From NCBI GenBank assembly GCA_035541755.1, contig DATKMQ010000072.1:1-64000 (forward strand): 64,000 bases of DNA, written 5' to 3'. The notes under the pieces are model-generated. The model had not been told where the DNA came from. It was given only the letters and a program-made list of their open reading frames with translations, and searched no databases. This stretch comes from Syntrophorhabdaceae bacterium. Lineage in GTDB: Bacteria; Desulfobacterota; Syntrophorhabdia; Syntrophorhabdales; Syntrophorhabdaceae. Below, piece after piece: positions 1 through 64,000 of this stretch (the stretch's first letter is position 1; each line of letters opens with the position of its first letter). The translations under genes were made by a program, and so were the position numbers.

Positions 1-1359
1 GTCGGAAATGTTGATCTCGAGTATCCTTTCAAGACTCTTGAGGGCGAAGCCTTTCAAAGTGTCGTCGCATAAGACCCTCGACGCACGAAGACAGGCCGAT
101 ATCATTATCCCGTTGAGCGAAGTGTAGAGTGCCGTGTCAACAAAAGGTTTCTGTCGTTTGTCCCGCTCGGCAAGAAGCTTGCGCCTCGCGGTCTCAAGGA
201 TGCTCGTAACCTTGTCCACGTCCATCCGGGAATTTTGAGCGATGTCGTTTACCCCCATGCACACGGAAAGCACAAATTTCTTATCATCATGATGCATCGT
301 GCGACCTTTATGGAGAAAATAGAGGGAGAACACTGCGTATTCGTCCGGGCTGAGTGTTTGTCTCAACTGATCATCGGTCCAGGTAAAATATCCGCCCTCA
401 TCATCCGGGGTCACGTCTGCGTCCATGCTCGCATAGAAGCCGCCTTCAGCATGGGAAAGTTCCTTGCGGATGAAATAGACGATGTTCTCAGCTATCTTCT
501 TGAAGAACTCGTCGCCGAAAATGCTGTAGGCGTCGATGTAATTTCGTAGCAGCCACGCATTGTCATCGGCCATTTTTTCAAAATGCGGAACGATCCAGGC
601 CTCATCCATGGAGTAGCGGTGGAAGCCGCCGCCGAGCTGGTCGTGGAAACCGCCCCCCGCCATGGCGACGAGGGTCTTTCGGATGGCGTATTCCAGGGTT
701 TGCTCTTTTTTGAAGAAGTATCGGCCGAGAAGAAACTCGATGGCCCCGGACATGGCAAATTTCGGCGCACTTCCAAAGCCGCCATGCAGCCTGTCGAAAT
801 TCTCGAGCATTGTTTTCGCCGCGTCTTCGGTATCTGTCTGATCGACTTTTTGCTTCTTGGGTCCGCGCTTCTTAAGGAAGTCATGGAGTTTGTCCGCATT
901 CTCGTGGACTTCCTTTCCCCGCGTTGCGTAAAACTCACTCAAGGACGTAAGAATCGTTTTGAATCCAGGCTTTCCGAACCTGTCATCCGAGGGAAAGTAG
1001 GTGCCTCCATAGAATGCTTTCTTCTCATGGGTCAGAAACACGCTCATTGGCCAGCCGCCGCTCATACCCATGGCAGCCAGAGCCTGCTGGTATCGTCTGT
1101 CTATATCGGGGCGTTCGTCTCTGTCGAGCTTGACGGCCACGAAACGCTCGTTGAGAATTCGCGCAATCTCATCATTCTCGAAACATTCCTTTGCCATGAC
1201 GTGGCACCAGTGGCACCAGACAGCGCCGGAACTCAAGAACACGGGTTTGTTCTCCTTCTGCGCCCTCTCGAAAGCTTCTTCTGACCAGGGATACCAGTCG
1301 ATTTTCTGCGAAGCGGCGTGCTTTAAGTATGCCGACTTTTCCTGCTCAAGTCGATTCAA
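1..1359 (-). CDS. DUF255/YyaL-family thioredoxin-like protein (3' end beyond window)
   Basis: The reading frame is open for all 453 codons from a TTG start at 1359 to the window edge, so the C-terminus is missing. The N-terminus reads N-R-L-E-Q-E-K-S, then D-W-Y-P-W, then W-C-H-W-C-H-V-M around residues 48-55, which is the hallmark of the DUF255 thioredoxin-fold domain (COG1331; YyaL, human SPATA20). The following alpha-helical part resembles the N-acylglucosamine 2-epimerase-like (alpha/alpha)6 barrel, with a GGGFHDQLGGGFHRY block. Full family members are about 600-700 residues. The biochemical role of this family is not established. The TTG start was chosen because a purine-rich GGGAAG lies upstream and the N-terminus then matches the family; an upstream start cannot be excluded. 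Confidence 0.88.
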   Translation of the reverse strand, partial: MNRLEQEKSAYLKHAASQKIDWYPWSEEAFERAQKENKPVFLSSGAVWCHWCHVMAKECFENDEIARILNERFVAVKLDRDERPDIDRRYQQALAAMGMSGGWPMSVFLTHEKKAFYGGTYFPSDDRFGKPGFKTILTSLSEFYATRGKEVHENADKLHDFLKKRGPKKQKVDQTDTEDAAKTMLENFDRLHGGFGSAPKFAMSGAIEFLLGRYFFKKEQTLEYAIRKTLVAMAGGGFHDQLGGGFHRYSMDEAWIVPHFEKMADDNAWLLRNYIDAYSIFGDEFFKKIAENIVYFIRKELSHAEGGFYASMDADVTPDDEGGYFTWTDDQLRQTLSPDEYAVFSLYFLHKGRTMHHDDKKFVLSVCMGVNDIAQNSRMDVDKVTSILETARRKLLAERDKRQKPFVDTALYTSLNGIMISACLRASRVLCDDTLKGFALKSLERILEINISD

Positions 1360-1409
1360 GATTTCTTCCCTTTGAGCCGTCTCTCAATGCCGCTTCGCCC
1401 TCTGCGTCC

Positions 1410-1988
1410 TTATTTAAGTCGTGATTCCGCCGCCTTCCAGTCAATGTTCTTGAAGAAGGCTTCGATATAGTCGGCCCTTTTCAAACCATAATCGATCATA
1501 AAGGCGTGCTCAAAAACATCCATGATAAGGAGCGGATTGCACCCGGCCGGATGAGAAACGTCGTGTTCATTGATCCAGAAATTGATGAGCTTCCCGCTCG
1601 CCGTGTCCTGATAGAGAACGGTCCAACCGATTCCACGCATGGCCCCGGTGCTTTTGAAATCTTTTTCCCATGTCTCGTACGAGCCGAATGCTTGACTCAA
1701 CTTCGTTGCGAGTTTGCCCGCCTTATCAAGGGGCGCTTTACCACCGAGGTTCTCGAAATAATACTCGTGAAGCCTCATACCGTTGAACTCCCATCCGAGA
1801 CGCCTTTTCAACTCCGCGTATTCGGGGGTCGCGGTCTTGCCTTCTTTGAGCGCCGCATCCAGGGCATCGAGTACTTTGTTCGTATTCGTGACATAACCCT
1901 GGTAGAGCGTAAAATGGTTCTTAATGAGCGTCTCGCTGAAGCCTTCCATCCCGATCAGTTTGGCATAGTCCTTTGCAGTGTAACTCAT
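1410..1988 (-). CDS. sodB: Iron/manganese superoxide dismutase
   Basis: This 192-residue protein converts superoxide to hydrogen peroxide and oxygen. The four metal ligands of the Fe/Mn SOD family are visible: His25 (in NHFTLY), His74 (in RLHEYYF), and Asp157 and His161 (in MDVFEHAFMIDYG). The length is normal and there is no signal peptide, so it should be cytoplasmic. Metal preference cannot be decided by eye. It is probably a single-gene unit: a good promoter lies between it and the upstream ahbD, and a 50-nt gap separates it from the DUF255 gene downstream. Its presence fits an anaerobe that meets oxygen occasionally. Confidence 0.96.
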   Translation of the reverse strand: MSYTAKDYAKLIGMEGFSETLIKNHFTLYQGYVTNTNKVLDALDAALKEGKTATPEYAELKRRLGWEFNGMRLHEYYFENLGGKAPLDKAGKLATKLSQAFGSYETWEKDFKSTGAMRGIGWTVLYQDTASGKLINFWINEHDVSHPAGCNPLLIMDVFEHAFMIDYGLKRADYIEAFFKNIDWKAAESRLK

Positions 1989-2074
1989 GATATCCCTCCT
2001 TAAAGTTTTTATAGAAATGTGTAACTTAAAACCCGGCTCATAAACGCTACCGAACCCGCTTCATAGGTATAGAA

Positions 2075-2103
2075 CATAATAATACAGGTCGGCCTTATGT
2101 CAA
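2075..2103 (-). promoter_or_regulatory. Sigma-70-type promoter for the superoxide dismutase gene
   Basis: On the minus strand a perfect TTGACA (-35) is followed after 17 nt by ATTATG (-10). It lies about 90 nt upstream of the sodB start, beyond the end of ahbD. A GGAGGGATATC ribosome site sits directly before the ATG. Confidence 0.6.
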
Positions 2104-2137
2104 TGCCCGTACAAAAAACAGGCGAAGAAGTTTTCGG

Positions 2138-3160
2138 TCAACCGGCGCCCCCGGTCGGATAATACGAGCACAGCGGCTCTTCCGCGAGGATATCACCGCT
2201 CTTTTCGTGCGCCCGGGCCCGACAGCCACCGCAAATTTTGAGGAACCTGCAGCCGGCGCACTTGCCTTTGTACGATGTGAGATCGCGCAGCGCGGTGAAC
2301 ACGGTAGATTCCTCCCAGATCTTTTGAAGAGCTGTTTTGCTGAGATCGCCTGATGGGACTTCGAGATAGCCGCAGGGCTGGATAACACCTTTGTGGGAGA
2401 TGAACATGAAGGTTTTACCTGCGAGACAGCCCGAGCTTTTCGGCGTGTCGCCCTTTTGCTTCACGATCCGGTAGTAGTGGGGCGCGCAGGTCACTTTCAT
2501 TTCGATCTGTGCTCTCTTCTCGGTCTCATAGAGCCACTCGAGGACATCCTCGTATGTTTCGGCGCTTAGCTCCTCGCCTTTGAGTCTCTCGCCTCTTCCC
2601 ACAGGTACGAGGAGAAATACATGCCATGCAACGGCGCCCACAGACTTTACAAGCGTGTATATGGCTTCGAGATCGGTGACATTGAGGCGCGTCACCGTTG
2701 TGTTTATCTGAAAAGGAAGGCCAAGCTCGGAAAGTGAGTGGGTAGCCTTGATCACCGCATCGAATGAACCCACAACACCTCGAAAGCTGTCATGGTCCTC
2801 TCTGTTTTTGCCGTCAATGCTCATACTCACACGCTTGATGCCGCCTTTGATAAGCCTTGTCGTCTTTTCTCTATCAAGAAGGGTCCCGTTTGTGGCCATC
2901 ACCGTCCTCAGCCCTTTTTCATTTGCATAATCGATAATTTCAAAGATGTCTTCCCGCATGAGAGGCTCGCCGCCCGTGAGGATCACCGTGGGGGATGAAA
3001 AGGCGAGAATCTCGTCTACGACTTTTTTGCACTCATCGGTCGTGAGCTCGCCTTTGTGAGGGCCGGCCTTGGCGGAGGCCCTGCAATGCACACAGTTGAG
3101 ATTGCAGTTTCGAGTCAGCTCCCATGCGACCATCCTCAAAGGGAATGCGCTTTGGCCCAT
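2138..3160 (-). CDS. ahbD: Radical SAM heme synthase AhbD (Fe-coproporphyrin III to heme b)
   Basis: This 340-residue radical SAM protein has the CxxxCxxC cluster motif at Cys19, Cys23 and Cys26. A C-terminal SPASM/twitch-type cysteine cluster (C-A-G-C, C-G-G-C, later Cys) should hold a second 4Fe-4S centre. In the alternative, siroheme-dependent heme pathway AhbD oxidatively decarboxylates two propionates of Fe-coproporphyrin III to vinyl groups. Assignment as AhbD rather than NirJ or a peptide-maturation SPASM enzyme rests on the short N-terminus (MGQSAFPLRMVAWELTRNC) and on lying after ahbC and hemB, the arrangement known from Desulfovibrio. Its start lies inside hemB (25-nt overlap), so translation is probably coupled. 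Confidence 0.88.
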   Translation of the reverse strand: MGQSAFPLRMVAWELTRNCNLNCVHCRASAKAGPHKGELTTDECKKVVDEILAFSSPTVILTGGEPLMREDIFEIIDYANEKGLRTVMATNGTLLDREKTTRLIKGGIKRVSMSIDGKNREDHDSFRGVVGSFDAVIKATHSLSELGLPFQINTTVTRLNVTDLEAIYTLVKSVGAVAWHVFLLVPVGRGERLKGEELSAETYEDVLEWLYETEKRAQIEMKVTCAPHYYRIVKQKGDTPKSSGCLAGKTFMFISHKGVIQPCGYLEVPSGDLSKTALQKIWEESTVFTALRDLTSYKGKCAGCRFLKICGGCRARAHEKSGDILAEEPLCSYYPTGGAG

Positions 3161-4122
3161 TTTCCCATATCCTTGGCGAAATAGGTGATGATGATGTCCG
3201 CACCAGCGCGCCGTATGCTCACGGTCGACTCGATGACAGCCCTTTTGAGATCGAGATACCCTTTGGCTGCTGCGAGTTTTATCATGGCGTATTCGCCGCT
3301 CACTGAATAGGCGGCAAGAGGGATGTTGAATTTTTCTCTGGCGCGGGCAAGAATATCGAGATAATAGAGCGCCGGTTTCACCATGATGATATCCGCTCCT
3401 TCTTCCAGGTCGAGCGCGATCTCGCGCAGCGCTTCACGTTCGTTGGGCGGATCCATTTGATATGCCTTTCGGTCGCCGAACTGCGGGGCTGATTCGGCTA
3501 AATCCCGAAACGGGCCGTACAGACAGGAAGCGTATTTGGCGGCATAACTCATGATCGGAATGTGGTAATCGCCGTGGAGGTCAAGCATTTCCCGAATGGC
3601 CCTGACCCTGCCGTCCATCATGTCGGAGGGGGCCACCATGTCGGCGCCTGCCAAAACGTGCGAGAGGGCGCTTCTCGCGAGGAGCTTCAGTGTCTCATCG
3701 TTGTCCACGGCGCCGCGCTTCACGATGCCGCAATGGCCGTGGCTTGTGTATTCGCACATACAGACATCGGTGATAACGAGTAGATCGTCGCCGAAGCGTT
3801 TCTTGATCTCGCGCACTGCCCTCGGGACAATGCCATTCTTGTCGTAAGCCCCGCTTCCCGCCTCATCCTTCTTGGCAGGTATGCCGAAGAGGAGTATGGC
3901 CGGGATAGAGAGCTTTGCTATTTCATCGATTTCCTTGAGGAGCCCCTCCGGAGAGAACTGATGAATACCGGGCATGGAAGGGACGGCCACCTTTTTTTCG
4001 CTCATCTCTTTTACGAATATGGGATAGACAAGGTGATTGACTGAAAACTCGGTTTCCCGTATCATGCCTCTTAGTCTCTCGTTTACCCTTAACCTTCTCG
4101 GTCTGTACGTGGGAAATCTCAT
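3136..4122 (-). CDS. hemB: Delta-aminolevulinic acid dehydratase (porphobilinogen synthase)
   Basis: The 328-residue protein condenses two 5-aminolevulinate molecules to porphobilinogen, the common pyrrole of heme, siroheme and cobamides. The zinc-type metal site is visible as D-V-C-M-C-E-Y-T-S-H-G-H-C-G. Schiff-base lysine regions are present (S-Y-A-A-K-Y-A-S and M-V-K-P-A). It starts 9 nt after ahbC behind AGGGGG and its 3' end overlaps ahbD by 25 nt, so the three genes form one operon. Confidence 0.97.
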   Translation of the reverse strand: MRFPTYRPRRLRVNERLRGMIRETEFSVNHLVYPIFVKEMSEKKVAVPSMPGIHQFSPEGLLKEIDEIAKLSIPAILLFGIPAKKDEAGSGAYDKNGIVPRAVREIKKRFGDDLLVITDVCMCEYTSHGHCGIVKRGAVDNDETLKLLARSALSHVLAGADMVAPSDMMDGRVRAIREMLDLHGDYHIPIMSYAAKYASCLYGPFRDLAESAPQFGDRKAYQMDPPNEREALREIALDLEEGADIIMVKPALYYLDILARAREKFNIPLAAYSVSGEYAMIKLAAAKGYLDLKRAVIESTVSIRRAGADIIITYFAKDMGKWAKAHSL

Positions 4123-4131
4123 GTAAACCCC

Positions 4132-5313
4132 CTATCGTATTTCTTCATCGGAGAGATAACATTGCGGGTCCGGGGCCCAGATATCCCCACTCGCCGCTTC
4201 CGCTCGCACTCGAAAGTTCCCCCCGCATATATCGAGCCACCTGCACTTAACACATCGCCCCTTGACGAATCTCTTCTTCTGTTTGAGCATGCCCATAAGT
4301 CCATCTGATGTGTCCATCCATATTTCGCTGAAAGGCCGTTTGCGCACATTGCCGAAACTGTAATGCCTCCAGAACTGGTCTGCGTGAACGTTACCCTGTT
4401 CATCGATTGAGGCTATGCCCACACCCGATGCGTTTCCCTCGTTCATCGAAAGAAGTTGATAGACCTCCTCTGCCCTTCGGGGGTCTTCTTTGAGGAGTCT
4501 TAAATAGATGTAGGGCCCGTCCGCATGGTTATCCACGGTGAGCACTTCAATTTCTCTCCCTTTGCCGAAGAACCCCTTGGTCCTGTCCATGATATAATCG
4601 ACCGTTTCTCTGGTCTGGTCGTGTGTCAGGTCTTCGTTTATAAGAGTTGAACCTCGTCCCGCGTAAACAAGGTGGTAGAAACAGACCCGCTCGATTTCCT
4701 CCTTTTCGATGAGGTCAAATATCCGGGGGACCTCCCGGTAGTTGCGTTTATTGATCGTGAAACGCAGGCCTGTTTTAATGCCGGCCTTCCTGGCATTTCT
4801 TATGCCGGCTATGGCCTTATCATAGGCCCCTTTGACACCCCGAAAGGCGTCGTTGATGCTACCTGTCCCATCGATGCTCACCCCGATGTATGAGAGGGAG
4901 AATTTGGCAAACCCCCGCGCCGCCTCTTCTGTAATGAGTGTACCGTTTGTCGAGATCACGGCCCGCATGCCCTTTTGCACGGCGTACCCGATAAGCTCGC
5001 CCAAATCCTTACGGAGTAGGGGCTCTCCGCCTGAGAAGAGTATGACCGGTACGCCGAACGAGGAAAGGTCATCAATGAGCTTTTTTCCTTCTTCGGTCGA
5101 GAGTTCGTCGCCTTTGTAGTGCTCGTTCTCTGCACGGGCGTAACAGTGAACGCATCGAAGATTGCATCGTTTAGTCGAGTTCCAGACCACGACCGGTTTC
5201 TTGTCTTTCGAGAACTGCAGAAGGTGTGACGGAAGTCTCTTGGATTCCCTTCCGTATCTCAAGGGATCGGATGCTTCAACAGCGCTTAAGTAAAGCTTGG
5301 ATACGCCGATCAT
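4132..5313 (-). CDS. ahbC: Radical SAM 12,18-didecarboxysiroheme deacetylase AhbC
   Basis: This 393-residue radical SAM/SPASM enzyme has the CxxxCxxC motif at Cys50, Cys54 and Cys57 and a second cluster-binding region near the C-terminus (C-V-K-C-R-W-L-D-I-C-G-G). The N-terminus MIGVSKLYLS and the block L-P-S-H-L-L-Q-F-S are typical of AhbC, which removes two acetate side chains from didecarboxysiroheme to give Fe-coproporphyrin III. The ATG at 5313 was chosen over an in-frame TTG at 5349 because family members begin with MIG-SKLY. That upstream TTG belongs to a TTGACT hexamer with CACAAT 18 nt downstream, which could be the operon promoter and would leave almost no leader. Confidence 0.88.
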   Translation of the reverse strand: MIGVSKLYLSAVEASDPLRYGRESKRLPSHLLQFSKDKKPVVVWNSTKRCNLRCVHCYARAENEHYKGDELSTEEGKKLIDDLSSFGVPVILFSGGEPLLRKDLGELIGYAVQKGMRAVISTNGTLITEEAARGFAKFSLSYIGVSIDGTGSINDAFRGVKGAYDKAIAGIRNARKAGIKTGLRFTINKRNYREVPRIFDLIEKEEIERVCFYHLVYAGRGSTLINEDLTHDQTRETVDYIMDRTKGFFGKGREIEVLTVDNHADGPYIYLRLLKEDPRRAEEVYQLLSMNEGNASGVGIASIDEQGNVHADQFWRHYSFGNVRKRPFSEIWMDTSDGLMGMLKQKKRFVKGRCVKCRWLDICGGNFRVRAEAASGDIWAPDPQCYLSDEEIR

Positions 5314-5406
5314 ACGTTTATTGTGCCCGCAAAACCTGAAAAAAGTCAATAAGGACGAGAGGCTGCATCTTTGCGGCCACGAAGGCTGGCGCGGCTCAAA
5401 TACTTA

Positions 5407-5435
5407 TTGACAATGTCCTGCGGATACTGTAAATT
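5407..5435 (+). promoter_or_regulatory. Promoter of the efflux operon
   Basis: TTGACA is followed after 17 nt by TAAATT. The predicted transcription start is only about 8 nt before the TolC-like ATG, so the mRNA would have a very short leader with a weak ribosome site (GAG). No adjacent TetR or MarR-type regulator is present, unlike many efflux operons. Confidence 0.55.
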
Positions 5436-5449
5436 GAACACGAGTTCAC

Positions 5450-6772
5450 ATGAACAACCGTTCAGTAAAATGTAAAAGATTTATCTGGATACTATCATGC
5501 GTTATGGCTGGCGCCCTGTCCGGTCAGGAGAGCGTCCATGCGGAGAAGCTTACCCTCGCAGATGGGGTGAGACTTGTGACGGTTGACAGCAGGGCCGTGA
5601 AGATTGCCGAGCAGGAAGAATCCATATCACAGGCCGATACGCTCATTGCCCGTTCGCTATTGCTGCCTCGAGCGGACGGCCGTTACACTCAGAACTATCA
5701 AGAACTTCAACCTGGCATGATAAACCCTGCCGGGGTGGTCTTCACCGGGGAGAGGAGCTATTACACCTATTCTCTGATTATGCAACAACTCCTCTATGAC
5801 TTTGGAGGAACCATATCGTATTTTCAATCGAACAAGAGAATATACGAGACAAAACAGCTTGAGACCAAAAGGATCAAGAACTATCTGGCGCTCCAGTTTG
5901 CCTCCACCTATTACAATCTCCTTGAATCCGAAAAAATGGTAATAGTCGCAGAGAGAGAAAAAGAGCGGCTGGAAGGCCACCTGTCCAATGCGCAGTCCCT
6001 GTACAAGGAAGGGGTCATTACCAAGAATGATCTTCTTCAGGCCGAGGTGCGCCTCTCCGATGCGAAACAAAAACTGATAACCTCACAAAACCTCCGCAAG
6101 ATCCATCACTCGGAGTTGAACAATCTGCTTGCGCGTCCCCTGACCACGACTATTGAAACCGAGGAAGCGAACGTGGTCCCCGCGACGAGCGTTAATCTGG
6201 AGGAGGCCCAGGGTTCAGCGGAAAAAGACAGATATGAAATGAAGATTGTAGATACCACCCTGGAAGCGGCAAAACTTGAAGAGAGCGGCAAACGAGCTGA
6301 ATACTTTCCGAATTTCTTCCTTCAGGGAAGATATGATTATATGAAAAATAAGTTCGCGCTTCACGAAGGCATGTGGGCTGTGCTCGTGGGCATGAACATC
6401 AATTTCTTAAGCGGGGGCAGCACACAGGCGGGTCTCGCCAAGATAGCGAGCCAGAAGCAAAGGTTGATTGTTGAACGAAGCAAACTGATCGATGATATAA
6501 GGTTCGAAGTGGAGCGATACTACCTCGAAATGGTCGATGCGCAGGAAAAGATGAAGGTCACAAAGGATGCAACCGCCCAGGCGGAAGAGAACCTGAGAAT
6601 CAACAAGGTGAAGTATACGGACGGCGTGGGTACGGCAACGGATGTGATCGACGCGATCACACTTTTATCCGTGGCCGAAACAAATTATTATCGATCGCTT
6701 TATGAATTCAATCGAGCCTACGCGGGGCTCATGTATTCTACCGGACAGGACCTCGTGGGGATCTACAGGTAA
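5450..6772 (+). CDS. TolC-family outer-membrane efflux protein
   Basis: The 440-residue protein starts with a signal peptide (basic n-region, hydrophobic stretch around residues 12-24, A-L-S-G-Q-E-S-V-H-A). The body is alpha-helical with the repeated amphipathic pattern of the outer-membrane efflux family: A-R-S-L-L-L-P, L-Y-K-E-G-V-I-T-K-N-D-L-L-Q-A-E in the first half and R-I-N-K-V-K-Y-T-D-G-V-G-T-A-T-D-V-I-D-A in the second. It should form the trimeric outer-membrane channel of a tripartite pump with the next two genes. Its stop codon overlaps the next start in a TAATG arrangement. Confidence 0.93.
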   Translation: MNNRSVKCKRFIWILSCVMAGALSGQESVHAEKLTLADGVRLVTVDSRAVKIAEQEESISQADTLIARSLLLPRADGRYTQNYQELQPGMINPAGVVFTGERSYYTYSLIMQQLLYDFGGTISYFQSNKRIYETKQLETKRIKNYLALQFASTYYNLLESEKMVIVAEREKERLEGHLSNAQSLYKEGVITKNDLLQAEVRLSDAKQKLITSQNLRKIHHSELNNLLARPLTTTIETEEANVVPATSVNLEEAQGSAEKDRYEMKIVDTTLEAAKLEESGKRAEYFPNFFLQGRYDYMKNKFALHEGMWAVLVGMNINFLSGGSTQAGLAKIASQKQRLIVERSKLIDDIRFEVERYYLEMVDAQEKMKVTKDATAQAEENLRINKVKYTDGVGTATDVIDAITLLSVAETNYYRSLYEFNRAYAGLMYSTGQDLVGIYR

Positions 6773-7866
6773 TGGTGGAACAAATAAAGAAGGCTTTTAA
6801 CGGTCGCAGCAAGACCCCTACCGCGATTCTCTTCCTTGTGATTGCCGTTGTGGTGGTTGTCCTCGTCCTCTTGTATCTGCGTTATCATGCTACGCATATT
6901 TCAACCGACGACGCTTTCGTTGAAGGCAAGATTCATATGATCGCTTCAAAGGTGAGCGGAACAATCAAGGGGATTTCCATACAAGACAACCAGTTTGTGA
7001 AGAAGGACGATCCCTTATTCGAAATTGATCCTGTTGATTATGACGTAAAGGTGAAGGAGGCGCAATCGAGTTACGAGGCGGAAAAGGCCAAATTTACCGA
7101 GACAGCTTACAAGTTAGACGTTGCACGCAAACAGGCGGTTCAGATCGGCGCTGCCATCGAGACGGCAAAAGCCAATAAGGACCTTGCCGAGGCGAACCTC
7201 AAACAGGCAAAGGCCGACATGAAGCGGGCTGAGAACCTGCTCAAAGAAGATGCCATATCCAAAGAGCGGTATGAAAAAACCAGAACAGCCCTTGATGTGA
7301 GCGAGGCGCAGCTCAAAGCGGCGCTTGAGCGCACAAAGGAATTGGAGGCCTCGCTTCAAACACAGCTTTCGCTCGTCAAACAGAACGACGCCGGGCTTGC
7401 TGCCCAGAGGGCCGTGGTGGAAACCAAGAAAGCAACCATGGAGAGCGCTCAACTTAACCGGGGATACACGAAGATCCTCGCTCCCGCCGATGGGTACGTC
7501 ACCAGGAAGGCCGTTGAGATCGGAAACCAGATTGTGGTGGGACAGCCGCTCTGCGCCATCGTTCCCCTGGAGGACATCTGGATTGTGGCGAACTTTAAAG
7601 AGACGCAGGTCGCCAAAATAAAGGTCGGTCAGAAGGTGGACTTCAAGGTCGATACCTATTCGGGAAGAACGTTTCGAGGCAGTGTGGACAGCATCATGGC
7701 CGGAACAGGGGCAAGCTTCTCGCTCTTTCCCCCGGAAAATGCCACAGGTAACTATGTGAAGGTAGTCCAGAGGATTCCTATCAAAATTATCCTCGATAAG
7801 GGTACGGACAAGGATCACGTCCTAAGACTCGGCATGTCCGTGCAACCCACCGTCATAGCAGAATAA
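6772..7866 (+). CDS. EmrA/HlyD-type periplasmic adaptor (membrane fusion protein)
   Basis: The 364-residue protein has one N-terminal membrane anchor (residues about 18-36), then R-Y-H-A-T-H-I-S-T-D-D-A-F-V-E-G, the conserved start of EmrA-type adaptors. A biotinyl-lipoyl-like half motif, a long coiled-coil hairpin (about residues 90-225) and the second lipoyl half (Y-T-K-I-L-A-P-A-D-G-Y-V) follow, then a beta-barrel region. It should bridge the MFS transporter and the TolC-like channel. It overlaps the upstream gene by one base and lies 7 nt before the transporter. Confidence 0.93.
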   Translation: MVEQIKKAFNGRSKTPTAILFLVIAVVVVVLVLLYLRYHATHISTDDAFVEGKIHMIASKVSGTIKGISIQDNQFVKKDDPLFEIDPVDYDVKVKEAQSSYEAEKAKFTETAYKLDVARKQAVQIGAAIETAKANKDLAEANLKQAKADMKRAENLLKEDAISKERYEKTRTALDVSEAQLKAALERTKELEASLQTQLSLVKQNDAGLAAQRAVVETKKATMESAQLNRGYTKILAPADGYVTRKAVEIGNQIVVGQPLCAIVPLEDIWIVANFKETQVAKIKVGQKVDFKVDTYSGRTFRGSVDSIMAGTGASFSLFPPENATGNYVKVVQRIPIKIILDKGTDKDHVLRLGMSVQPTVIAE

Positions 7867-7873
7867 CGGAATA

Positions 7874-9406
7874 ATGGAAAAGTGGATTATCGCCCTCACT
7901 GTGATGCTCCCGACGCTCATCGAGATAATCGATACATCCGTTGTCAATGTGTCCCTGGATCACATCCGCGGCAGTCTCTCGGCAGGAATTGACGAGTCTA
8001 CCTGGGCCATCACCATGTATCTTGTTTCCAATGCCGTCATCATCCCCATCACGGGGTGGCTGAGTAGGTTCTTCGGGCGAAAGCTCTATCTCCTTATTTC
8101 GATCGCGATCTTCACGATAAGCTCCCTTCTCTGCGGTTTCTCATGGAATATCCAGAGCCTCATCTTCTTCAGGATTTTTCAGGGCTTAGGCGGCGGCGCC
8201 TTGCAGCCGATTTCGCAGTCCATTCTCCTTGAAACGTTTCCGCCGCGGCAACACGGCATAGCCATGGCGTTTTTCGGAATAGGGATCATGTTCGGACCCA
8301 TCGTAGGCCCTGTCATGGGCGGCTGGATCACCGATAATTGGTCGTGGCACTGGATATTCTTTATCAATATCCCGATCGGTATCATTTCGATCATCATGGC
8401 CACGCTCTTTATCAAGGACCCGCCTTATATGGAAAAGACCAAGATGAGAATGGACTACTTCGGGCTCGCACTCGTGGCGTTGGGACTCGGATGTTTGCAG
8501 ATCCTTCTCGATCAGGGGCAGAGAGAAGATTGGTTTGCCTCCGGCCAGGTGAGATGGCTTGCCGCGGTATCGATAATATCGCTTATTCTCCTTGTATTCA
8601 CGGAACTCAGGAAAAAAGAGCCCGTGATCAATCTCAAGCTTTTTAAGGACATCTCGTTTTCTACGGGGAATGCAATCATGTTCTTCATCTTCCTCAGCAT
8701 GTTCTCCACCCTTGTGCTGCTCCCCATCTACCTCCAGACCTTGATGGGATACACGTCAACGCTCGCCGGACTCGCTTTGGGCCCCGGGGGCCTTGCCACC
8801 ATCTTTTCGCTCCTCATTGTGGGCAGACTCGTGACCAAGATAAACCCCAAATACATACTCTTTACCGGACTTTCAATCGTCGCATATTCGGTGTACCTTA
8901 TGGCAAACCTCGACCTCAACGCGAATTTTGCGGCCATCATGTGGCCCAGGGTGGTCCTCGGCCTTGGGATGGGTTTTGTCTTTGTGCCGCTAACGAACCT
9001 TACACTTTCACATATCAGGAAAGAAGATATGGGCGGCGCGACCGCCCTGTTTAACCTCTTGAGAAATCTCGGCGGGAGTTTCGGGGTAGCGATCTTCACA
9101 ACGCTTCTTGCGAGACGGGCGCAATTCCATCAGGTGCGGCTCATAGAGCATCTGACCCCCTTCGACGGGCCGTACCAGTGGACCTTAAGCCACATTCAGC
9201 CCTTTCTCCATCTCAAGGGCATACCGGATGCACTTGTCCCTCAGGGGGCCCTGGGCATCATGTACGGGAACCTCATACGACAGGCAACGATGATCGCCTT
9301 CAACGATACGTTTCACTCTATCTTTATCCTGTTGCTTGTCATTCTGCCGCTTATTTTCCTTTTGAGAAAACCGGAGCGGATGGAAGGCCCTCCGCCCATG
9401 CATTAA
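7874..9406 (+). CDS. EmrB/QacA-type (DHA2) MFS drug transporter
   Basis: The 510-residue integral membrane protein has 14 predicted hydrophobic segments. Near the N-terminus it carries the DHA2 signature D-T-S-V-V-N-V-S-L and motif A-like G-W-L-S-R-F-F-G-R-K; a G-x-x-x-G-P-x-x-G-P-x-x-G-G motif C is also present. Such transporters are proton-coupled exporters of hydrophobic compounds. The last loop (about residues 420-455) contains several histidines. With the adaptor and TolC-like channel it makes a complete EmrAB-TolC-type pump in one operon; the substrate cannot be told from sequence. Confidence 0.94.
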   Translation: MEKWIIALTVMLPTLIEIIDTSVVNVSLDHIRGSLSAGIDESTWAITMYLVSNAVIIPITGWLSRFFGRKLYLLISIAIFTISSLLCGFSWNIQSLIFFRIFQGLGGGALQPISQSILLETFPPRQHGIAMAFFGIGIMFGPIVGPVMGGWITDNWSWHWIFFINIPIGIISIIMATLFIKDPPYMEKTKMRMDYFGLALVALGLGCLQILLDQGQREDWFASGQVRWLAAVSIISLILLVFTELRKKEPVINLKLFKDISFSTGNAIMFFIFLSMFSTLVLLPIYLQTLMGYTSTLAGLALGPGGLATIFSLLIVGRLVTKINPKYILFTGLSIVAYSVYLMANLDLNANFAAIMWPRVVLGLGMGFVFVPLTNLTLSHIRKEDMGGATALFNLLRNLGGSFGVAIFTTLLARRAQFHQVRLIEHLTPFDGPYQWTLSHIQPFLHLKGIPDALVPQGALGIMYGNLIRQATMIAFNDTFHSIFILLLVILPLIFLLRKPERMEGPPPMH

Positions 9407-9443
9407 CGGAATTGTTCGGGTCGCGTGATTTTCCCGAGCAATG

Positions 9444-9473
9444 TTGCAAAAACTCTCTATCCTGTGATATGTT
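9444..9473 (+). promoter_or_regulatory. Promoter of tRNA-Pro
   Basis: TTGCAA is followed after 18 nt by TATGTT (or after 17 nt by ATATGT), ending about 10 nt before the mature tRNA 5' end. Confidence 0.5.
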
Positions 9474-9482
9474 TAGCCTGTT

Positions 9483-9561
9483 CGGGGCGTGGCGCAGCAT
9501 GGTTTAGCGCGCTTGCCTTGGGAGCAAGAGGTCGCTGGTTCAAATCCAGTCGCCCCGACCA
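9483..9561 (+). tRNA. tRNA-Pro (anticodon TGG)
   Basis: A complete cloverleaf can be drawn: acceptor CGGGGCG pairs with CGCCCCG, the anticodon loop is CTTGGGA (anticodon TGG), and the T-loop is GTTCAAATCC. The discriminator A and CCA end are encoded. Its 3' end is partly repeated at 10720-10747, which suggests use as an integration site. Confidence 0.97.
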
Positions 9562-9628
9562 TTCACCCTTAAATCTCATTGAACATCCCTCTGAGCATCG
9601 AATTTCAAACGATCTGCACACAAAATGA

Positions 9629-9781
9629 TACGCAGGGAGCCAGAGTCATCAGGAGGACGCTCTAAGCCTCAACGGTGTAGCGAGGCAATTAACAGAATCT
9701 AAAATACTGACTGCAAGCGACAAGGATTCTAAATGGACACCGACAGCTGTTAAGAATCTGTTGAAGAGGGTAGAGAACTAA
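9629..9781 (+). pseudogene. Remnant resembling the C-terminal part of a large serine recombinase domain
   Basis: This stop-to-stop frame of 50 codons has no start codon. It reads A-L-S-L-N-G-V-A-R-Q-L-T-E-S, then K-W-T-P-T-A-V-K-N-L-L-K-R before TAA. This resembles the 'G-x-S-xxx-IA-xx-LN ... W-xxx-V-xx-IL' pattern of the Recombinase domain (PF07508) of resolvase-like serine recombinases. The catalytic N-terminus is absent. Lying just after a tRNA gene fits an old integration scar. The similarity is short, so the family call is tentative. The rest of 9562-9880 shows no gene. Confidence 0.45.
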
Positions 9782-9881
9782 GACCCTTCTTTTCAGTCGC
9801 ATCCTGCACCGCTTCCTGTTATCCTCATCGGCCGGGGTCGACCCATAATCTCAAGATTTGGCTCAGAAATCGTGAGGAAAC

Positions 9882-9910
9882 AAAAAGGGCAGGACTTTCT
9901 GACCCTGCCC
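9882..9910 (-). terminator. Rho-independent terminator after the first PEP-CTERM-type gene
   Basis: On the minus strand GGGCAGG pairs with CCTGCCC across a 10-nt loop and is followed by TTTTTG. It lies about 25 nt after the stop codon. Confidence 0.75.
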
Positions 9911-9932
9911 ATGTTCAATCCCGATTGTGGTG

Positions 9933-10460
9933 TTACCCCCCGAACTTCCTTCTGACCGCTGCAAGGCCAATAAGACTCGGGGCAAGGAGAATAAGAGCGC
10001 CGGGAAGGGGAGCTGAAGTTACTCCTTGTGGAAGGACGGTGAACGTCGAATCAACCCAGCCTTCGCAATTCCATCCGAGGCTGTATATATGCGTTGTCCA
10101 TACACCGGCCTCTCTGATGTCCCACCAATACACAGGAGCGCCGGTAGTCCACCGGTTTGTGTAGCTGTTAGCTTGGCTCGACAAGTCGACTGTATACTGC
10201 GTACCGTCCGGGGCGATCCATTCATTGACCCCGACAGCGTAGTACCAGCCGCCACCCGAGGATTCGTCGATGAAGATGAATGGCTGCTGGTCCCACAGGA
10301 ATACGTCCGTTTCGGGCCAGGGTTGCCCCGGTCCTGGGTTGGTGCCTGAGCCTCCGGCATACCAGGTGGGATAGCCGAAAGGGTCGGCAAAGGCATGGTG
10401 CGCCAGAAAAATAAATAGAACTATGGCTGCCGGTACGATGATCTTTCTGCAAATTTTCAA
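9933..10460 (-). CDS. Exported protein with PEP-CTERM-like (PLPG) sorting tail
   Basis: The 175-residue protein begins with a signal peptide (about residues 8-25, ending H-H-A-F-A-D). It ends with A-P-L-P-G-A-L-I-L-L, a hydrophobic helix and the basic tail V-R-R-K-F, the architecture of the PEP-CTERM/VPLPA-CTERM signals recognised by exosortases. The middle is rich in Trp, Tyr and Gly and I do not recognise it. The TTG start at 10460 was chosen because AAGGAGG lies 6 nt upstream and the signal peptide follows at once; an in-frame extension up to 10703 would add an unlikely basic leader. No exosortase gene is in the window. Confidence 0.75.
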   Translation of the reverse strand: MKICRKIIVPAAIVLFIFLAHHAFADPFGYPTWYAGGSGTNPGPGQPWPETDVFLWDQQPFIFIDESSGGGWYYAVGVNEWIAPDGTQYTVDLSSQANSYTNRWTTGAPVYWWDIREAGVWTTHIYSLGWNCEGWVDSTFTVLPQGVTSAPLPGALILLAPSLIGLAAVRRKFGG

Positions 10461-10565
10461 AGCTCGCCTCCTTCGGTTGCACACAACGCTATAGCATGCT
10501 CCGCCCAGTAAAGGTATACCCCTTTGTTGCTGCCTGCCCGTGAGTCTAGTTCTCTTGTACGTCTT

Positions 10566-10595
10566 ATTGTGAACACAATGTCTAACAGATGTCAA
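10566..10595 (-). promoter_or_regulatory. Promoter of the first PEP-CTERM-type gene
   Basis: On the minus strand a perfect TTGACA is followed after 18 nt by CACAAT, giving a leader of about 100 nt before the TTG start at 10460. The leader contains an AAAGG/CCTTT hairpin, but I do not recognise a riboswitch class in it. Confidence 0.55.
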
Positions 10596-10719
10596 GAAAA
10601 ACAGTGCCATGTCGCAAAAATATCTCTCCCACCTTTCAGGGAGTATTCCTCGCTCAGCCTGAAAGGCCGATAGCGTGACCTTGTAGGTAGTTGTACTCAA
10701 CACTTAACCTGATTGGCCA

Positions 10720-10747
10720 GTTCAAATCCCATTGCCCCGACCATTCA
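10720..10747 (+). repeat. Degraded direct copy of the tRNA-Pro 3' end (att-like)
   Basis: This segment matches 9538-9565 at 25 of 28 positions: GTTCAAATCC and GCCCCGACCATTCA are identical, with three mismatches between them. It is in the same orientation as the tRNA gene but has no acceptor or anticodon arms. Direct copies of a tRNA 3' end flanking foreign DNA are the usual trace of site-specific integration. The enclosed segment is about 1.15 kb. Confidence 0.65.
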
Positions 10748-10800
10748 GCGGGTATTTCTCAAAAAGCCCACTTCACATAGCAAGGTTCATGCGGAAATGA

Positions 10801-10827
10801 AAGAAGGCAGAGTCTTTTGACTCTGCC
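10801..10827 (-). terminator. Terminator after the second PEP-CTERM-type gene
   Basis: On the minus strand GGCAGAGTC pairs perfectly with GACTCTGCC across a 4-nt loop, followed by TTCTTTC. It lies about 35 nt after the stop codon. The stem closely resembles those at 9882-9910 and 13981-14009. Confidence 0.7.
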
Positions 10828-10862
10828 CCTGATTGCAATTTGGCTGGCGAGTGAACCGAGAT

Positions 10863-11504
10863 TTACTTCCTGAATCTTCTCCGCAATGCCACAAGACCAC
10901 CGAGAGCCGGAGCAAAAAGTAAGCAGGAAGGGGGGATTGGAGTGGCGGCCGGACCGACCATGTCATCGCTCAACTCGGTGGAATATGTATAGGGTCCCCA
11001 GTATGTGGTCAGGTAATCCGAGTTGACTCCCAGAGTGACTCCCGAAGCGTCGAATGTAAAGTGAACGGTGGTGCCGGTTGGATAGGGCGATCCATCATAC
11101 TGAGCATACCAACCCAGGAAGGAATAACCTGCGTTTGCAGAAGCGTTCGTAACGGGCGGCTTTGAATAGCCGGTCCCGTGCGTCCAATAGGATCCATTGC
11201 CTTTTCCAATGCTGGCATAATAGCTTTGAGGATCTGCGATATTCGAGAGCGTCGCGCCATCGGGCACCTGCAGGTAGAAATCCGAGAGGCCCTGCGGATA
11301 GCCATCGCTATCAGTTGTTCCTTGATTCATATTCGTGACGGCATAATCGAAGGAATATGAATTACCACCCAGTTGCGTGACCGTAACGGTAACGCTATAC
11401 CCTGTTGTACTGGGATACTGGTAGATATCGGCCCTGGCGGCGGTTGCATTAGCTATGGTCAGGAATATTAAGGCGGCAAAAATCAGGGTGAAGTTTCTAC
11501 GCAT
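10863..11504 (-). CDS. Exported protein with PEP-CTERM-like (PIPP) sorting tail
   Basis: The 213-residue protein has a signal peptide (MRRNFTLIFAALIFL..., cleavage near T-A-A-R-A-D). The C-terminus is A-T-P-I-P-P-S-C-L-L-F, a hydrophobic helix and V-A-L-R-R-R-F-R-K, a PEP-CTERM-type tail. The mature part is rich in Tyr, Thr, Ser and Gly with beta-rich patterns. The ATG at 11504 has AGGAGG 7 nt upstream. Its leader holds a cyclic-di-GMP-I riboswitch, so expression should respond to the second messenger that governs biofilm and surface life. Apart from signal peptide and tail it is not clearly homologous to the 9933-10460 product. Confidence 0.78.
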   Translation of the reverse strand: MRRNFTLIFAALIFLTIANATAARADIYQYPSTTGYSVTVTVTQLGGNSYSFDYAVTNMNQGTTDSDGYPQGLSDFYLQVPDGATLSNIADPQSYYASIGKGNGSYWTHGTGYSKPPVTNASANAGYSFLGWYAQYDGSPYPTGTTVHFTFDASGVTLGVNSDYLTTYWGPYTYSTELSDDMVGPAATPIPPSCLLFAPALGGLVALRRRFRK

Positions 11505-11523
11505 GTGGGAGCCTCCTCGCTGG

Positions 11524-11624
11524 ATTATCTGGCGACCCGGCCACTCTCCCGCTTCAACCCGTAATGGTTGAAACATGAGACTCCTCGGCTTTCCGTCCCA
11601 TCCTCACAGATGGTTTGGCTTTTT
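11524..11624 (-). ncRNA. Cyclic-di-GMP-I (GEMM) riboswitch
   Basis: Read on the minus strand, the leader contains A-GCC-AAACCATCT, a GTGA (GNRA) tetraloop, GGATGGGACGGAAAGCC, a TTCAACC/GGTTGAA hairpin and GTGGCCGGGTCGCC. This matches the GEMM-I consensus: the P2 arm with GNRA tetraloop, the GGGACG-AAAGCC junction, a P3 arm and the 3' GGGTNRCC strand. One junction base differs from the common GGGACGC (G for C). It begins a few nt after a predicted transcription start and ends about 20 nt before the ATG at 11504, so it can control that gene. Whether it turns expression on or off cannot be read by eye. Confidence 0.82.
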
Positions 11625-11638
11625 CAGACTGTACCAAC

Positions 11639-11666
11639 TGTATCACAGTGCATAACCAAGAGTCAA
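11639..11666 (-). promoter_or_regulatory. Promoter of the riboswitch-controlled PEP-CTERM-type gene
   Basis: On the minus strand TTGACT is followed after 16 nt by GATACA, preceded by TG three bases upstream (weak extended -10). The predicted transcript starts just ahead of the riboswitch. The segment 11667-11930, up to the next gene on the other strand, shows no convincing gene. Confidence 0.5.
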
Positions 11667-11940
11667 GCCAAATTTTCCTGACCATCACATCTCCAACGCT
11701 CATAAGGATTTGCAGCATATCGGCTGTAATCAAATCCCGCTTGATCTTCTCGAATCGAATGATTTCAAACCGCAATCAAGAGCAGGTCGTCGAATTCCCC
11801 AGCCTGCAATTGAAAAATTGTGCAGGCGGGGACACCGCCTATTGTTTTTCCTGATCGGTGTGCATATGGTCTTGAAAGGAACGCAAGCTTCGGGTGCCGT
11901 GATGACTGTGAGCTCAGTCGATGGCAAAGGAGGGAATGGC

Positions 11941-12648
11941 ATGGATGAAACCGCATTGGTACAAAAGGCTTACACCGCCGTTGTCGAGCACTTTGTGAAG
12001 ACAGGTCGGGCGCCGCATTATACCGAACTCGCAGCCATCCTCGGGGTGTCGCCGGAAGAGGCGAGACAGGCACAGCACAAGGCGGCCGATTCCTCGGTGG
12101 CCTGCTGGTTTGTTAAAGAGACAGACTACGTGGAGTCCTGGGCGCCGTTTTCCAATGTACCCACCCATCATCTTGTGACGATCAAAGGGGAGCAGAAATG
12201 GTACGGCCAGTGAGGACTCGAAGTGCTGGCCGTGCGCTGGCTCTTCCCCGATACCGAGGTCCGTATCGAGACCCGCTGTCTTGACTGCGGGGAACCCATC
12301 ATGATCCGGATGCGAGACGACAAGATCCTCGAAATCAATCCATCAACCGCCGTAGGACATGTGAACATCCCGTTCGCCAGGGTCCTTAAGGGAGATGTAA
12401 CCTGGGGCTCGGCTTGAAGCCGGATGAACCTCTTCCGGTCGGAAGAGCATGTGAAGAAGTGGTCGTCTTATGATCCTGTGTCCGCTGAATCGATCATGCC
12501 CCTGTCGCAGTGGGCGAGCGCGTTTAGCGGGCCCCTGATGAAGAATCGTCTCGCGTCAGATTATCTCTCACGGGCGCACGAGTACGCATCAGAGCTATTC
12601 TTGTCGCTTAAGAAGATGGGTAAGGCGGGCCCGTTCTGGACCCCGTAA
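11941..12648 (+). CDS. MerB-like organomercurial lyase homologue with two predicted selenocysteines (UGA codons 91 and 159)
   Basis: The frame runs 236 codons from ATG 11941 (GGAGG 7-8 nt upstream) to TAA at 12648 if TGA at 12211-12213 and 12415-12417 are read as selenocysteine. The N-terminal region has a winged-helix-like block (Y-T-E-L-A-A-I-L-G-V-S-P-E-E-A). Around the first UGA the sequence is K-W-Y-G-Q-U-G-L-E-V-L-A...L-F-P, aligning with L-Y-A-W-C-A-L-D-T-L-I-F-P of E. coli plasmid MerB (Cys96, Asp99). Around the second it is G-S-A-U-S-R-M-N-L-F-R-S, aligning with the F-C-C-H-V-H-F-F-A-S region (Cys159). Thus both catalytic cysteines would be Sec and Asp99 would be Glu94. MerB cleaves the carbon-mercury bond and hands Hg(II) to a thiol carrier; whether this homologue does so is unknown, and no merA, merR or merT is nearby. 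The alternative, a pseudogene with two nonsense mutations, is unlikely because both hit catalytic codons and the frame is otherwise intact. The 3' end overlaps the convergent peroxidase gene by 88 nt. Confidence 0.85.
12229..12241 (+). promoter_or_regulatory. Possible SECIS hairpin for UGA codon 91 of the MerB-like gene
   Basis: A short GCCG/TGGC stem with loop TGCGC begins 15 nt after the UGA, placing the loop at 19 nt. An alternative AGTGC/GCGCT stem (12222-12238) competes with it. The loop starts UG, consistent with the rule that one of its first two bases is G. It is weaker than the other two candidates. Confidence 0.4.
12430..12447 (+). promoter_or_regulatory. Bacterial SECIS hairpin for UGA codon 159 of the MerB-like gene
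   Basis: CTCTTCC-GGTC-GGAAGAG forms a perfect 7-bp stem with a GGUC loop. The loop starts 19 nt after the UGA, inside the 16-37 nt window described for bacterial SECIS elements, and has the same GGUC core as the E. coli fdhF element bound by SelB. Confidence 0.8.
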
Positions 12649-13754
12649 CGGCCTTGGCTTAACACCTTCGGCTGATCCTTCACCGCGGCGAACCCCGCAT
12701 GTTCCCCATCTGGTGGTAACACGGGCACTCTCAGCGCATCGTCGGGCAGTCTTCCAGTCAAGGATTTTAGGAAGAGAATGATTTCCCCGACCTGTTCGTC
12801 GGTCGGAGATTTGCCCACCTGTATTTTGCCCATAATGAAGACCACATCGCGCAATCCGTCGACCGATCCATCGTGAAAATATGGAGAGGTCATCTCCACG
12901 TTTCGTAACACAGGGACTTTGAACACATACTTATCACTCTCGTTGTTTGTAACGGCATACCTGCCTTCGTCAATATCCTTGCTCCCGGTATATTGCCAGT
13001 AGGGCTCAAATACGCCAAACTTCTGGTACATCTTGCCTCCCACATACGCACCTGAGTGGCAGTTGGTGCAGCCTGTTTCGATGAATGTTTTAAGTCCCTT
13101 TTTCTCTGCGGCGGCAAGCGCGGTCGGATTCCCTTTTACAAAGGCATCGAAACGAGAAGGAGTGACGAGCGTTCTTTCAAAAGCTCCAATGGCTTTGGCC
13201 AGGTTATCAACGTTGACCGGATCTTTTTCCCCGGGAAAGGCTCTCGCAAACAATGGGGCATACCCTCTTATTTCTTTGAGTCTCTTCTCTACAGCCTCAT
13301 AGGATGGCATCCCAAAGGAAGGCGGCCCGACCATGGCCTGTTTGGCCTGGTCTTCAACATCCGTTCGGTTTCCTATCCAGTGCGCCGAAATCTGGCCTGC
13401 CGCATTGAAGACGGTAGGGGCGTTTCGGGGATTGATCTTGCAATTATTCCCGATAGATTTCTTCAACCCGTCAGCCGCGTACAAACCAATCGGATGACAT
13501 CGGACACAGCTCACTGTCTGGTCTACAGAAATCCTTGTCTCATAGAAAAGCATTTTCCCCAGAGCGACTTTATCAGCAGTAATAGAGTTATTTGCCGATC
13601 TCATGGTTTTTGGCAAGGGTCCGAAAATCTGTTTTGCCTGGTTTAGCAACGCTTTGTCTCCTGCGCGGGCAGATGTCAAGGCCACTGAAATCAAGATGCA
13701 GAAAATGAAAAAGATCCTTATACTCCGTGCGCGTTTTTTCCTGGTTTTATCCAT
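12561..13754 (-). CDS. Di-heme cytochrome c peroxidase / MauG-family protein
   Basis: The 397-residue protein has a signal peptide (R-I-F-F-I-F-C-I-L-I-S-V-A-L...S-A-R-A) and two heme c motifs, C-V-R-C-H in the first third and C-T-N-C-H in the second. The blocks A-L-G-K-M-L-F-Y-E-T-R and N-A-P-T-V-F-N-A are typical of the CCP/MauG family. It should act in the periplasm, reducing hydrogen peroxide with electrons from cytochromes or oxidising a partner. The ATG at 13754 follows GGAGG by 5 nt. The last 30 or so residues run beyond the usual family end (L-P-V-L-P-P) and are encoded opposite the 3' end of the MerB-like gene. Confidence 0.92.
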   Translation of the reverse strand: MDKTRKKRARSIRIFFIFCILISVALTSARAGDKALLNQAKQIFGPLPKTMRSANNSITADKVALGKMLFYETRISVDQTVSCVRCHPIGLYAADGLKKSIGNNCKINPRNAPTVFNAAGQISAHWIGNRTDVEDQAKQAMVGPPSFGMPSYEAVEKRLKEIRGYAPLFARAFPGEKDPVNVDNLAKAIGAFERTLVTPSRFDAFVKGNPTALAAAEKKGLKTFIETGCTNCHSGAYVGGKMYQKFGVFEPYWQYTGSKDIDEGRYAVTNNESDKYVFKVPVLRNVEMTSPYFHDGSVDGLRDVVFIMGKIQVGKSPTDEQVGEIILFLKSLTGRLPDDALRVPVLPPDGEHAGFAAVKDQPKVLSQGRYGVQNGPALPIFLSDKNSSDAYSCARER

Positions 13755-13980
13755 AACGACCTCCATCGCTACGATTATCGATCGTCTGTCAGGATACTGT
13801 GGACGACTTTGAGAAATAGCTTTATCTACTTATTAAGCAATAATTCACTTTACAGGAAATTCAATAGATTTCAGAATGCAAGCACGGCTACGGACGAAGT
13901 GGACGCGCCTGTTGACTGTGATGCTCATCCAAATGATTTGCACGGTAATTGAGCTTTTAAGCGGTAACGGTCAGCGTGGG

Positions 13981-14009
13981 AAAAAAAGGCAGAGCTTTGC
14001 GACCCTGCC
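13981..14009 (-). terminator. Terminator after the His/Gly-rich exported protein gene
   Basis: On the minus strand GGCAGGG pairs with CTCTGCC (one G-U pair) across an 8-nt loop, followed by seven T. It lies about 75 nt after the stop at 14085. The region between this and the peroxidase start (13767-13980) shows no gene. Confidence 0.75.
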
Positions 14010-14084
14010 CCGGAAGGCAAAAAACTAACATTATGGCGGCTACAGTTGCGGGGTGCAGCTCATCCTTAAAGAGTCCTTCAGCCG

Positions 14085-14387
14085 CTATCTGTAATAGCCA
14101 GGCACCCACACCGGCCTGCAACCCCAGGCATCGCAGACTTGTGTCCAGTAACCGGGAACCCAGATGGGTCCATACGCGTATACAGGATATCCCCATCCGT
14201 AATGCGGCCCGTAATACGGCGCGTAATGGACTCTCGGTCCATAGTATCCTCCGAAATGGCCACCTCCGTAGAAATGACCTCCGCTGTGGAACCCGCCGTG
14301 ACCACCGGCACGGGCATAGAGAGTACCTGAAAACAAACCCAGGCCGAGAAAGACGCCGATTACAATGACAACGAATGCTTTTTTCAT
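14085..14387 (-). CDS. Small His/Gly/Tyr-rich exported protein with WVPGYW-type repeats
   Basis: This 100-residue protein has a signal peptide (MKKAFVVIVIGVFLGLGLF, cleavage near L-Y-A-R-A). It is followed by a Gly/His-rich stretch (G-G-H-G-G-F-H-S-G-G-H) and two W-V-P-G-Y motifs around a C-D-A-W-G-C pair. Similar W-x-x-G-x-W/H repeats occur in small exported proteins of proteobacteria, often annotated YXWGXW-repeat proteins, with no known function. The His/Gly region could bind metal; that is speculation. The ATG at 14387 was chosen because the signal peptide starts there. Confidence 0.75.
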   Translation of the reverse strand: MKKAFVVIVIGVFLGLGLFSGTLYARAGGHGGFHSGGHFYGGGHFGGYYGPRVHYAPYYGPHYGWGYPVYAYGPIWVPGYWTQVCDAWGCRPVWVPGYYR

Positions 14388-14410
14388 CTCTTTATCTTCC
14401 TCCTTTTCGA

Positions 14411-14439
14411 AACATACCCCCAAAAGAGACTCGCGTCAA
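14411..14439 (-). promoter_or_regulatory. Promoter of the His/Gly-rich exported protein gene
   Basis: On the minus strand TTGACG is followed after 17 nt by TATGTT, about 24 nt before the ATG at 14387. AGGAGG lies between. Confidence 0.55.
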
Positions 14440-14876
14440 CGAGGTCCTTTTTTTTTGGAGAGACCCAATCCGGCCTAATCGTCTTAAAAGCATAAATCGT
14501 GCCGGGTCGGGTTCTTCATGTCGAGCCACCCACCGCTACCGTATTGCTCAATTATTTCAAGGGATATCTCCCGTCAATCGCAATAGGGCGTAAAGCCAAA
14601 GCAACCATGAGGAGACATTTGTGTCGAACCGGTGCTCTATCTTTCGACATTTATTGACGTGAGGCTTCAACCGGGGTGACTGGGACAGGCTATGGAATAG
14701 ATCATTTCACATGAGTCGAACCGCTATTCACTGACCGGAGAGAGTGAACATCGGGAGGTTCGCCCGCATGCCGCATGTCGATCCTATCCATCATGAAACC
14801 GGTCATTGAAATCGTTTCCATTCATGCCTAGATTTTTCTTCTAGACAATCCTTTGCAGAGGGAGGAGGGCGCACAG
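14440..14876. other. Intergenic region without a recognisable gene
   Basis: About 440 nt separate the divergent His/Gly-rich protein gene and the thioredoxin gene. I see no coding frame with a ribosome site, no tRNA and no strong terminator. The only structure noted is a small CTAGA/TCTAG hairpin near 14828-14844. Confidence 0.5.
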
Positions 14877-15332
14877 ATGAGTGATCAAGCCATTATAGTC
14901 CAGTGTCCCCGGTGCGGCGCAAAGAACCGCATACCGAGGAGCCGATGGGGGGGTGAGCCGGTGTGCGGGAGATGCAAGACTGAGCTTAAGCTTGCGCATC
15001 TGTATCCTGACAGCCCGGTTGATGTGACCGACCGGACATTTGAGGCAGAGGTGGCTCAATTTCCCGGCACGGTGCTTCTCGATTTTACCGCGCCGTGGTG
15101 AGGGTACTGCAGAAATCTTGATCCGGTTCTGGACGAACTGGCGATGAAGTACAGCGGAAAGGTGAAGGTGGCCAAGGTGAACGTGGATGCATCTCCCGAA
15201 ACCGCTTCACAGCACGGTATCCGCGGCGTACCAGCGCTCTATTTCTACAAGAACGGCAGTGTAGTAGATAAGGTGGAGGGCGCCCTTCCCAAAAGCGAGT
15301 TAGAGCGCCGCTTAAGCGGGCTCATTTCATAG
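14877..15332 (+). CDS. Zinc-ribbon thioredoxin (TrxC-like) with predicted selenocysteine in a U-G-Y-C active site
   Basis: The frame runs 152 codons from ATG 14877 (GGAGGAGG upstream) to the stop at 15332 if TGA 15099-15101 is read as selenocysteine. The N-terminus is a four-cysteine zinc ribbon (Cys10, Cys13, Cys30, Cys33) as in thioredoxin 2. The thioredoxin fold follows: V-L-L-D-F-T-A-P-W, then Sec75-Gly-Tyr-Cys78, then V-D-A-S, then the cis-Pro block R-G-V-P-A-L-Y-F-Y. In normal thioredoxin this site is W-C-G-P-C, so UGA replaces the nucleophilic cysteine exactly. A SECIS-like hairpin follows. The protein should be a cytoplasmic selenol-disulfide reductase or peroxidase-like redox partner. 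A nonsense mutation is possible but unlikely given position and hairpin. Confidence 0.87.
15123..15141 (+). promoter_or_regulatory. Bacterial SECIS hairpin of the selenocysteine thioredoxin
   Basis: CCGGTTC-TGGAC-GAACTGG forms a 7-bp stem (one G-U pair) with a 5-nt loop whose second base is G. The loop starts 28 nt after the UGA, inside the 16-37 nt window for bacterial SECIS elements. Confidence 0.7.
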
Positions 15333-15501
15333 CAGGAGTGCATCCTTTTTTTGGATGCTTGTGATCGTGAGGTTACCCGTTGAGCTGAGCGAAAAGATTG
15401 CCACAACCTCAAAAAAGACAGGCTGCTATAATGCGTTCAAGCCTTTTTCGCCCTTATGCACGGCTTTGACAGAATTTTAAGGGTGACGTTAAAGGCCGGT
15501 A

Positions 15502-16509
15502 TCAGGCATTGTGGAGAAGATTGTTGACGATATATTCCATTTCTATGGCAAAATCACCCATGGGGTAACGGGCTAAAACCGGTACCTGATCCAGAACGCT
15601 CTCCTCAACTTCGGACTGGGCTGAGATGCTCCCCAGAAATGAAACTTCCTTTGAAAGCCATTTCCTTGAGACTTCCTGGATCATCATGGGCACATGGTGA
15701 ACATTATTATATTTGGGAACCTTGTTGAGCACCAGGCAGGGTCTAAAATCGGCCATGACCCTGGTAATCAGTGGAAGATTGTGCGGTTGCCATTCTTTCA
15801 CCTGGTCGATGAGTTCCCTGACTGTCTTAACCTCCGGGCCCTGTGCCGGCGCAGTCATCCGGCAAATGAGCCTTTCGAGATCTTTGTTCTTTTCGTTTCT
15901 ATAAGAGGACTCAGGGCCGAAGATCCTTGCCAGCTTTCTATAGAGGGCTTCTTTGATGAAGTGGTAGGCGCCCATGTAGGATGCAGAATCGGGGGTTGTG
16001 ACCACAACGCCGCAATCGGCTCGAAGGAAGAAATCCAGAGAATTGTAGGATACATCGCCGCCCAAATCAAGGATAACGTAATCAGCCTCAATATCGCCTA
16101 AGGCCTTGATGAGCCGCAACTTCTTCATAAATTTGATATTCGCCGCTCCTAACTCCGAGTTGCCGCCGCTCACTACCATGGGACCGTATTCGCTATGAAC
16201 AGCTATCTCGTTAAGGGTCTTTACCCGTTTCATGATGAAATCATTTACGTTCCGGCTTGCCGGGGCATGTTGGCCTAGATGCACGTGGATGTTCGCATTG
16301 CCGAGATCGAGATCGACAACCGCCGTTCTATATCCTCGACCCGCGAGGAACACACCGAGGTTGGCGGCAAATACGCTCTTGCCCACGCCGCCTTTTGCGC
16401 TTCCAACGGCAATGATCTTCTTCTGGTTCTTCTCACCGAGGTCGGTCTCTATCGGAAGAGATGGGGCGAGAAGATCGTATTCTTCGGAATCCTGTCTTGC
16501 ACCGAACAT
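15502..16509 (-). CDS. MinD/FlhG-like P-loop ATPase
   Basis: This 335-residue protein carries a deviant Walker A motif (G-S-A-K-G-G-V-G-K-S) at about residues 36-45, V-V-D-L-D-L-G-N-A-N after strand 2 and V-I-L-D-L-G-G-D as Walker B. These features place it in the ParA/MinD superfamily, nearest to FlhG/MotR-like or cell-pole ATPases. No flagellar, min or chemotaxis genes are nearby, so the cargo is unknown. The C-terminal region has a long insert before P-C-L-V-L-N-K-V-P. The ATG at 16509 follows GGAGG by about 9 nt; an in-frame GTG at 16545 is an alternative start. Confidence 0.85.
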   Translation of the reverse strand: MFGARQDSEEYDLLAPSLPIETDLGEKNQKKIIAVGSAKGGVGKSVFAANLGVFLAGRGYRTAVVDLDLGNANIHVHLGQHAPASRNVNDFIMKRVKTLNEIAVHSEYGPMVVSGGNSELGAANIKFMKKLRLIKALGDIEADYVILDLGGDVSYNSLDFFLRADCGVVVTTPDSASYMGAYHFIKEALYRKLARIFGPESSYRNEKNKDLERLICRMTAPAQGPEVKTVRELIDQVKEWQPHNLPLITRVMADFRPCLVLNKVPKYNNVHHVPMMIQEVSRKWLSKEVSFLGSISAQSEVEESVLDQVPVLARYPMGDFAIEMEYIVNNLLHNA

Positions 16510-16924
16510 CTTCTCCTCAGCCTCCAAATCCTGTTGACGTCTCACTGGTCATCTGCATAGCGCCTCATGATGACAATTCTGCAAGGCTCATGCCAGTGGG
16601 CAAAACGAGTCAAAATATCTTTTGGCTGATGTTAATAAAAGAGGAATGATTTCAAGGACAAAGCGATCAGATTGCCCGGTGAAAAAAACGGGTATGTGGC
16701 CGAATGAGAGCTAAGGCTTTTTCCGAATAAGCGTGGAAAGAACATCAAATTTTGTAGGCGATGGCCGGGCGCGTTCGTGGTATCATACATTATAATACCG
16801 CGTGCCATACCGTCCAGTTTTATCGAATATAGGTTAAGATAGGGCTCCTACAGCGGAAAGTGGACGCCATGGGTTCGATGGATTGAATATTGACTCACCT
16901 ATCGCTGTGAGAAATGATCTTAGA

Positions 16925-16963
16925 AGTCTTATATTATAATACTTTGTATTATAATATAAGACT
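16925..16963. repeat. Perfect 18-bp AT-rich inverted repeat with 3-nt spacer
   Basis: AGTCTTATATTATAATAC and its exact reverse complement flank TTT. It sits in a 565-nt gap (16510-17074) that shows no gene. Only two of eighteen pairs per arm near the outer end plus the innermost one are G-C, so it is a very AT-rich cruciform or hairpin, not a typical terminator (no following T run on either strand). It could be an operator or a recombination or miniature-element footprint. Confidence 0.85.
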
Positions 16964-17074
16964 GAAGAAGAAAAGCCAGGACACTCCCCGGTCGGCAAAA
17001 AGAACCGGCCGCTGCGGCTACTAGGATCCCGGAGAAAAGAGGCGAATGTAGCGAACGAACGTTACGCTCTCAGG

Positions 17075-17731
17075 TCAATCGATCCAGCTCACGAAACTAT
17101 CGAGGCTATCGCGCGGCGACTTGAATTCATTGATCGGGCTTTGAAAATCGGCGTAGCCCATCGCGATTCCGATGACCACGTCCTTATTGTCGGGGATATT
17201 GAGGATCTCCTTGATATCATCTTCGTACGCGTTGATGAGTCCGATGGGGCATGTGGAAAGACCGAAATTGTGTGCGCCGAGCACGAAATAACCGAGCGCG
17301 ATGCCGATATCCACGAGCCGGGCCTTTGAGAAGGCGTTATCCAGGCATATGATGACGGCCACAGGAGCGCCGTAGAAATTGCAGCTTCCTTCGTTGACGA
17401 AACAATTGAAATCCGGTTGCCCCATCTTTTCGAGAAAGGGATTCATAAGCTCAAACGATTGTACACCTCGCTTGCTGAAGGTCTCCGAAAGGGGTTTCAC
17501 ATTGCCGGGGCTGCACGATATCTGTTTTTCCCGGTACAGCTTGACGAGTCTGCGAGAAAGTCGTTCCTTTTCTTCGCCCATGACAACGACGAATTCCCAG
17601 GGCTGCAAATTGATGGCCGATGGCGCGGCAACAACGAGCTTAAGCACGTCCTCGATCTGTTCCTTTTTGAGCGGATCAGGCTTAAACGCCCGTACGCTTT
17701 TGCGTTCCTCGATAATCCGAATGATGTCCAT
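17075..17731 (-). CDS. Nitroreductase-family FMN oxidoreductase
   Basis: The 218-residue protein starts with I-E-E-R-K-S-V-R-A-F-K-P-D-P, the FMN-phosphate-binding R-x-S-x-R motif of nitroreductases. It continues with A-A-P-S-A-I-N-L-Q-P-W-E-F, and A-L-G-Y-F-V-L-G-A-H-N-F-G-L-S and I-G-I-A-M-G-Y-A in the C-terminal half. It should reduce nitro, quinone or enone compounds with NAD(P)H. The substrate cannot be inferred. It appears to be transcribed alone. Confidence 0.92.
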   Translation of the reverse strand: MDIIRIIEERKSVRAFKPDPLKKEQIEDVLKLVVAAPSAINLQPWEFVVVMGEEKERLSRRLVKLYREKQISCSPGNVKPLSETFSKRGVQSFELMNPFLEKMGQPDFNCFVNEGSCNFYGAPVAVIICLDNAFSKARLVDIGIALGYFVLGAHNFGLSTCPIGLINAYEDDIKEILNIPDNKDVVIGIAMGYADFQSPINEFKSPRDSLDSFVSWID

Positions 17732-17849
17732 GACCGCCTTACCTCCTCTGCAAAATCATTTCTAATCATATACCTTCGACCGGGGTATCAAGTCAACCTC
17801 GGTTTGACGCACTCTTCTATAGCAGTATCTTAAGCTTGAGGCAGGGGTG

Positions 17850-18548
17850 TTAGAAATTGAACTCAGTTTCGAGTCTGTCTTTTGTGATGATGTCTCTGTG
17901 GATGACCTTTCCGTACCCGTTTCCTACGATACTTTCTTCCATGTCTTTCACTACATCCTGACAGAGCGCGTGAGGAAGGCCCTCCATTACGTCTATGGGG
18001 ATGAATATACGCGTTGTTTCGCTCAGGACTTTGTCTTTGTTGGATTGTCTCCAGACCCATCTTCTGGTGAGGACGGAGGCATTATCGCGGTATATGACCT
18101 CATTTTTTTCAACCACTTCCTGCTCGCCTGAGTCCATGGGAACGAACGTCTCGTGTCCCTGAGCGAAACACAACTGAATGTTTCCCTCAATCGGCTCCAA
18201 AGCATGGCCGCCTACAGGCACGAGATGCTTTATGGATTGCGCGTTGTAGAGATCCACGAGAGGATTGATTCTCGGGAAAGGTCCGCCTTTGAGCGCCCTT
18301 CTCAAAAGCGATTCCACGGAGCTCTGATACTTTGCCGCCGAAATCCCGAGTTTCTTAAACGCGTCCCTCCAGACTTTGACGTGCTCATGATCCTGCGGTT
18401 TTTCCAGGGAAAAATGGGACTTTAAATTTTCAAGGACATCTTCAAGGTGGTCGTCGCCATACTTGGTGTTGTCTATTTCGGCGACGAGGACGCCTATTTT
18501 CAATGAAGGAAAAAGGTGGAAAAGGTCCTGGCTTACGGAAAAAATCAT
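17850..18548 (-). CDS. B3/B4 tRNA-binding domain protein
   Basis: This 232-residue protein matches the free-standing B3_4 domain related to the editing region of phenylalanyl-tRNA synthetase beta: V-W-R-D-A-F-K-K-L-G, then P-F-P-R-I-N-P-L-V-D-L-Y-N, then V-P-V-G-G-H-A-L. Such proteins may deacylate mischarged tRNAs or bind amino acids; the role is not proven. Its start overlaps the end of atpC by 4 nt, so it may be translated from the ATP synthase mRNA. Confidence 0.82.
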   Translation of the reverse strand: MIFSVSQDLFHLFPSLKIGVLVAEIDNTKYGDDHLEDVLENLKSHFSLEKPQDHEHVKVWRDAFKKLGISAAKYQSSVESLLRRALKGGPFPRINPLVDLYNAQSIKHLVPVGGHALEPIEGNIQLCFAQGHETFVPMDSGEQEVVEKNEVIYRDNASVLTRRWVWRQSNKDKVLSETTRIFIPIDVMEGLPHALCQDVVKDMEESIVGNGYGKVIHRDIITKDRLETEFNF

Positions 18549-18949
18549 CCGGTTTTCTTTGAAGCGACCGAGATCCGTGTGATGGCCCGAAGCAGCGCCA
18601 GTTCGTATATTCTGTACTCCGTATCTTCGGACACTGCGGTCTTGAGTGCGGTCTCAGCCCTGTCTTTGGCCTTTTTTGCACGCTCAATATCAATGTCTTC
18701 GGCAAATTCTGCCGTATCGAGCAGCATGACGACTTTGTCTTCCACGACCTCAGCGTAGCCGCCGCTTATCGACAGATGGGTCGTTTTGTCGCCCTTCATG
18801 TAGCGCACCTCGCCGATCTCGAGCGTAGTAAGAAACTGTGTATGTCCCGGAAGCAAGCCGAACTCGCCATATGCGCCTTTTGCTTCGACCATATCTACCG
18901 CTTCCTTGACAAGCGTTTTTTCCGGGGTAACGATCTCGAGGTTCAGCAT
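18545..18949 (-). CDS. atpC: ATP synthase F1 epsilon subunit
   Basis: The 134-residue protein begins M-L-N-L-E-I-V-T-P-E-K and contains G-A-Y-G-E-F-G-L-L-P-G-H-T, the epsilon-subunit signature, followed by the helical hairpin A-E-D-I-D-I-E-R-A-K-K-A. Epsilon couples rotation to catalysis and inhibits ATP hydrolysis. It is the last atp gene of the operon and is followed with a 4-nt overlap by the B3/B4 protein. Confidence 0.96.
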   Translation of the reverse strand: MLNLEIVTPEKTLVKEAVDMVEAKGAYGEFGLLPGHTQFLTTLEIGEVRYMKGDKTTHLSISGGYAEVVEDKVVMLLDTAEFAEDIDIERAKKAKDRAETALKTAVSEDTEYRIYELALLRAITRISVASKKTG

Positions 18950-18958
18950 ATGATTTTA

Positions 18959-20377
<1,419 letters not shown>

Positions 20378-20391
20378 CTATCTTCCTCCTT

Positions 20392-21252
20392 TTAGGTTCC
20401 TCGTAAAGCTTCAGCGCCGCCAACGATGTCCATCATCTCGCTGGTTATGCTTTCCTGTCTTCTCTTGTTGTAGACAAGGGTGAGATACCGCACCATCTCT
20501 CCGCAGTTGCTCGTGGCATTCTCCATGGCGCTCATCCTCGCCGCGTGCTCTGAGGTCTGTGATTCCACGATGGCGTAGTAGATCTTCGTGCTGATATATT
20601 TCGGGATGAGAGATTCGACGATCTTTACCCGATCCGGCTCGCAGAGATAATCGATATACTCGGCTTGCTCCGGCGTCTTTATCGGGAGGAATTCATCGAA
20701 GACGATCTCCTGTTTTACGGCCGATTTGAAATACGTGTAGGTGATGTAAATCTTGTCGAACTCGCCGGAGAGATAAAGCCCGATCAATTCGTTGGCAACC
20801 TCATCCGCAAAAGCCTGCTCGACTGCCTTAATGTCAGTCCGGCTCTTGACGATATCGACCTTTCTCCTCGTCAGGTAATCTCTCACCTTTCGGCCAAATA
20901 CATATACGCCGATGCGATCAAATTTATGGCTGTTCTGCCGGATAAAATTCTGTGCGTGAAGGCCGATATTGAGATTGAAGCCTCCGCACAGGCCGCGGTC
21001 CGAGCCGATGGCCACGATGAGCACCTTTTTGATTTCATCTCTCGCTGCAAGCAGCGGATGCGCGTCTTCGGGCATGTTCTTGATAACCCGGCCGGTGAGC
21101 TCCTCTATCTTGACCGCGTAATCCTTTATTTTCTCCAGGTCTTCCTGGGCCCTTCTCAACTTTGCCGCGGAGACCATCTTCATGGTTCGCGTTATGGTCT
21201 GCGTGCTGTTGATACTGCCGATCTTTCTTTTAATATCTCTTAGCGTAGCCAT
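20392..21252 (-). CDS. atpG: ATP synthase F1 gamma subunit
   Basis: The 286-residue protein has the gamma-subunit ends: I-K-R-K-I-G-S-I-N-S-T-Q-T-I-T-R-T-M-K-M-V-S at the N-terminus and N-K-R-R-Q-E-S-I-T-S-E-M-M-D-I-V-G-G-A at the C-terminus, which form the rotating coiled-coil shaft. The S-D-R-G-L-C-G-G-F-N motif is present. Confidence 0.98.
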   Translation of the reverse strand: MATLRDIKRKIGSINSTQTITRTMKMVSAAKLRRAQEDLEKIKDYAVKIEELTGRVIKNMPEDAHPLLAARDEIKKVLIVAIGSDRGLCGGFNLNIGLHAQNFIRQNSHKFDRIGVYVFGRKVRDYLTRRKVDIVKSRTDIKAVEQAFADEVANELIGLYLSGEFDKIYITYTYFKSAVKQEIVFDEFLPIKTPEQAEYIDYLCEPDRVKIVESLIPKYISTKIYYAIVESQTSEHAARMSAMENATSNCGEMVRYLTLVYNKRRQESITSEMMDIVGGAEALRGT

Positions 21253-21261
21253 AGTTCGCTC

Positions 21262-22770
21262 TTAATAGGTGAATATTTCCTTGAACTCATCCAAAGCCTT
21301 GTGGAGGCTTTCATCGGTGGATGGGTCAATGGCCTTCTTCGTCTTGATGTCAGCAAGTACGGTTGGGTATTTCTCTTCCATGAACTTGATCATTTCCAGC
21401 TCGTATTTCTTGAGCGCGGTCTCCGGATACGTGTCGATGTATCCATTGGCGCCGGCATACATCAGAACAACCTGCTTCTCAACAGGGATCGGTACATACT
21501 GGCCTTGTTTCAAAAGCTCGGTCAGACGGGAGCCGCGAGCGAGCAGCGCCTGCGTTGCCTTATCAAGGTCGCTTCCGAATTTGGCGAATGCAGCCATTTC
21601 CCGGTACTGGGCAAGTTCCAGTCTCAGTCTGCCTGCCACCTGTTTCATTGCCTTGATTTGTGCGTTGCCGCCGACCCTCGATACGGAAAGACCCACGTTG
21701 ATTGCCGGTCTGATGCCCGAATAGAAGAGCTCCGGCTCCAGATATATCTGACCATCGGTGATGGAGATAACGTTTGTCGGGATGTAAGCGGAGACGTCGC
21801 CCGCCTGGGTTTCGATGATGGGAAGTGCGGTGAGCGAGCCTGCCCCGTGGGCGTCGTCCCATTTTGCTGCCCTTTCGAGGAGCCTGGAGTGGAGATAGAA
21901 AATATCGCCGGGGTAAGCCTCGCGCGCGGGCGGCCGCCTTAAAAGGAGTGAAAGCTGCCGGTACGCGACAGCGTGCTTTGAAAGATCATCATAGACGATG
22001 AGGGCATGCCGGCCCGTGTCGCGGAAATACTCACCCATGGAGCAGCCCGAGAACGGGGCCAGATATTGCAAAGGCGCCGTATCGCTTGCCGTGGCGGCAA
22101 CCACAGTCGTATATTCCATGGCGCCGTAAGATGTAAGCAGATCAACGGTCCTGGCAACGGAAGACCTCTTCTGTCCGATAGCTACATAGATACAGAATAC
22201 GTCGTTTCCTTTCTGATTGATGATCGTATCGATGGCGATGACCGTTTTTCCTGTGCCCCTGTCACCGATGATGAGCTCTCTCTGGCCCCTCCCGATGGGG
22301 ATCATGGAATCAATCGCCTTAATGCCTGTCTGCAGCGGTTCTTTCACGGGCTGACGTACAACCACGCCCGGGGCCATCTGTTCAACGTTTCTGAATTCCT
22401 TGGCGTTCAAAGGCCCCTTGCCGTCTATGGGAGTGCCGAGACCGTCAACAACCCTGCCGACAAGGGCTTCGCCGACGGGCACCTGGGCAATCCTGCCTGT
22501 TCTTTTTACCAGGTCGCCTTCCTTGATCTTGTAATCATCCCCGAAAACAACAGCGCCGATGTTATCCTCTTCGAGGTTAAGCGCCATGCCGGTGATGCCC
22601 TGAGGAAAATCGAGAAGTTCGCCGGACATGGCATTCTCAAGTCCGTATATACGGGCAATGCCGTCACCGATAGAAATGACCACGCCGGTTTCCTGGAGGT
22701 TTACCTCCTTTTCAAAGCCCGATATCTTCTGCTCTATGATCCTGCTTATTTCGTCGGCCTTAATCTCCAT
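21262..22770 (-). CDS. atpA: ATP synthase F1 alpha subunit
   Basis: The 502-residue protein has Walker A G-D-R-G-T-G-K-T and the alpha-subunit block [23 protein letters not shown]. It forms the non-catalytic nucleotide sites and the alpha-beta ring. Confidence 0.99.
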
Positions 22771-22775
22771 AGACT

Positions 22776-23318
22776 CTACTCCTTCAGTATATTTTCCTTC
22801 AACGTGGCGAGTTGCTGTTTCACGCTGCCGTCGATGATAGTCCCCCGGATCATTACCTTGACGCCGCCGATGAGGCTTTTATCCTCGAGACAGGTGAGGA
22901 TGACCTCCTGGCGCAGCCTGGCGCTCAGTTCATTTTCTATGCGCTTTTTCGTGGCTTCTTCGAGCGGGTAGGCCGACCAGACGGTTCCCTTGATCCTGCC
23001 TTCCTTTTCGTCGACAAGCCGACTGTACGCCTCTTTTATGAAGGGGAGATATGCCATTCTGTTGTTTTCCAGGAGCATGGTGAACATACCGGCAAGAGGA
23101 GCCGATATCTGAAGCCTTCTTACCACATCGCCTAAGAGTTCCTTTCTCTTCCCCACCTCAATCAAAGGAAGCATGAGGGCCTTTTTCAGACGATTCTCTT
23201 TATCAAATATCTCCATGACCTGATCGAATTCTCGAAAATACTCCATGTACTTCCCGTCTTTTTCACCGACGCTGAATAATCCTTTTGCATACTTTCGTGC
23301 GATGGACTGGCTAATCAA
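22776..23318 (-). CDS. atpH: ATP synthase F1 delta subunit
   Basis: The 180-residue protein begins [10 protein letters not shown] and ends with [17 protein letters not shown], both typical of delta/OSCP. It links the alpha-beta ring to the b/b' stalk. Its start overlaps the end of atpF by 4 nt. Confidence 0.96.
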
Positions 23319-23842
23319 TTGAGACTCCTCAGCTTTGTGATGAAATCCTCTACCATTTTTTCGTGGTCAGCTTTACTCATCTTTTCCGCTATGAGCTTGC
23401 CTGCGGCCTCGACGGTAAGCCCCGTTATGTTCTCTTTAATCTTATTCTTCGTCTCTTTGAGTTCCTGCTCATAGGTTAAGCGCGCCTGGTCTTTCATTTT
23501 GGACGCGAATTGCGTTGCTTCGGCGATGATCTTGGCCTTCTCTTTTTCCGTTTCGTCCACGATCTTCTTCCTGAAGGCTTCTATTTCCTGGTCGAGCCCG
23601 GCGAGCTTCTTTTCGTATGTCGCCTTGAGCACTTGAGCCTGATCGAGCAGATTCTTAGTTTCTTTCAGTTTTTCCTCAATGGTACGGCGGCGGTTCGAAA
23701 GAAAATCGTTCACCGGTTTTCTCCCGTATTTCACCGCGATGACTACGACAATGAGAAAGTTGGCGATCAGATAGAGAATAAGCGGCACGTGCTTAAAGAA
23801 CGCCACGATCGTGGCCCAAACGGACATGTCCCCCTGAGTCAT
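23315..23842 (-). CDS. atpF: ATP synthase Fo b subunit
   Basis: The 175-residue protein has one N-terminal membrane helix (L-I-L-Y-L-I-A-N-F-L-I-V-V-V-I-A) and then a long charged coiled coil. This is the peripheral-stalk b architecture. It overlaps the upstream b'-like gene by one base. Confidence 0.93.
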   Translation of the reverse strand: MTQGDMSVWATIVAFFKHVPLILYLIANFLIVVVIAVKYGRKPVNDFLSNRRRTIEEKLKETKNLLDQAQVLKATYEKKLAGLDQEIEAFRKKIVDETEKEKAKIIAEATQFASKMKDQARLTYEQELKETKNKIKENITGLTVEAAGKLIAEKMSKADHEKMVEDFITKLRSLN

Positions 23843-24267
23843 TACAAGCTCCGATTCAGTATTTTTTCTGCAACCCCTCGAGAGAGCTTGTCTACGTCCG
23901 CTCTGAGCGTATCGTAAATCTTCTTTCCCTGGGTCTCGATCTCGCTTTTGATCTTTGTCAGTTCGTCGAAGAGTTCCAGTCGGGCCTTCCCGACGATCTT
24001 CATGGCGCCGGCATTGGCCTCGGAAACGGCCGTGTCCTTGTTCTCCAGTATCGGCTTTCTCTGCATGCGGGCCATCTCGTCGTAACGTTTTTCCAGGTCT
24101 TCCGAATCTTTCTTTGCTTTCTCCACGCGCTCGGCAAGCCCGCTCATGGTTTCTTCTCTCCTGGCGAGGGCTTTGAGCACCGGTTTAAATAGGAAGAAAT
24201 TTAAAAGGATTAAGAGGATCAGAAAATTTGCAAACTGATAAAGGATCGTGACATCAAAATTTATCAT
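23842..24267 (-). CDS. ATP synthase Fo b' subunit (second b-type stalk)
   Basis: The 141-residue protein has an N-terminal membrane helix (Y-Q-F-A-N-F-L-I-L-L-I-L-L-N-F-F-L) followed by F-K-P-V-L-K-A-L-A-R-R-E and a coiled coil. The presence of two different b-type genes in tandem predicts a heterodimeric b/b' stalk, as in photosynthetic bacteria and many deltaproteobacteria. It is the first atp gene here; subunits a and c (atpB, atpE) are not in the window. Confidence 0.92.
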   Translation of the reverse strand: MINFDVTILYQFANFLILLILLNFFLFKPVLKALARREETMSGLAERVEKAKKDSEDLEKRYDEMARMQRKPILENKDTAVSEANAGAMKIVGKARLELFDELTKIKSEIETQGKKIYDTLRADVDKLSRGVAEKILNRSL

Positions 24268-24318
24268 CGGACATCCTTGGCGAGTTAGCGATTTATTTCA
24301 CATAATCCGTACCGTAGC

Positions 24319-24347
24319 TTTGTACCATAAACAATTTTGATTTTCAA
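24319..24347 (-). promoter_or_regulatory. Candidate promoter for the ATP synthase genes
   Basis: On the minus strand TTGAAA is followed after 17 nt by TACAAA, in the 107-nt gap between parB and the b' gene. It would let the atp genes be transcribed apart from rsmG-parA-parB. Confidence 0.5.
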
Positions 24348-24374
24348 CGTAATTTTTACAGGATTTTTGTGCAA

Positions 24375-25184
24375 TCAGGATTCGGCTATCCGCTCCGCGA
24401 TTCTTTCCAGGTCTTCCTTGGAGTAAAACTCAATGATTATCTTGCCTTTATTCCTTTTAAAGGTGATATCAACCTTGGTCTGGAGGGCCTTCTGCAGGTC
24501 CTCCTCGACTAAGGCGAACGCGGGGTTTTTGAGGGAGGCCTTCTTGCGTGTCTGTCTCTCCAGTTCCCTGACCGATACCCCGTCTTTCAGCACCCTATCG
24601 ACAAATCGTTTTTGTTCCTTTTCGTTCTTAAGAGACAGAAGGGCGCGGGCATGTCCCTGAGTCAATTTTCCGTCTGTAATGAGTTCTTTTATCCAGGGAG
24701 GCAGTTTGAGAAGGCGCAGTACGTTGGATACAGAGCTTCGGTCCACCCCCATCTTCTGGGCAACTTCTTCGTGCGTGAAACTGAACTCTTCCACAAATCT
24801 TTCGTAGACTATAGCTATTTCGACCGGATTCAAGTCCTCCCTCTGAAGGTTTTCCACAAGGGCGATCTCCAGGGCCTCCCTGTCGTCCACATTCTTTACG
24901 ATCGCAGGTACCTCTTTGAGCCCCGCGAGCACTGCAGCTCTAAAGCGTCTCTCACCGGCGATGATCTCGTAACCCTTATTCTTTCGTTTCAGTATGATGG
25001 GTTGGAGCAGCCCTTTTTCCCTGATCGACGCGGCAAGCTCCGATATGGTCTTTTCGTCCATTTTCAATCTCGGCTGGGTCCTGTTGGGAACGATCTGATC
25101 GATCGGGATGAGCTTGCTCGATCCCTTCTCTTCGATATCGTTCAAGATTGCCGAGAGCCCTCGGCCCAGGGGATCCTTTTTCAA
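24375..25184 (-). CDS. parB: Chromosome-partitioning protein ParB
   Basis: The 269-residue protein has the N-terminal L-G-R-G-L-S-A-I-L motif (ParA-stimulating region), the CTP-binding ParB/Srx block with A-G-E-R-R-F-R-A-A, and the helix-turn-helix T-H-E-E-V-A-Q-K-M-G-V-D-R-S-S-V-S-N. It should bind parS and load condensin. The start overlaps the parA stop by 4 nt. Confidence 0.97.
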   Translation of the reverse strand: MKKDPLGRGLSAILNDIEEKGSSKLIPIDQIVPNRTQPRLKMDEKTISELAASIREKGLLQPIILKRKNKGYEIIAGERRFRAAVLAGLKEVPAIVKNVDDREALEIALVENLQREDLNPVEIAIVYERFVEEFSFTHEEVAQKMGVDRSSVSNVLRLLKLPPWIKELITDGKLTQGHARALLSLKNEKEQKRFVDRVLKDGVSVRELERQTRKKASLKNPAFALVEEDLQKALQTKVDITFKRNKGKIIIEFYSKEDLERIAERIAES

Positions 25185-25945
25185 TGGACGCTCCTTTTTT
25201 CGATGATTTCCGAGGCAAGCTGGAGATAGCTCTCCGCGCCACGTGAACTTATATCATAAAGCAGGGCGGGTTTTCCATGACTTGGCGATTCGCTCAGTTT
25301 TATGTTCCTCGGGATCACGGTTTTGAAGACGGTGTCGCTGAAACACTGATTCACCTCTTCCCAGACCCTGAAGGAGAGGTTATTTCTCCGGTCGAACATG
25401 GTGAGGAGTATACCCATGACTTCAAGCCTGGGATTCAACTTCTTCTGGAAGATCGATATGGTCCTCAAAAGGAGCGCGAGTCCCTCAAGGGCAAAATATT
25501 CGCACTGCAAAGGGATGATCACATAATCGGACGCGGCGAGAGCGTTGATCGTGAGAAGGCCGAGCGAAGGCGGACAGTCGATGAAGATGTACGTATACGT
25601 ATCCTTTAGCCCGTCGAGGGCCCTCTTCAGCCGGTATTCCCTTTGATCAGTGTCGAGCAGCTCAACCTCGGCGCCGATGAGGTCAGGATGGGAAGGGATG
25701 ATATCGAGGTAAGGGATTTCCGTTTTTCTGATAACTTCTTGAATACTCTTCTCCCCTATAAGTACATGGTAAATATGATCGTAAGACCGATTGTAGGATA
25801 TTCCGAACCCTGAGGTCGTGTTACACTGGGAATCCATGTCGATCACGAGCGTCCTCTGCTCCGCAACCGCGATAGACGCGGAAAGATTGACCGCCGTGGT
25901 GGTCTTCCCCACGCCTCCCTTTTGATTTGCTATGGATATTACCAT
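25181..25945 (-). CDS. parA: Chromosome-partitioning ATPase ParA (Soj)
   Basis: The 254-residue ATPase begins with I-A-N-Q-K-G-G-V-G-K-T-T-T, the deviant Walker A motif of ParA/Soj, followed by V-I-D-M-D-S-Q-C-N and F-I-D-C-P-P-S-L-G. The chromosomal rsmG-parA-parB order is common near bacterial replication origins, so the origin may lie nearby, although no dnaA or dnaN is visible here. Confidence 0.97.
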   Translation of the reverse strand: MVISIANQKGGVGKTTTAVNLSASIAVAEQRTLVIDMDSQCNTTSGFGISYNRSYDHIYHVLIGEKSIQEVIRKTEIPYLDIIPSHPDLIGAEVELLDTDQREYRLKRALDGLKDTYTYIFIDCPPSLGLLTINALAASDYVIIPLQCEYFALEGLALLLRTISIFQKKLNPRLEVMGILLTMFDRRNNLSFRVWEEVNQCFSDTVFKTVIPRNIKLSESPSHGKPALLYDISSRGAESYLQLASEIIEKRSVH

Positions 25946-25978
25946 GATGGGTTTATTACCATACCATAATTCATTTCT

Positions 25979-26596
25979 CTATGAAACTTTTTTGTACACG
26001 AGGAGCGTATATGGTTTTGAAACCTCTGGAAGCTCATAACCTATGGTATCTTCAAGGATAAATCCCCTGTAATCAACCGGCACCCCGCTCTTTCCCTTGA
26101 CGATGAGCGCCCTGCCGCCGTATTTCACATGGACCCCGCCTGTTTCCAATATGGCGTCCACGGTGCCAAAGGCCTTTACCACAAGGCTCTCCACCCCGAG
26201 ACACGCGATCTCTTCCGAGCGTCCGTGCAGCGGTTGAAGCCCCCTCAAGTTCAAGGTCCTCTTGATATGCCTGAGAAACTGTATTTTTCTCAGGCTCTTA
26301 TCAACCGCAAAGATGCGAACATTTTCATTTAGTATGGAAAGAGGTATGGCAAGCACACCGGAACCCGTACCGAGGTCCATAAGCGAATCGACGTTTTGCA
26401 TATATCCATGGAGAAAAAAGGCGTCATAGAGAAGCTCGCAAATGATAAGTCGCGTGTCCCTTATCCCGGTTAAGTTTATCTTCTTGTTCCATCGCATGAG
26501 CTCTTCTACGTAGAAGACGAGCGCCCTAAGTTTCTCTTCATCACAACCGATGCGGAAATAAGCCATGCCTCGCTTGATCAGCTCTCGTGCCTGCAC
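25979..26596 (-). CDS. rsmG: 16S rRNA (guanine527-N7)-methyltransferase RsmG
   Basis: The 205-residue SAM-dependent methyltransferase has N-K-K-I-N-L-T-G-I-R-D and the SAM-binding M-D-L-G-T-G-S-G-V-L-A-I-P-L, characteristic of RsmG (GidB). It methylates G527 of 16S rRNA. The GTG start at 26596 gives a normal length. Only 48 nt separate it from the divergent BamD-LptA gene, so promoters for both must share that space. Confidence 0.93.
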   Translation of the reverse strand: MQARELIKRGMAYFRIGCDEEKLRALVFYVEELMRWNKKINLTGIRDTRLIICELLYDAFFLHGYMQNVDSLMDLGTGSGVLAIPLSILNENVRIFAVDKSLRKIQFLRHIKRTLNLRGLQPLHGRSEEIACLGVESLVVKAFGTVDAILETGGVHVKYGGRALIVKGKSGVPVDYRGFILEDTIGYELPEVSKPYTLLVYKKVS

Positions 26597-26644
26597 AATT
26601 TTAAGAATAGCATAATTTTTTTCCTTCTGTTATACTAATGCGCA

Positions 26645-28021
26645 ATGCGTAAAGTCATCATCACTGTCTTAATAGGTTTTGCGCTTTTTGCCTGCGCTTC
26701 TAAAGGGCCCAAGAAGGTGGATAGCGCAGGAAATCTCTACGTTGACGGCGTGAACCTCATGCAGGCGAAGAAGTACGATCAGGCCATTCAAAAATTTTCT
26801 GCGATACGGGAAAATCACCCGTTTGATCCTCTGGCGGTGGTGGCGGGGGTCAAGCTCGGAGATGTCTATTTCGCCAGGAGAGAATATACCCTTGCAGCCG
26901 GGGTGTATGAAGATTTCTTGAAGGCCTATCCGGAAGACGAAAATATCCCTTATGCACTTTCCAAACTGGGGGAGTGCTATGAAAAAGAATCACTCAGTAT
27001 CGACAGAGACCCTGCATATACGCTGAAAGTTATTGAAAGGCTCACCTACCTGATGAACCGTTTCCCGGGAAATCCTTATGAGGTGGAATCGCGGGAGCGA
27101 CTTAAAAGGATGTACCAGAAGCTCGCCGACCGTGAATTGTATGTGGGTGAATTCTATTACAGGACCTTCCACTACAACTCGGCGATTATACGGCTTGAAT
27201 ACTTGATTCAGAAGTATCCTGGGGCAAAGGGCGTGGATAGGGCCCTGTTTTATCTGGCCGCCTCTTACCGTGCGTTAGGTGACAAAGCGAAAAGCGATCA
27301 GTATATGGCAACGCTGCGTGTTCAGTATCCCAACAGTCCTTTGACGCGGACGAATAGCTCCTCCATAAGGGGGAGGAAGACGCTGCAGCCGGCGGCGCAG
27401 GCCCCCTTACAGGCAAAATTGCAACCTGTGGCAGCGCAAGGCCCACTTTCCCTGTACGAAGAGCCGAAGAAAAGAAACATCGTGTTGAGCCCTCAAATGG
27501 CGGCGAGTGCGTCAAATGATACGCCGCAGCAAGACATGGCAGGCGACAAAGCGCCCGTCAGGGGGCAAGACAAGGGGCCCACCAAAGAGCAGGACAAAGC
27601 GCTATCGTTCTTCGATAAGAAAAAACCCGTTGATATCGTGTCCGACACTATGGAAGGTTTCGACAAGGAAAAATACGTGGTCTTCAAGGGGAGCGTCATC
27701 GCCAAGCAGGAAGATCTATTTATCTTCGCTGATACCATGGAAGCACACACGAGCGAAACCACCAATGAGATAGAGAAGGCTTACGCAAAGGGAAACGTGA
27801 AGATCGTGAAACAGGACCGCACGGCCACGTGCCAGGAAGCTACCTTCGACAATGGCAAGGGTGAGATCACGCTCAAGGGCGATGTTGTTGTGTATCAGGG
27901 CCAGGATAAGCTTGTCGGAGACGTTATCATCTACTACGTGAATGACGACAGGGTTGTAGTTGTGGCTGAGAAAGACAAGAAAGCCCACGTTACCGTGCAA
28001 CCAAAACAAGCCACAAAATAA
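26645..28021 (+). CDS. Lipoprotein fusing a BamD-like TPR domain to an LptA/OstA-like domain
   Basis: The 458-residue protein has a lipoprotein signal (A-L-F-A-C, lipidated Cys17). Residues about 30-235 form TPR repeats as in BamD (Y-D-Q-A-I-Q-K-F, Y-P-E-D-E-N-I-P-Y-A, F-H-Y-N-S-A-I-I-R-L-E-Y-L-I-Q-K-Y-P), the scaffold of the outer-membrane beta-barrel machine. A low-complexity Lys/Gln/Ala linker follows (about 236-330). The C-terminal ~115 residues match the OstA/LptA beta-jellyroll that carries lipopolysaccharide (I-V-S-D-T-M-E-G-F-D-K-E-K, V-F-K-G-S-V, A-K-G-N-V-K-I-V, I-T-L-K-G-D-V-V-V). Normally these are separate proteins. No frameshift joins them: the frame is continuous. Confidence 0.85.
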   Translation: MRKVIITVLIGFALFACASKGPKKVDSAGNLYVDGVNLMQAKKYDQAIQKFSAIRENHPFDPLAVVAGVKLGDVYFARREYTLAAGVYEDFLKAYPEDENIPYALSKLGECYEKESLSIDRDPAYTLKVIERLTYLMNRFPGNPYEVESRERLKRMYQKLADRELYVGEFYYRTFHYNSAIIRLEYLIQKYPGAKGVDRALFYLAASYRALGDKAKSDQYMATLRVQYPNSPLTRTNSSSIRGRKTLQPAAQAPLQAKLQPVAAQGPLSLYEEPKKRNIVLSPQMAASASNDTPQQDMAGDKAPVRGQDKGPTKEQDKALSFFDKKKPVDIVSDTMEGFDKEKYVVFKGSVIAKQEDLFIFADTMEAHTSETTNEIEKAYAKGNVKIVKQDRTATCQEATFDNGKGEITLKGDVVVYQGQDKLVGDVIIYYVNDDRVVVVAEKDKKAHVTVQPKQATK

Positions 28022-28148
28022 TAGCCGATAATCTCAATATGACGGCGTCCGTTTAAGCCTTTGCCACATGGCGTACGCATCCCTTACGTGGCCAATTAGG
28101 GGGCTTTGTTCACGCATACATCTCAAATCACAATAGGTTCTTCGGGGT

Positions 28149-28580
28149 TTATCTGCTTTCGTCGTTAAGAAATGACACAGGCTCGTTCTTGATGTAGACC
28201 AGCGCCTGACACACAGCCACGAGGTCGCTGCCGTTCGTGACGGTGATATAGTAGGATGCCGTTTTCTTGGTTCTGTGCGTTTCTTTTGATTCAGCGACAA
28301 GGGTGGCGTGCTTTGGCGGCGGCCTCATGTACGTAACATTCATATTCAATGCCACTGCCATGTTTTGGTGACTGTTTGAGGAAACCTCGAATGCCTCGTC
28401 GATGAGGCCGAAGATAGCACCTCCGTGCGCCATGCCGTAAAGATTATCCATATCTTCCCGATAGTCCATCTCGCACAGGGCGTATCCTTCGGACACGTCC
28501 TTGAGCCGGATATCGAGCAGGCGAGCGAACGGCTCTTCGAGGACTGCCCCAAAGTATCCTTTGCGCCTGTCAGGGTCCAT
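28149..28580 (-). CDS. PaaI-family hotdog-fold thioesterase
   Basis: The 143-residue protein contains N-L-Y-G-M-A-H-G-G-A-I-F-G-L-I-D-E-A-F, the HGG active-site helix of PaaI-type acyl-CoA thioesterases. The later N-M-N-V-T-Y-M-R-P-P block is also typical. It probably hydrolyses an aromatic or short-chain acyl-CoA. It lies 1 nt after the thioredoxin gene and is presumably cotranscribed. Confidence 0.9.
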   Translation of the reverse strand: MDPDRRKGYFGAVLEEPFARLLDIRLKDVSEGYALCEMDYREDMDNLYGMAHGGAIFGLIDEAFEVSSNSHQNMAVALNMNVTYMRPPPKHATLVAESKETHRTKKTASYYITVTNGSDLVAVCQALVYIKNEPVSFLNDESR

Positions 28581-28581
28581 C

Positions 28582-28908
28582 TCAGGCCATAACTTTTTTT
28601 ATAAGCGTGTCCACCGAGCCCTTGGGCTGAGCGCCGATAATTCTATCGACCACCTCACCCTTGTTGAAAAGGATAAGCGTCGGAATACCCCTGACACCGT
28701 ATTTGGAGGGCGTTACGGGGTTTTCGTCCACGTTCAATTTGAGTACCTTCACCTTGTCCGCATATTCTCCGGCCACCGTATCGACAACAGGTCCCATTGC
28801 CTGGCAGGGTCCGCACCATGTTGCCCAGAAATCAACGAGAACCGGTATGCCCGATTCGAGCACCTCTTTAGCAAAATCTCCGTCCGTTACCGCCTGCGCC
28901 TGGCTCAT
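28582..28908 (-). CDS. trxA: Thioredoxin
   Basis: The 108-residue protein has the classical F-W-A-T-W-C-G-P-C active site and the cis-Pro region G-I-P-T-L-I-L-F. It is a normal cysteine thioredoxin, in contrast to the predicted UGYC form at 14877-15332. Confidence 0.97.
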   Translation of the reverse strand: MSQAQAVTDGDFAKEVLESGIPVLVDFWATWCGPCQAMGPVVDTVAGEYADKVKVLKLNVDENPVTPSKYGVRGIPTLILFNKGEVVDRIIGAQPKGSVDTLIKKVMA

Positions 28909-28950
28909 GATATTCTCCTTTTCAAAGATGTTTAAAAAAAGCCTTCCCTA

Positions 28951-28980
28951 TACATAAGCCCCTTGTTTGCCCTTTGTCAA
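28951..28980 (-). promoter_or_regulatory. Promoter of trxA and the thioesterase gene
   Basis: On the minus strand TTGACA is followed after 18 nt by TATGTA, about 40 nt before the trxA ATG. A GGAGA ribosome site lies in between. Confidence 0.55.
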
Positions 28981-29049
28981 TGGTATTATATTATCCCGTC
29001 TTTCCCGGTGCTTCTCGTCTGATATTGCGCGTTCAGGGCGAGCTTAATA

Positions 29050-29655
29050 TCACTCATCGAGAAAGTGGATGACTTCTCCATCAGGGATGGGCCGCATTCT
29101 TCCCTGTGAATTCATGTCCCTCACGACCCCCGATGTTATCAGTGCATCATCCGTGTATCCCCTTGTTTCCCAGAACCCCGAGACATAGTGGTCCATGAGC
29201 TCAACCTCTATCACGCTTTTTGCCGACTTGTAACCCCACAGATAGGGACAGAACGCCCTTACCGGTCCCCCGTAGTCTTCTTCAAGAAGCTCATCGTCGA
29301 ACTCATAGGCGAGCAAGGTCTTTTCCCGTAAGGCGACTTCAAGCGGTATGGATGTGTCGTAGACATTCTTGATCGACCGGAAACGTACATACTTTACCGC
29401 AGGCCTGGACTTCGTGAGATCAAGTATCTCGCCAAGCGGAATCCCGCCCCATCGTCCGCGCACAGAAAACCGGGTTACGCTTGTGAGGCGCGCATCGACC
29501 ACGGTCTTGGGCAAGGCCACAAGTTCCTGCCAGGAAAACTTTTTCGGACTTTCGCACAGGCCCTTGACCTCGATCTGCCAGCTTGTGCGGTCAAGGCTTC
29601 CCGGATGTCCTTCAACCCAGAAAACAGGTGTTCGCAATTCTTTGAGTCTGCTCAT
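29050..29655 (-). CDS. Sulfite oxidase/MsrP-like molybdopterin-domain protein lacking the expected molybdenum cysteine
   Basis: The 201-residue protein matches the oxidoreductase molybdopterin-binding domain (PF00174): W-Q-I-E-V-K-G-L-C, F-S-W-Q-E-L-V-A-L-P, R-G-R-W-G-G-I-P-L-G-E-I-L, and V-R-A-F-C-P-Y-L-W-G-Y-K-S-A-K. In most members the Mo-ligand cysteine sits in a C-V-T-x-F/W-S block just before the G-x-P-L motif. Here that block reads T-S-V-T-R-F-S (Ser, codon AGC). No Tat signal is seen, so it is probably cytoplasmic. It may bind the pterin without normal Mo ligation or have another function. Confidence 0.78.
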   Translation of the reverse strand: MSRLKELRTPVFWVEGHPGSLDRTSWQIEVKGLCESPKKFSWQELVALPKTVVDARLTSVTRFSVRGRWGGIPLGEILDLTKSRPAVKYVRFRSIKNVYDTSIPLEVALREKTLLAYEFDDELLEEDYGGPVRAFCPYLWGYKSAKSVIEVELMDHYVSGFWETRGYTDDALITSGVVRDMNSQGRMRPIPDGEVIHFLDE

Positions 29656-29759
29656 CGTGGTCCCCGATTTGTTTTCATACGGTAACTATAAGAACTTGCC
29701 ACGTCTCCCACAACCCCTTTGCCGTCAATTTGTTGATGCCATTTCGCACAAGAACGGGT

Positions 29760-30950
29760 ATGATATTGATCGGCCCTATGATCGATCTTACTGTGAAGCA
29801 AAACCGAACAGGTCCCGTGGCGGGCTTTCATCCCTGGGTTTTCTCCCAGGCATTGGTCGGAATCCCTGACGGTATCAAACCGGGTACTCCGGTTAAACTC
29901 ATGAGCGAGAGAGGGGAATTCCTCGCGTTCGGATATTTCAGTTCCTATTCCCAGATCGCAGTCCGAATCTGGGGCTACGACAAGAATGAAGACTTAGACG
30001 AAGAATTCTTCGCGAGGCGGATAAAAAGGGCCTATGACATACGAAAAAAGTACGTGGAAAGCGACGAGACAAACGCCTTTCGCGTGGTGAACGGAGAAAA
30101 CGATCTCCTGCCGGGTTTGATTGTGGATAAGTACGCCGACTGCCTCGTGGTGCAGTTTCATACGGCAGGTATCGAGCGCTGGAAGGAAAAAATAGTCGCC
30201 GCTCTGGAAAACATAATACGCCCTCAGGGCATCTATGAGCGCTCCGACGTGGCCGTGAGAAAATTTGACGGTCTTGAGGACGCAGAGGGTAGTCTTTCCG
30301 GAACCGTACCTCAACTCGTTACTATCAAAGAAAATGGCCTGCAGTTTCTCGTCGACGTAAAACACGGCCAGAAGACAGGCTTTTTTCTTGACCAGCGGGA
30401 TAAACGAAGGGCCTTCCTCAAGTATACGGGAAACGCTTCGGTGCTCAACTGCTTTTCCTACACGGGAGGCTTTTCCGTATACGCGCTCGCGGGAGGGGCG
30501 AGGTCGGTCACCAGTGTGGACACCTCCGAGAGCGCGATCGCGCTTGCCAGAGAGAATGTGAGACTTAACGGATTTAGTTTGAACGTATGCCGGTTCGTGA
30601 TAGAGGATGTGAAGCGCTTTCTCAAAGCAGGCGACGAACGATTTGACGTGATCGTACTCGATCCGCCGGCCTTTATCAAAGATCGCAGGAAGAAGAAGGA
30701 GGGCATTGCGGGGTATAAAGGCATCAACGAGATGGCCATGAGGGCGCTATCCGACCACGGGGTCCTTGTATCCTGTTCCTGTTCGAACCACCTGTCGCTT
30801 ACAGAATTTCGCTTTCTTTTGTCAGAGGCGGGGGCTCGGGTGAGAAAGCACTTTCACATCATCGAAACGTATACGCACGGTGTCGATCATCCACGGTCCG
30901 TTCCCTTCATCGAAGGCGACTACCTCAAATGTTTCTTTCTGACCCCTTGA
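29760..30950 (+). CDS. rlmI: RlmI-like 23S rRNA (cytosine-C5)-methyltransferase
   Basis: This protein of about 396 residues has an N-terminal PUA-like region (G-F-H-P-W-V-F-S-Q-A), an E-N-D-L-L-P-G-L-I-V-D-K-Y central domain and a SAM-binding Rossmann part. That part includes V-L-N-C-F-S-Y-T-G-G-F-S-V-Y-A, V-L-D-P-P-A-F and the catalytic S-C-S-C-S-N. This fits the COG1092/RlmI family, which methylates C1962 of 23S rRNA. The start is uncertain: ATGs at 29730, 29760 and 29778 are in frame and none has a clear ribosome site. Confidence 0.9.
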   Translation: MILIGPMIDLTVKQNRTGPVAGFHPWVFSQALVGIPDGIKPGTPVKLMSERGEFLAFGYFSSYSQIAVRIWGYDKNEDLDEEFFARRIKRAYDIRKKYVESDETNAFRVVNGENDLLPGLIVDKYADCLVVQFHTAGIERWKEKIVAALENIIRPQGIYERSDVAVRKFDGLEDAEGSLSGTVPQLVTIKENGLQFLVDVKHGQKTGFFLDQRDKRRAFLKYTGNASVLNCFSYTGGFSVYALAGGARSVTSVDTSESAIALARENVRLNGFSLNVCRFVIEDVKRFLKAGDERFDVIVLDPPAFIKDRRKKKEGIAGYKGINEMAMRALSDHGVLVSCSCSNHLSLTEFRFLLSEAGARVRKHFHIIETYTHGVDHPRSVPFIEGDYLKCFFLTP

Positions 30951-31066
30951 CGCGATCGCACGCGCATTTTGTTCCTCAGTCGCGACCATAGCCGGTTCGG
31001 ATAAGGGGAATCGTGCTACTGCCATCTGGAGCTACCGGATTGTGCGATTTTAGATGGGTCGTGGCT

Positions 31067-31810
31067 TTACGTGCCCGAGAGCTCCGTCTCCGATTCGCTC
31101 CGCGCTTCTTGCCTCCACAGGGCGAGCGTTGCAACGAATACGATGCCCGATACGAGCGTGCTCAATTTGAGACCGATGGTGTGCGCCGCAAAGTCGCCCG
31201 CCGCGGTTCCGGCAGCGCGTATGAGCACGACGGTCAGGAAGTAGTAGAGTAACTGCGTGCGCAACAAGGTGCCGCCGAAAGATAAGGCGAGGGCGAGCGG
31301 TATGCTCAAAGTGAGCGTCGATCTTAGGGTCCCGAGTTTTAGCCCGAAGGAAAAATAATCCCCGAGGACCGTGCCCAGGGCGCCGGCGAGCAACATTGCG
31401 AACCAGTACACCGGTACTGTCGATATTGCCGTTGAACCCTGTCCGGTTTTTGGTTTGTTTGCCCTGGCAGACGCCTGCCACGAGAGGACTGTGATAAAAA
31501 GGGCGATGGCGAAAGCACTGAGTGTGAGCGGTGCCCTGAGGTGCAGGTCGTGGCCGATATCACCGATGTTAGTGGCAGAGGTCCTGATGATGACTATGGC
31601 CGACCAGAAGTAGGCGGTGTGCTCGGAAGAATCGAATCGCTCCACAATGATGACGAGGGCGAAAAGCACGGCCAGAAACGGGAGACCCGCGATATGGCCG
31701 AGTTTCATAACATCGGAGAGAAAATCGCCCGTATTCGCGCCGAAGATGCTCGCGAGAATCAAAGCGGTCCAATACTTGGTTCCAAACCGAGGCACATGTT
31801 TGAGCTGCAT
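31067..31810 (-). CDS. DUF347-type multi-pass membrane protein (COG4705)
   Basis: The 247-residue protein has about seven to eight hydrophobic segments. The pattern Y-W-T-A-L-I-L-A-S-I-F-G-A-N-T-G-D-F recurs as related units near residues 132 and 195 (Y-W-F-A-M..G-T-V-L-G-D-Y; T-A-A-G-D-F), the internal repeat of DUF347 membrane proteins. The function of this family is unknown; some are thought to bind metals or act as transporters. Confidence 0.75.
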   Translation of the reverse strand: MQLKHVPRFGTKYWTALILASIFGANTGDFLSDVMKLGHIAGLPFLAVLFALVIIVERFDSSEHTAYFWSAIVIIRTSATNIGDIGHDLHLRAPLTLSAFAIALFITVLSWQASARANKPKTGQGSTAISTVPVYWFAMLLAGALGTVLGDYFSFGLKLGTLRSTLTLSIPLALALSFGGTLLRTQLLYYFLTVVLIRAAGTAAGDFAAHTIGLKLSTLVSGIVFVATLALWRQEARSESETELSGT

Positions 31811-31821
31811 AGTTCTCCTTG

Positions 31822-32376
31822 TTAAGGATTAAGTATGTGATCGGCCCTTTGCTTCCATGTTAAGAGCCGTGCGCTAAAGCTCATTTCAACCTGATGGAGG
31901 CCTTGTTTCCATTCGTCCCATGTCTCGACATTGGGCTCAACGGCGCTACCCGTCACACCCATTTGTTTGAGCCTGTCACCGATATCCCGGGCGACGACGA
32001 CCCGTCTTCTGTTGGCTTCGTCTGCAAAATCGTCTTCAAGTGCCTTCAATTCGCCTTCCAATTCCTTGTATCGTGACGGGTCGGTCACCAGATGCAAAAG
32101 AAGAAAAAGCCTTTGATTTGTTTCTCTGCTCAAGCCGAACCGTTCGATGAGAAGGCCTGCTAATATGGCATCTCGTGCCTTCTCGTCTCCCTTTATGCCA
32201 CCGAGTTCCCTTTGCGCACTCTGGGGATCTGTCATGCCCTCCATGTATCGTCGGAGAGCGGCGCGGACTTTATTGTCCATATCCTTCTTCATGAGGTCCT
32301 GACGCTCTTCCTCATCGATAACGATATTTCTCGTACGTTCCATGGCAAGCTCAATTGCGCTCTTTATCTCACCCAT
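31822..32376 (-). CDS. Conserved alpha-helical protein of unknown function
   Basis: The 184-residue protein is highly charged and helical with no signal peptide, membrane segment or cysteine motif. It begins M-G-E-I-K-S-A-I-E-L-A-M-E-R-T and contains R-R-R-V-V-V-A-R-D-I-G-D-R-L. I do not recognise the family. Only 1 nt separates it from the cupin gene upstream, so they are probably cotranscribed. Confidence 0.75.
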   Translation of the reverse strand: MGEIKSAIELAMERTRNIVIDEEERQDLMKKDMDNKVRAALRRYMEGMTDPQSAQRELGGIKGDEKARDAILAGLLIERFGLSRETNQRLFLLLHLVTDPSRYKELEGELKALEDDFADEANRRRVVVARDIGDRLKQMGVTGSAVEPNVETWDEWKQGLHQVEMSFSARLLTWKQRADHILNP

Positions 32377-32377
32377 T

Positions 32378-32773
32378 TCAATCTCCGAGGTCCATTTTCA
32401 ACGCGTCCTTTTTATCGTAATATTGAGGGCTGTATTCGACAACGAGCGCATCTTCAAGTCCGAAAAACGCGTGCCCTATGCGGGTAGGGACGTGCACCTT
32501 GTCCCCTTTTGTGAGTATCCGTTCCTGTTTCGCGAGCGTATCCACATCGGCAAAAATGGCGCGAATGCTCCCGCTGATCACGTAGAAGGTTTCTTCCTTT
32601 TTTTCATGATAATGGTTTCCCCGAAATTGGCCTTTCTTCAACTCAAAGAAAGCCACGTGTCCTATGTCTTCATGGTACGATATCTGGACGAATTCGCCTT
32701 TCTCATCCACCCAGCGTTTTGCGCCGTCTATCTGTTTTGTCTCCGGTAGTTTTTCTACGAGCACCTTTTCCAT
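32378..32773 (-). CDS. Small cupin-domain protein
   Basis: The 131-residue protein has the two cupin motifs: R-G-N-H-Y-H-E-K-K-E-E-T-F-Y-V-I-S-G (metal ligands His, His, Glu) and a second P-T-R-I-G-H-A-F-F. It may be a sugar epimerase-like or small-molecule-binding protein; the substrate is unknown. It lies 3 nt after the carbonic anhydrase-like gene. Confidence 0.85.
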   Translation of the reverse strand: MEKVLVEKLPETKQIDGAKRWVDEKGEFVQISYHEDIGHVAFFELKKGQFRGNHYHEKKEETFYVISGSIRAIFADVDTLAKQERILTKGDKVHVPTRIGHAFFGLEDALVVEYSPQYYDKKDALKMDLGD

Positions 32774-32776
32774 TTC

Positions 32777-33298
32777 TTATAGTTTCTCCATGGCTCCCGA
32801 GAGATATTTCCTGGCGAGGTCGATGTACAATGCCTTGCCCCAATCCCAGTGATCTATATCCTTCTTAGTGACCTTACGGAGCACCCTGGCAGGATTTCCG
32901 CCCGCCACCACCTCATCGGGGATTACCTGACCCATCTTAACGACCGCACCCTCGGCTACAATCGCTCGCTTACCCACCTCGGAACGGATGCTTAAGATCG
33001 CACCCATACCTATGACTGAAAGATCACCGACTTTGGCAGCGTGGATAATTGCGCCATGACCGATCGTCACTCGCTCGCCTACGAGTAAGGCCTCTTTCGG
33101 AGGGGCATGCATGATGACACCCTCTTCTACAGCCGTACCCGAACCGATAACGATAGAGCCATAATCCCCGCGGACTATGGCTCCGTGACCTATATAGCAA
33201 TTGTTTCCGATCTTCACATCGCCCAGGACGAGGGCCGTCTCGCTCACGTAGCTTTCCTGTCCGATGAGAGGATTCCTTCCGTCAAATCCGTACAGCAA
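32777..33298 (-). CDS. Gamma-class carbonic anhydrase-like hexapeptide-repeat protein
   Basis: The 173-residue left-handed beta-helix protein begins G-R-N-P-L-I-G-Q-E-S-Y-V-S-E-T-A. It has the zinc histidines expected for gamma carbonic anhydrases: one in V-I-M-H-A-P-P and two in T-I-G-H-G-A-I-I-H. Catalytic activity is plausible but many family members are untested. Confidence 0.9.
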   Translation of the reverse strand: MLYGFDGRNPLIGQESYVSETALVLGDVKIGNNCYIGHGAIVRGDYGSIVIGSGTAVEEGVIMHAPPKEALLVGERVTIGHGAIIHAAKVGDLSVIGMGAILSIRSEVGKRAIVAEGAVVKMGQVIPDEVVAGGNPARVLRKVTKKDIDHWDWGKALYIDLARKYLSGAMEKL

Positions 33299-33317
33299 CG
33301 GTTAACCCCGCGCGAGA

Positions 33318-34109
33318 TCACTGATTCAAGGCCGATTCCATTTCCGGTATATTGGCGCCTATCACCGACTTCTTGCCGTTTATAATGAAGAAAGGTGTGC
33401 CGTTTATACCCATCTTGCCGCCAAGCTCCTTATGGAGCCTTAAGAGTTCCGCGGCCTCCGGCTTGTCGCACTTCTCGTACTTCTGATCGTCGTACTTGCC
33501 TTTCATGGCTTCCTCATACGTCTTTGCCCTGTCTTCCGCACAAAAAATGAACTTCACCTTGTTCTCGGCATCTGGATGCATGGGGAGAGGGAAGAAGAAT
33601 ACGTAACGCGTAACATCCGTTCTCTGTTCCAGGAATTCCGCGGCCTTTCTGCAGTACGGGCAATCGGGATCGGTAAATTCGAGGACAGTATTTTTCCCGC
33701 TCCCTATCTTAATGGCCTTGTCCAGCGGGACGTTCTTGGCTTTGTCAGCCATAAGCTCCCCTTTCCTCTGTTCGGTTAAGCTCTTGCCTTCCTTGCTGAT
33801 AATGTCGCCCACGAAGATGTAGCCTGGATCAGCAATGAAGTAAATAACCTCCGCGCCCTTGGTTACTTCATATACGCCTTTCATGTCGGTGGGCTTGATG
33901 GAATCAAAGGGGACCTTGGGAAAGGCCTTTTTGAATGTTTCTTCTATGTTCTGATTGGCGACCCCTTGTTTGGGGGCGCGAGCGTCAGCCTTCTTGACGC
34001 CCTTGCTGGCCGTCTTGCTCGCCGCCTCGACCGCAACACCCGTGACGAGAAAAAAACCGCCAAAAAAGACAACGAGCCAGATGAGCCGTGCAATATTCCT
34101 GTTTTTCAT
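33318..34109 (-). CDS. DsbC/DsbG-like periplasmic thiol-disulfide protein
   Basis: This protein of about 263 residues has a signal peptide (L-I-W-L-V-V-F-F-G-G-F-F-L-V, cleavage near V-E-A-A), a DsbC-like dimerisation region and a thioredoxin fold. The fold shows F-T-D-P-D-C-P-Y-C-R-K (CPYC) and the cis-Pro loop G-T-P-F-F-I-I-N-G. It should isomerise disulfides in exported proteins. A second cysteine pair (F-C-A...K-C-D) matches DsbC structural cysteines. GAGGAGGA lies directly upstream; the second of two tandem ATGs gives better spacing. Confidence 0.9.
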   Translation of the reverse strand: MKNRNIARLIWLVVFFGGFFLVTGVAVEAASKTASKGVKKADARAPKQGVANQNIEETFKKAFPKVPFDSIKPTDMKGVYEVTKGAEVIYFIADPGYIFVGDIISKEGKSLTEQRKGELMADKAKNVPLDKAIKIGSGKNTVLEFTDPDCPYCRKAAEFLEQRTDVTRYVFFFPLPMHPDAENKVKFIFCAEDRAKTYEEAMKGKYDDQKYEKCDKPEAAELLRLHKELGGKMGINGTPFFIINGKKSVIGANIPEMESALNQ

Positions 34110-34327
34110 CATTCCTCCTCACACATTAGGATACTGCAATATACCATATACGCCTTGAAAGACAAAATCAGCACATATCGGTGCCTACGCCCGTCCCACA
34201 TGCAGCGAAGCCATTAGAGCTTTAGAAGTATCAGGGGCGTGAGCCCGGTGAGACAACTATCGTTTGAAAATGTTCTTGGGGAATGCGGGGATACGCGTCA
34301 TCGTCCGCGCTTATTTGGCGGCGAAGC

Positions 34328-35026
34328 TCATTTTCGCCAGGCTAGGCGCTTCTCCAGCCATCGTGAGAGGCTCGTAAAGGCGTAGCAGATGATAAAATAA
34401 ATGACCGCGATAAAGAGGAAGATCTCGGTGGGATATATAATAGTGCGATTGTTGATCTGCGTGGCCACATGGGTCAGCTCCGAAACCCCGACGATAAAGG
34501 CGAGGGAGGTATCCTTTATCATGGAAACAAACTGATTCACAAAAGAAGGGATCATGTTGCGCAACCCCTGGGGAAGAACGATCAAAACCATTACCTGCCA
34601 GGGATGAAGCCCCGTGGAAAGACCCGCTTCGGTCTGCCCTTTGGGTATGCTGTCGATGCCGGCCTTTACAATCTGTGACATATAGGCGGACGTAAAAAGC
34701 GTGAGAGCCACGATGACCGTCCAGCTTTCGGAGACCGTATGGCCCATCATGGCCGGCAGGAGAAAATACATCCAGAAGATAACCATGAGTAGCGGCATAC
34801 CCCTGATAATATTGACTATAGACAGGGAGACCCATTTCACTACCCGGTTGTGCGATATGTTGAGCATCCCGAGAACCAGGCCGCCGAGGAAAGAAAGAAC
34901 GCACGCAACCACGGCGAGATACAAAGTGAGCGCAATGCCACCTAAAGCCCCGTGTGGAAAGCGACCTATAAAGAAATAGGTCAGGTTCTTCCAGATAACG
35001 GTAAAATCAAGCCCGGCGCCGCTCAT
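34328..35026 (-). CDS. Polar amino-acid ABC transporter permease (second)
   Basis: The 232-residue protein has five to six membrane helices and the EAA loop (A-G-I-D-S-I-P-K-G-Q-T-E-A-G-L-S-T-G...V-L-P-Q-G-L-R-N-M-I-P) of HisMQ-type permeases. It is the last gene of a four-gene ABC operon and starts 1 nt after the first permease. Confidence 0.95.
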   Translation of the reverse strand: MSGAGLDFTVIWKNLTYFFIGRFPHGALGGIALTLYLAVVACVLSFLGGLVLGMLNISHNRVVKWVSLSIVNIIRGMPLLMVIFWMYFLLPAMMGHTVSESWTVIVALTLFTSAYMSQIVKAGIDSIPKGQTEAGLSTGLHPWQVMVLIVLPQGLRNMIPSFVNQFVSMIKDTSLAFIVGVSELTHVATQINNRTIIYPTEIFLFIAVIYFIICYAFTSLSRWLEKRLAWRK

Positions 35027-35027
35027 C

Positions 35028-35735
35028 TTATTTAGCCTTCATGGGGGTTAGCATCTGCCTGCTGTAAAGCGTTACGAGCCCCGTAATGATAAAGGAGATC
35101 ACCACATATACGAGTGTTGCCGCTGTAAAAGCCTCAAAGCCTTTAAAGGTATAGCTTTCTATCTGCCGCGCCTGATAGGTCAGTTCCACGACACCAATCG
35201 TCATTGCGAGGGAAGAGTTCTTTGTGAGATTGAGGAACTGATTGATGAGCGGCGGTATGGTGAGTCTCACCGCCTGGGGCAGGATGATGTATTGCATGGA
35301 ACGTAAATAGGAGAATCCCGAGCTCCTGGCCGCCTCCATCTGCTCCTTCGGGATCGAACGCACGCCCGATCTGATGTCTTCCGCGATAAAGGCTGATGTA
35401 TAAATCGTGAGCGCGATGACGGCGGCGGAGAATTCGAAGTTCATGTTGTTGAGCCAGTCGTTTACGGCCGTGGGGAGTAACTTGTATGACCCGAAGTACC
35501 AGAAGAATATCTGCACGAGGAGCGGGGTATTGCGGAAAAACTCGAGATACCCGTGCGCGAACCAGCGGATCGGTCGCACGTTGCTCATGCGCATGACCGC
35601 GATGAGCAAGCCTAAGACGAAGGCGAGCACAATGGAAACCGCCGAAAGCTCAAAGGTGGTTTTGATGCCTGTGAGGAGCCAATCGGCGTACTTCCCGGAT
35701 GTTACGATCGACCAGTCGAAGTGATAATTGAACAA
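35028..35735 (-). CDS. Polar amino-acid ABC transporter permease (first)
   Basis: The 235-residue permease has the EAA loop S-G-V-R-S-I-P-K-E-Q-M-E-A-A-R-S-S-G with I-L-P-Q-A-V-R-L-T-I-P-P, and hydrophobic helices typical of the GltJ/GlnP class. It should pair with the downstream permease as a heterodimeric channel. Confidence 0.95.
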   Translation of the reverse strand: MFNYHFDWSIVTSGKYADWLLTGIKTTFELSAVSIVLAFVLGLLIAVMRMSNVRPIRWFAHGYLEFFRNTPLLVQIFFWYFGSYKLLPTAVNDWLNNMNFEFSAAVIALTIYTSAFIAEDIRSGVRSIPKEQMEAARSSGFSYLRSMQYIILPQAVRLTIPPLINQFLNLTKNSSLAMTIGVVELTYQARQIESYTFKGFEAFTAATLVYVVISFIITGLVTLYSRQMLTPMKAK

Positions 35736-35813
35736 CGAGAGTAGACCTCGCGCGGATGTATTTATGGAGTATCGGGCTTTTGTAGCGCCGCCCGATACTC
35801 CATGCCTGTTTGT

Positions 35814-36632
35814 TTATCTGTCGGCCGTAATCTTAAAATTACCCCTCTGCATTGGTGTGGCCGAATTCGGTCCGAACCATTTGTCGAATATCCTCTTGGC
35901 CTCGCCGCTCTTCTCCATGTCTAGCAGGGTCTGGTTCACGAAGGCGACGAAATTCTTGTCTCCCTTGCGCATGCCCAGACCGTACGGTTCATCGGAGATC
36001 TGGATATTGGGGATTTCGTACTGATCTTTATTAGGTGCGTGGGCAAGCAGTTCGGCGAGAATCGACTCGTCCGTCGTTACGGCGAATACTTTGCCCTGCT
36101 GCAGGGCGAGTAGCGCCTGAGGGTAATCGTCAAAGGAGAGGACTGTGGCTTTGGGTAACGCCTTGGCTGCATTCTGCTCGGAGGTGGACCCTTTGGCGGT
36201 GCCTATCCTTTTTCCGTCAAGGTCGGCAAGAGATTTCACCGATCCCTTTTTCACGATGAACTTCTGGCCGGTGAGGAAATAGGTATAGCTGAAGTCAATC
36301 TGTTTGGCCCGTTCCTCGTTCTTTGTCATGGTCGCGGCGATGATATCGATATTACCTTCGGTCAACTGCGGCATGCGGGTTGACGATGTGACCGGTTTCA
36401 ATTCAAGCTTGACGCCGAGTTTATTGGCGATAGCTCTCACGAAATCCACATCGTAGCCAACGATCTCACGGGTTTTCTCATCAACGAAGCCGAATCCGGG
36501 CGTTGAGTCCTTGACTCCGGCCACGAGCACGCCTTTCTTCTTGGCGGTATCGAGCGTATCTGCTGCGAATACAGTCCCGTACAGACCGGCCAGGAGTAAC
36601 AGTGCACACATCATTACGGCAAATCTTTTCAT
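35814..36632 (-). CDS. Periplasmic amino-acid-binding protein of the ABC transporter
   Basis: The 272-residue protein has a signal peptide (F-A-V-M-M-C-A-L-L-L-L-A-G-L, cleavage near V-F-A-A-D). It has the family 3 solute-binding signature G-F-G-F-V-D-E-K-T-R-E-I-V-G-Y-D-V-D-F-V-R-A-I-A. Similarity of this block to GltI/glutamate-aspartate binders is suggestive, but specificity is not certain. It lies between the ATPase and permease genes. Confidence 0.94.
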   Translation of the reverse strand: MKRFAVMMCALLLLAGLYGTVFAADTLDTAKKKGVLVAGVKDSTPGFGFVDEKTREIVGYDVDFVRAIANKLGVKLELKPVTSSTRMPQLTEGNIDIIAATMTKNEERAKQIDFSYTYFLTGQKFIVKKGSVKSLADLDGKRIGTAKGSTSEQNAAKALPKATVLSFDDYPQALLALQQGKVFAVTTDESILAELLAHAPNKDQYEIPNIQISDEPYGLGMRKGDKNFVAFVNQTLLDMEKSGEAKRIFDKWFGPNSATPMQRGNFKITADR

Positions 36633-36652
36633 GGTCTTCCTCCTTCTTAATA

Positions 36653-37387
36653 TTAGTGCATGGGTGAAAGCACTTCTTTTAAGAACTGCTTAGCCCTTTC
36701 ATGCTTGGGGTTCTTGAAAAACTCTTCAGGGTGGGCCTCTTCGAGCACCTCGCCTTCGTCCATAAATATCACCCTGTCCGAGACCTCGCGGGCAAAGCCC
36801 ATTTCATGCGTCACCACCATCATGGTCATACCCGACTGGGCAAGGTCCTTCATAACGAGGAGCACCTCGCCGATCATCTCCGGATCGAGTGCCGATGTTG
36901 GTTCGTCAAAAAGCATAATCCGTGGTTTCATGGCAAGCGCACGGGCGATCGCGACCCTCTGCTGTTGTCCACCGGAAAGCTGCGTGGGGTACGAGTTCTT
37001 TTTTTCTCCCAGGCCCACGCGTTCCAACAGAGCCATTGCCTGATCTTCCGCGTCCCTGCGGTTCATTTTGCGAATCTTTGTGGGTGCGAGGGTAACATTC
37101 TTCAATACGGAGATGTGGGGGTAAAGGTTGAACTGCTGAAAGACCATGCCGATCTCGGCCCTGAGTTTGTTGATATCGGCCTTTTTGTCTGAAAGGTCTA
37201 CGCTGTCTACAACGAGGGTGCCCCTGTCGATAGGCTCCAATTTGTTAATGGTGCGGATGAGCGTTGATTTCCCCGAGCCTGAGGGCCCGCACACAACCAC
37301 TACCTCTCCCTGGTTCACGTGGAGGTTGATATTTTTGAGAACGTGGAGGTCCTTGAACCACTTGTGGACCCCCTTAAATGTTATCAT
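36653..37387 (-). CDS. ATP-binding subunit of the polar amino-acid ABC transporter
   Basis: The 244-residue ATPase shows Walker A G-P-S-G-S-G-K-S, the ABC signature [14 protein letters not shown] and Walker [13 protein letters not shown], in the GlnQ/GltL pattern. It is the first gene of the operon. The gap behind it (37388-37728) holds no gene; see the direct repeat there. Confidence 0.96.
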
Positions 37388-37619
37388 TCATCGCTCCAGC
37401 AGCCGTTTTGGTCCATGCTATATACTGAGTGTGTATCAGCAGTATGAGACAGTATACCCTACTCAATCGATACAATCAACACTGGCCTCCACTCTTTTTT
37501 CAAAATATGGGTGTGTTGACTGACAAAAGCTGGACGTGACAGGCTTTCGCAATAGATTTATCGGGTTAGACCTCGATCCGTCTTGAACTGTGTGCATGGA
37601 TCGCACCTTAAGCTCGCGC

Positions 37620-37725
37620 GAGGGGGCTGATGACGAGCCTGTTTTGAATACTCTCTTAGCTCATTCTTGAGCGAGACGGGGAGGCTCCATACGGCTTCGC
37701 CGTTGGAGGGGGCTGATGACGAGCC
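37620..37725. repeat. Two exact 20-bp direct repeats, 66 bp apart
   Basis: GAGGGGGCTGATGACGAGCC occurs at 37620-37639 and 37706-37725. Each copy can fold as GGGGCT...AGCCC, and the second does so fully with the following CC. The second copy lies just behind the stop codon of the HAD gene and could act as a 3' hairpin; the spacer carries no gene. Confidence 0.8.
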
Positions 37726-37728
37726 CCT

Positions 37729-38364
37729 TTAAATGACCTCAAGCACGCCCCGTATGTCGTCGATGATGTAAGTGGCGCCCGCCTCCTCAAAAGCCGCCCT
37801 TTCGGTTCTGCCCGTGAGTACGCCCGCGGTTTTCACGTTGAGAGCGCGACCCGCCGCGATATCGGTCGGGTGGTCTCCGACGACGAGCGCATATTCAGGG
37901 GCAACATGGAGAAGGTCGAGCGCGCGCGTTACGTGAGCCGGGTCCGGTTTTACCTCGCGGATATCCTCGCGGGTAACCGCCACATCTATGTAGGCGTCCA
38001 TATCAGGAAAGACCTGTCTCAATACGGCACGGCAGGTTCTCGTAATGATGCCGGTTCTCAATGTTCTTCGTTTGAGCTCTCTGAGGAGGCCCCTGGTATA
38101 GGGAAAGACATCCTTTCCCTGGGAGGCGTAAAGCTCAAGTGATGCCAGCCGTTCAAAGGCCCCCTTCTGGAAATTGGGACCTCGCTCGCCCATATTTTCC
38201 GCCAGCTTGTATATGGTTTCCACGATATACTGTTTTCGCGAGGCCTCTATGAGTTCCGGGGAAACATGTTGCAGGGCGAAGTTGAGGATCTCTCTGTTCA
38301 GGTGGCCGAAATCGAGCGTCAACTCGGTTAAGGTTCCGTCAAAATCAAAGATAACTGCTTTCAT
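37729..38364 (-). CDS. HAD-superfamily phosphatase (phosphoglycolate phosphatase-like)
   Basis: The 211-residue protein begins with the HAD motif I F-D-F-D-G-T-L-T-E-L. It has motif II-like T-G-I-I-T-R-T and motif III/IV K-P-D-P-A-H-V...V-V-G-D-H-P-T-D-I-A-A-G-R. The cap region is of the small helical subclass. The substrate is unknown. Confidence 0.9.
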   Translation of the reverse strand: MKAVIFDFDGTLTELTLDFGHLNREILNFALQHVSPELIEASRKQYIVETIYKLAENMGERGPNFQKGAFERLASLELYASQGKDVFPYTRGLLRELKRRTLRTGIITRTCRAVLRQVFPDMDAYIDVAVTREDIREVKPDPAHVTRALDLLHVAPEYALVVGDHPTDIAAGRALNVKTAGVLTGRTERAAFEEAGATYIIDDIRGVLEVI

Positions 38365-38391
38365 GGAAGATATTTTGTCTCACGGCTCCAC

Positions 38392-38422
38392 AAAAAATGG
38401 GGTGAACGGGAAAGACCCCATT
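38392..38422 (-). terminator. Terminator of serA
   Basis: On the minus strand AATGGGGT pairs with ACCCCATT across an 11-nt loop and is followed by TTTT. It lies about 35 nt after the serA stop, between serA and the HAD gene. A further CCCCATT unit gives an alternative pairing. Confidence 0.65.
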
Positions 38423-38458
38423 GACCCCATTTATGGTCCCTTTTTATGGGCCGGTCCT

Positions 38459-40057
38459 TTACGGCAGATCGATCCTTTTTGCCGAAATTACGTTGGGCAA
38501 CGCCTGAATCTCCTTTATCACGCTGTCTTCCACTTCCTTGTCCACGTCGAGCAGGGAGATGGCAAGCCCTCCTGTGGCCTCTCTTCCGAAATGCATGCCG
38601 CCGATGTTGATGCCCCGCATGTAAAATACGTTGGCAATGCTCGCTATGACACCGGGTTTGTCATGGTTGTACACGAACAGCATATTGCCACCGGCAAGAT
38701 CGGCCTCAAGGTAGATATTGTTGATTTTAATGAGCCGCGGTTCTTTCTTGCCGAAGAGCGTTCCCTGGACGGTGTTCTCATCCTTTTCGCCTTTTACGGT
38801 TATGGTGACGAGCGAGGTGAAATCATACTGTTCTGCTATCTTCACTTCTTTAACCGTGATACCCCGCTTCTTCGCCGCGAGCGGAGCGTTCACGTAATTC
38901 ACCCCACTCATCTGGGGAGTGAGGACGTTCTTTAAGATACCCTGGGTGAGTACTTTTGTGTCCATCTCGGAAATTTCACCCATATACTGGATCTGTATCT
39001 GCTGAATGGGGAATTCCGTTATGGCCGACACAACGGTTCCAAGGTTTTCAGAAAGCTTGAGATAAGGGCCGATCTGTTTGGCCACTTCCAGCGAGACGGA
39101 GGGCACGTTGACGCTATTTTTGATAACCCCGTAAAAGAAGAATTCGACGAACTGGTTTGCTATGTCTATGGCGACCTTGTCCTGGGCCTCCACGGTAGAG
39201 GCGCCGAGATGGGGGGTACACACGGTTTTCGGCGAAAGCACGAGCGGATCATCCTTGGCAGGGGGTTCTTCATCAAAAACATCGAGGGCTGCAAAACCCA
39301 CCTGTCCGCTCTCAAGGCCTGCCAGAAGGTCTTTTGCGTTTACGATAGGGCCCCGGGCCACATTGATGATGATGGCGCCCTTTTTCATCTTGGCGATGGC
39401 ATCTTTGTTGATTAAGTCCCTCGTGTCTTTTACGAGAGGCACGTGGATTGCGATAAAGTCGCTCTCTTTGAGGAGCGTATCGAAATCGACAAGTCCGATC
39501 CCTTTGCTCGCCGCGAATTCTTTCGACACAAAGAGGTCATAAGCAATGACATGCATGCCGAGCGCAAGCGCTTTTTCGGCCACCAGGGCGCCAATGTTGC
39601 CGATTCCTATGACGCCTAAGGTTTTGTCGTACAGCTCGATCCCCATGAGGGCCTTCTTTTCCCATTTGCCCTCTTTCATGGTCTTGTCGGCGTAAGCAAT
39701 CTTACGGGCTGCCGCGAACATAAGGGCGATGCTGTGTTCGGCTGCGGCCAGGGCATTTCCCTGGGGCGTGTTCATGACGATAATGCCTTTTTCTGTGGCT
39801 GCGGCCACGTCGACATTATCGACCCCTATGCCGGCCCTGCCTATTATGCGCAATCTGTTTCCCTTCTCGATGATCTCTTTTGTGGCTTTGGTGGCGCTCC
39901 TGACGATGAGCGCGTCGTAGTCACCGATGATAGCCTGCAGTTCCTCAGATTTGAGCCCGGTTTTCACGTCCACGACAAGGCTATTCGACTTTAGTATCCC
40001 TATCGCACTTTCGGACATCTGATCCGCTATGAGTACTTTTATCTCTTGTCCTTTCAC
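38459..40057 (-). CDS. serA: D-3-phosphoglycerate dehydrogenase
   Basis: The 532-residue protein is the long form: substrate and NAD-binding domains (G-R-A-G-I-G-V-D-N-V-D-V-A-A-A-T; G-V-I-G-I-G-N-I-G; catalytic H-L-G-A-S-T-V-E-A), an intervening ASB domain and a C-terminal ACT domain (N-H-D-K-P-G-V-I-A-S-I-A-N-V-F). It makes 3-phosphohydroxypyruvate, the first step of serine synthesis, and the ACT domain usually mediates serine feedback. The GTG start has only a weak ribosome site. The gap 40058-40333 shows no gene. Confidence 0.96.
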   Translation of the reverse strand: MKGQEIKVLIADQMSESAIGILKSNSLVVDVKTGLKSEELQAIIGDYDALIVRSATKATKEIIEKGNRLRIIGRAGIGVDNVDVAAATEKGIIVMNTPQGNALAAAEHSIALMFAAARKIAYADKTMKEGKWEKKALMGIELYDKTLGVIGIGNIGALVAEKALALGMHVIAYDLFVSKEFAASKGIGLVDFDTLLKESDFIAIHVPLVKDTRDLINKDAIAKMKKGAIIINVARGPIVNAKDLLAGLESGQVGFAALDVFDEEPPAKDDPLVLSPKTVCTPHLGASTVEAQDKVAIDIANQFVEFFFYGVIKNSVNVPSVSLEVAKQIGPYLKLSENLGTVVSAITEFPIQQIQIQYMGEISEMDTKVLTQGILKNVLTPQMSGVNYVNAPLAAKKRGITVKEVKIAEQYDFTSLVTITVKGEKDENTVQGTLFGKKEPRLIKINNIYLEADLAGGNMLFVYNHDKPGVIASIANVFYMRGINIGGMHFGREATGGLAISLLDVDKEVEDSVIKEIQALPNVISAKRIDLP

Positions 40058-40333
40058 TCTTGTACCCCCGAAAAAAGTTTATATATCTTTCAAGCTACCA
40101 ACTGCTCCGGCTACGCCCTTGCCTCTCGAACTTGTAACCCAAATCCTTGAAGTTGAATTCGAGGGCGATTTTGATGTTACTTTCTACCAAATTACCACGA
40201 AAAACGTCAAGTAAAATGATCATTAGAAAAAGCCCCGGTTTTTGTGTTATATTTCACCGATACGGCAAAGTTGCACCTGTTATGCGTAAGGGATGTTCCT
40301 GGCCGATAGCACCGCGAAAAGGATAGACGCACC

Positions 40334-40717
40334 GTGATCGAACTGAACGTCAGGACCTCTAAAAGAATTGAGGCAATCAACATCACGGGTCAGGTCGCTC
40401 ACGCAGTGGGAGGCAGACAAGGGTCTCTACTCCATGTTTACACGCCTCACACGACCTGTGGTCTTCTCATCAATGAGCAGGCCGATCCGGACGTGATCAA
40501 GGACATTCTCGCCGCCCCTGAGAGAGTGGCGCCGGCGAATCACCCATACCGGCATAGCGAAGGAAATTCCGATGCCCACATTAAATCGGTACTCACAGGC
40601 GCATCGGTCTCAATCCCTTTTTCCCAGGGCGCACCACGGCTTGGAACCTGGCAGGGGATATTTTTTATGGAATTTGACGGGCCGAGAGATCGGCGAATAA
40701 TCGTTACGCTTATGTAA
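40334..40717 (+). CDS. yjbQ: YjbQ/UPF0047-family protein
   Basis: The 127-residue protein has the family block Y-T-P-H-T-T-C-G-L-L-I-N-E and R-H-S-E-G-N-S-D-A-H-I-K-S, then G-T-W-Q-G-I-F-F-M-E-F-D-G-P-R. These are conserved His/Asp clusters of UPF0047. Some members complement thiamine phosphate synthase mutants weakly; the true role is unknown. Confidence 0.93.
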   Translation: MIELNVRTSKRIEAINITGQVAHAVGGRQGSLLHVYTPHTTCGLLINEQADPDVIKDILAAPERVAPANHPYRHSEGNSDAHIKSVLTGASVSIPFSQGAPRLGTWQGIFFMEFDGPRDRRIIVTLM

Positions 40718-40743
40718 ATTGTATGAAAGAGACGGAGGTATCC

Positions 40744-41205
40744 ATGAACATGGCCATGTCGCGATGCAGGATCCTGATATGCATCCTTCTCATTATGTTG
40801 GTCGCCATTCCATTATACGCAAAGGATGACAAGATAAACCCCAAAGAGCCGGGCGCTTACATCAAGACGAGCCAGGGTCTCAAAAGGCTGCTACCCAATA
40901 TCGTCTTTGATGAAGAAGGGCTCATCTACGTCGAAGCCAATAACCCCGTCCATTTTCTTTTGAAAGATGTGCAATATTTCGTCTTTTCCGGCAAATACGA
41001 CTTCAAGGTGCTTACCCTGAACCCCATGCGATTTCTCGGACCTTCGCCGCTGGGTAAACCAAGACTCGCGTTCGGGAAGAATGTTGATTTCGATATCAAA
41101 CAGATAGGGCCGGACCTCTATACCATTAAGCCCAAGGGCCTTCTGGGCAGGGGCTACTTCAGCCTCTGGATCAACGAAACAGCCTGGGATTTTATTCTCG
41201 ACTGA
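40744..41205 (+). CDS. Exported protein of unknown function
   Basis: The 153-residue protein has a signal peptide (R-I-L-I-C-I-L-L-I-M-L-V-A-I-P-L-Y-A) followed by D-D-K-I-N-P-K-E-P-G-A-Y-I-K-T. The mature part is beta-rich with no cysteine and I do not recognise it. The ATG at 40744 has GGAGG 5 nt upstream. It lies close behind yjbQ and may be cotranscribed. Confidence 0.75.
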   Translation: MNMAMSRCRILICILLIMLVAIPLYAKDDKINPKEPGAYIKTSQGLKRLLPNIVFDEEGLIYVEANNPVHFLLKDVQYFVFSGKYDFKVLTLNPMRFLGPSPLGKPRLAFGKNVDFDIKQIGPDLYTIKPKGLLGRGYFSLWINETAWDFILD

Positions 41206-41223
41206 ATCGATCCTGCCGCCGCC

Positions 41224-41805
41224 TTATCCGCCTATGTGTTCTTTCTGATCAGGGGAGGAATCTTCGGTGATCTGGGGTGTTTTGATCATCCGGGAGGTGT
41301 CGTACCCCTTTGCAGCCAGGCTCTTCAGAAGGAGTTGGTAAAGTCCATCATCCATCTCAGGTCTGCGGGACAATATCCAAAGGTAATTCCTGCGGGGATT
41401 GCCCACAACGGCGTATTCATAATCTTTGCCCAGGTCGATAATCCAGTACTTGCCATAAAAGGGCCAGAAGAAGCTGACCTTCAGCCTGGCGTTGGTCTTT
41501 TTATCCACCACCCTGGCTATGCCCCTCACCGTCTTCACACGTCCATCAAAGCTATTGAGCCGGCACGCGTTGATTATCTCCACCCTGCCGTCCTGCCGCA
41601 AATTGTACTTAGCCCTCGCCGCAACACAGCCCTCCTCGAAACGGGTGGGGAGGCGTGCGATCTCATACCATGTGCCCATGTATCTGGCAAGGTCGACCTC
41701 CGGCACCACCGTAAGGGGCGAAACGTTAGGCCACAGCCTCATGATTGGAAGGGCCAAAGGCATGAGAAAGGTTGCCCAGGCCGCGACCAGGGCATTTAGC
41801 CTCAT
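41224..41805 (-). CDS. Bacterial lipocalin (Blc-like)
   Basis: The 193-residue protein has an N-terminal hydrophobic segment. Lipocalin motif 1 follows, Y-M-G-T-W-Y-E-I-A-R-L-P-T-R-F-E-E-G-C, and then W-I-I-D-L-G-K-D-Y-E-Y-A-V-V-G-N-P and L-W-I-L-S-R-R-P, as in Blc. There is no obvious lipobox, so it may be periplasmic or N-terminally anchored instead of a lipoprotein. Its start overlaps the upstream stop by 4 nt. Confidence 0.92.
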   Translation of the reverse strand: MRLNALVAAWATFLMPLALPIMRLWPNVSPLTVVPEVDLARYMGTWYEIARLPTRFEEGCVAARAKYNLRQDGRVEIINACRLNSFDGRVKTVRGIARVVDKKTNARLKVSFFWPFYGKYWIIDLGKDYEYAVVGNPRRNYLWILSRRPEMDDGLYQLLLKSLAAKGYDTSRMIKTPQITEDSSPDQKEHIGG

Positions 41806-42254
41806 TCCTGGTCACCCATGCATATCACCTCAGTATTTTCAAACTTGCTTACGATATACCTCTCCACCTCTATTTTGAAAAGGGCGGTATCGGACGAGGA
41901 AGCAAACGACTCCAACTGGGGGTGCTTGCCGATATAAGAGCCAAGCGAATTTAGCCTCTCCTCTCCGCCCAACTCGCGCGCCAGACCGATCGCAGTGACC
42001 GCGGTTGCCTCCTGTGTGTCACCCGCTTTGTTGGTTCTGTCATCAACGAGCATAGCCACTTTCAGTTCCGCCGACAGGTTTGCATATTTTCGGGTAGCCC
42101 GAGGCGTTGCGAAGACAAGACACCGGAGGTCATCGGTCGCTGTGAAGCAGACCAGGTTTGAATACGGCTGGTTTCCATCGCGGGTTGAAAGGACGGCCAG
42201 GTTCTGATCGTCAAGAATGTTCTTCACCGTCTGAATCAGCGCTAAACGTTCCAT
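41802..42254 (-). CDS. Pyridoxamine 5'-phosphate oxidase-like FMN-binding protein
   Basis: The 150-residue split-barrel protein has L-A-V-L-S-T-R-D-G-N-Q-P-Y-S-N-L-V-C-F at the N-terminus and R-K-Y-A-N-L-S-A-E-L-K-V-A-M-L-V-D-D-R, typical of the PPOX-like FMN/F420/heme-binding family. The ligand is unknown. It forms a two-gene unit with the lipocalin. Confidence 0.85.
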   Translation of the reverse strand: MERLALIQTVKNILDDQNLAVLSTRDGNQPYSNLVCFTATDDLRCLVFATPRATRKYANLSAELKVAMLVDDRTNKAGDTQEATAVTAIGLARELGGEERLNSLGSYIGKHPQLESFASSSDTALFKIEVERYIVSKFENTEVICMGDQE

Positions 42255-42824
42255 GGCTTTCTCCTTTTCAACTCCCTGATTTGAATACGATACACTTCAG
42301 AAGCAGCGTCCATGTATTATGAATGATGACCCTCCACCGGCCTCTACCGTCGGTACTCATAACATCTTTGGCTCAAAAGCTGTGCTCCCATCTATTCCAG
42401 GTAGAACTCTATTCGATCCCGCCTTAGTCATCTCAAAGGAAGCGCGCGAACTCGGAAAGGAAGGTTACGGACACCTTTATGCCACTATACTCGCCAGAGC
42501 CTCTTCTATATGGGGATATTTAAAAGTAAACCCGCTACCGATCAGCCGGCGAGGCACGACCCTCTGGCCCTTTAATATAACCGTTATTCACAGGAAAGAT
42601 TGTTAAAGATAGGACTTGACCATTCGGACGGTATCCGGTCATCTAAGAACTTCTTCCTGAACTAAACGAAATTGGTTCTTGTTTGAATATTGTAGCTTCC
42701 ACGTGGCAATCGCCAGTATTTTCTATATTGCTTTTTCTATAAGGCAAGGATATGATTTAAACAAAATCAGAAACTGCGAACTTTAGTATACTGAATTGTC
42801 AAGCTCATGAAACAGGAGGGGTGA
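42255..42824. other. Intergenic region, left margin of the probable island
   Basis: An open frame on the plus strand (42319-42606, 95 codons) has no ribosome site and no recognisable features, so I treat it as non-coding with low certainty. From about 42600 the sequence becomes more AT-rich. I found no copy of the tRNA-Cys 3' end that would mark the island's other end. Confidence 0.4.
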
Positions 42825-43267
42825 ATGAAGACTTTGATAATTGCAACGGTCCTTGTTCTGTCTATCTTGCTTCCTGCCGCCTATGCAGATGAAGCGTCTC
42901 AGAAAGCAATCACGGAAGACCTACTGCAGATCATAAGCCCAATGGTGAGAATTATATGTGGATAGCCGAGAAGAGGCCCGATGGCTCGTACAAGGTTCGC
43001 TTCCGAAACATACCTCCGTCGGACAAAAGAGAAGATAAGGTGGAAGTTGGCGAGTGGGGCGTTTCCGGGGACATTCTCTTCGAGATCTACAAGGCTGATC
43101 TCATAGACAATAGAACCATTCCTGCAGATGCAACAGATCCGATCAACAGAGACGCTTACAGGATTCTGAAGCTCACCGATAATGAATTTGAGTATGAAGA
43201 TCTCGATTCCTGGCAAAGGTACTCCGCAAAGAAAGTAGCCGCTGATTTTGTCTTTCCGGATAAGTAG
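42825..43267 (+). pseudogene. Small exported protein gene with an apparent -1 frameshift
   Basis: ATG 42825 (behind AGGAGGGG) starts a clear signal peptide (MKTLIIATVLVLSILLPAAYA-D). It continues in frame to I-I-S-P-M-V-R and stops at 42960. Inserting one base near 42938-42942 would give I-S-P-N-G-E-N-Y-M-W-I-A-E-K-R-P-D-G-S-Y, which continues without interruption to the stop at 43267. One nucleotide therefore seems to be missing, by mutation or sequencing error. The full product would be about 147 residues; the family is not recognised. Confidence 0.72.
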
Positions 43268-43340
43268 TTGTACAGGCGTTTGGTGCTGCAGACCTCTAAC
43301 AGCAGCGGCTGATTCGGGCGGTAGGACCACGAAGGAGAAT

Positions 43341-43889
43341 ATGGTACGAAGCATTTTAGTCCTCCTTATTTTGCTATTGATTCCACTTTCGGTCTTATCC
43401 GAAATTGAGAAGGTTGGAGAGCCATGTGAGAACGGCATCTGTCTCGCCTGGTGGCCCAAACTTACCCCCGTGAAGGGGTGGCACCACGAACGAGGGCCAA
43501 GCTTCCGCAATGCGATTAATATCCAAGTCCCTGACGGTTCTACATTTTCAGATGCAGAGACAGTTATTTATGCGCGAGCACTCTACAAGCCCGCAGTTCC
43601 TGAAATCAAATCACTCGACTTCCTGATTAAGGATGACCAAGAAGAGTTTATGGGCCGAGACCCTGCTATTACCGTAACTGAGGTAAGGGCTCTAAAGACT
43701 GGCGACGGACGGCTTCTTAAATCATACACATTCTTTCCTAAGAGCGAAGGTAACTGGGAACAAGTCTCCTACGGAGAAGAGAGCGACTTCTATCTCATAT
43801 TCACGATCAGTTCCAGAAGCCGCGCAGGATACGAAAAGACGCTGAGTATTTACGAGCAGTACATAGGCCAATATAGAGAAGGGCCTTAG
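43341..43889 (+). CDS. Exported protein of unknown function
   Basis: The 182-residue protein has a strong signal peptide (M-V-R-S-I-L-V-L-L-I-L-L-L-I-P-L-S-V-L-S). The start of the mature part contains a Cys pair (E-P-C-E-N-G-I-C-L-A-W-W-P-K). The ATG at 43341 follows AAGGAGAAT. I do not recognise a family. It lies 2 nt before the next gene and is one of a run of small exported proteins. Confidence 0.75.
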   Translation: MVRSILVLLILLLIPLSVLSEIEKVGEPCENGICLAWWPKLTPVKGWHHERGPSFRNAINIQVPDGSTFSDAETVIYARALYKPAVPEIKSLDFLIKDDQEEFMGRDPAITVTEVRALKTGDGRLLKSYTFFPKSEGNWEQVSYGEESDFYLIFTISSRSRAGYEKTLSIYEQYIGQYREGP

Positions 43890-43891
43890 CA

Positions 43892-44677
43892 ATGCCTGAA
43901 CTGAACGGGGAGAAGATCAGGGAGATTAACTTGCGCAAGTCTCAGAAGATAGCGATGCTCCGAGTCAGTAACGTCAGCACCATTCTTGTGCTCACGTGTG
44001 TCCTCCTGATCACGCTTCTACGCGGTTCTGCATCGGCCTTCTGCGAGCAACCTCCGGCAAAACTGTGTAATGTATTCTTCTCCAACGATCTCGTGGTACA
44101 TGCTAAGGTCCTGAAAACCGGATACACGAGAGATAAACCCGATATTGACTATTACGTTTACCACCTGGAGGTGTTGAAGGTATATCGAGGGAAGATCGGC
44201 AAATCAGTCACCGTATACACCGAAAATTCAACAGGAAGACTATCGCTAAAACCCGGGAACGAGTACATCGTTTTCGCGTTTAGGAACCAAAATGGCGATT
44301 ATGAGGTGAATAATTACTGCGGAGAGGTTCAGCATTTTGAAGGCGAACCCTATTCAGCTCGCCTGGAAGAACAAATTCGAGAGCTAAAAAGCCGACAGTC
44401 GTGTGTTATAGAAGGGGAAGTTGTCGATAAGAACTGGAACCTTATCTCCGGCGCGAAGCTGACAATCGTGGGCAACAACATGCTAAGAGACATAACTGTC
44501 GACAAGAAGGGGCTCTTTAACATCACTGTCCCGCCAGGTAATTATCAAGTGCTTATTCCGGAGAACCTTCATGTTACGGATTACAGCTGGAGCGTGGCGG
44601 ATAAGAACCCGGATAAAGTACGTCCTCTTTCCTTAGTTTCCGGGCAGTGTGTACAGATTCAATTGCAGGAACGATGA
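43892..44677 (+). CDS. Exported protein with NTR/TIMP-like and carboxypeptidase-regulatory-like domains
   Basis: The 261-residue protein has a signal peptide (I-L-V-L-T-C-V-L-L-I-T-L-L...S-A-S-A-F-C). The netrin/TIMP-like domain starts C-E-Q-P-P, with S-N-D-L-V-V-H-A-K-V-L-K-T and K-V-Y-R-G-K-I-G and a closing N-N-Y-C-G. A beta-sandwich segment resembling the carboxypeptidase regulatory-like domain follows (I-E-G-E-V-V-D-K...I-S-G-A-K-L-T-I...V-P-P-G-N-Y-Q-V-L-I-P). The start is uncertain: an internal ATG at 43955 would give a more normal signal peptide. Confidence 0.7.
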   Translation: MPELNGEKIREINLRKSQKIAMLRVSNVSTILVLTCVLLITLLRGSASAFCEQPPAKLCNVFFSNDLVVHAKVLKTGYTRDKPDIDYYVYHLEVLKVYRGKIGKSVTVYTENSTGRLSLKPGNEYIVFAFRNQNGDYEVNNYCGEVQHFEGEPYSARLEEQIRELKSRQSCVIEGEVVDKNWNLISGAKLTIVGNNMLRDITVDKKGLFNITVPPGNYQVLIPENLHVTDYSWSVADKNPDKVRPLSLVSGQCVQIQLQER

Positions 44678-44723
44678 ATCGGCGAAACTATGTACTACCC
44701 CCTGTTAAGAAGGTGTTAGCCAG

Positions 44724-45134
44724 GTGCTACTCATGAGAAATGTCACTACACTTCTCCTACTCATCGTTCTCGGTTTAACGGCTGCTATATCCTGGGGCCA
44801 GGATCGGCTCGGTGGCCCAAACCCGTGTCGCAAACATCCTCAAGTTAGTGGTGACTGTTTTAAGGTGCAGGGTCGAATCCGGCTATACGTGGGGACTCCA
44901 AGCGTTCGGATTTGGCCTGTCGGTACCAATCGGGTACTCGGTGTAAGCGAAGGGCGGTTCTACAACCCTGAATACTCCAACATGCCCCCTGACCTCTCCC
45001 GTCTGCTAACGGCTGATAACGAAATCTTTGCCGATCTTACAGTGTGCCCTTTTACCCCAGATGAACCGGGAGTTATGCGATTGGTATGTATCGATTCTGC
45101 GACACATGTGGTGGTGAAGGAAATTCGGAAATGA
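44724..45134 (+). CDS. Small exported protein of unknown function
   Basis: The 136-residue protein has a signal peptide (L-L-L-L-I-V-L-G-L-T-A-A-I-S-W-G-Q) and four cysteines in the mature part. I do not recognise a family. Its stop overlaps a possible downstream start by an ATGA. Confidence 0.65.
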   Translation: MLLMRNVTTLLLLIVLGLTAAISWGQDRLGGPNPCRKHPQVSGDCFKVQGRIRLYVGTPSVRIWPVGTNRVLGVSEGRFYNPEYSNMPPDLSRLLTADNEIFADLTVCPFTPDEPGVMRLVCIDSATHVVVKEIRK

Positions 45135-46186
45135 AAAACTGGCCAACTATAGACGGCGACCGAGAATGTACTTCCGAACTATGTATCAACCCTATAAAAC
45201 GGAAGGATGACTATGTACATAAAAAAACGTATCGAACACGTATTGTGGCAGCCTTAGTTTGTGAAATTCTACTGGCTGTCTCTACGTCATTACTCTGGGC
45301 CAATGATAGGCCCCATTCTGTGGCCCGGCAATGCGTTGAGCAGGCTCTGCCGAGTGAAAATTTCTTTGCTTTCTATGATTCCCTTATGGAGGACAGCGTA
45401 AAAAGACAAATCGAAGACAACCTACGGTTTCGTGGATACGAAAAGACCATAACGGAGATTTATCAGCAAGTCACGAGAGACTTTCTTATGCGGGAGAATG
45501 CGTTGGCAAAAACATGGGACGAAGCGGCAACAAAGCTAACGTCAGAATTTTCTGAGACAGAACTGCGCGCAGTCCGGGACTATTACCAAAACCACAAATC
45601 CGATAAGGAGTTTCTTGAAACTCAAGCTGGAAGAAAGTGGCACGAGAAGGTGGAATCCATAATTCAGTCTGCCTTTGAGCACGTACGTCATAGTGTGTTT
45701 GAAGGTTCCAGATACGAGACGTACAGAAAAGATGTTGACGAAAAGATTGCGCTCTACGAATCTCAAGGAAAACTACCCGCCGGTCTTGTTCGTCGAGATG
45801 CCCCTCCGATGGAGTTGAAACCAGCTGATTCTGATGAACCAATCTTTCGAATATTCGAGGGCATACCGAAAGAATCAGAAAGACTCAGCTTTGCCATAGA
45901 TGACAAAAAACCGTTGCTTGTGGTATCCACCATAACAGACCTGATTCTTGCTCAAGACGGTAAGGGCGTGCTTATCCGACTGAACGAGAAAGACACCAAA
46001 ACCTTTGCAGAAATAACCAGGAAGTTTCAGGACAAGATACTCTTTGTACAATGTACGGATTCCCTTTTGGAAGGTATGCACATAACCGCACCCATTGAGG
46101 ATGGCTACATCGGGTGGCAATATCCGCAGTCAGCAAAGGTTGCGGAGTATCTACGCAAGCGGTTCCGTGTTGGGGAGTTCAAGTGA
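45131..46186 (+). CDS. Membrane-anchored or exported protein with a DUF2059-like region
   Basis: The frame runs 352 codons from an ATGA-coupled start at 45131. A hydrophobic segment at about residues 37-57 (A-A-L-V-C-E-I-L-L-A-V-S-T-S-L-L-W-A-N) looks like a signal peptide but has an unusually long leader. The helical part contains F-S-E-T-E-L-R-A-V-R-D-Y-Y and Q-A-G-R-K-W-H-E-K, resembling DUF2059. The C-terminal part is not recognised. An ATG at 45212 behind GGAAGGATGA would give an ideal signal peptide (MYIKKTYR...) if the A7 tract at about 45220 were one base longer or slipped, so the 5' end may be frameshifted. Confidence 0.6.
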   Translation: MKNWPTIDGDRECTSELCINPIKRKDDYVHKKTYRTRIVAALVCEILLAVSTSLLWANDRPHSVARQCVEQALPSENFFAFYDSLMEDSVKRQIEDNLRFRGYEKTITEIYQQVTRDFLMRENALAKTWDEAATKLTSEFSETELRAVRDYYQNHKSDKEFLETQAGRKWHEKVESIIQSAFEHVRHSVFEGSRYETYRKDVDEKIALYESQGKLPAGLVRRDAPPMELKPADSDEPIFRIFEGIPKESERLSFAIDDKKPLLVVSTITDLILAQDGKGVLIRLNEKDTKTFAEITRKFQDKILFVQCTDSLLEGMHITAPIEDGYIGWQYPQSAKVAEYLRKRFRVGEFK

Positions 46187-46260
46187 ACTATAACAAAGCG
46201 CTACCCAAAAAACATCTCCCGCTTAGTTCCCTGTGTGGCGATGAAAAGGAGCAGAAACCC

Positions 46261-46446
46261 ATGAATCCTATACGTACCATATTCATAGCGGTGGGCCCGT
46301 TCTTCATCCTAATAATGACCTTTTCTGTCGAAGCCGCCGACAAGCCAGAGAGGCATCTTCCGTTCACTGCCGAACAGGATGCCGATGGAGCGCGCTTCGT
46401 ATGCCTGACACTCGGGAAAAGTGTAGCTCCTTACACCTACGGATGA
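46261..46446 (+). CDS. Very small exported protein, possibly truncated
   Basis: ATG 46261 behind AAGGAG encodes 61 residues with a signal peptide (I-F-I-A-V-G-P-F-F-I-L-I-M-T-F-S-V-E-A-A). The mature part is only about 35 residues. It may be a decayed gene. An overlapping frame (46446-46628) has a hydrophobic stretch but no clear ribosome site. Confidence 0.4.
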   Translation: MNPIRTIFIAVGPFFILIMTFSVEAADKPERHLPFTAEQDADGARFVCLTLGKSVAPYTYG

Positions 46447-46614
46447 CTACCCCGGTCTTCCCACTTCCTCGCGGGTTATTCCCGAGAGGAGTACCTGGTG
46501 GGCTTTCGATTTTTGCCTTTGACATATTGGTATTATTATTTGTGATTTTCTTACACTCGAGGCAGAAATACATAAGGCGATATAACGATTCCGATCGTAG
46601 CACGGGAGTATCCC

Positions 46615-47151
46615 ATGAGCAGAAATAAGGTCATTCTATTCATCGTATCTGGACTCATTGTCACTTCGTGTTGCTGCACATACGTGGGCGAAGAACCAAG
46701 ATTCCCTTCTTATGTGTCAGATGCTCTGTATATCCCTCCATCAGCAAAGGATATCCAATATAGGTCTTCCGATGGATTATTCACAGTCGGTTATCGGGCA
46801 AATATATGCTATCCGGCAAGAGATTTGATTAAGACAATGGCCGCCTCCATGCGATCCAAAGGTTGGGAACGTCTGAAAAATGACCCATTCACCCCGGGCA
46901 TGGAACTGCCGCTGGATTATCCTGACAATGATCGGTATTGGCGGCCTTATCCCTGGCTCTCGTATTGGAGGGACAAATCCGGGAATGTAGTTCAATACAC
47001 CTATGATTATGATGTCGGCACTAAACCATCGTCAACAGGGTTTTTTGAGGCTGTGGAGCGATCGTGCTCACTTAGGGTTAGTATCCTGTATTACTATCCC
47101 GGCGCTCTTGAGAAAGTGAAGAAGTTCGCTTCTGAGCATAGACCACGATAA
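46615..47151 (+). CDS. Lipoprotein-like exported protein of unknown function
   Basis: The 178-residue protein has a short lipoprotein-type signal with L-I-V-T-S-C-C-C (lipobox V-T-S-C). It contains Y-W-R-P-Y-P-W-L-S-Y-W-R-D and is Tyr/Trp/Pro-rich. I do not recognise a family. It is the last of the run of small exported proteins before xis-int. Confidence 0.7.
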   Translation: MSRNKVILFIVSGLIVTSCCCTYVGEEPRFPSYVSDALYIPPSAKDIQYRSSDGLFTVGYRANICYPARDLIKTMAASMRSKGWERLKNDPFTPGMELPLDYPDNDRYWRPYPWLSYWRDKSGNVVQYTYDYDVGTKPSSTGFFEAVERSCSLRVSILYYYPGALEKVKKFASEHRPR

Positions 47152-47275
47152 GACGCATCGATAGAATGAATGCTATGTTTCTTCACGTAATCCGCAGTTC
47201 TTCGTGATATGCCCAAGGCTTGCTTTGTGGGTGGAATCAATAATATCGAGTTCAAGTTTGTTCAAATTGAATTAC

Positions 47276-47304
47276 TTGACAATATACCACTTATATGCTA
47301 CCTA
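47276..47304 (+). promoter_or_regulatory. Promoter of the xis-int pair
   Basis: TTGACA is followed after 17 nt by TACCTA, with AT-rich sequence downstream, and AGAGGAGGAAATAGA ribosome site before the ATG at 47344. The overlapping ATAT repeats (47280-47320) could hold an operator. Confidence 0.5.
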
Positions 47305-47343
47305 TATACATATAATGGTACTTAGCAAAGAGGAGGAAATAGA

Positions 47344-47595
47344 ATGCCAAAGGAATTAGGCAATATAAGAATTTACTCGGTGCAGGATATAAGTAAGGCT
47401 CTTGACGTAAATGAAAGATCGATCAGGAAATGGCTAAGAGCTGGGTTGATCAAAGGACGCAAGATAGGAACGCATTGGTATGTGACAGAGGAAAATATCG
47501 GCTTATTTCTGAGCGGAGGCAAAGGAGGTGATGACACTGGTAACAATAAAAAGAAAAAGACAAAAAGAACGAAAACGAAAAAGGAGGATTCATGA
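47344..47595 (+). CDS. Excisionase-like helix-turn-helix DNA-binding protein
   Basis: The 83-residue protein contains Y-S-V-Q-D-I-S-K-A-L-D-V-N-E-R-S-I-R-K-W-L-R and G-R-K-I-G-T-H-W-Y-V, the winged helix of MerR-like/HTH_17 excisionases. The tail is poly-Lys. It overlaps the integrase by 4 nt, the classical xis-int arrangement, so it probably steers excision or regulates the integrase. Confidence 0.85.
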   Translation: MPKELGNIRIYSVQDISKALDVNERSIRKWLRAGLIKGRKIGTHWYVTEENIGLFLSGGKGGDDTGNNKKKKTKRTKTKKEDS

Positions 47596-48758
47596 AAGGT
47601 AGCATACAGAAAAAAGGTAGCATCTACTACGCCGTTATCCCGATCGGGGGAAAACGGAAGTGGTACAAAGGTGGAGACACCAAAAAAGACGCACAGCGAA
47701 TCTTGACTGAAAAACTATTTGAGATCGATGCCGGCACTTACAAGGAAATACCTAAGACAACCTTTAAGGAGTTTGCAGAGTTTTGGTTAAACAGTTACGT
47801 GGAAGGAAATCTAAAGCCTTCTACGGCTAAAGGGTACAGGGACATAGTCAAGAAAAACCTTTCCCATTTCGACGGGCGAGTGCTTTCAGAAATTACAACG
47901 GGCCAGCTGCAAGCATATGTCACGAGGCGGCTGAGACTCGTATCTGCAAAGACAGTATGCAATGACACCATGGTTATGAAGCTACTCTTCAGACATGCCA
48001 GAAAGTGGGGCTATCTTAAGCTTAATCCCGCGGAAGACGTTGACAGGCCGAAACTGAAAGGTACTGAAGTTGAGATTTTGGAGCCCCATGAGCTGAAGCA
48101 ACTCTTGGAAAAAACGGACCAGCGCTACCAAACTGCCTTTCTAACGGCTTTTCTAACCGGATTACGCGCAGGAGAGCTGTGGGCCTTGAAATGGAGCGAT
48201 ATTGACTGGAGTTCTGGGAAACTATTTGTGAGACGTTCAGTCTGGAAAGGAGGGTTTCAAACACCCAAGACCAGAAAGTCTGTCCGTAAAGTGGATATGC
48301 CGCAACAACTGATCCAGGCCCTCAAGAGATGGAAGCTGGCTTCTCCCGTGGGTGAACTTGATTTGGTTTTCCCTGGTATCAAAGGTGGCACTGCCAATCA
48401 TGTGAACGTGATGAACCGTCAATTCTATCCGGCCTTACGAAGGGCAGGGCTCAGACAGGTGTCATTTCACAGTTTAAGACACAGTAACGCAAGTATGAGA
48501 ATACAGGGAGGACAGAACATAAAATACATCTCTGAACAGTTAGGCCACTCGACCATAAGGATCACGTTGGACATTTATGGACACCTGTTTAATGATGTGA
48601 ATTTTACGAAGCAACAAGTTGAATTATTGGAGAGTTCTTTCGAATCCGTTAGAAATCCGTTAGAAAACACCCCCAAAAGCCAAGTCAACGACTTGACCCC
48701 CCGAATACAACTAATTGAAAATATTGAAGGAAATATTGGAGGCGGCATCCGGATTTGA
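47592..48758 (+). CDS. Tyrosine recombinase (phage/island integrase)
   Basis: The 388-residue integrase has an N-terminal arm-binding region, a SAM-like core-binding domain (F-A-E-F-W-L-N-S-Y-V) and a catalytic domain. The catalytic residues visible are Arg in T-G-L-R-A-G-E, His-x-x-Arg in H-S-L-R-H, His in L-G-H-S-T-I and the Tyr nucleophile in D-I-Y-G-H-L. About 60 residues follow the Tyr. The last six codons and the stop lie inside the 3' end of tRNA-Cys on the other strand, so the tRNA 3' end is the likely attachment site and the element extends to the left. Confidence 0.95.
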   Translation: MKGSIQKKGSIYYAVIPIGGKRKWYKGGDTKKDAQRILTEKLFEIDAGTYKEIPKTTFKEFAEFWLNSYVEGNLKPSTAKGYRDIVKKNLSHFDGRVLSEITTGQLQAYVTRRLRLVSAKTVCNDTMVMKLLFRHARKWGYLKLNPAEDVDRPKLKGTEVEILEPHELKQLLEKTDQRYQTAFLTAFLTGLRAGELWALKWSDIDWSSGKLFVRRSVWKGGFQTPKTRKSVRKVDMPQQLIQALKRWKLASPVGELDLVFPGIKGGTANHVNVMNRQFYPALRRAGLRQVSFHSLRHSNASMRIQGGQNIKYISEQLGHSTIRITLDIYGHLFNDVNFTKQQVELLESSFESVRNPLENTPKSQVNDLTPRIQLIENIEGNIGGGIRI

Positions 48759-48811
48759 ACCGGAGAATAACGGTTTTGCAGACCGTTGCCTTACCACTTG
48801 GCGATGCCGCC
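48737..48811 (-). tRNA. tRNA-Cys (anticodon GCA)
   Basis: The acceptor GGCGGCA pairs with TGCCGCC, the anticodon loop is TCTGCAAAA-like with GCA, and the T-arm contains GGTTCAAATCC. CCA is encoded after a T discriminator. The 3' 22 nt overlap the end of the integrase gene, marking it as the probable attB/attR tRNA. Confidence 0.97.
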
Positions 48812-48972
48812 GTCTGATGCAGCGTATGGTGAATAGTAATTGGTGAAAATTCGAAGGAGCGAATAAGACGCGAACAGATTACCAAAGACTATTCATGAGC
48901 GACCAGGATTCGTAAGCGGGCAGCGTTACCCGCCTAAATCTCTCGAGGCGGAAAAACACCGCCACGTTTTAA

Positions 48973-49047
<75 letters not shown>

Positions 49048-49134
49048 ACCGGATACTCTTTATAATACAAACGAGGTGTTTCTGTCAATCCTTTCTTATG
49101 CTTTGCCCTGCGGCGCGAGAGGGACGAGGATCAC

Positions 49135-49163
49135 TTGCAATTTGCCGTATATTCTGGGATAAT
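49135..49163 (+). promoter_or_regulatory. Promoter of the methyltransferase gene
   Basis: TTGCAA is followed after 17 nt by GATAAT. The predicted transcription start near 49170 lies downstream of an in-frame TTG at 49163, which argues that translation begins at the ATG at 49250. Confidence 0.55.
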
Positions 49164-49249
49164 TGACAACGCATGACCTTAAAAGGGCCGATATATGCAG
49201 CAATTACCCTGCGCCAGATAAATCCCTCCCCATTCCGATCCGGACGGCC

Positions 49250-49981
49250 ATGAACGATCTTGAGAATTACTTTCGCAACAACGAGAAGAGATTAATTCAT
49301 AAGTGGCAGCATTATTTCGAGATTTACGATAGACATTTCAATTCCTTCAGAAACAAAGAAATATCCGTCCTTGAGATAGGAGTTTCCCATGGCGGCTCGC
49401 TTCAGATGTGGAGAGACTATTTCGGCGAGAAGGCCAAAATCTTCGGCGTTGATGTCAACCCTCACTGCAAAGAGCTCGAAGAAGACGGCATTGAGATCTT
49501 TATCGGCTCGCAGGAAGATAGAAAATTTCTCAGAGGATTACGAAACAGGATCCCGCCTGTCGATATCCTGATAGATGACGGTGGTCATACCATGAAGCAG
49601 CAAATATACACCTTCGAGGAACTCTATGATCACGTGGCCCCGAACGGAGTATATCTCTGCGAAGATATCCATACGTCCTACTGGAGGGATTTCGGCGGAG
49701 GATACAAACGGAAAGGCACCTTCGTGGAATTCAGCAAGGATCTTGTGGACCGGTTGAATGCGTGGCACTCAGAACAGAAGAGTAAACTCGATGTAACGCC
49801 CTTCACAAGATCTGCCTATGCGCTACACTTCTACGACAGCATACTCGTCATCGAGAAACGGCCAATAACACCGCCGTTTCATCTCAAGACGGGCGTGGAG
49901 GTGGTAAAACCTTACCACCCCAGGGTCTCAAAAGTAAAAAGACTCTCGTCAAAACTGAAGAATAGGCTCAACATAGAGTAG
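49250..49981 (+). CDS. Class I SAM-dependent methyltransferase
   Basis: This protein of 243 residues has V-L-E-I-G-V-S-H-G-G-S-L-Q-M-W (SAM-binding motif I), I-F-G-V-D-V-N-P and V-D-I-L-I-D-D-G-G-H-T (motif II with Asp-Asp-Gly-Gly-His). These are shared with antibiotic and rhamnosyl O-methyltransferases of the MycE/CmcI type. The substrate is unknown, possibly a glycan. The GalT-like gene follows 22 nt later. Confidence 0.82.
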   Translation: MNDLENYFRNNEKRLIHKWQHYFEIYDRHFNSFRNKEISVLEIGVSHGGSLQMWRDYFGEKAKIFGVDVNPHCKELEEDGIEIFIGSQEDRKFLRGLRNRIPPVDILIDDGGHTMKQQIYTFEELYDHVAPNGVYLCEDIHTSYWRDFGGGYKRKGTFVEFSKDLVDRLNAWHSEQKSKLDVTPFTRSAYALHFYDSILVIEKRPITPPFHLKTGVEVVKPYHPRVSKVKRLSSKLKNRLNIE

Positions 49982-50003
49982 ACAACACAGGGAACGTTAC
50001 CAA

Positions 50004-51038
50004 ATGCCATCCAAAATTACTTTCCGGACCATCGAATCAGAGAGCACCTTTCTTGATCCGAGAAAGGGTTACGAACCGACCACCATAAGATTCCAGGTGC
50101 GTATGGATCCACTGACGGGAAGGACGGGCCACTTCTCTCATTTTGGACGGATAACGCCGCAAAAACTGAATCTCGAATCATATTTGAGACCGGAGATAAA
50201 AGGTTTTTGTCCCTTTTGTCTCGAAAACCGCGAAACGGTTACCCCAAAGTTTCCGAAAGAGATCCTGCCTCAAGGACGGGTCTCGCGGGGAGAAGCTATG
50301 CTCGTCCCAAATCTTTTCCCCTACGAAGTTTACAGCGGGATCGTTATCATGACTGACGACCATATGGTGTCCCTAAGCGCCTTCACGGAAAAGAGATTGA
50401 GCGACGCCCTAATGATAGGCAGCGAATTCCTGAAAAGAACGCGAACGGTCAATCCCTCTCTCCCGTACCACCTCATGACCTGGAATTATATGCCCCCCTC
50501 TGGTGGAGGTTTAGTCCATCCCCATCAACAGTATTTCGCCACGGAATACCCCGGGAATCAATTTATGGATGAATTGAGGGCATCTGAAAAATTCTACGAA
50601 ACTGAGGGCAGGACATACTGGCTCATGCTTATAGAGGAAGAGATGCGGCAAAGCGATCGTTTCGTAGGACAAACCGGAAATGCTTACTGGATGGCTTCAT
50701 TCGTCTCTTTCAGCGTGCTCGGTGATATTCTCTGTGTCTTTCCCGATGTCTTTTCGATCGACGAGATCTCAGATGGCCATATTCATGATCTTGTCTCAGG
50801 GCTCACCAACGTGTTCCGTTACTATGAGTCAAACGGTGTTTGCAGCTTCAACATGTCGCTCTTCTTCGGACCTCACGGCCAACGATCCTTTCCATGCCAC
50901 ATGAGGATAGCACCGAGAACATTCCTTAACACCCGCGATTGGGCTTCAGACATGAACTTTTTTCAAGCCATTCTCGCCGAGCCGATCTGCGTGACGCTGC
51001 CCGAGGTGCTCTGCAGGGAGGCACGAAAGTTCTTTTAA
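50004..51038 (+). CDS. GalT-like nucleotidyltransferase (HIT superfamily)
   Basis: The 344-residue protein has a metal-type C-P-F-C near residue 70 and the active-site block G-G-G-L-V-H-P-H-Q-Q (HPH followed by Gln), which matches galactose-1-phosphate uridylyltransferase-type HIT proteins. Typical GalT has H-P-H-x-Q. Overall similarity to canonical GalT appears low, so the sugar or nucleotide substrate is open. Confidence 0.75.
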   Translation: MPSKITFRTIESESTFLDPRKGYEPTTIRFQVRMDPLTGRTGHFSHFGRITPQKLNLESYLRPEIKGFCPFCLENRETVTPKFPKEILPQGRVSRGEAMLVPNLFPYEVYSGIVIMTDDHMVSLSAFTEKRLSDALMIGSEFLKRTRTVNPSLPYHLMTWNYMPPSGGGLVHPHQQYFATEYPGNQFMDELRASEKFYETEGRTYWLMLIEEEMRQSDRFVGQTGNAYWMASFVSFSVLGDILCVFPDVFSIDEISDGHIHDLVSGLTNVFRYYESNGVCSFNMSLFFGPHGQRSFPCHMRIAPRTFLNTRDWASDMNFFQAILAEPICVTLPEVLCREARKFF

Positions 51039-51087
51039 TGTGTCCGCGATCAATTGACATCCTGCAAAAGTGTGATATATTTGCACT

Positions 51088-51657
51088 ATGATTGACGAGC
51101 TGATCACAAGAAACAGAAGCTACAGGCGGTTCTATGAGGATAAGCCGATCACTCGAAGAGAGCTTGAGAGCCTGGTCGAGCTCGCCCGTCTCTCCCCTTC
51201 GGCGGCAAACCTGCAGCCCCTCAAATTTATCGTGTCCCATAAACCGGCCAAGAATGAAAAGATATTTTCCTGTCTTGCATGGGCAGGCTATTTAAAAGAC
51301 TGGCCCGGCCCCGAACAAGGCGAGAGGCCCTCGGGCTACGTCATCATACTTGGCGATACGAACATTACCAAGGAATTTGGCTGCAACCACGGCATCGCCG
51401 CGCAAAGCATACTGCTCGGGGCCGTAGAGAGGGGCCTTGGCGGCTGTATGATTGCTTCCATCCAGCGCGATAAATTGAAAGGCCTTCTCAATATCCCCGC
51501 CTACTATGAGATCCTGCTCGTCATCGCACTCGGCGAGCCCAAAGAGCGTGTTGTGATCGTCGAAGCGAAAGAAGGTGACATAAAGTACTGGCGGGACGCC
51601 AATAAAACCCACCATGTGCCCAAACGGCCCCTGAGTGAGATACTGCTCGATTTATAG
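51088..51657 (+). CDS. Nitroreductase-family protein
   Basis: The 189-residue protein starts M-I-D-E-L-I-T-R-N-R-S-Y-R-R-F (FMN-phosphate motif) and has A-R-L-S-P-S-A-A-N-L-Q-P-L-K-F and G-A-V-E-R-G-L-G-G-C-M-I-A-S. It ends I-L-L-D-L. It is a short nitroreductase; the natural substrate is unknown. It is unrelated in detail to the one at 17075-17731. Confidence 0.92.
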   Translation: MIDELITRNRSYRRFYEDKPITRRELESLVELARLSPSAANLQPLKFIVSHKPAKNEKIFSCLAWAGYLKDWPGPEQGERPSGYVIILGDTNITKEFGCNHGIAAQSILLGAVERGLGGCMIASIQRDKLKGLLNIPAYYEILLVIALGEPKERVVIVEAKEGDIKYWRDANKTHHVPKRPLSEILLDL

Positions 51658-51764
51658 CACGTAAGAACACCTCGTTTGATCGTGAAATTCCTCCTATGAA
51701 AATGTGTGAGAACGGTTTATTATAAAGCTACGTGAGAACAAAAGGCCGACTTCGTTAAGGGATT

Positions 51765-52145
51765 ATGATGCCCACGGTGATAAAGATAACGGCGAAAGAC
51801 GTGATCATTGAAGGCGAGCTCTTCGATACCGCCTGCGCACAGGCGATCGCGGGGAAGCTTCCTTTGGAGGCGCGACTAAGCGAATGGGGCGATGAGTTCT
51901 ATTTTGAGGTCCCTGTCGCTATGACCCTCGACGGGTCTGCCACAAGGACCGTGAAAGTCGGGGACATAGGATACTGGCCACCCGGACGCGCCCTTGCTAT
52001 TTTTTTCGGACCCACACCTTTGAGCACGAACGGTGAACCCGTGCCCGCAAGCGAGGTGAATATTGTGGGCAAGGTCCGGGGCGATGCCACGCTCTTAAGA
52101 AAAGCAAAAGGCACGTCAATGATCAGACTGGAAAAGGCCCCGTGA
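51765..52145 (+). CDS. Cyclophilin-like fold protein
   Basis: The 126-residue protein matches the Cyclophil_like family (PF04126; TM1367-like): S-E-W-G-D-E-F-Y-F-E-V-P, V-G-D-I-G-Y-W-P-P-G-R-A-L-A-I-F-F-G-P-T-P. It lacks evidence for peptidyl-prolyl isomerase activity. It overlaps the downstream gene by 4 nt, so it may be part of the murein-peptide unit. Confidence 0.82.
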   Translation: MMPTVIKITAKDVIIEGELFDTACAQAIAGKLPLEARLSEWGDEFYFEVPVAMTLDGSATRTVKVGDIGYWPPGRALAIFFGPTPLSTNGEPVPASEVNIVGKVRGDATLLRKAKGTSMIRLEKAP

Positions 52146-53155
52146 AGAAGACAGTTCTTCTCGTTACAGCACCCGTTGCGAATCTGCGAAAAAAGCCTGA
52201 GGATGCATCCTTAAGCTATACCCACGACGATCTTCAGTTGACACAGCTTCTTTTCAATGAAATCCTCCTCTATCATGGCGAGACCGAAGACTGGTATTTT
52301 GTGGAGGCCACGGAGCAGAAAAAAGCTCTTCCACGCAAGGCCTGGCAGGGCTATCCCGGCTGGGTGAGGAAGGATGCGGTCGTGGTAGCTGACCGTGCCC
52401 CGGTGTTCAATGCTGTCGTGAATGACATAGGGGTAATTATATGGAAAACCCCTGAGCCAAAGGCGGAGCCGCTATTGCCCCTATCCATCGGGACGAGGCT
52501 CGCCGTGGAGTCTAGCCCCAGGGAAAAGTATTATCGCAAGATTGTTTTGCCCGACGATGAGCGAGGCTGGATAAAAAAAGACGAGGTCATTCTCCTGAGA
52601 CGAGCGATTTCCTCCTCTCGATTACGACACGCCGTCATCGAAACTGCCGGGCGTTTTCTTGACGCGCCCTATCTCTGGGGAGGACGGGGCGTTTACGTGT
52701 CGGAGACGTTGCAGCGTGTACGCTCCGGGGATAAGCGAAAAGGTCTAAATAGATCCAGAAGAGCAAAGTCGGAACCTCGGATCGTTTCGGGCGCCGTCTG
52801 TGGCGTTGACTGCTCGGGCCTTACAAATCTCGCGTACCGGGTGAACAACATAGATATACCGAGGGACGCTCACGACCAATGGATAGAAGCGAGACCAGTC
52901 CCGCTTAAGAAATTAAAACCCGCGGACCTCATTTTTGTATCGGCAGAGGGCGCGCATGAGAGGATCACGCACGTCATGCTATATACGGGAGGGGAGGGCT
53001 TCATCGAGGCGTCGGAAACAGGAAGCACAGTACGGACGAACACCTTTGAGACAAAATTCGGACTAACGCTTCATCGCATCGCCGGTGAGGGATTTGTGGT
53101 GAAGAAAAAAAGAATATATCTCGGGACCGTGATACCTACCCTGGAACAGAAATGA
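52142..53155 (+). CDS. NlpC/P60 cell-wall peptidase with SH3-like domains
   Basis: The 337-residue protein has N-terminal SH3b-like repeats (V-A-N-L-R-K-K-P; R-G-W-I-K-K-D-E-V) and a C-terminal NlpC/P60 domain with catalytic Cys224 in V-D-C-S-G-L and His in I-T-H-V-M-L-Y. Such enzymes cut gamma-D-Glu-diamino acid bonds in murein peptides. No signal peptide is seen, so it could act on recycled peptides in the cytoplasm. It starts with GTG and overlaps the next gene by 4 nt, matching the known pairing with dipeptide epimerases. Confidence 0.9.
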   Translation: MKKTVLLVTAPVANLRKKPEDASLSYTHDDLQLTQLLFNEILLYHGETEDWYFVEATEQKKALPRKAWQGYPGWVRKDAVVVADRAPVFNAVVNDIGVIIWKTPEPKAEPLLPLSIGTRLAVESSPREKYYRKIVLPDDERGWIKKDEVILLRRAISSSRLRHAVIETAGRFLDAPYLWGGRGVYVSETLQRVRSGDKRKGLNRSRRAKSEPRIVSGAVCGVDCSGLTNLAYRVNNIDIPRDAHDQWIEARPVPLKKLKPADLIFVSAEGAHERITHVMLYTGGEGFIEASETGSTVRTNTFETKFGLTLHRIAGEGFVVKKKRIYLGTVIPTLEQK

Positions 53156-54207
53156 GAGTGGTCGATCGTATACTCCTGAAAGAAATCGTGCGGCCTTTGC
53201 GTACGACCTTTTCAACTTCGCTTGGCCAAAAAGACGTGATGAAAAGCGTAATCGTTCAGATTCGTCTTAAAGACGGCTTAACAGGCACGGGCGAATGCCC
53301 GACGAGCTTTGCCGTGAAAGACGAAACCGTAGCGGCCATCAAATGTATTATCCGTGACGTTAGCCCGCAGCTAAAGGGACTCCCCATTGAGGCCTACGGT
53401 GAGAAGATAGGTGAGTTCCGAAGACGCTTTCCGCAGTATCCCATGACCATATCCGGACTGGAAGTAGCCCTGTTCAGGGCGTATCTCGCGAGCGCGGGCA
53501 GGACAGAACACGCCTATTTCGGAGGAAAGCTTGATGTACTCGAAACGGACATTACCATACCCTACACCACGGATATCAACACAATCGAAACGTGGATCGA
53601 ATATGCAGTAAGAAAAGGGTTTACCACATATAAATTCAAGGTGAGCGGACGTCTTCGTGATGACGCGAACCTTATCTCCGAGGTGTACCGGCGATTGAGA
53701 GATAAGATGCGCGCATTCACTGTGCGGTTGGACGGCAACCAGGGCTTCACAGAAAAAACCTGTCTTGATTTCTTCGATTTCCTCGTGAGAAACGCCTATC
53801 CGGTTGAGCTCTTCGAACAGCCGCTGCGTAAGGACGATTACAGAGGATTGAGACAGATAAAGAAGCGCTCCCCCGTGCCTATCATCCTCGACGAGACGGT
53901 CTTTACTGTCACCGACCTTGAGCGCGCCGTAGAAGATAATCTCTGTCACGGTATTAACATCAAGATAGCGAAAAGCGGGATCGACGAGTCGCTCAAGCTC
54001 TATAAGGCCGCGAAGAAGCACGGACTCAAACGTATGATCGGCTGCATGACCGAGACCATGGTGGGGCTTTCGGCGGGTATAGATTTCGCCGCAGGCAAAG
54101 GCGGATTCGACTATATCGACCTCGACGCAGTGCACTTTCTTTATCACTGCAACACGTACGGTCCCATGCGCATTGTTGGTAAGAGCTACATTCTGTCTGG
54201 CGGATAG
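53152..54207 (+). CDS. L-Ala-D/L-Glu (dipeptide) epimerase, enolase superfamily
   Basis: The 351-residue protein has the muconate-lactonising subgroup pattern: Lys-x-Lys in T-Y-K-F-K-V, metal ligands Asp in R-L-D-G-N-Q-G, Glu in F-E-Q-P and Asp in I-L-D-E-T, and Lys in I-N-I-K-I-A-K-S-G. It should epimerise L-Ala-D-Glu from murein breakdown to L-Ala-L-Glu. The overlap with the NlpC/P60 gene supports a murein-peptide recycling unit. Confidence 0.9.
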   Translation: MRVVDRILLKEIVRPLRTTFSTSLGQKDVMKSVIVQIRLKDGLTGTGECPTSFAVKDETVAAIKCIIRDVSPQLKGLPIEAYGEKIGEFRRRFPQYPMTISGLEVALFRAYLASAGRTEHAYFGGKLDVLETDITIPYTTDINTIETWIEYAVRKGFTTYKFKVSGRLRDDANLISEVYRRLRDKMRAFTVRLDGNQGFTEKTCLDFFDFLVRNAYPVELFEQPLRKDDYRGLRQIKKRSPVPIILDETVFTVTDLERAVEDNLCHGINIKIAKSGIDESLKLYKAAKKHGLKRMIGCMTETMVGLSAGIDFAAGKGGFDYIDLDAVHFLYHCNTYGPMRIVGKSYILSGG

Positions 54208-54403
54208 ACCCAAGGCGCATAAGGTTTTGGGGCGACATTATCCAAGGCCGCATTCATTGACAACCGAGCATGGGAAATACTAATACTTCGTAAAAGCCGG
54301 ATAAAGGGGCTCACATAGTACTAAACCGTGAAGGCGCTTGAGAGGATGAGGAAGATGGCTCACCGGTCTTCCATGACCAACTGAAAAGCTCTGCCAAAGA
54401 TGA

Positions 54404-54580
54404 GAGAAGCATAACGACAACAAGGCGATCGACACGGGTCTTACGATTGAGAGGGCGGTTAAGACGGTGCTATCCATGAAGCAAGTAAGAACGCCCGATT
54501 TGGGTGGGACGAGTAGCACCGCCGGGGTCGGAGATGCCGTGCCGCGTCAGATAATTGCGCCATTGGGTGAGTTACAATAA
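54404..54580 (+). pseudogene. C-terminal remnant of an isopropylmalate/isocitrate/tartrate dehydrogenase-family gene
   Basis: A 58-codon frame without a start reads A-I-D-T-G-L-T-I-E-R-A-V-K-T-V-L and then R-T-P-D-L-G-G-T-S-S-T-A-G-V-G-D-A-V, the C-terminal signature of decarboxylating dehydrogenases (LeuB/Icd/TtuC). The rest of the protein is absent. The frame ends inside the convergent marC. The upstream region 54208-54403 has no gene. Confidence 0.75.
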
Positions 54581-55183
54581 GCGGTAATCGGATATGCCGT
54601 CAAGGACCATTTGAATGCCGATGGTCGCCACAACAAGACCCGTAATCCTGATCAGGGCGCCCATGAACCCGTGCCGCGTCAGGACGCGGCTGATCGCACC
54701 CGAATAAAGCATGATGATGAGGTTGATGAGAACGGCAGCTATGATTGCGATTGACGTCATAAAAATGCCGTACTTGACCGGAAACGAAAGCGAGGCCGAT
54801 ATAGTGGCCGGTCCCGCAATCATGGGTGATGCAAGAGGCACAATGGACATGTCTGCAAGTTTCATGTTCTCGTCGAACTCGAAGAACACGCCCTTGTTCA
54901 ATGCCTCGAATCCACGATAGAGCAGTACCAATCCACCGGCTATCTTGAAGGCATAAATCTGAACATGGAAGATGTTTCTCAGTATGATGTTGCCCGCCAC
55001 GGAAAAAAAGATCAGGATCAGTATGGCCACAAGTGATGCCCTGAGCGCTACCTGTCGTATTTGTTTGAAGTCGGCCTTTTCAGACAGGGTGGAGATAATA
55101 AAGATCTTGCTGATCGGGTTGATGAGCGCCACCAGGGCGAGCATGCAATCAAGAAAGTGCTTAAGCCAGATCTCGTGAAACAT
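54572..55183 (-). CDS. MarC/UPF0056-family membrane protein
   Basis: The 203-residue protein has six hydrophobic segments and the family block L-V-A-L-I-N-P-I-S-K-I-F-I-I-S-T-L, with P-L-A-S-P-M-I-A-G-P-A-T-I-S in the centre. The function of this family is unknown. It starts 5 nt after xseA and is the last gene of the thiD-thiC-xseA-marC unit. Confidence 0.92.
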   Translation of the reverse strand: MFHEIWLKHFLDCMLALVALINPISKIFIISTLSEKADFKQIRQVALRASLVAILILIFFSVAGNIILRNIFHVQIYAFKIAGGLVLLYRGFEALNKGVFFEFDENMKLADMSIVPLASPMIAGPATISASLSFPVKYGIFMTSIAIIAAVLINLIIMLYSGAISRVLTRHGFMGALIRITGLVVATIGIQMVLDGISDYRLL

Positions 55184-55188
55184 GGCTC

Positions 55189-56409
55189 TTACCTCTTTGT
55201 CCTTTCCCGGACGACGACCTCTAATCTGCCCTTGAAAAGGCTCACCACAAGGTTCTCGTCTTTTTCCACCCAGCTGCTGTCGAGGACGATTTCACCGGTT
55301 TGTTTTTTTTGTGTGACGCTGTAACCGCGCTTCAGAATGTTATCGGGGTTCAAGTCTTCGATTCTCTGTGAAAGGCCCTCCACCTTCTTTCGCGTGTCCC
55401 TCATGTAGTTGGAAACGCCATGCATGAGGCTCGCGGCGAGGTCATCGAGGTACATGCTGTGGCTTGCAAAGAAGTCCTTCCTCTCTCTTAATTCCGCCGC
55501 ATTATGATAAAAGAGAAATTTGGCGCGCTCAATCCTGTTCTTCATATTCTGTGCGAGGCCATTTTTGAATGCTTCGATAGCACCCCGTATGTCGTTCTTG
55601 TCCGGAACCGTCATATCCGCGGCTGCAGTGGGTGTTGGCGCCCTCACATCGGCGGCGAAGTCGGCGATAGTGAAATCGATCTCGTGGCCGACCGCCGAAA
55701 CCACAGGCGTTACGCAGGCGCAAATTGCCCGGGCCACGTTCTCTGCGTTAAAGCAGGCGAGGTCTTCAAGGGAACCGCCGCCTCTGCCCACAATGATTAC
55801 ATCGACATTCTCCGCCGTGTCCAGGTAATGGATGCCCTGCGCGATCTCGGCGGATGCTTCTTCTCCCTGGACCTTCACAGGGTATATGACTACAGACATA
55901 TTTGGGAACTTTGAGTAAATAATCCTCAACATGTCCCGAATCGCTGCTCCCACGGGGGATGTGACAATGCCCAACCGTCGGGGTAAGAGGGGCAGGGGTT
56001 TCTTTCTTGTTTCGTCGAACAGACCTTCCTTGAAAAGCTTCTCTTTGAGTGCGAGGAATTGGAGATAGAGGTTCCCCTGGTCCGTCTTTACCGTCATATC
56101 AGCGACGATGAGCTGGTATTCGCCCCGCTTCTCGTAGACGTCAATCCTCCCCTCGCAGACCACGGTGTCGCCGTCCTTTAAGAGTGGCTTGCCGGAAAAC
56201 TTTCCGCGATGATTAAAGGCCACAGCTTTCATCATGGCCGTATCATCTTTGAGCGTGAAATAGAGGTGTCCCGAGGGATAGAGCTTGGCGTTGGAAACCT
56301 CTCCCTCCACGCGGACGTTTCTGAAACGTCCGCCTATGAGTTGCTTGAGTATTGCCGTGAGTTCCGTCACGGTGTAGATCGCTGTGTCGACTGTGGGAAA
56401 GAGAGCCAT
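55189..56409 (-). CDS. xseA: Exonuclease VII large subunit
   Basis: The 406-residue protein has the N-terminal OB fold (V-T-E-L-T-A-I-L-K-Q-L-I...V-E-G-E-V-S-N) and the catalytic-region blocks R-L-G-I-V-T-S-P-V-G-A-A-I-R-D and I-V-G-R-G-G-G-S-L-E-D-L-A-C-F-N. The coiled coil is shorter than in E. coli. It abuts thiC without a gap. xseB was not found here. Confidence 0.97.
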   Translation of the reverse strand: MALFPTVDTAIYTVTELTAILKQLIGGRFRNVRVEGEVSNAKLYPSGHLYFTLKDDTAMMKAVAFNHRGKFSGKPLLKDGDTVVCEGRIDVYEKRGEYQLIVADMTVKTDQGNLYLQFLALKEKLFKEGLFDETRKKPLPLLPRRLGIVTSPVGAAIRDMLRIIYSKFPNMSVVIYPVKVQGEEASAEIAQGIHYLDTAENVDVIIVGRGGGSLEDLACFNAENVARAICACVTPVVSAVGHEIDFTIADFAADVRAPTPTAAADMTVPDKNDIRGAIEAFKNGLAQNMKNRIERAKFLFYHNAAELRERKDFFASHSMYLDDLAASLMHGVSNYMRDTRKKVEGLSQRIEDLNPDNILKRGYSVTQKKQTGEIVLDSSWVEKDENLVVSLFKGRLEVVVRERTKR

Positions 56410-57693
56410 TTATTTTTTTAAATAATCCTTCATACGTTTCATGGAGCAGAACTCGCCGCACATGCTGCACACATCATCGCGAAGGTTCCTCTCTTTACGA
56501 AACCGTCTGATCTTTTCCGGGTCGATCGCGCATTTGATCTGACCCTCCCAGTTGAGCGCTTTGCGGTATGTGGACATTGCCCTGTCGCGCGCAAAGGCTT
56601 TTTCGTTGCCGCGTGCAACATCCGCCGCGTGGGCGGCTATCTTTGTCACCATGACACCGTCCCACACATCCTCAGCCGAGGGCAGACCCAGGTGTTCTGA
56701 CGGGGTTACGTAGCAGAGAAAATCCGCCCCGAAGTATCCGGCGAGCGCACCGCCGATGGCGGAGGTAATGTGATCGTAACCGGGGGCTATATCTGTCACG
56801 ATAGGCCCCAACACATAAAAAGGGGCCTCGTTACAGAGTTTCTTCTGAAGGACCATGTTTGTTTCGATCTGATTGATCGGGACGTGTCCGGGGCCTTCGA
56901 TCATGACCTGCACGCCCTCATTAAGGGCCGCTTGGCAGAGTTCGCCCAGGATCACGAGTTCCTCGATTTGCCCCCTGTCCGTGGCATCCGCGATTGAGCC
57001 GGGCCGTAATCCATCGCCGAGACTCAGTGTCATATCATATTTTTTTGCGATGTCAACGAGTCTGTCGAATTGTTCATACAGAGGGTTTTCTTTCTTATTG
57101 ACGATCATCCATTCCGCAAGAAACGCCCCGCCGCGACTGACAATGTCTGTGATCCTGCCCTGTTTCTTAAGCCGGTTTAGTGAGTTCTGTGTGACACCGC
57201 AGTGGACGGTGACAAAGTCCACACCATCCGCGCCATGTTTCTCGATCACATCAAATATGTGCCCGGGGTCCATGCGGGTGACCGGTTTTTTCTTTTTCAC
57301 CGTCTCCACCGCCGCCTGGTAGATAGGTACAGTACCTACCGGTATGGGCGCCTCGGCCAGAACGATCTTGCGTATCTCATCGAGATTGCCGCCGGTGGAG
57401 AGGTCCATGAGCGCATCGGCGCCGGCATCGCAGGCCATTTTCAGCTTGGTCAACTCGTCTTTGATTCGGACGCGCTCCGGGGAGGTGCCGATATTGGCGT
57501 TCACCTTTACACAGAGGCCCTTACCCACACCCTTGGGTATAAAATTCTTACGCCTGTTGTTGGCAAGGATCGCCGCTTTGCCCTGGGCAATACTATCGCG
57601 TAGCTGAGTGATCTCAATCCCTTCATCGCCTGCCACGCGCTTCATCTCGCGGGTGAACTTGCCTTGTCGTGCCTTAATCAGTTGATTTTTCAT
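56410..57693 (-). CDS. thiC: Phosphomethylpyrimidine synthase (ThiC)
   Basis: The 427-residue radical SAM enzyme rearranges aminoimidazole ribotide to HMP phosphate in thiamine synthesis. It has C-V-K-V-N-A-N-I-G-T-S, M-D-L-S-T-G-G-N-L and the C-terminal Cys cluster C-S-M-C-G-E-F-C-S-M-K. The spacing here is CxxCxxxC, one residue shorter than in E. coli ThiC, and the protein is the short N-terminally reduced form. No TPP riboswitch is visible upstream of thiD or thiC. It overlaps thiD by 4 nt. Confidence 0.97.
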   Translation of the reverse strand: MKNQLIKARQGKFTREMKRVAGDEGIEITQLRDSIAQGKAAILANNRRKNFIPKGVGKGLCVKVNANIGTSPERVRIKDELTKLKMACDAGADALMDLSTGGNLDEIRKIVLAEAPIPVGTVPIYQAAVETVKKKKPVTRMDPGHIFDVIEKHGADGVDFVTVHCGVTQNSLNRLKKQGRITDIVSRGGAFLAEWMIVNKKENPLYEQFDRLVDIAKKYDMTLSLGDGLRPGSIADATDRGQIEELVILGELCQAALNEGVQVMIEGPGHVPINQIETNMVLQKKLCNEAPFYVLGPIVTDIAPGYDHITSAIGGALAGYFGADFLCYVTPSEHLGLPSAEDVWDGVMVTKIAAHAADVARGNEKAFARDRAMSTYRKALNWEGQIKCAIDPEKIRRFRKERNLRDDVCSMCGEFCSMKRMKDYLKK

Positions 57694-58505
57694 GGTCTTT
57701 TCGTCCCCGTTCGTTCTCTCAATTTGATGTGATTCATTATGCCTGTCGATATGTAGAAGTATCCTTGCTTATCAATTCGGTAACTTTCCTTAAGCATCTC
57801 GTGCATCAATTTTTCAGAGGCAAAAAAAGCGTCTTTGGGAGAGCATCCTGCGACGAGACAGGAGATCATCGACGCGGAAAAGGAGCATCCCGTACCGTGT
57901 ATTACCCTTTTCAGTCTTCTTCTCTTCCAGCGCACAAGCTCCTCGCCATCGAAAAAGATATCCACCGGGTCGCCCCGGAGATGGCCGCCCTTGACCACGA
58001 CCGCCTTTGGTCCTTTCTCAAGGATAGCCCGCGCCGCTTCCTCCATGTGCTCTTCTTTTGTGATTTTCATTCCTGAGATCAATGAAGCCTCGTCGATGTT
58101 CGGCGTAACCACCGTTGCCAGGGGAAAAAGCCGTGCAATCATAGTCCCGAGACCCGCGTCAGTAATGAGCCTTAAGCCGTTCTTGGCGGTGATGACAGGA
58201 TCGATGACCAGAGGGATGCGCTTGAGTTTCACGATGTGTACGATTTCCCGGACGTAGTAAGCATCGCAGGCGACCCCCACCTTGATGCCGTGAAGCGGAA
58301 TCTCTTTTCCCACAATTGCTATGATCTCTTTAAAGAGCTTACCCGGTGTTGGGTTAAGAGCAACTACACCCCCCGGTCCCTGCACAACCGAGCAGGTAGG
58401 CGCTGAGAGCCCGTGCATGCCGAGGGAGAAGAACGTATCCATGTCTCTCACGATGCCGGCACCCGAAGAAGGATCGTATCCCGCCACGGTAAGAATATTC
58501 TTCAT
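57690..58505 (-). CDS. thiD: Hydroxymethylpyrimidine (phosphate) kinase
   Basis: The 271-residue protein has I-L-T-V-A-G-Y-D-P-S-S-G-A-G at the N-terminus and K-G-G-H-L, then H-G-T-G-C-S-F-S-A-S in the C-terminal half, the ribokinase-fold anion hole. It phosphorylates HMP and HMP-P. The ATG at 58505 was chosen from the family start and an AAGG upstream; an ATG at 58526 is possible. Confidence 0.95.
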   Translation of the reverse strand: MKNILTVAGYDPSSGAGIVRDMDTFFSLGMHGLSAPTCSVVQGPGGVVALNPTPGKLFKEIIAIVGKEIPLHGIKVGVACDAYYVREIVHIVKLKRIPLVIDPVITAKNGLRLITDAGLGTMIARLFPLATVVTPNIDEASLISGMKITKEEHMEEAARAILEKGPKAVVVKGGHLRGDPVDIFFDGEELVRWKRRRLKRVIHGTGCSFSASMISCLVAGCSPKDAFFASEKLMHEMLKESYRIDKQGYFYISTGIMNHIKLRERTGTKRP

Positions 58506-58526
58506 ATAGACCTTGCCGACTGCCAT

Positions 58527-58906
58527 CTATCCCCTCTTATTCTTTCATGCAGCAGACGAAAAATATATCATATTTTCATGGCCGTCAGTACCAAAAAAGG
58601 CTGAGCGGCAATGGAAAATAAGAACGGAAAGGGGGGAATGAAGATATCTTCAAGAGAGATATTCATAATTAATCATATTGCTTCAACTCGTGGTGGGTGT
58701 TCTGGGATGTGCCGTGCTCGACCGTGAGGCGCAAGTCCCGTATCAGGTAGCGAGACAGAGGGAGTCATCCGGCGAGCGCGGGCGGATGCGAGCTTTGCCG
58801 GAGGGTAGGCGAGCGTGAGAAGCCGCTTCAAGACTGCGTTTGGGAAAATGCCTGTTGACCTCGCAGCCGTAATCTATATAAAATAATTTATTAGAGAAGA
58901 GGCCAA
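58527..58906. other. Intergenic region with a GC-rich, self-complementary segment
   Basis: No gene is seen. From about 58690 to 58830 the sequence is GC-rich with several possible pairings, such as CCGGC...GCCGG (58770-58803) enclosing AGC...GCT. No known RNA family was recognised and no TPP-box (CTGAGA) is present on the thiD side. Confidence 0.45.
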
Positions 58907-59482
58907 GTGGAAGGATATATAGCGCATTACGGGTATATAGGGATCGCTATAGGCACGTTTCTCGAAGGAGAAACGACCGTGCTTCTTGGAGGGATTTTTT
59001 CCAAGCTCGGATACATGCACATCTGCATGGTCATGCTCTACGCTTTTGCAGGTACCTTTATCGGGGATTGCACGTTTTTTACCATCGGAAGGTTCTTCGG
59101 AAAGAAGATCATCGAACGGTTTGCCTTCATTCGCAGCAAGACCGCCCTCGCCAATAAGGTGATCAAAAAATACGGTAATTTCATCATCTTCATTATCCGT
59201 TTCCTCGTGGGCATACGGGTCGTGGTTCTGATCCTGCTCGGTTGCACAAACGTGAAGATGCGTAAATTTGTGCTGTTCAATATCATCAATTCGATCGTGT
59301 GGAGCATTATCGTATCCCTTATCGGATACGCCTTCGGTCAATTCATCTTCGTATTCGTGAGCGATATCAGAAAGTACGAATCCACTATCATACCTCTCGT
59401 AATGGTTTGCGTGATAACCCTGATCCTTGTTTACCGACATGTGGTCAGAAAGAAGGAGCAAAAGACCTATGGAAATGAATGA
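58907..59482 (+). CDS. DedA-family (SNARE-associated/VTT) membrane protein
   Basis: The 191-residue protein has the DedA features F-L-E-G-E-T-T-V-L-L-G-G near the N-terminus, G-T-F-I-G-D-C-T-F-F-T-I-G-R-F-F-G-K-K and R-F-L-V-G-I-R-V-V-V. DedA proteins recycle undecaprenyl phosphate or other lipids. It begins with GTG and overlaps the next gene by 14 nt. Confidence 0.92.
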   Translation: MEGYIAHYGYIGIAIGTFLEGETTVLLGGIFSKLGYMHICMVMLYAFAGTFIGDCTFFTIGRFFGKKIIERFAFIRSKTALANKVIKKYGNFIIFIIRFLVGIRVVVLILLGCTNVKMRKFVLFNIINSIVWSIIVSLIGYAFGQFIFVFVSDIRKYESTIIPLVMVCVITLILVYRHVVRKKEQKTYGNE

Positions 59483-59693
59483 AAAACTTGTGCGGGAATT
59501 GAAGAAGAAACTGGAAATCGAGATAAGCAAGAAAGAGATTGAGATCGTCGAACATTGGCAAAAGCAGCTTGAGGCCATATACAAAAAGAAATACGAAAAT
59601 CTCGGGTCTCTGCAGATCGAGATCAAAAACCTCATGGACCGCATGAGTAACCGAACGATGATCTTAACCAGGATGGTGAGGGACGAATCGTGA
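59469..59693 (+). CDS. Small coiled-coil protein
   Basis: The 74-residue protein is almost entirely helical and charged (L-K-K-K-L-E-I-E-I-S-K-K-E-I-E-I), with no hydrophobic segment. The ATG at 59469 follows AAGGAGC. It is translationally linked to its neighbours by overlaps on both sides. I do not recognise it. Confidence 0.7.
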   Translation: MEMNEKLVRELKKKLEIEISKKEIEIVEHWQKQLEAIYKKKYENLGSLQIEIKNLMDRMSNRTMILTRMVRDES

Positions 59694-60805
59694 ACGCTCG
59701 CATATTTATAGAGGCATGGGGCGGGTGGCTAAGGATTGCAAGTCGCAGTATGGCAGATAAGCGCGAGCCAATCTCTCTGGCTTGTTGGCGATGGCGCACG
59801 GTTCTCTTGCTTCCGATACTCCTGGGGATACTGTGTGCGCCCCCGGTCTTTGTTTCCTGCTCAGACGCACAGGTTCTCACTAAAAAACCTGCACCCATAG
59901 AGAAAAGGGTCGCCGATGTCGAAAAGGACGTCTTGAGGCTCGACAGGCAAGTGAATCTGTTCAATCTCGATGCCCTTCCCGACTACCTTATGCTTTGTGA
60001 CAAAAAGGTGCCTATCATCAATGAAGATGTGCGCGAGAGGTTTGAGCGTGAGCTTTTCCAGTTGCTCGAAAACAGGGGATTGCTCACCATCATCGTGAAA
60101 CGGTACTTCAAGTACCTTCCGACTATAGACGAGGAGATTGAGAAGATGTCGCTTCCTCCAGACCTCGTGTATCTCGCCGTTACGGAGAGCTATCTCAATC
60201 CACGTTCCATATCGAGTGCGAACGCGGCGGGCATGTGGCAATTCATCAAGGAGACGGGCCAGAAGGAAGGGCTATACATAAACGACAATATCGATGAGCG
60301 TTACAATATCAAGACATCGACACGCTCCGCGCTTGCCCACCTCAAGAAGCTCTATGACGAATTCAACGACTGGTTCATCGCTATGGCCGCCTACAACGCG
60401 GGCGCGGCCAGGCTTAGGGAAGCTATCGAGAACCAGAATACCAGGGATTTCTTCGATCTCTATCTACCCGAGGAGACAGAACGGTATGTATTCAGGGTGA
60501 TGGCGCTCAAAGAGATTATCTCCAACAGAGAACGGTACGGTATCAACATAGACGATAAGGAGCTGTACAAACCGGTCAACCTGCAAGAGGTCACCCTGGA
60601 GCTGGATAAAGAGATACACAGTAACATTCTGGCCAAGGCCATGGAAGTCTCATACAGGACCTTCAAGCTATACAACCTCCAGATCAGGAAATACAAGATG
60701 CCCAAGGGAATATACCGGATCAATGTGCCCGCTGAAAAGAAGGATCTTTTTCTTAAGCACTTGAAGGGCATGAGCTACATAACGGTCTTCGTGGAGCCGC
60801 GATGA
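59690..60805 (+). CDS. MltD-like lytic murein transglycosylase
   Basis: The 371-residue protein has an N-terminal hydrophobic segment (L-L-L-P-I-L-L-G-I-L-C-A-P) and an SLT domain with catalytic Glu in A-V-T-E-S-Y-L-N-P. The domain continues S-S-A-N-A-A-G-M-W-Q-F-I-K-E-T-G and A-A-Y-N-A-G-A-A-R-L. A C-terminal module of about 100 residues (M-E-V-S-Y-R-T-F-K-L-Y-N-L) resembles the LysM-free tail of MltD relatives. The start is a GTG overlapping the previous stop. Confidence 0.92.
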   Translation: MNARIFIEAWGGWLRIASRSMADKREPISLACWRWRTVLLLPILLGILCAPPVFVSCSDAQVLTKKPAPIEKRVADVEKDVLRLDRQVNLFNLDALPDYLMLCDKKVPIINEDVRERFERELFQLLENRGLLTIIVKRYFKYLPTIDEEIEKMSLPPDLVYLAVTESYLNPRSISSANAAGMWQFIKETGQKEGLYINDNIDERYNIKTSTRSALAHLKKLYDEFNDWFIAMAAYNAGAARLREAIENQNTRDFFDLYLPEETERYVFRVMALKEIISNRERYGINIDDKELYKPVNLQEVTLELDKEIHSNILAKAMEVSYRTFKLYNLQIRKYKMPKGIYRINVPAEKKDLFLKHLKGMSYITVFVEPR

Positions 60806-61096
60806 GCACCCCTTAACCCTGCAAATTCTTTTGTTCACATGGTCGCCCATAGAACCGCGGACGGCAAAGCAACGAAGTATTGTGGCGTAATGGCACGTAC
60901 ACAGAGGATTTTAGGGCTTGCACGTGTGGTCAACACCGCTTAAGACAGGGGGAAAGACAAGTTCTGAGTAGAAGCAATTTATTCATTGACAGAGACCCCC
61001 CCATTCAGGTATGTATAATAGATATTGTGAAAAAAAGAACGTAATAGAACACCTGTTGAAATCGATGGCTGACGTCACTTGTTGAGAGGTTAAGGC
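60806..61096. other. Intergenic region ahead of the nuo operon
   Basis: No gene is seen. A TTGACA at about 60988-60993 followed after 18 nt by TATGTA could be the nuo promoter, although a better TATAAT lies 22 nt away. The nuoA ATG... start at 61097 is GTG, preceded by GAGAGGT. Confidence 0.45.
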
Positions 61097-61450
61097 GTGT
61101 TCCAATATGTTGCGATATTCGGAATGATGTGTTTTGCGGCCATTCTCGCAGTTCTTATCATCGGTCTTTCCTACGTGTTTGGTCAGAGGACGAGAAACAA
61201 AACCAAGCTTGCCCCCTATGAGTGCGGCATGACAACGAGCGGTCCCACGCGCAGGATCATGACCATACGCTACTACATCGTGGCCATGCTCTTTCTGGTT
61301 TTCGATATCGAGATCGTCTTCCTCTACCCCTGGGCAGTTATCACGAGAAGGCTTGGCCTCTTCGGCTTCCTGGAAATGCTGGTCTTTGTCTTCATCCTCT
61401 TCGTAGGATACCTCTATGTATGGAAAAAAGGGGCATTGGAATGGGAATAG
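61097..61450 (+). CDS. nuoA: NADH-quinone oxidoreductase subunit A
   Basis: The 117-residue membrane protein has three hydrophobic helices and the NuoA block [14 protein letters not shown], with [21 protein letters not shown]. The gene overlaps nuoB by 10 nt. Confidence 0.97.
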
Positions 61451-61935
61451 AAGATAGCGTACCCGTAAAAATGGTCGATTTTATCATCAACTGGGCGCGA
61501 AAGAATTCCCTCTTTCCCGTCACCTTCGGCCTTGCCTGCTGTGCATTGGAGATGATGGTCGCAAGCTCGGCTGAGTACGATATCGCCCGTTTCGGGGCTG
61601 AGGTTTTCAGGCCGTCGCCCAGGCAATCCGATCTCATGATTGTAGCCGGAACGCTCACCAAAAAGATGGCGCCCATGGTGAAACGGATATACGAGCAGAT
61701 GCCTAACCCCAAATGGGTCATCGCCTTCGGCGCCTGCGCTTCGTCAGGGGGCATATTCAGGTCCTACAGCGTGGTGCAGGGCGTTGATCAGATCGTTCCC
61801 GTGGACGTCTATATTCCCGGATGCCCTCCGCGCCCCGAGGCCCTGCTTACCGGCCTCATGGAACTTCAGAAGAAAATCCAGAAGGAAACGATAAAAGATA
61901 GACCGTTAATCACATTACCTGGAAAGACGGCATGA
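61441..61935 (+). CDS. nuoB: NADH-quinone oxidoreductase subunit B (cluster N2)
   Basis: The 164-residue protein starts at ATG 61441 (M-G-I-E-D-S-V-P-V). It has the N2 cluster ligands: C-C in [10 protein letters not shown], Cys in F-G-A-C-A-S-S-G-G and Cys in [10 protein letters not shown]. The start inside nuoA was chosen from the family length. Confidence 0.98.
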
Positions 61936-62435
61936 GCGAGCAACAGGAACTTCTCAAAACGCTTTCGGATAGATTCGGACAGAAGATATCGGAGGCATAT
62001 TTGTCCTTCGGCGAGCCGGTCGTGAAGGTGGGCAGGGACAGTCTGCGTGATCTCATTTCTTTTCTCAAGAACGACCCCGGACTCTCTTTCGATATGCTTG
62101 TCGATCTTTTCGGCGTGGACTACCCCGAGGCCGAGCCACGCTTCGAGATCGTCTATATTCTGCGCTCCACGAGGAACAACAAACGGGTGACGATAAAAAC
62201 GAGAACCAGACAGACGGGTATGGACACAGTGAGCGATCTTTTTAAGGCGGCCGAATGGCTTGAGCGAGAGATATACGACATGTTCGGCGTGCAGTTCGTG
62301 AATCATCCCGATCTTCGCAGGATCTACACGGATGATGATTTTGAAGGCCATCCGTTGAGAAAGGATTTCCCTCTTCAAGGGCGCGACTACGACAAACCCT
62401 TTACCGTGACATTAGAGGAAGAAAGAAGTAAATGA
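61932..62435 (+). CDS. nuoC: NADH-quinone oxidoreductase subunit C
   Basis: The 167-residue protein has [10 protein letters not shown] and [24 protein letters not shown], the 30-kDa subunit signature. It overlaps both neighbours by 4 nt (ATGA). Confidence 0.97.
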
Positions 62436-63604
62436 CAGAAACCAAATACATGACGCTCAATATGGGACCGCAGCATCCCGCAACCCACGGGGTGCTCCGG
62501 TTTGCCCTGGAGCTCGATGGCGAAACAGTTGTAAAGAGCACTCCTCACATTGGATATCTCCACCGCGGCGTGGAAAAGCTCATGGAGAGCAAGACGTACT
62601 GGCAGTCGGAGCCGCTCACCGACAGACTTGACTATACGAGCGGCATGTCGAATAACCTTGCCTATTGTCTGGCGGTCGAGAAACTGCTCGGTATCGAGAT
62701 ACCGAAGAGGGCTCAGTACATCCGGGTGATGTTAAGCGAACTCCAGAGGATAGCGGCCCACATACTCTGGCTTTCCACGCATGCCCTGGACATCGGCGCC
62801 ATGACGCTCTTCTTTTACGGATTCCGGGAGAGGGAAAACTGTCTCAAGGTCCTGGAGACCGTATCGGGGGCCAGGCTCATGCCTGACTATATCCGTTTTG
62901 GGGGTTTAAGGGAAGATCTTCCCGATGAGTTCATGGAAAAGGCGAGGATCTTCATCGATGATTTCCCCCGAAGGGTCGATGAGTACGAAACACTGCTCAC
63001 GAAGAACATCATATGGATAAAGAGGACCCAAGGCATCGGGCTAATTTCCGCGCAAGAGGCCATAAACTATAGCGTCACCGGCCCCGTGCTGCGCGCCTCA
63101 GGCGTCAATTACGATGTGCGTAAGGCCTACCCATATTCGAGTTACGAGGACTTTGATTTTGAGATACCGCTCGGGGATAAGGGCGATGTGTACGACAGGT
63201 ATCTCGTGAGACTCAAGGAAATGAGGCAATCGGCAAGGATCGTCACTCAGGCCCTGGATCACCTCCCGAAAGGACCGGTACGCGCACCGGATCTTAAGCA
63301 TGTGCCGCCGGAAAAGGAGTCCGTAAAAAATGACATGGCGGCCCTCATACGCCATTTCAAACTTATGGCAGATGGCGTGGAGCCGCCGAAGACAGAGGCC
63401 TACGCGTCGATCGAATCCTCCAAGGGCGAACTCGGCTTCTATATTATAAGCGATGGGACGAACCGGCCTTACAGGGTCCGTATCCGTCCGCCGTCATTCT
63501 TAAATCTCGCCTCTATTCCGAGGATGATTGAAGGAGCGCTTGTGGCAGACGTGATCGCCGCTATAGGCAGTGTCGACGTGGTGTTAGGGGAGATAGATAA
63601 GTAA
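62432..63604 (+). CDS. nuoD: NADH-quinone oxidoreductase subunit D
   Basis: The 390-residue 49-kDa subunit homologue has N-M-G-P-Q-H-P-A-T-H-G-V-L-R near the N-terminus and I-G-Y-L-H-R-G-V-E-K-L. It forms the quinone site with NuoB. Confidence 0.98.
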   Translation: MTETKYMTLNMGPQHPATHGVLRFALELDGETVVKSTPHIGYLHRGVEKLMESKTYWQSEPLTDRLDYTSGMSNNLAYCLAVEKLLGIEIPKRAQYIRVMLSELQRIAAHILWLSTHALDIGAMTLFFYGFRERENCLKVLETVSGARLMPDYIRFGGLREDLPDEFMEKARIFIDDFPRRVDEYETLLTKNIIWIKRTQGIGLISAQEAINYSVTGPVLRASGVNYDVRKAYPYSSYEDFDFEIPLGDKGDVYDRYLVRLKEMRQSARIVTQALDHLPKGPVRAPDLKHVPPEKESVKNDMAALIRHFKLMADGVEPPKTEAYASIESSKGELGFYIISDGTNRPYRVRIRPPSFLNLASIPRMIEGALVADVIAAIGSVDVVLGEIDK

Positions 63605-63612
63605 GGACAGAT

Positions 63613-64000
63613 ATGGCAGACGTGATTTTCAGTTCATGGCAGGGTACGATAATCGATAACAGGGGCAAAGCCAGCAATGAATGCGCCCCGCTTCAGGTAA
63701 AGCTCCCCGATGAATTCGAAAAAGGTGTTTCTGTCAAAGCCTTCATGGGATGGGACGGCATCATCATCCGCGATGAAGCCGTGGATATTGTGGACATGTG
63801 TCTCAAATATGTGAGCGCCGTGCAGAAAGAGTCCTGCGGCAGGTGCCTGCCTTGCAGGATAGGAAGCAAGGTCATCTGGAATATGCTCAAAGAGATCGCT
63901 TCGGGCCAGGGCGGGGTGGGCCATATAGAGAAGATCAGCCAAATCGCAGCCACCATACGGGATGGGTCAAAATGTCAGATCGGGCAGACCGGTTTTGTGC
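63613..64000 (+). CDS. Protein with a NuoF C-terminal-type 4Fe-4S domain, following nuoD (5' part only)
   Basis: The frame starts 8 nt after nuoD (AAGGACAGAT before the ATG) and is open to the window edge. After about 70 residues it reaches E-S-C-G-R-C-L-P-C-R-I-G-S-K and then S-K-C-Q-I-G-Q-T-G, the cluster-binding helical domain found at the C-terminus of NuoF. In a normal NuoF this follows about 340 residues of FMN/NADH-binding and SLBB domains, which are absent here. The protein may continue into another redox domain, such as a GltD-like flavoprotein or ferredoxin part. This suggests that this complex I takes electrons from something other than a standard NuoEF module. Confidence 0.8.
   Translation, partial: MADVIFSSWQGTIIDNRGKASNECAPLQVKLPDEFEKGVSVKAFMGWDGIIIRDEAVDIVDMCLKYVSAVQKESCGRCLPCRIGSKVIWNMLKEIASGQGGVGHIEKISQIAATIRDGSKCQIGQTGFV

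Follow-up and report, generated by a model that had tools for sequence, protein, structure and literature searches.

The window analysed here, the whole stretch of 64,000 nucleotides, holds a MerB-family reading frame with TGA codons at the positions of both catalytic cysteines. MerB binds the metal through Cys96 and Cys159 and relies on Asp99 to handle the proton (PMC4525700, PMC8261052). The locus therefore raises the question of whether this is a broken gene or one that encodes a protein with selenocysteine (Sec) at both metal-binding positions, as a first-pass annotation had proposed and, if it is the latter, what such a protein would do.

A MerB-family frame with two internal TGA codons

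Translation of 11941-12648 on the forward strand bore out the proposal of one MerB-family frame broken by TGA only, as the sole internal stops are the TGAs at codons 91 and 159 and the frame ends at TAA. The features on which the argument rests are the following.

11926..11934, forward strand: ribosome-binding site, AAAGGAGGG, upstream of the ATG at 11941 (from sequence)
11941..12648, forward strand: double-Sec MerB-family gene, 235 codons plus TAA (Pfam, AlphaFold2, Foldseek)
12211..12213, forward strand: UGA codon 91, Sec at the MerB Cys96 position (homologous loci; alignment with the MerB2 active-site Cys)
12220..12222, forward strand: Glu94 codon at the MerB Asp99 position (Glu in 80/80 loci)
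12225..12241, forward strand: SECIS-type hairpin 1, GCUGGC-CGUGC-GCUGGC, apical loop 20 nt after the UGA (pairs, loop, codon constraint)
12277..12288, forward strand: CLDC motif with Cys113 and Cys116 (conservation; 5c17 alignment)
12415..12417, forward strand: UGA codon 159, Sec at the MerB Cys159 position (UGA in 79/79 homologous loci reaching the position)
12430..12447, forward strand: SECIS-type hairpin 2, CUCUUCC-GGUC-GGAAGAG, apical loop 22 nt after the UGA (codons 164-168 frozen)

With TGA read as Sec, the protein matches the Pfam MerB family (PF03243) over residues 70-191 with E = 1.7e-21, and its 76.9 bits clear the cut-off of 27. In a phmmer alignment with MerB2 (PDB 5c17), its sole sequence match of solved structure, residue 91 falls on the first active-site Cys and residue 159 on the second, confirming the placement of the UGAs at the MerB catalytic cysteines; the annotated spacing of 68 codons and the Glu94 in the place of Asp99 proved equally correct. 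The same alignment matches Cys113 to MerB Cys117 and leaves Cys116 as an extra residue. Cys113 is present in all 81 family rows and Cys116 in 79. On the reverse strand, an ORF for a di-haem cytochrome c peroxidase (CCP_MauG, 12561-13766) overlaps the final 88 bases of the MerB-like gene.

Decoding of the two UGA codons

Both UGAs of this gene almost certainly encode selenocysteine. The window's genome (3.85 Mb, 95.8% complete) encodes tRNA-Sec (selC, 76.3 bits), selA, selB (378 bits) and selD (373 bits), so that all four sel genes whose presence had been put forward as a check lie in the same genome. This selD (L141, G000:C90:12310-13221) itself has one in-frame TGA and probably encodes a selenoprotein too. 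In a phylum sample of 395 genomes, TGA-containing MerB occurs in 35, and selA in 35 of these 35; two genomes, G112 and G135, have a MerB without TGA, and selA was not found in them. As about 90% of the phylum sample has selA, this co-occurrence is supportive and not decisive. Among the genomes of the wider loci, 33 of 37 have selA over cut-off, and the remaining four show selA fragments, weak matches or none.

A search of 99 genomes, the window's own included, found full-length two-TGA homologues in six other genomes and, in a seventh, a homologue that ends with its contig after the first TGA. A scan of one genome per species then gave 117 encoding stretches, and 80 loci were retained. At the Cys96 position 74 of them have TGA and 6 have TGT or TGC, at the Cys159 position TGA stands wherever the locus reaches it (79/79), and both UGAs stand together at these same two positions in 73 of the 80 loci, across phyla; no residue other than Sec or Cys was found at either ligand position in the 80. 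Such repeated occurrence at identical positions, in dozens of genomes of several phyla, excludes chance. By record titles and taxonomy the loci belong to Thermodesulfobacteriota (Desulfobacterota), Chloroflexota, Acidobacteriota, Actinomycetota, Poribacteria, Rokuibacteriota and others, and the double-Sec family spans at least six bacterial phyla, with the reservation that most loci come from metagenome-assembled genomes (MAGs) and individual assignments could be in error. Compared with six relatives, the window gene gives dN/dS of roughly 0.06-0.36 in each of the three segments that the UGAs delimit, where dS could be estimated; the values are rough because dS is near saturation. One family copy (L018, in genome G064) loses its match after about 81 residues and continues as unrelated sequence, and is truncated or broken.

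The first-pass annotation had described a perfect 7-bp hairpin with a GGTC loop after the second UGA. This hairpin is real (12430-12447), and a further one after the first UGA, absent from that annotation, was found in this analysis. Mean folding energy after the two UGAs is only mildly lower (-12.8 and -13.4 kcal/mol) than in control windows (-10.7 kcal/mol); because raw folding energy is weak evidence, synonymous constraint and the loss of the loop in Cys rows were used as the test for SECIS elements. Synonymous diversity at each conserved codon column, compared with the codon usage of the family itself, revealed strong constraint at codons 95-96 and 164-168, weaker constraint at 97-98 and a smaller signal at 160, with values mostly near zero outside the hairpin codons. 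In hairpin 1, Ser95 is TCG in 54/54; in hairpin 2, Leu164 is CTC in 54/54, Phe165 is TTC in 80/80 and Ser167 is TCG in 78/78. All pairs of hairpin 1 and an xGU loop are present in 74 of 75 UGA rows (the window included) versus one of six Cys rows, and in four of those six the loop is altered to xAU. In the sister clade the closing pair of hairpin 2 changes from C-G to U-A, with Arg becoming Trp and TCG becoming TCA, which is a compensatory change.

A decaying pseudogene with two nonsense mutations would also present a frame holding two stops, and the relative L018 does resemble a broken copy. This explanation is nevertheless highly improbable and we reject it, as it is contradicted by the presence of both UGAs in 73 of 80 loci from several phyla, by the low dN/dS after each UGA and by the codon constraint at the hairpins. 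The first-pass annotation had judged a random pseudogene unlikely on the positions of the two codons alone, and UGA recurrence, low dN/dS and hairpin constraint all agree with it. Its further check, that homologues might carry other codons or decayed frames at these positions, returned only UGA or Cys, with purifying selection flanking each UGA; the double-selenocysteine reading is well supported by the sel genes together with the codons and frames of the homologues. Still less credible is a changed genetic code that reassigns UGA to Cys or Trp and makes the protein an ordinary Cys MerB, for which the only support is that the frame opens once UGA is read as sense, and which is rejected since many family genes end at a TGA stop, so that TGA is not reassigned genome-wide, since tRNA-Sec, selA and selB are in the genome, and since hairpins follow both UGAs, the first of them decaying where Cys replaces UGA.

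Fold, phylogeny and known relatives

AlphaFold2, run with a 53-row alignment, modelled the protein with pLDDT 95.5 and pTM 0.90, and all 11 Foldseek matches at E < 0.001 were MerB or MerB2 (best E 1.8e-10). The protein as modelled adopts the MerB fold and places Sec where MerB has Cys96 and Cys159.

The window's clade forms one supported group (100/99) of 34 Sec/Sec and six Cys/Sec members in a maximum-likelihood tree of 65 rows. As the Cys/Sec rows are scattered inside it, the first ligand position has switched more than once; at the Cys159 position Sec was never lost in the loci examined. A second, separate clade of nine (100/100; L145-L152 and L160, from genomes G091, G155, G415, G345, G378, G283, G132, G120 and G095) is also double-Sec, keeps Asp at the Asp99 position (UxxD) and has its own hairpin after each UGA. 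Elsewhere, L108 and L113, which score over the cut-off for SaoL, combine a Cys at the first position with a Sec at the second, and two further proteins, L153 (G387) in a Cys/Cys clade and the more MerB-like L112 (G339), have Sec at the Cys159 position only. That L153 and L112 stand amid Cys/Cys sampled relatives suggests recent gains or losses of Sec. Judged from these alignments, putative Sec at the Cys159 position recurs across the MerB superfamily, and Sec predicted at both ligand positions defines at least two clades.

MerB itself (PF03243; NF033555, PRK13239; PDB 3F2F, 5C17) shares with the window protein the fold and the two metal-ligand positions, which in the latter are 68 residues apart, as well as an acidic residue three after the first ligand and the buried Cys at position 117. 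The window protein differs in having Sec for Cys at both ligands, Glu for Asp99, the extra Cys116 and no mer operon. The MerB signature Cys96/Asp99/Cys159/Cys117 is accordingly not met, as the residues here are Sec/Glu/Sec/Cys, and the NCBIfam MerB equivalogs are not reached (40.4 bits vs 193, and 36.2 vs 200). The best solved-structure sequence match, MerB2 with Ser at 99 (PDB 5C17; 99Ser variants in PMC8261052), illustrates natural variation at position 99, but has Cys at both ligands and Ser at 99 where the window protein has Sec/Sec and Glu.

SaoL, the MerB-like organometallic lyase of the SAO system (NF040728), is also a MerB-fold protein and carries Sec where MerB has Cys159 (as in L108 and L113). 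Its first position is Cys and its single Sec stands in a CU motif (PMC13188914), whereas the window protein has two Sec and an AU motif and lies in a separate clade. Membership in SaoL is rejected on these grounds and on a model score of 46.7 bits against a cut-off of 140. The double selenoproteins MbdU (NF045648, metal-binding) and MduS likewise have two Sec per chain, and some are metal-linked (PMC13188914), but no known double-selenoprotein family in NCBIfam matched the window protein at E up to 1. In a 2026 review of selenoproteins in prokaryotes, the single MerB-like entry is SaoL, with its one Sec (PMC13188914). None of the models in NCBIfam release 20 fits the window protein, and literature text searches, which did not cover the primary SAO papers of 2023 and 2025, did not find a double-Sec MerB. 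Sec-containing MerB-like lyases such as SaoL are thus a kind already known; what is new is the double-Sec variant in a clade of its own.

Genomic context

No mer gene was found among the scanned neighbours in the window, and no merA over cut-off in the window's genome; the candidates for the latter, two flavoprotein disulfide reductases at 345-359 bits, fall under the 454-bit cut-off and were rejected. An operon partner conserved across the double-Sec family was not found either (SAO models were outside the scope of this search), and most family copies stand alone. In Syntrophales-type loci (L057, 10718-15553; L047, L051, L056, L060, L065, L078) the gene is followed by a cluster that encodes C_GCAxxG_C_C redox proteins, iron-sulfur proteins with a CCG domain and an FAD-linked oxidase. 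Members from Chloroflexota and Acidobacteriota carry C-terminal fusions, to an AAA ATPase in three (L030, L031, L033) and to the catalytic domain of a guanylate cyclase in one (L032), which hints at forms with a role in signalling. In the window itself, 5450-9406 on the forward strand encodes an efflux trio of an outer membrane efflux protein, an HlyD-type membrane fusion protein and an MFS transporter.

The window's genome also encodes the corrinoid protein HgcA, a mercury methylator (L167, G000:C110:15829-16794), which scores 435 bits where the cut-off is 275. In the phylum sample, 22 of 35 carriers of TGA-containing MerB have HgcA over cut-off, compared with 92 of the 360 other genomes (p = 1.5e-5). 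The excess is smaller when it is assessed within families (20 observed versus 15.7 expected, z = 2.2); the test was post hoc, and draft genomes and genome size are possible confounders. One double-TGA gene, accompanied by selA, is that of Desulforhabdus sp. TSK (L023), which appears to be an isolate because its record carries no MAG label. Its genome is apparently G330 of the phylum sample, given that the selA matches agree in contig number, coordinates and score class; locus L157 of G330 encodes the same protein as L023, and G330 has HgcA at 440 bits. The organism of the window is thereby also assigned to the phylum Thermodesulfobacteriota.

Possible function

We suggest, with a confidence only somewhat above even, that the protein is a cytosolic organometal lyase of the MerB fold in which both metal-binding cysteines have become selenocysteines, likely serving methylmercury demethylation or detoxification in anaerobes. 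Sec91 and Sec159 would together coordinate, as selenolates, the metal atom of an organometal, with methylmercury the most likely one; Glu94, in the place of Asp99, would pass a proton to the leaving carbon, and a hydrocarbon would be released. As no mercuric reductase partner is encoded nearby, the Cys113/Cys116 CxxC or cellular thiols may help to remove the metal. The role would be methylmercury demethylation or detoxification in anaerobes, some of which may produce the compound themselves via HgcA. An organometal substrate, methylmercury as that substrate, the cleavage of the carbon-metal bond and the exit of the product are all inferred and not shown. We favour catalysis over mere binding because a carboxylate is conserved at the Asp99 position, and an invariant acidic residue there is what would be expected of a protonolysis catalyst (mechanism: PMC4525700). 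Glu is longer than Asp, and its side chain may alter the chemistry, as the first-pass annotation had hinted. The proposal is weakened by the lack of any experiment, of a mer operon, of an operon partner and of a merA over cut-off, by an HgcA link that is post hoc and shrinks within families, and by AAA-ATPase and cyclase fusions that would suit a sensor equally.

Two alternatives keep the double selenoprotein, and each seems to us rather unlikely. The MerB fold may act on a substrate other than mercury, such as an organo-arsenic, -tin, -lead or -selenium compound or an unrecognised natural organometal. The absence of mer genes nearby and the Glu in the Asp99 place are compatible with this, as are the altered metal preferences of MerB2 with Ser at that position (PMC8261052) and the name given to SaoL in 2023, 'Sec-assisted organometallic', which does not fix the substrate. 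Nothing, however, points to any particular other element, and the affinity of selenium for mercury and the co-occurrence with HgcA favour mercury.

It is about as doubtful that the protein is a metal or organometal sensor or scavenger, whose two selenols bind Hg(II) or a similar soft metal tightly without turnover and whose winged-helix-like N-terminal region or fused domains relay a signal. The fusions to AAA ATPase and guanylate cyclase and the solitary state of the majority of copies would fit; yet the invariant acidic residue at the Asp99 position is unneeded for pure binding, the fusions are a small minority, and MerB itself has a similar N-terminal region.

Implications

Selenium binds mercury far more tightly than sulfur does. 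For this reason a Sec/Sec organometal enzyme that achieves turnover, such as the lyase proposed here, would be chemically striking. The natural Sec/Sec, Cys/Sec and Cys/Cys homologues allow one to ask what benefit Sec brings at each ligand position; in the window's family, repeated exchange between Sec and Cys has taken place at the Cys96 position, whereas Sec was never lost at the Cys159 position in the loci examined.

To ordinary gene finders a double-Sec gene appears broken. Surveys for mer genes screen annotated proteins for Cys96/Asp99/Cys159/Cys117 (PMC8261052), and the family would escape them because its genes are fragmented at the UGA codons and the screening relies on that signature. 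Anaerobes such as Desulfovibrio BerOc1 demethylate methylmercury and the responsible gene has not been identified (PMC5255934); the double-Sec gene is one candidate for encoding an as yet unidentified enzyme with which anaerobes might degrade methylmercury. The variant is unusual in its breadth and offers a testable link to anaerobic methylmercury turnover. A more ambitious and quite tentative possibility is that these proteins are a widespread, overlooked di-Sec MerB class that carries out mer-independent methylmercury demethylation in sulfate-reducing, syntrophic and other anaerobes, methylators included. If this is true, the same cell would both make and unmake methylmercury.
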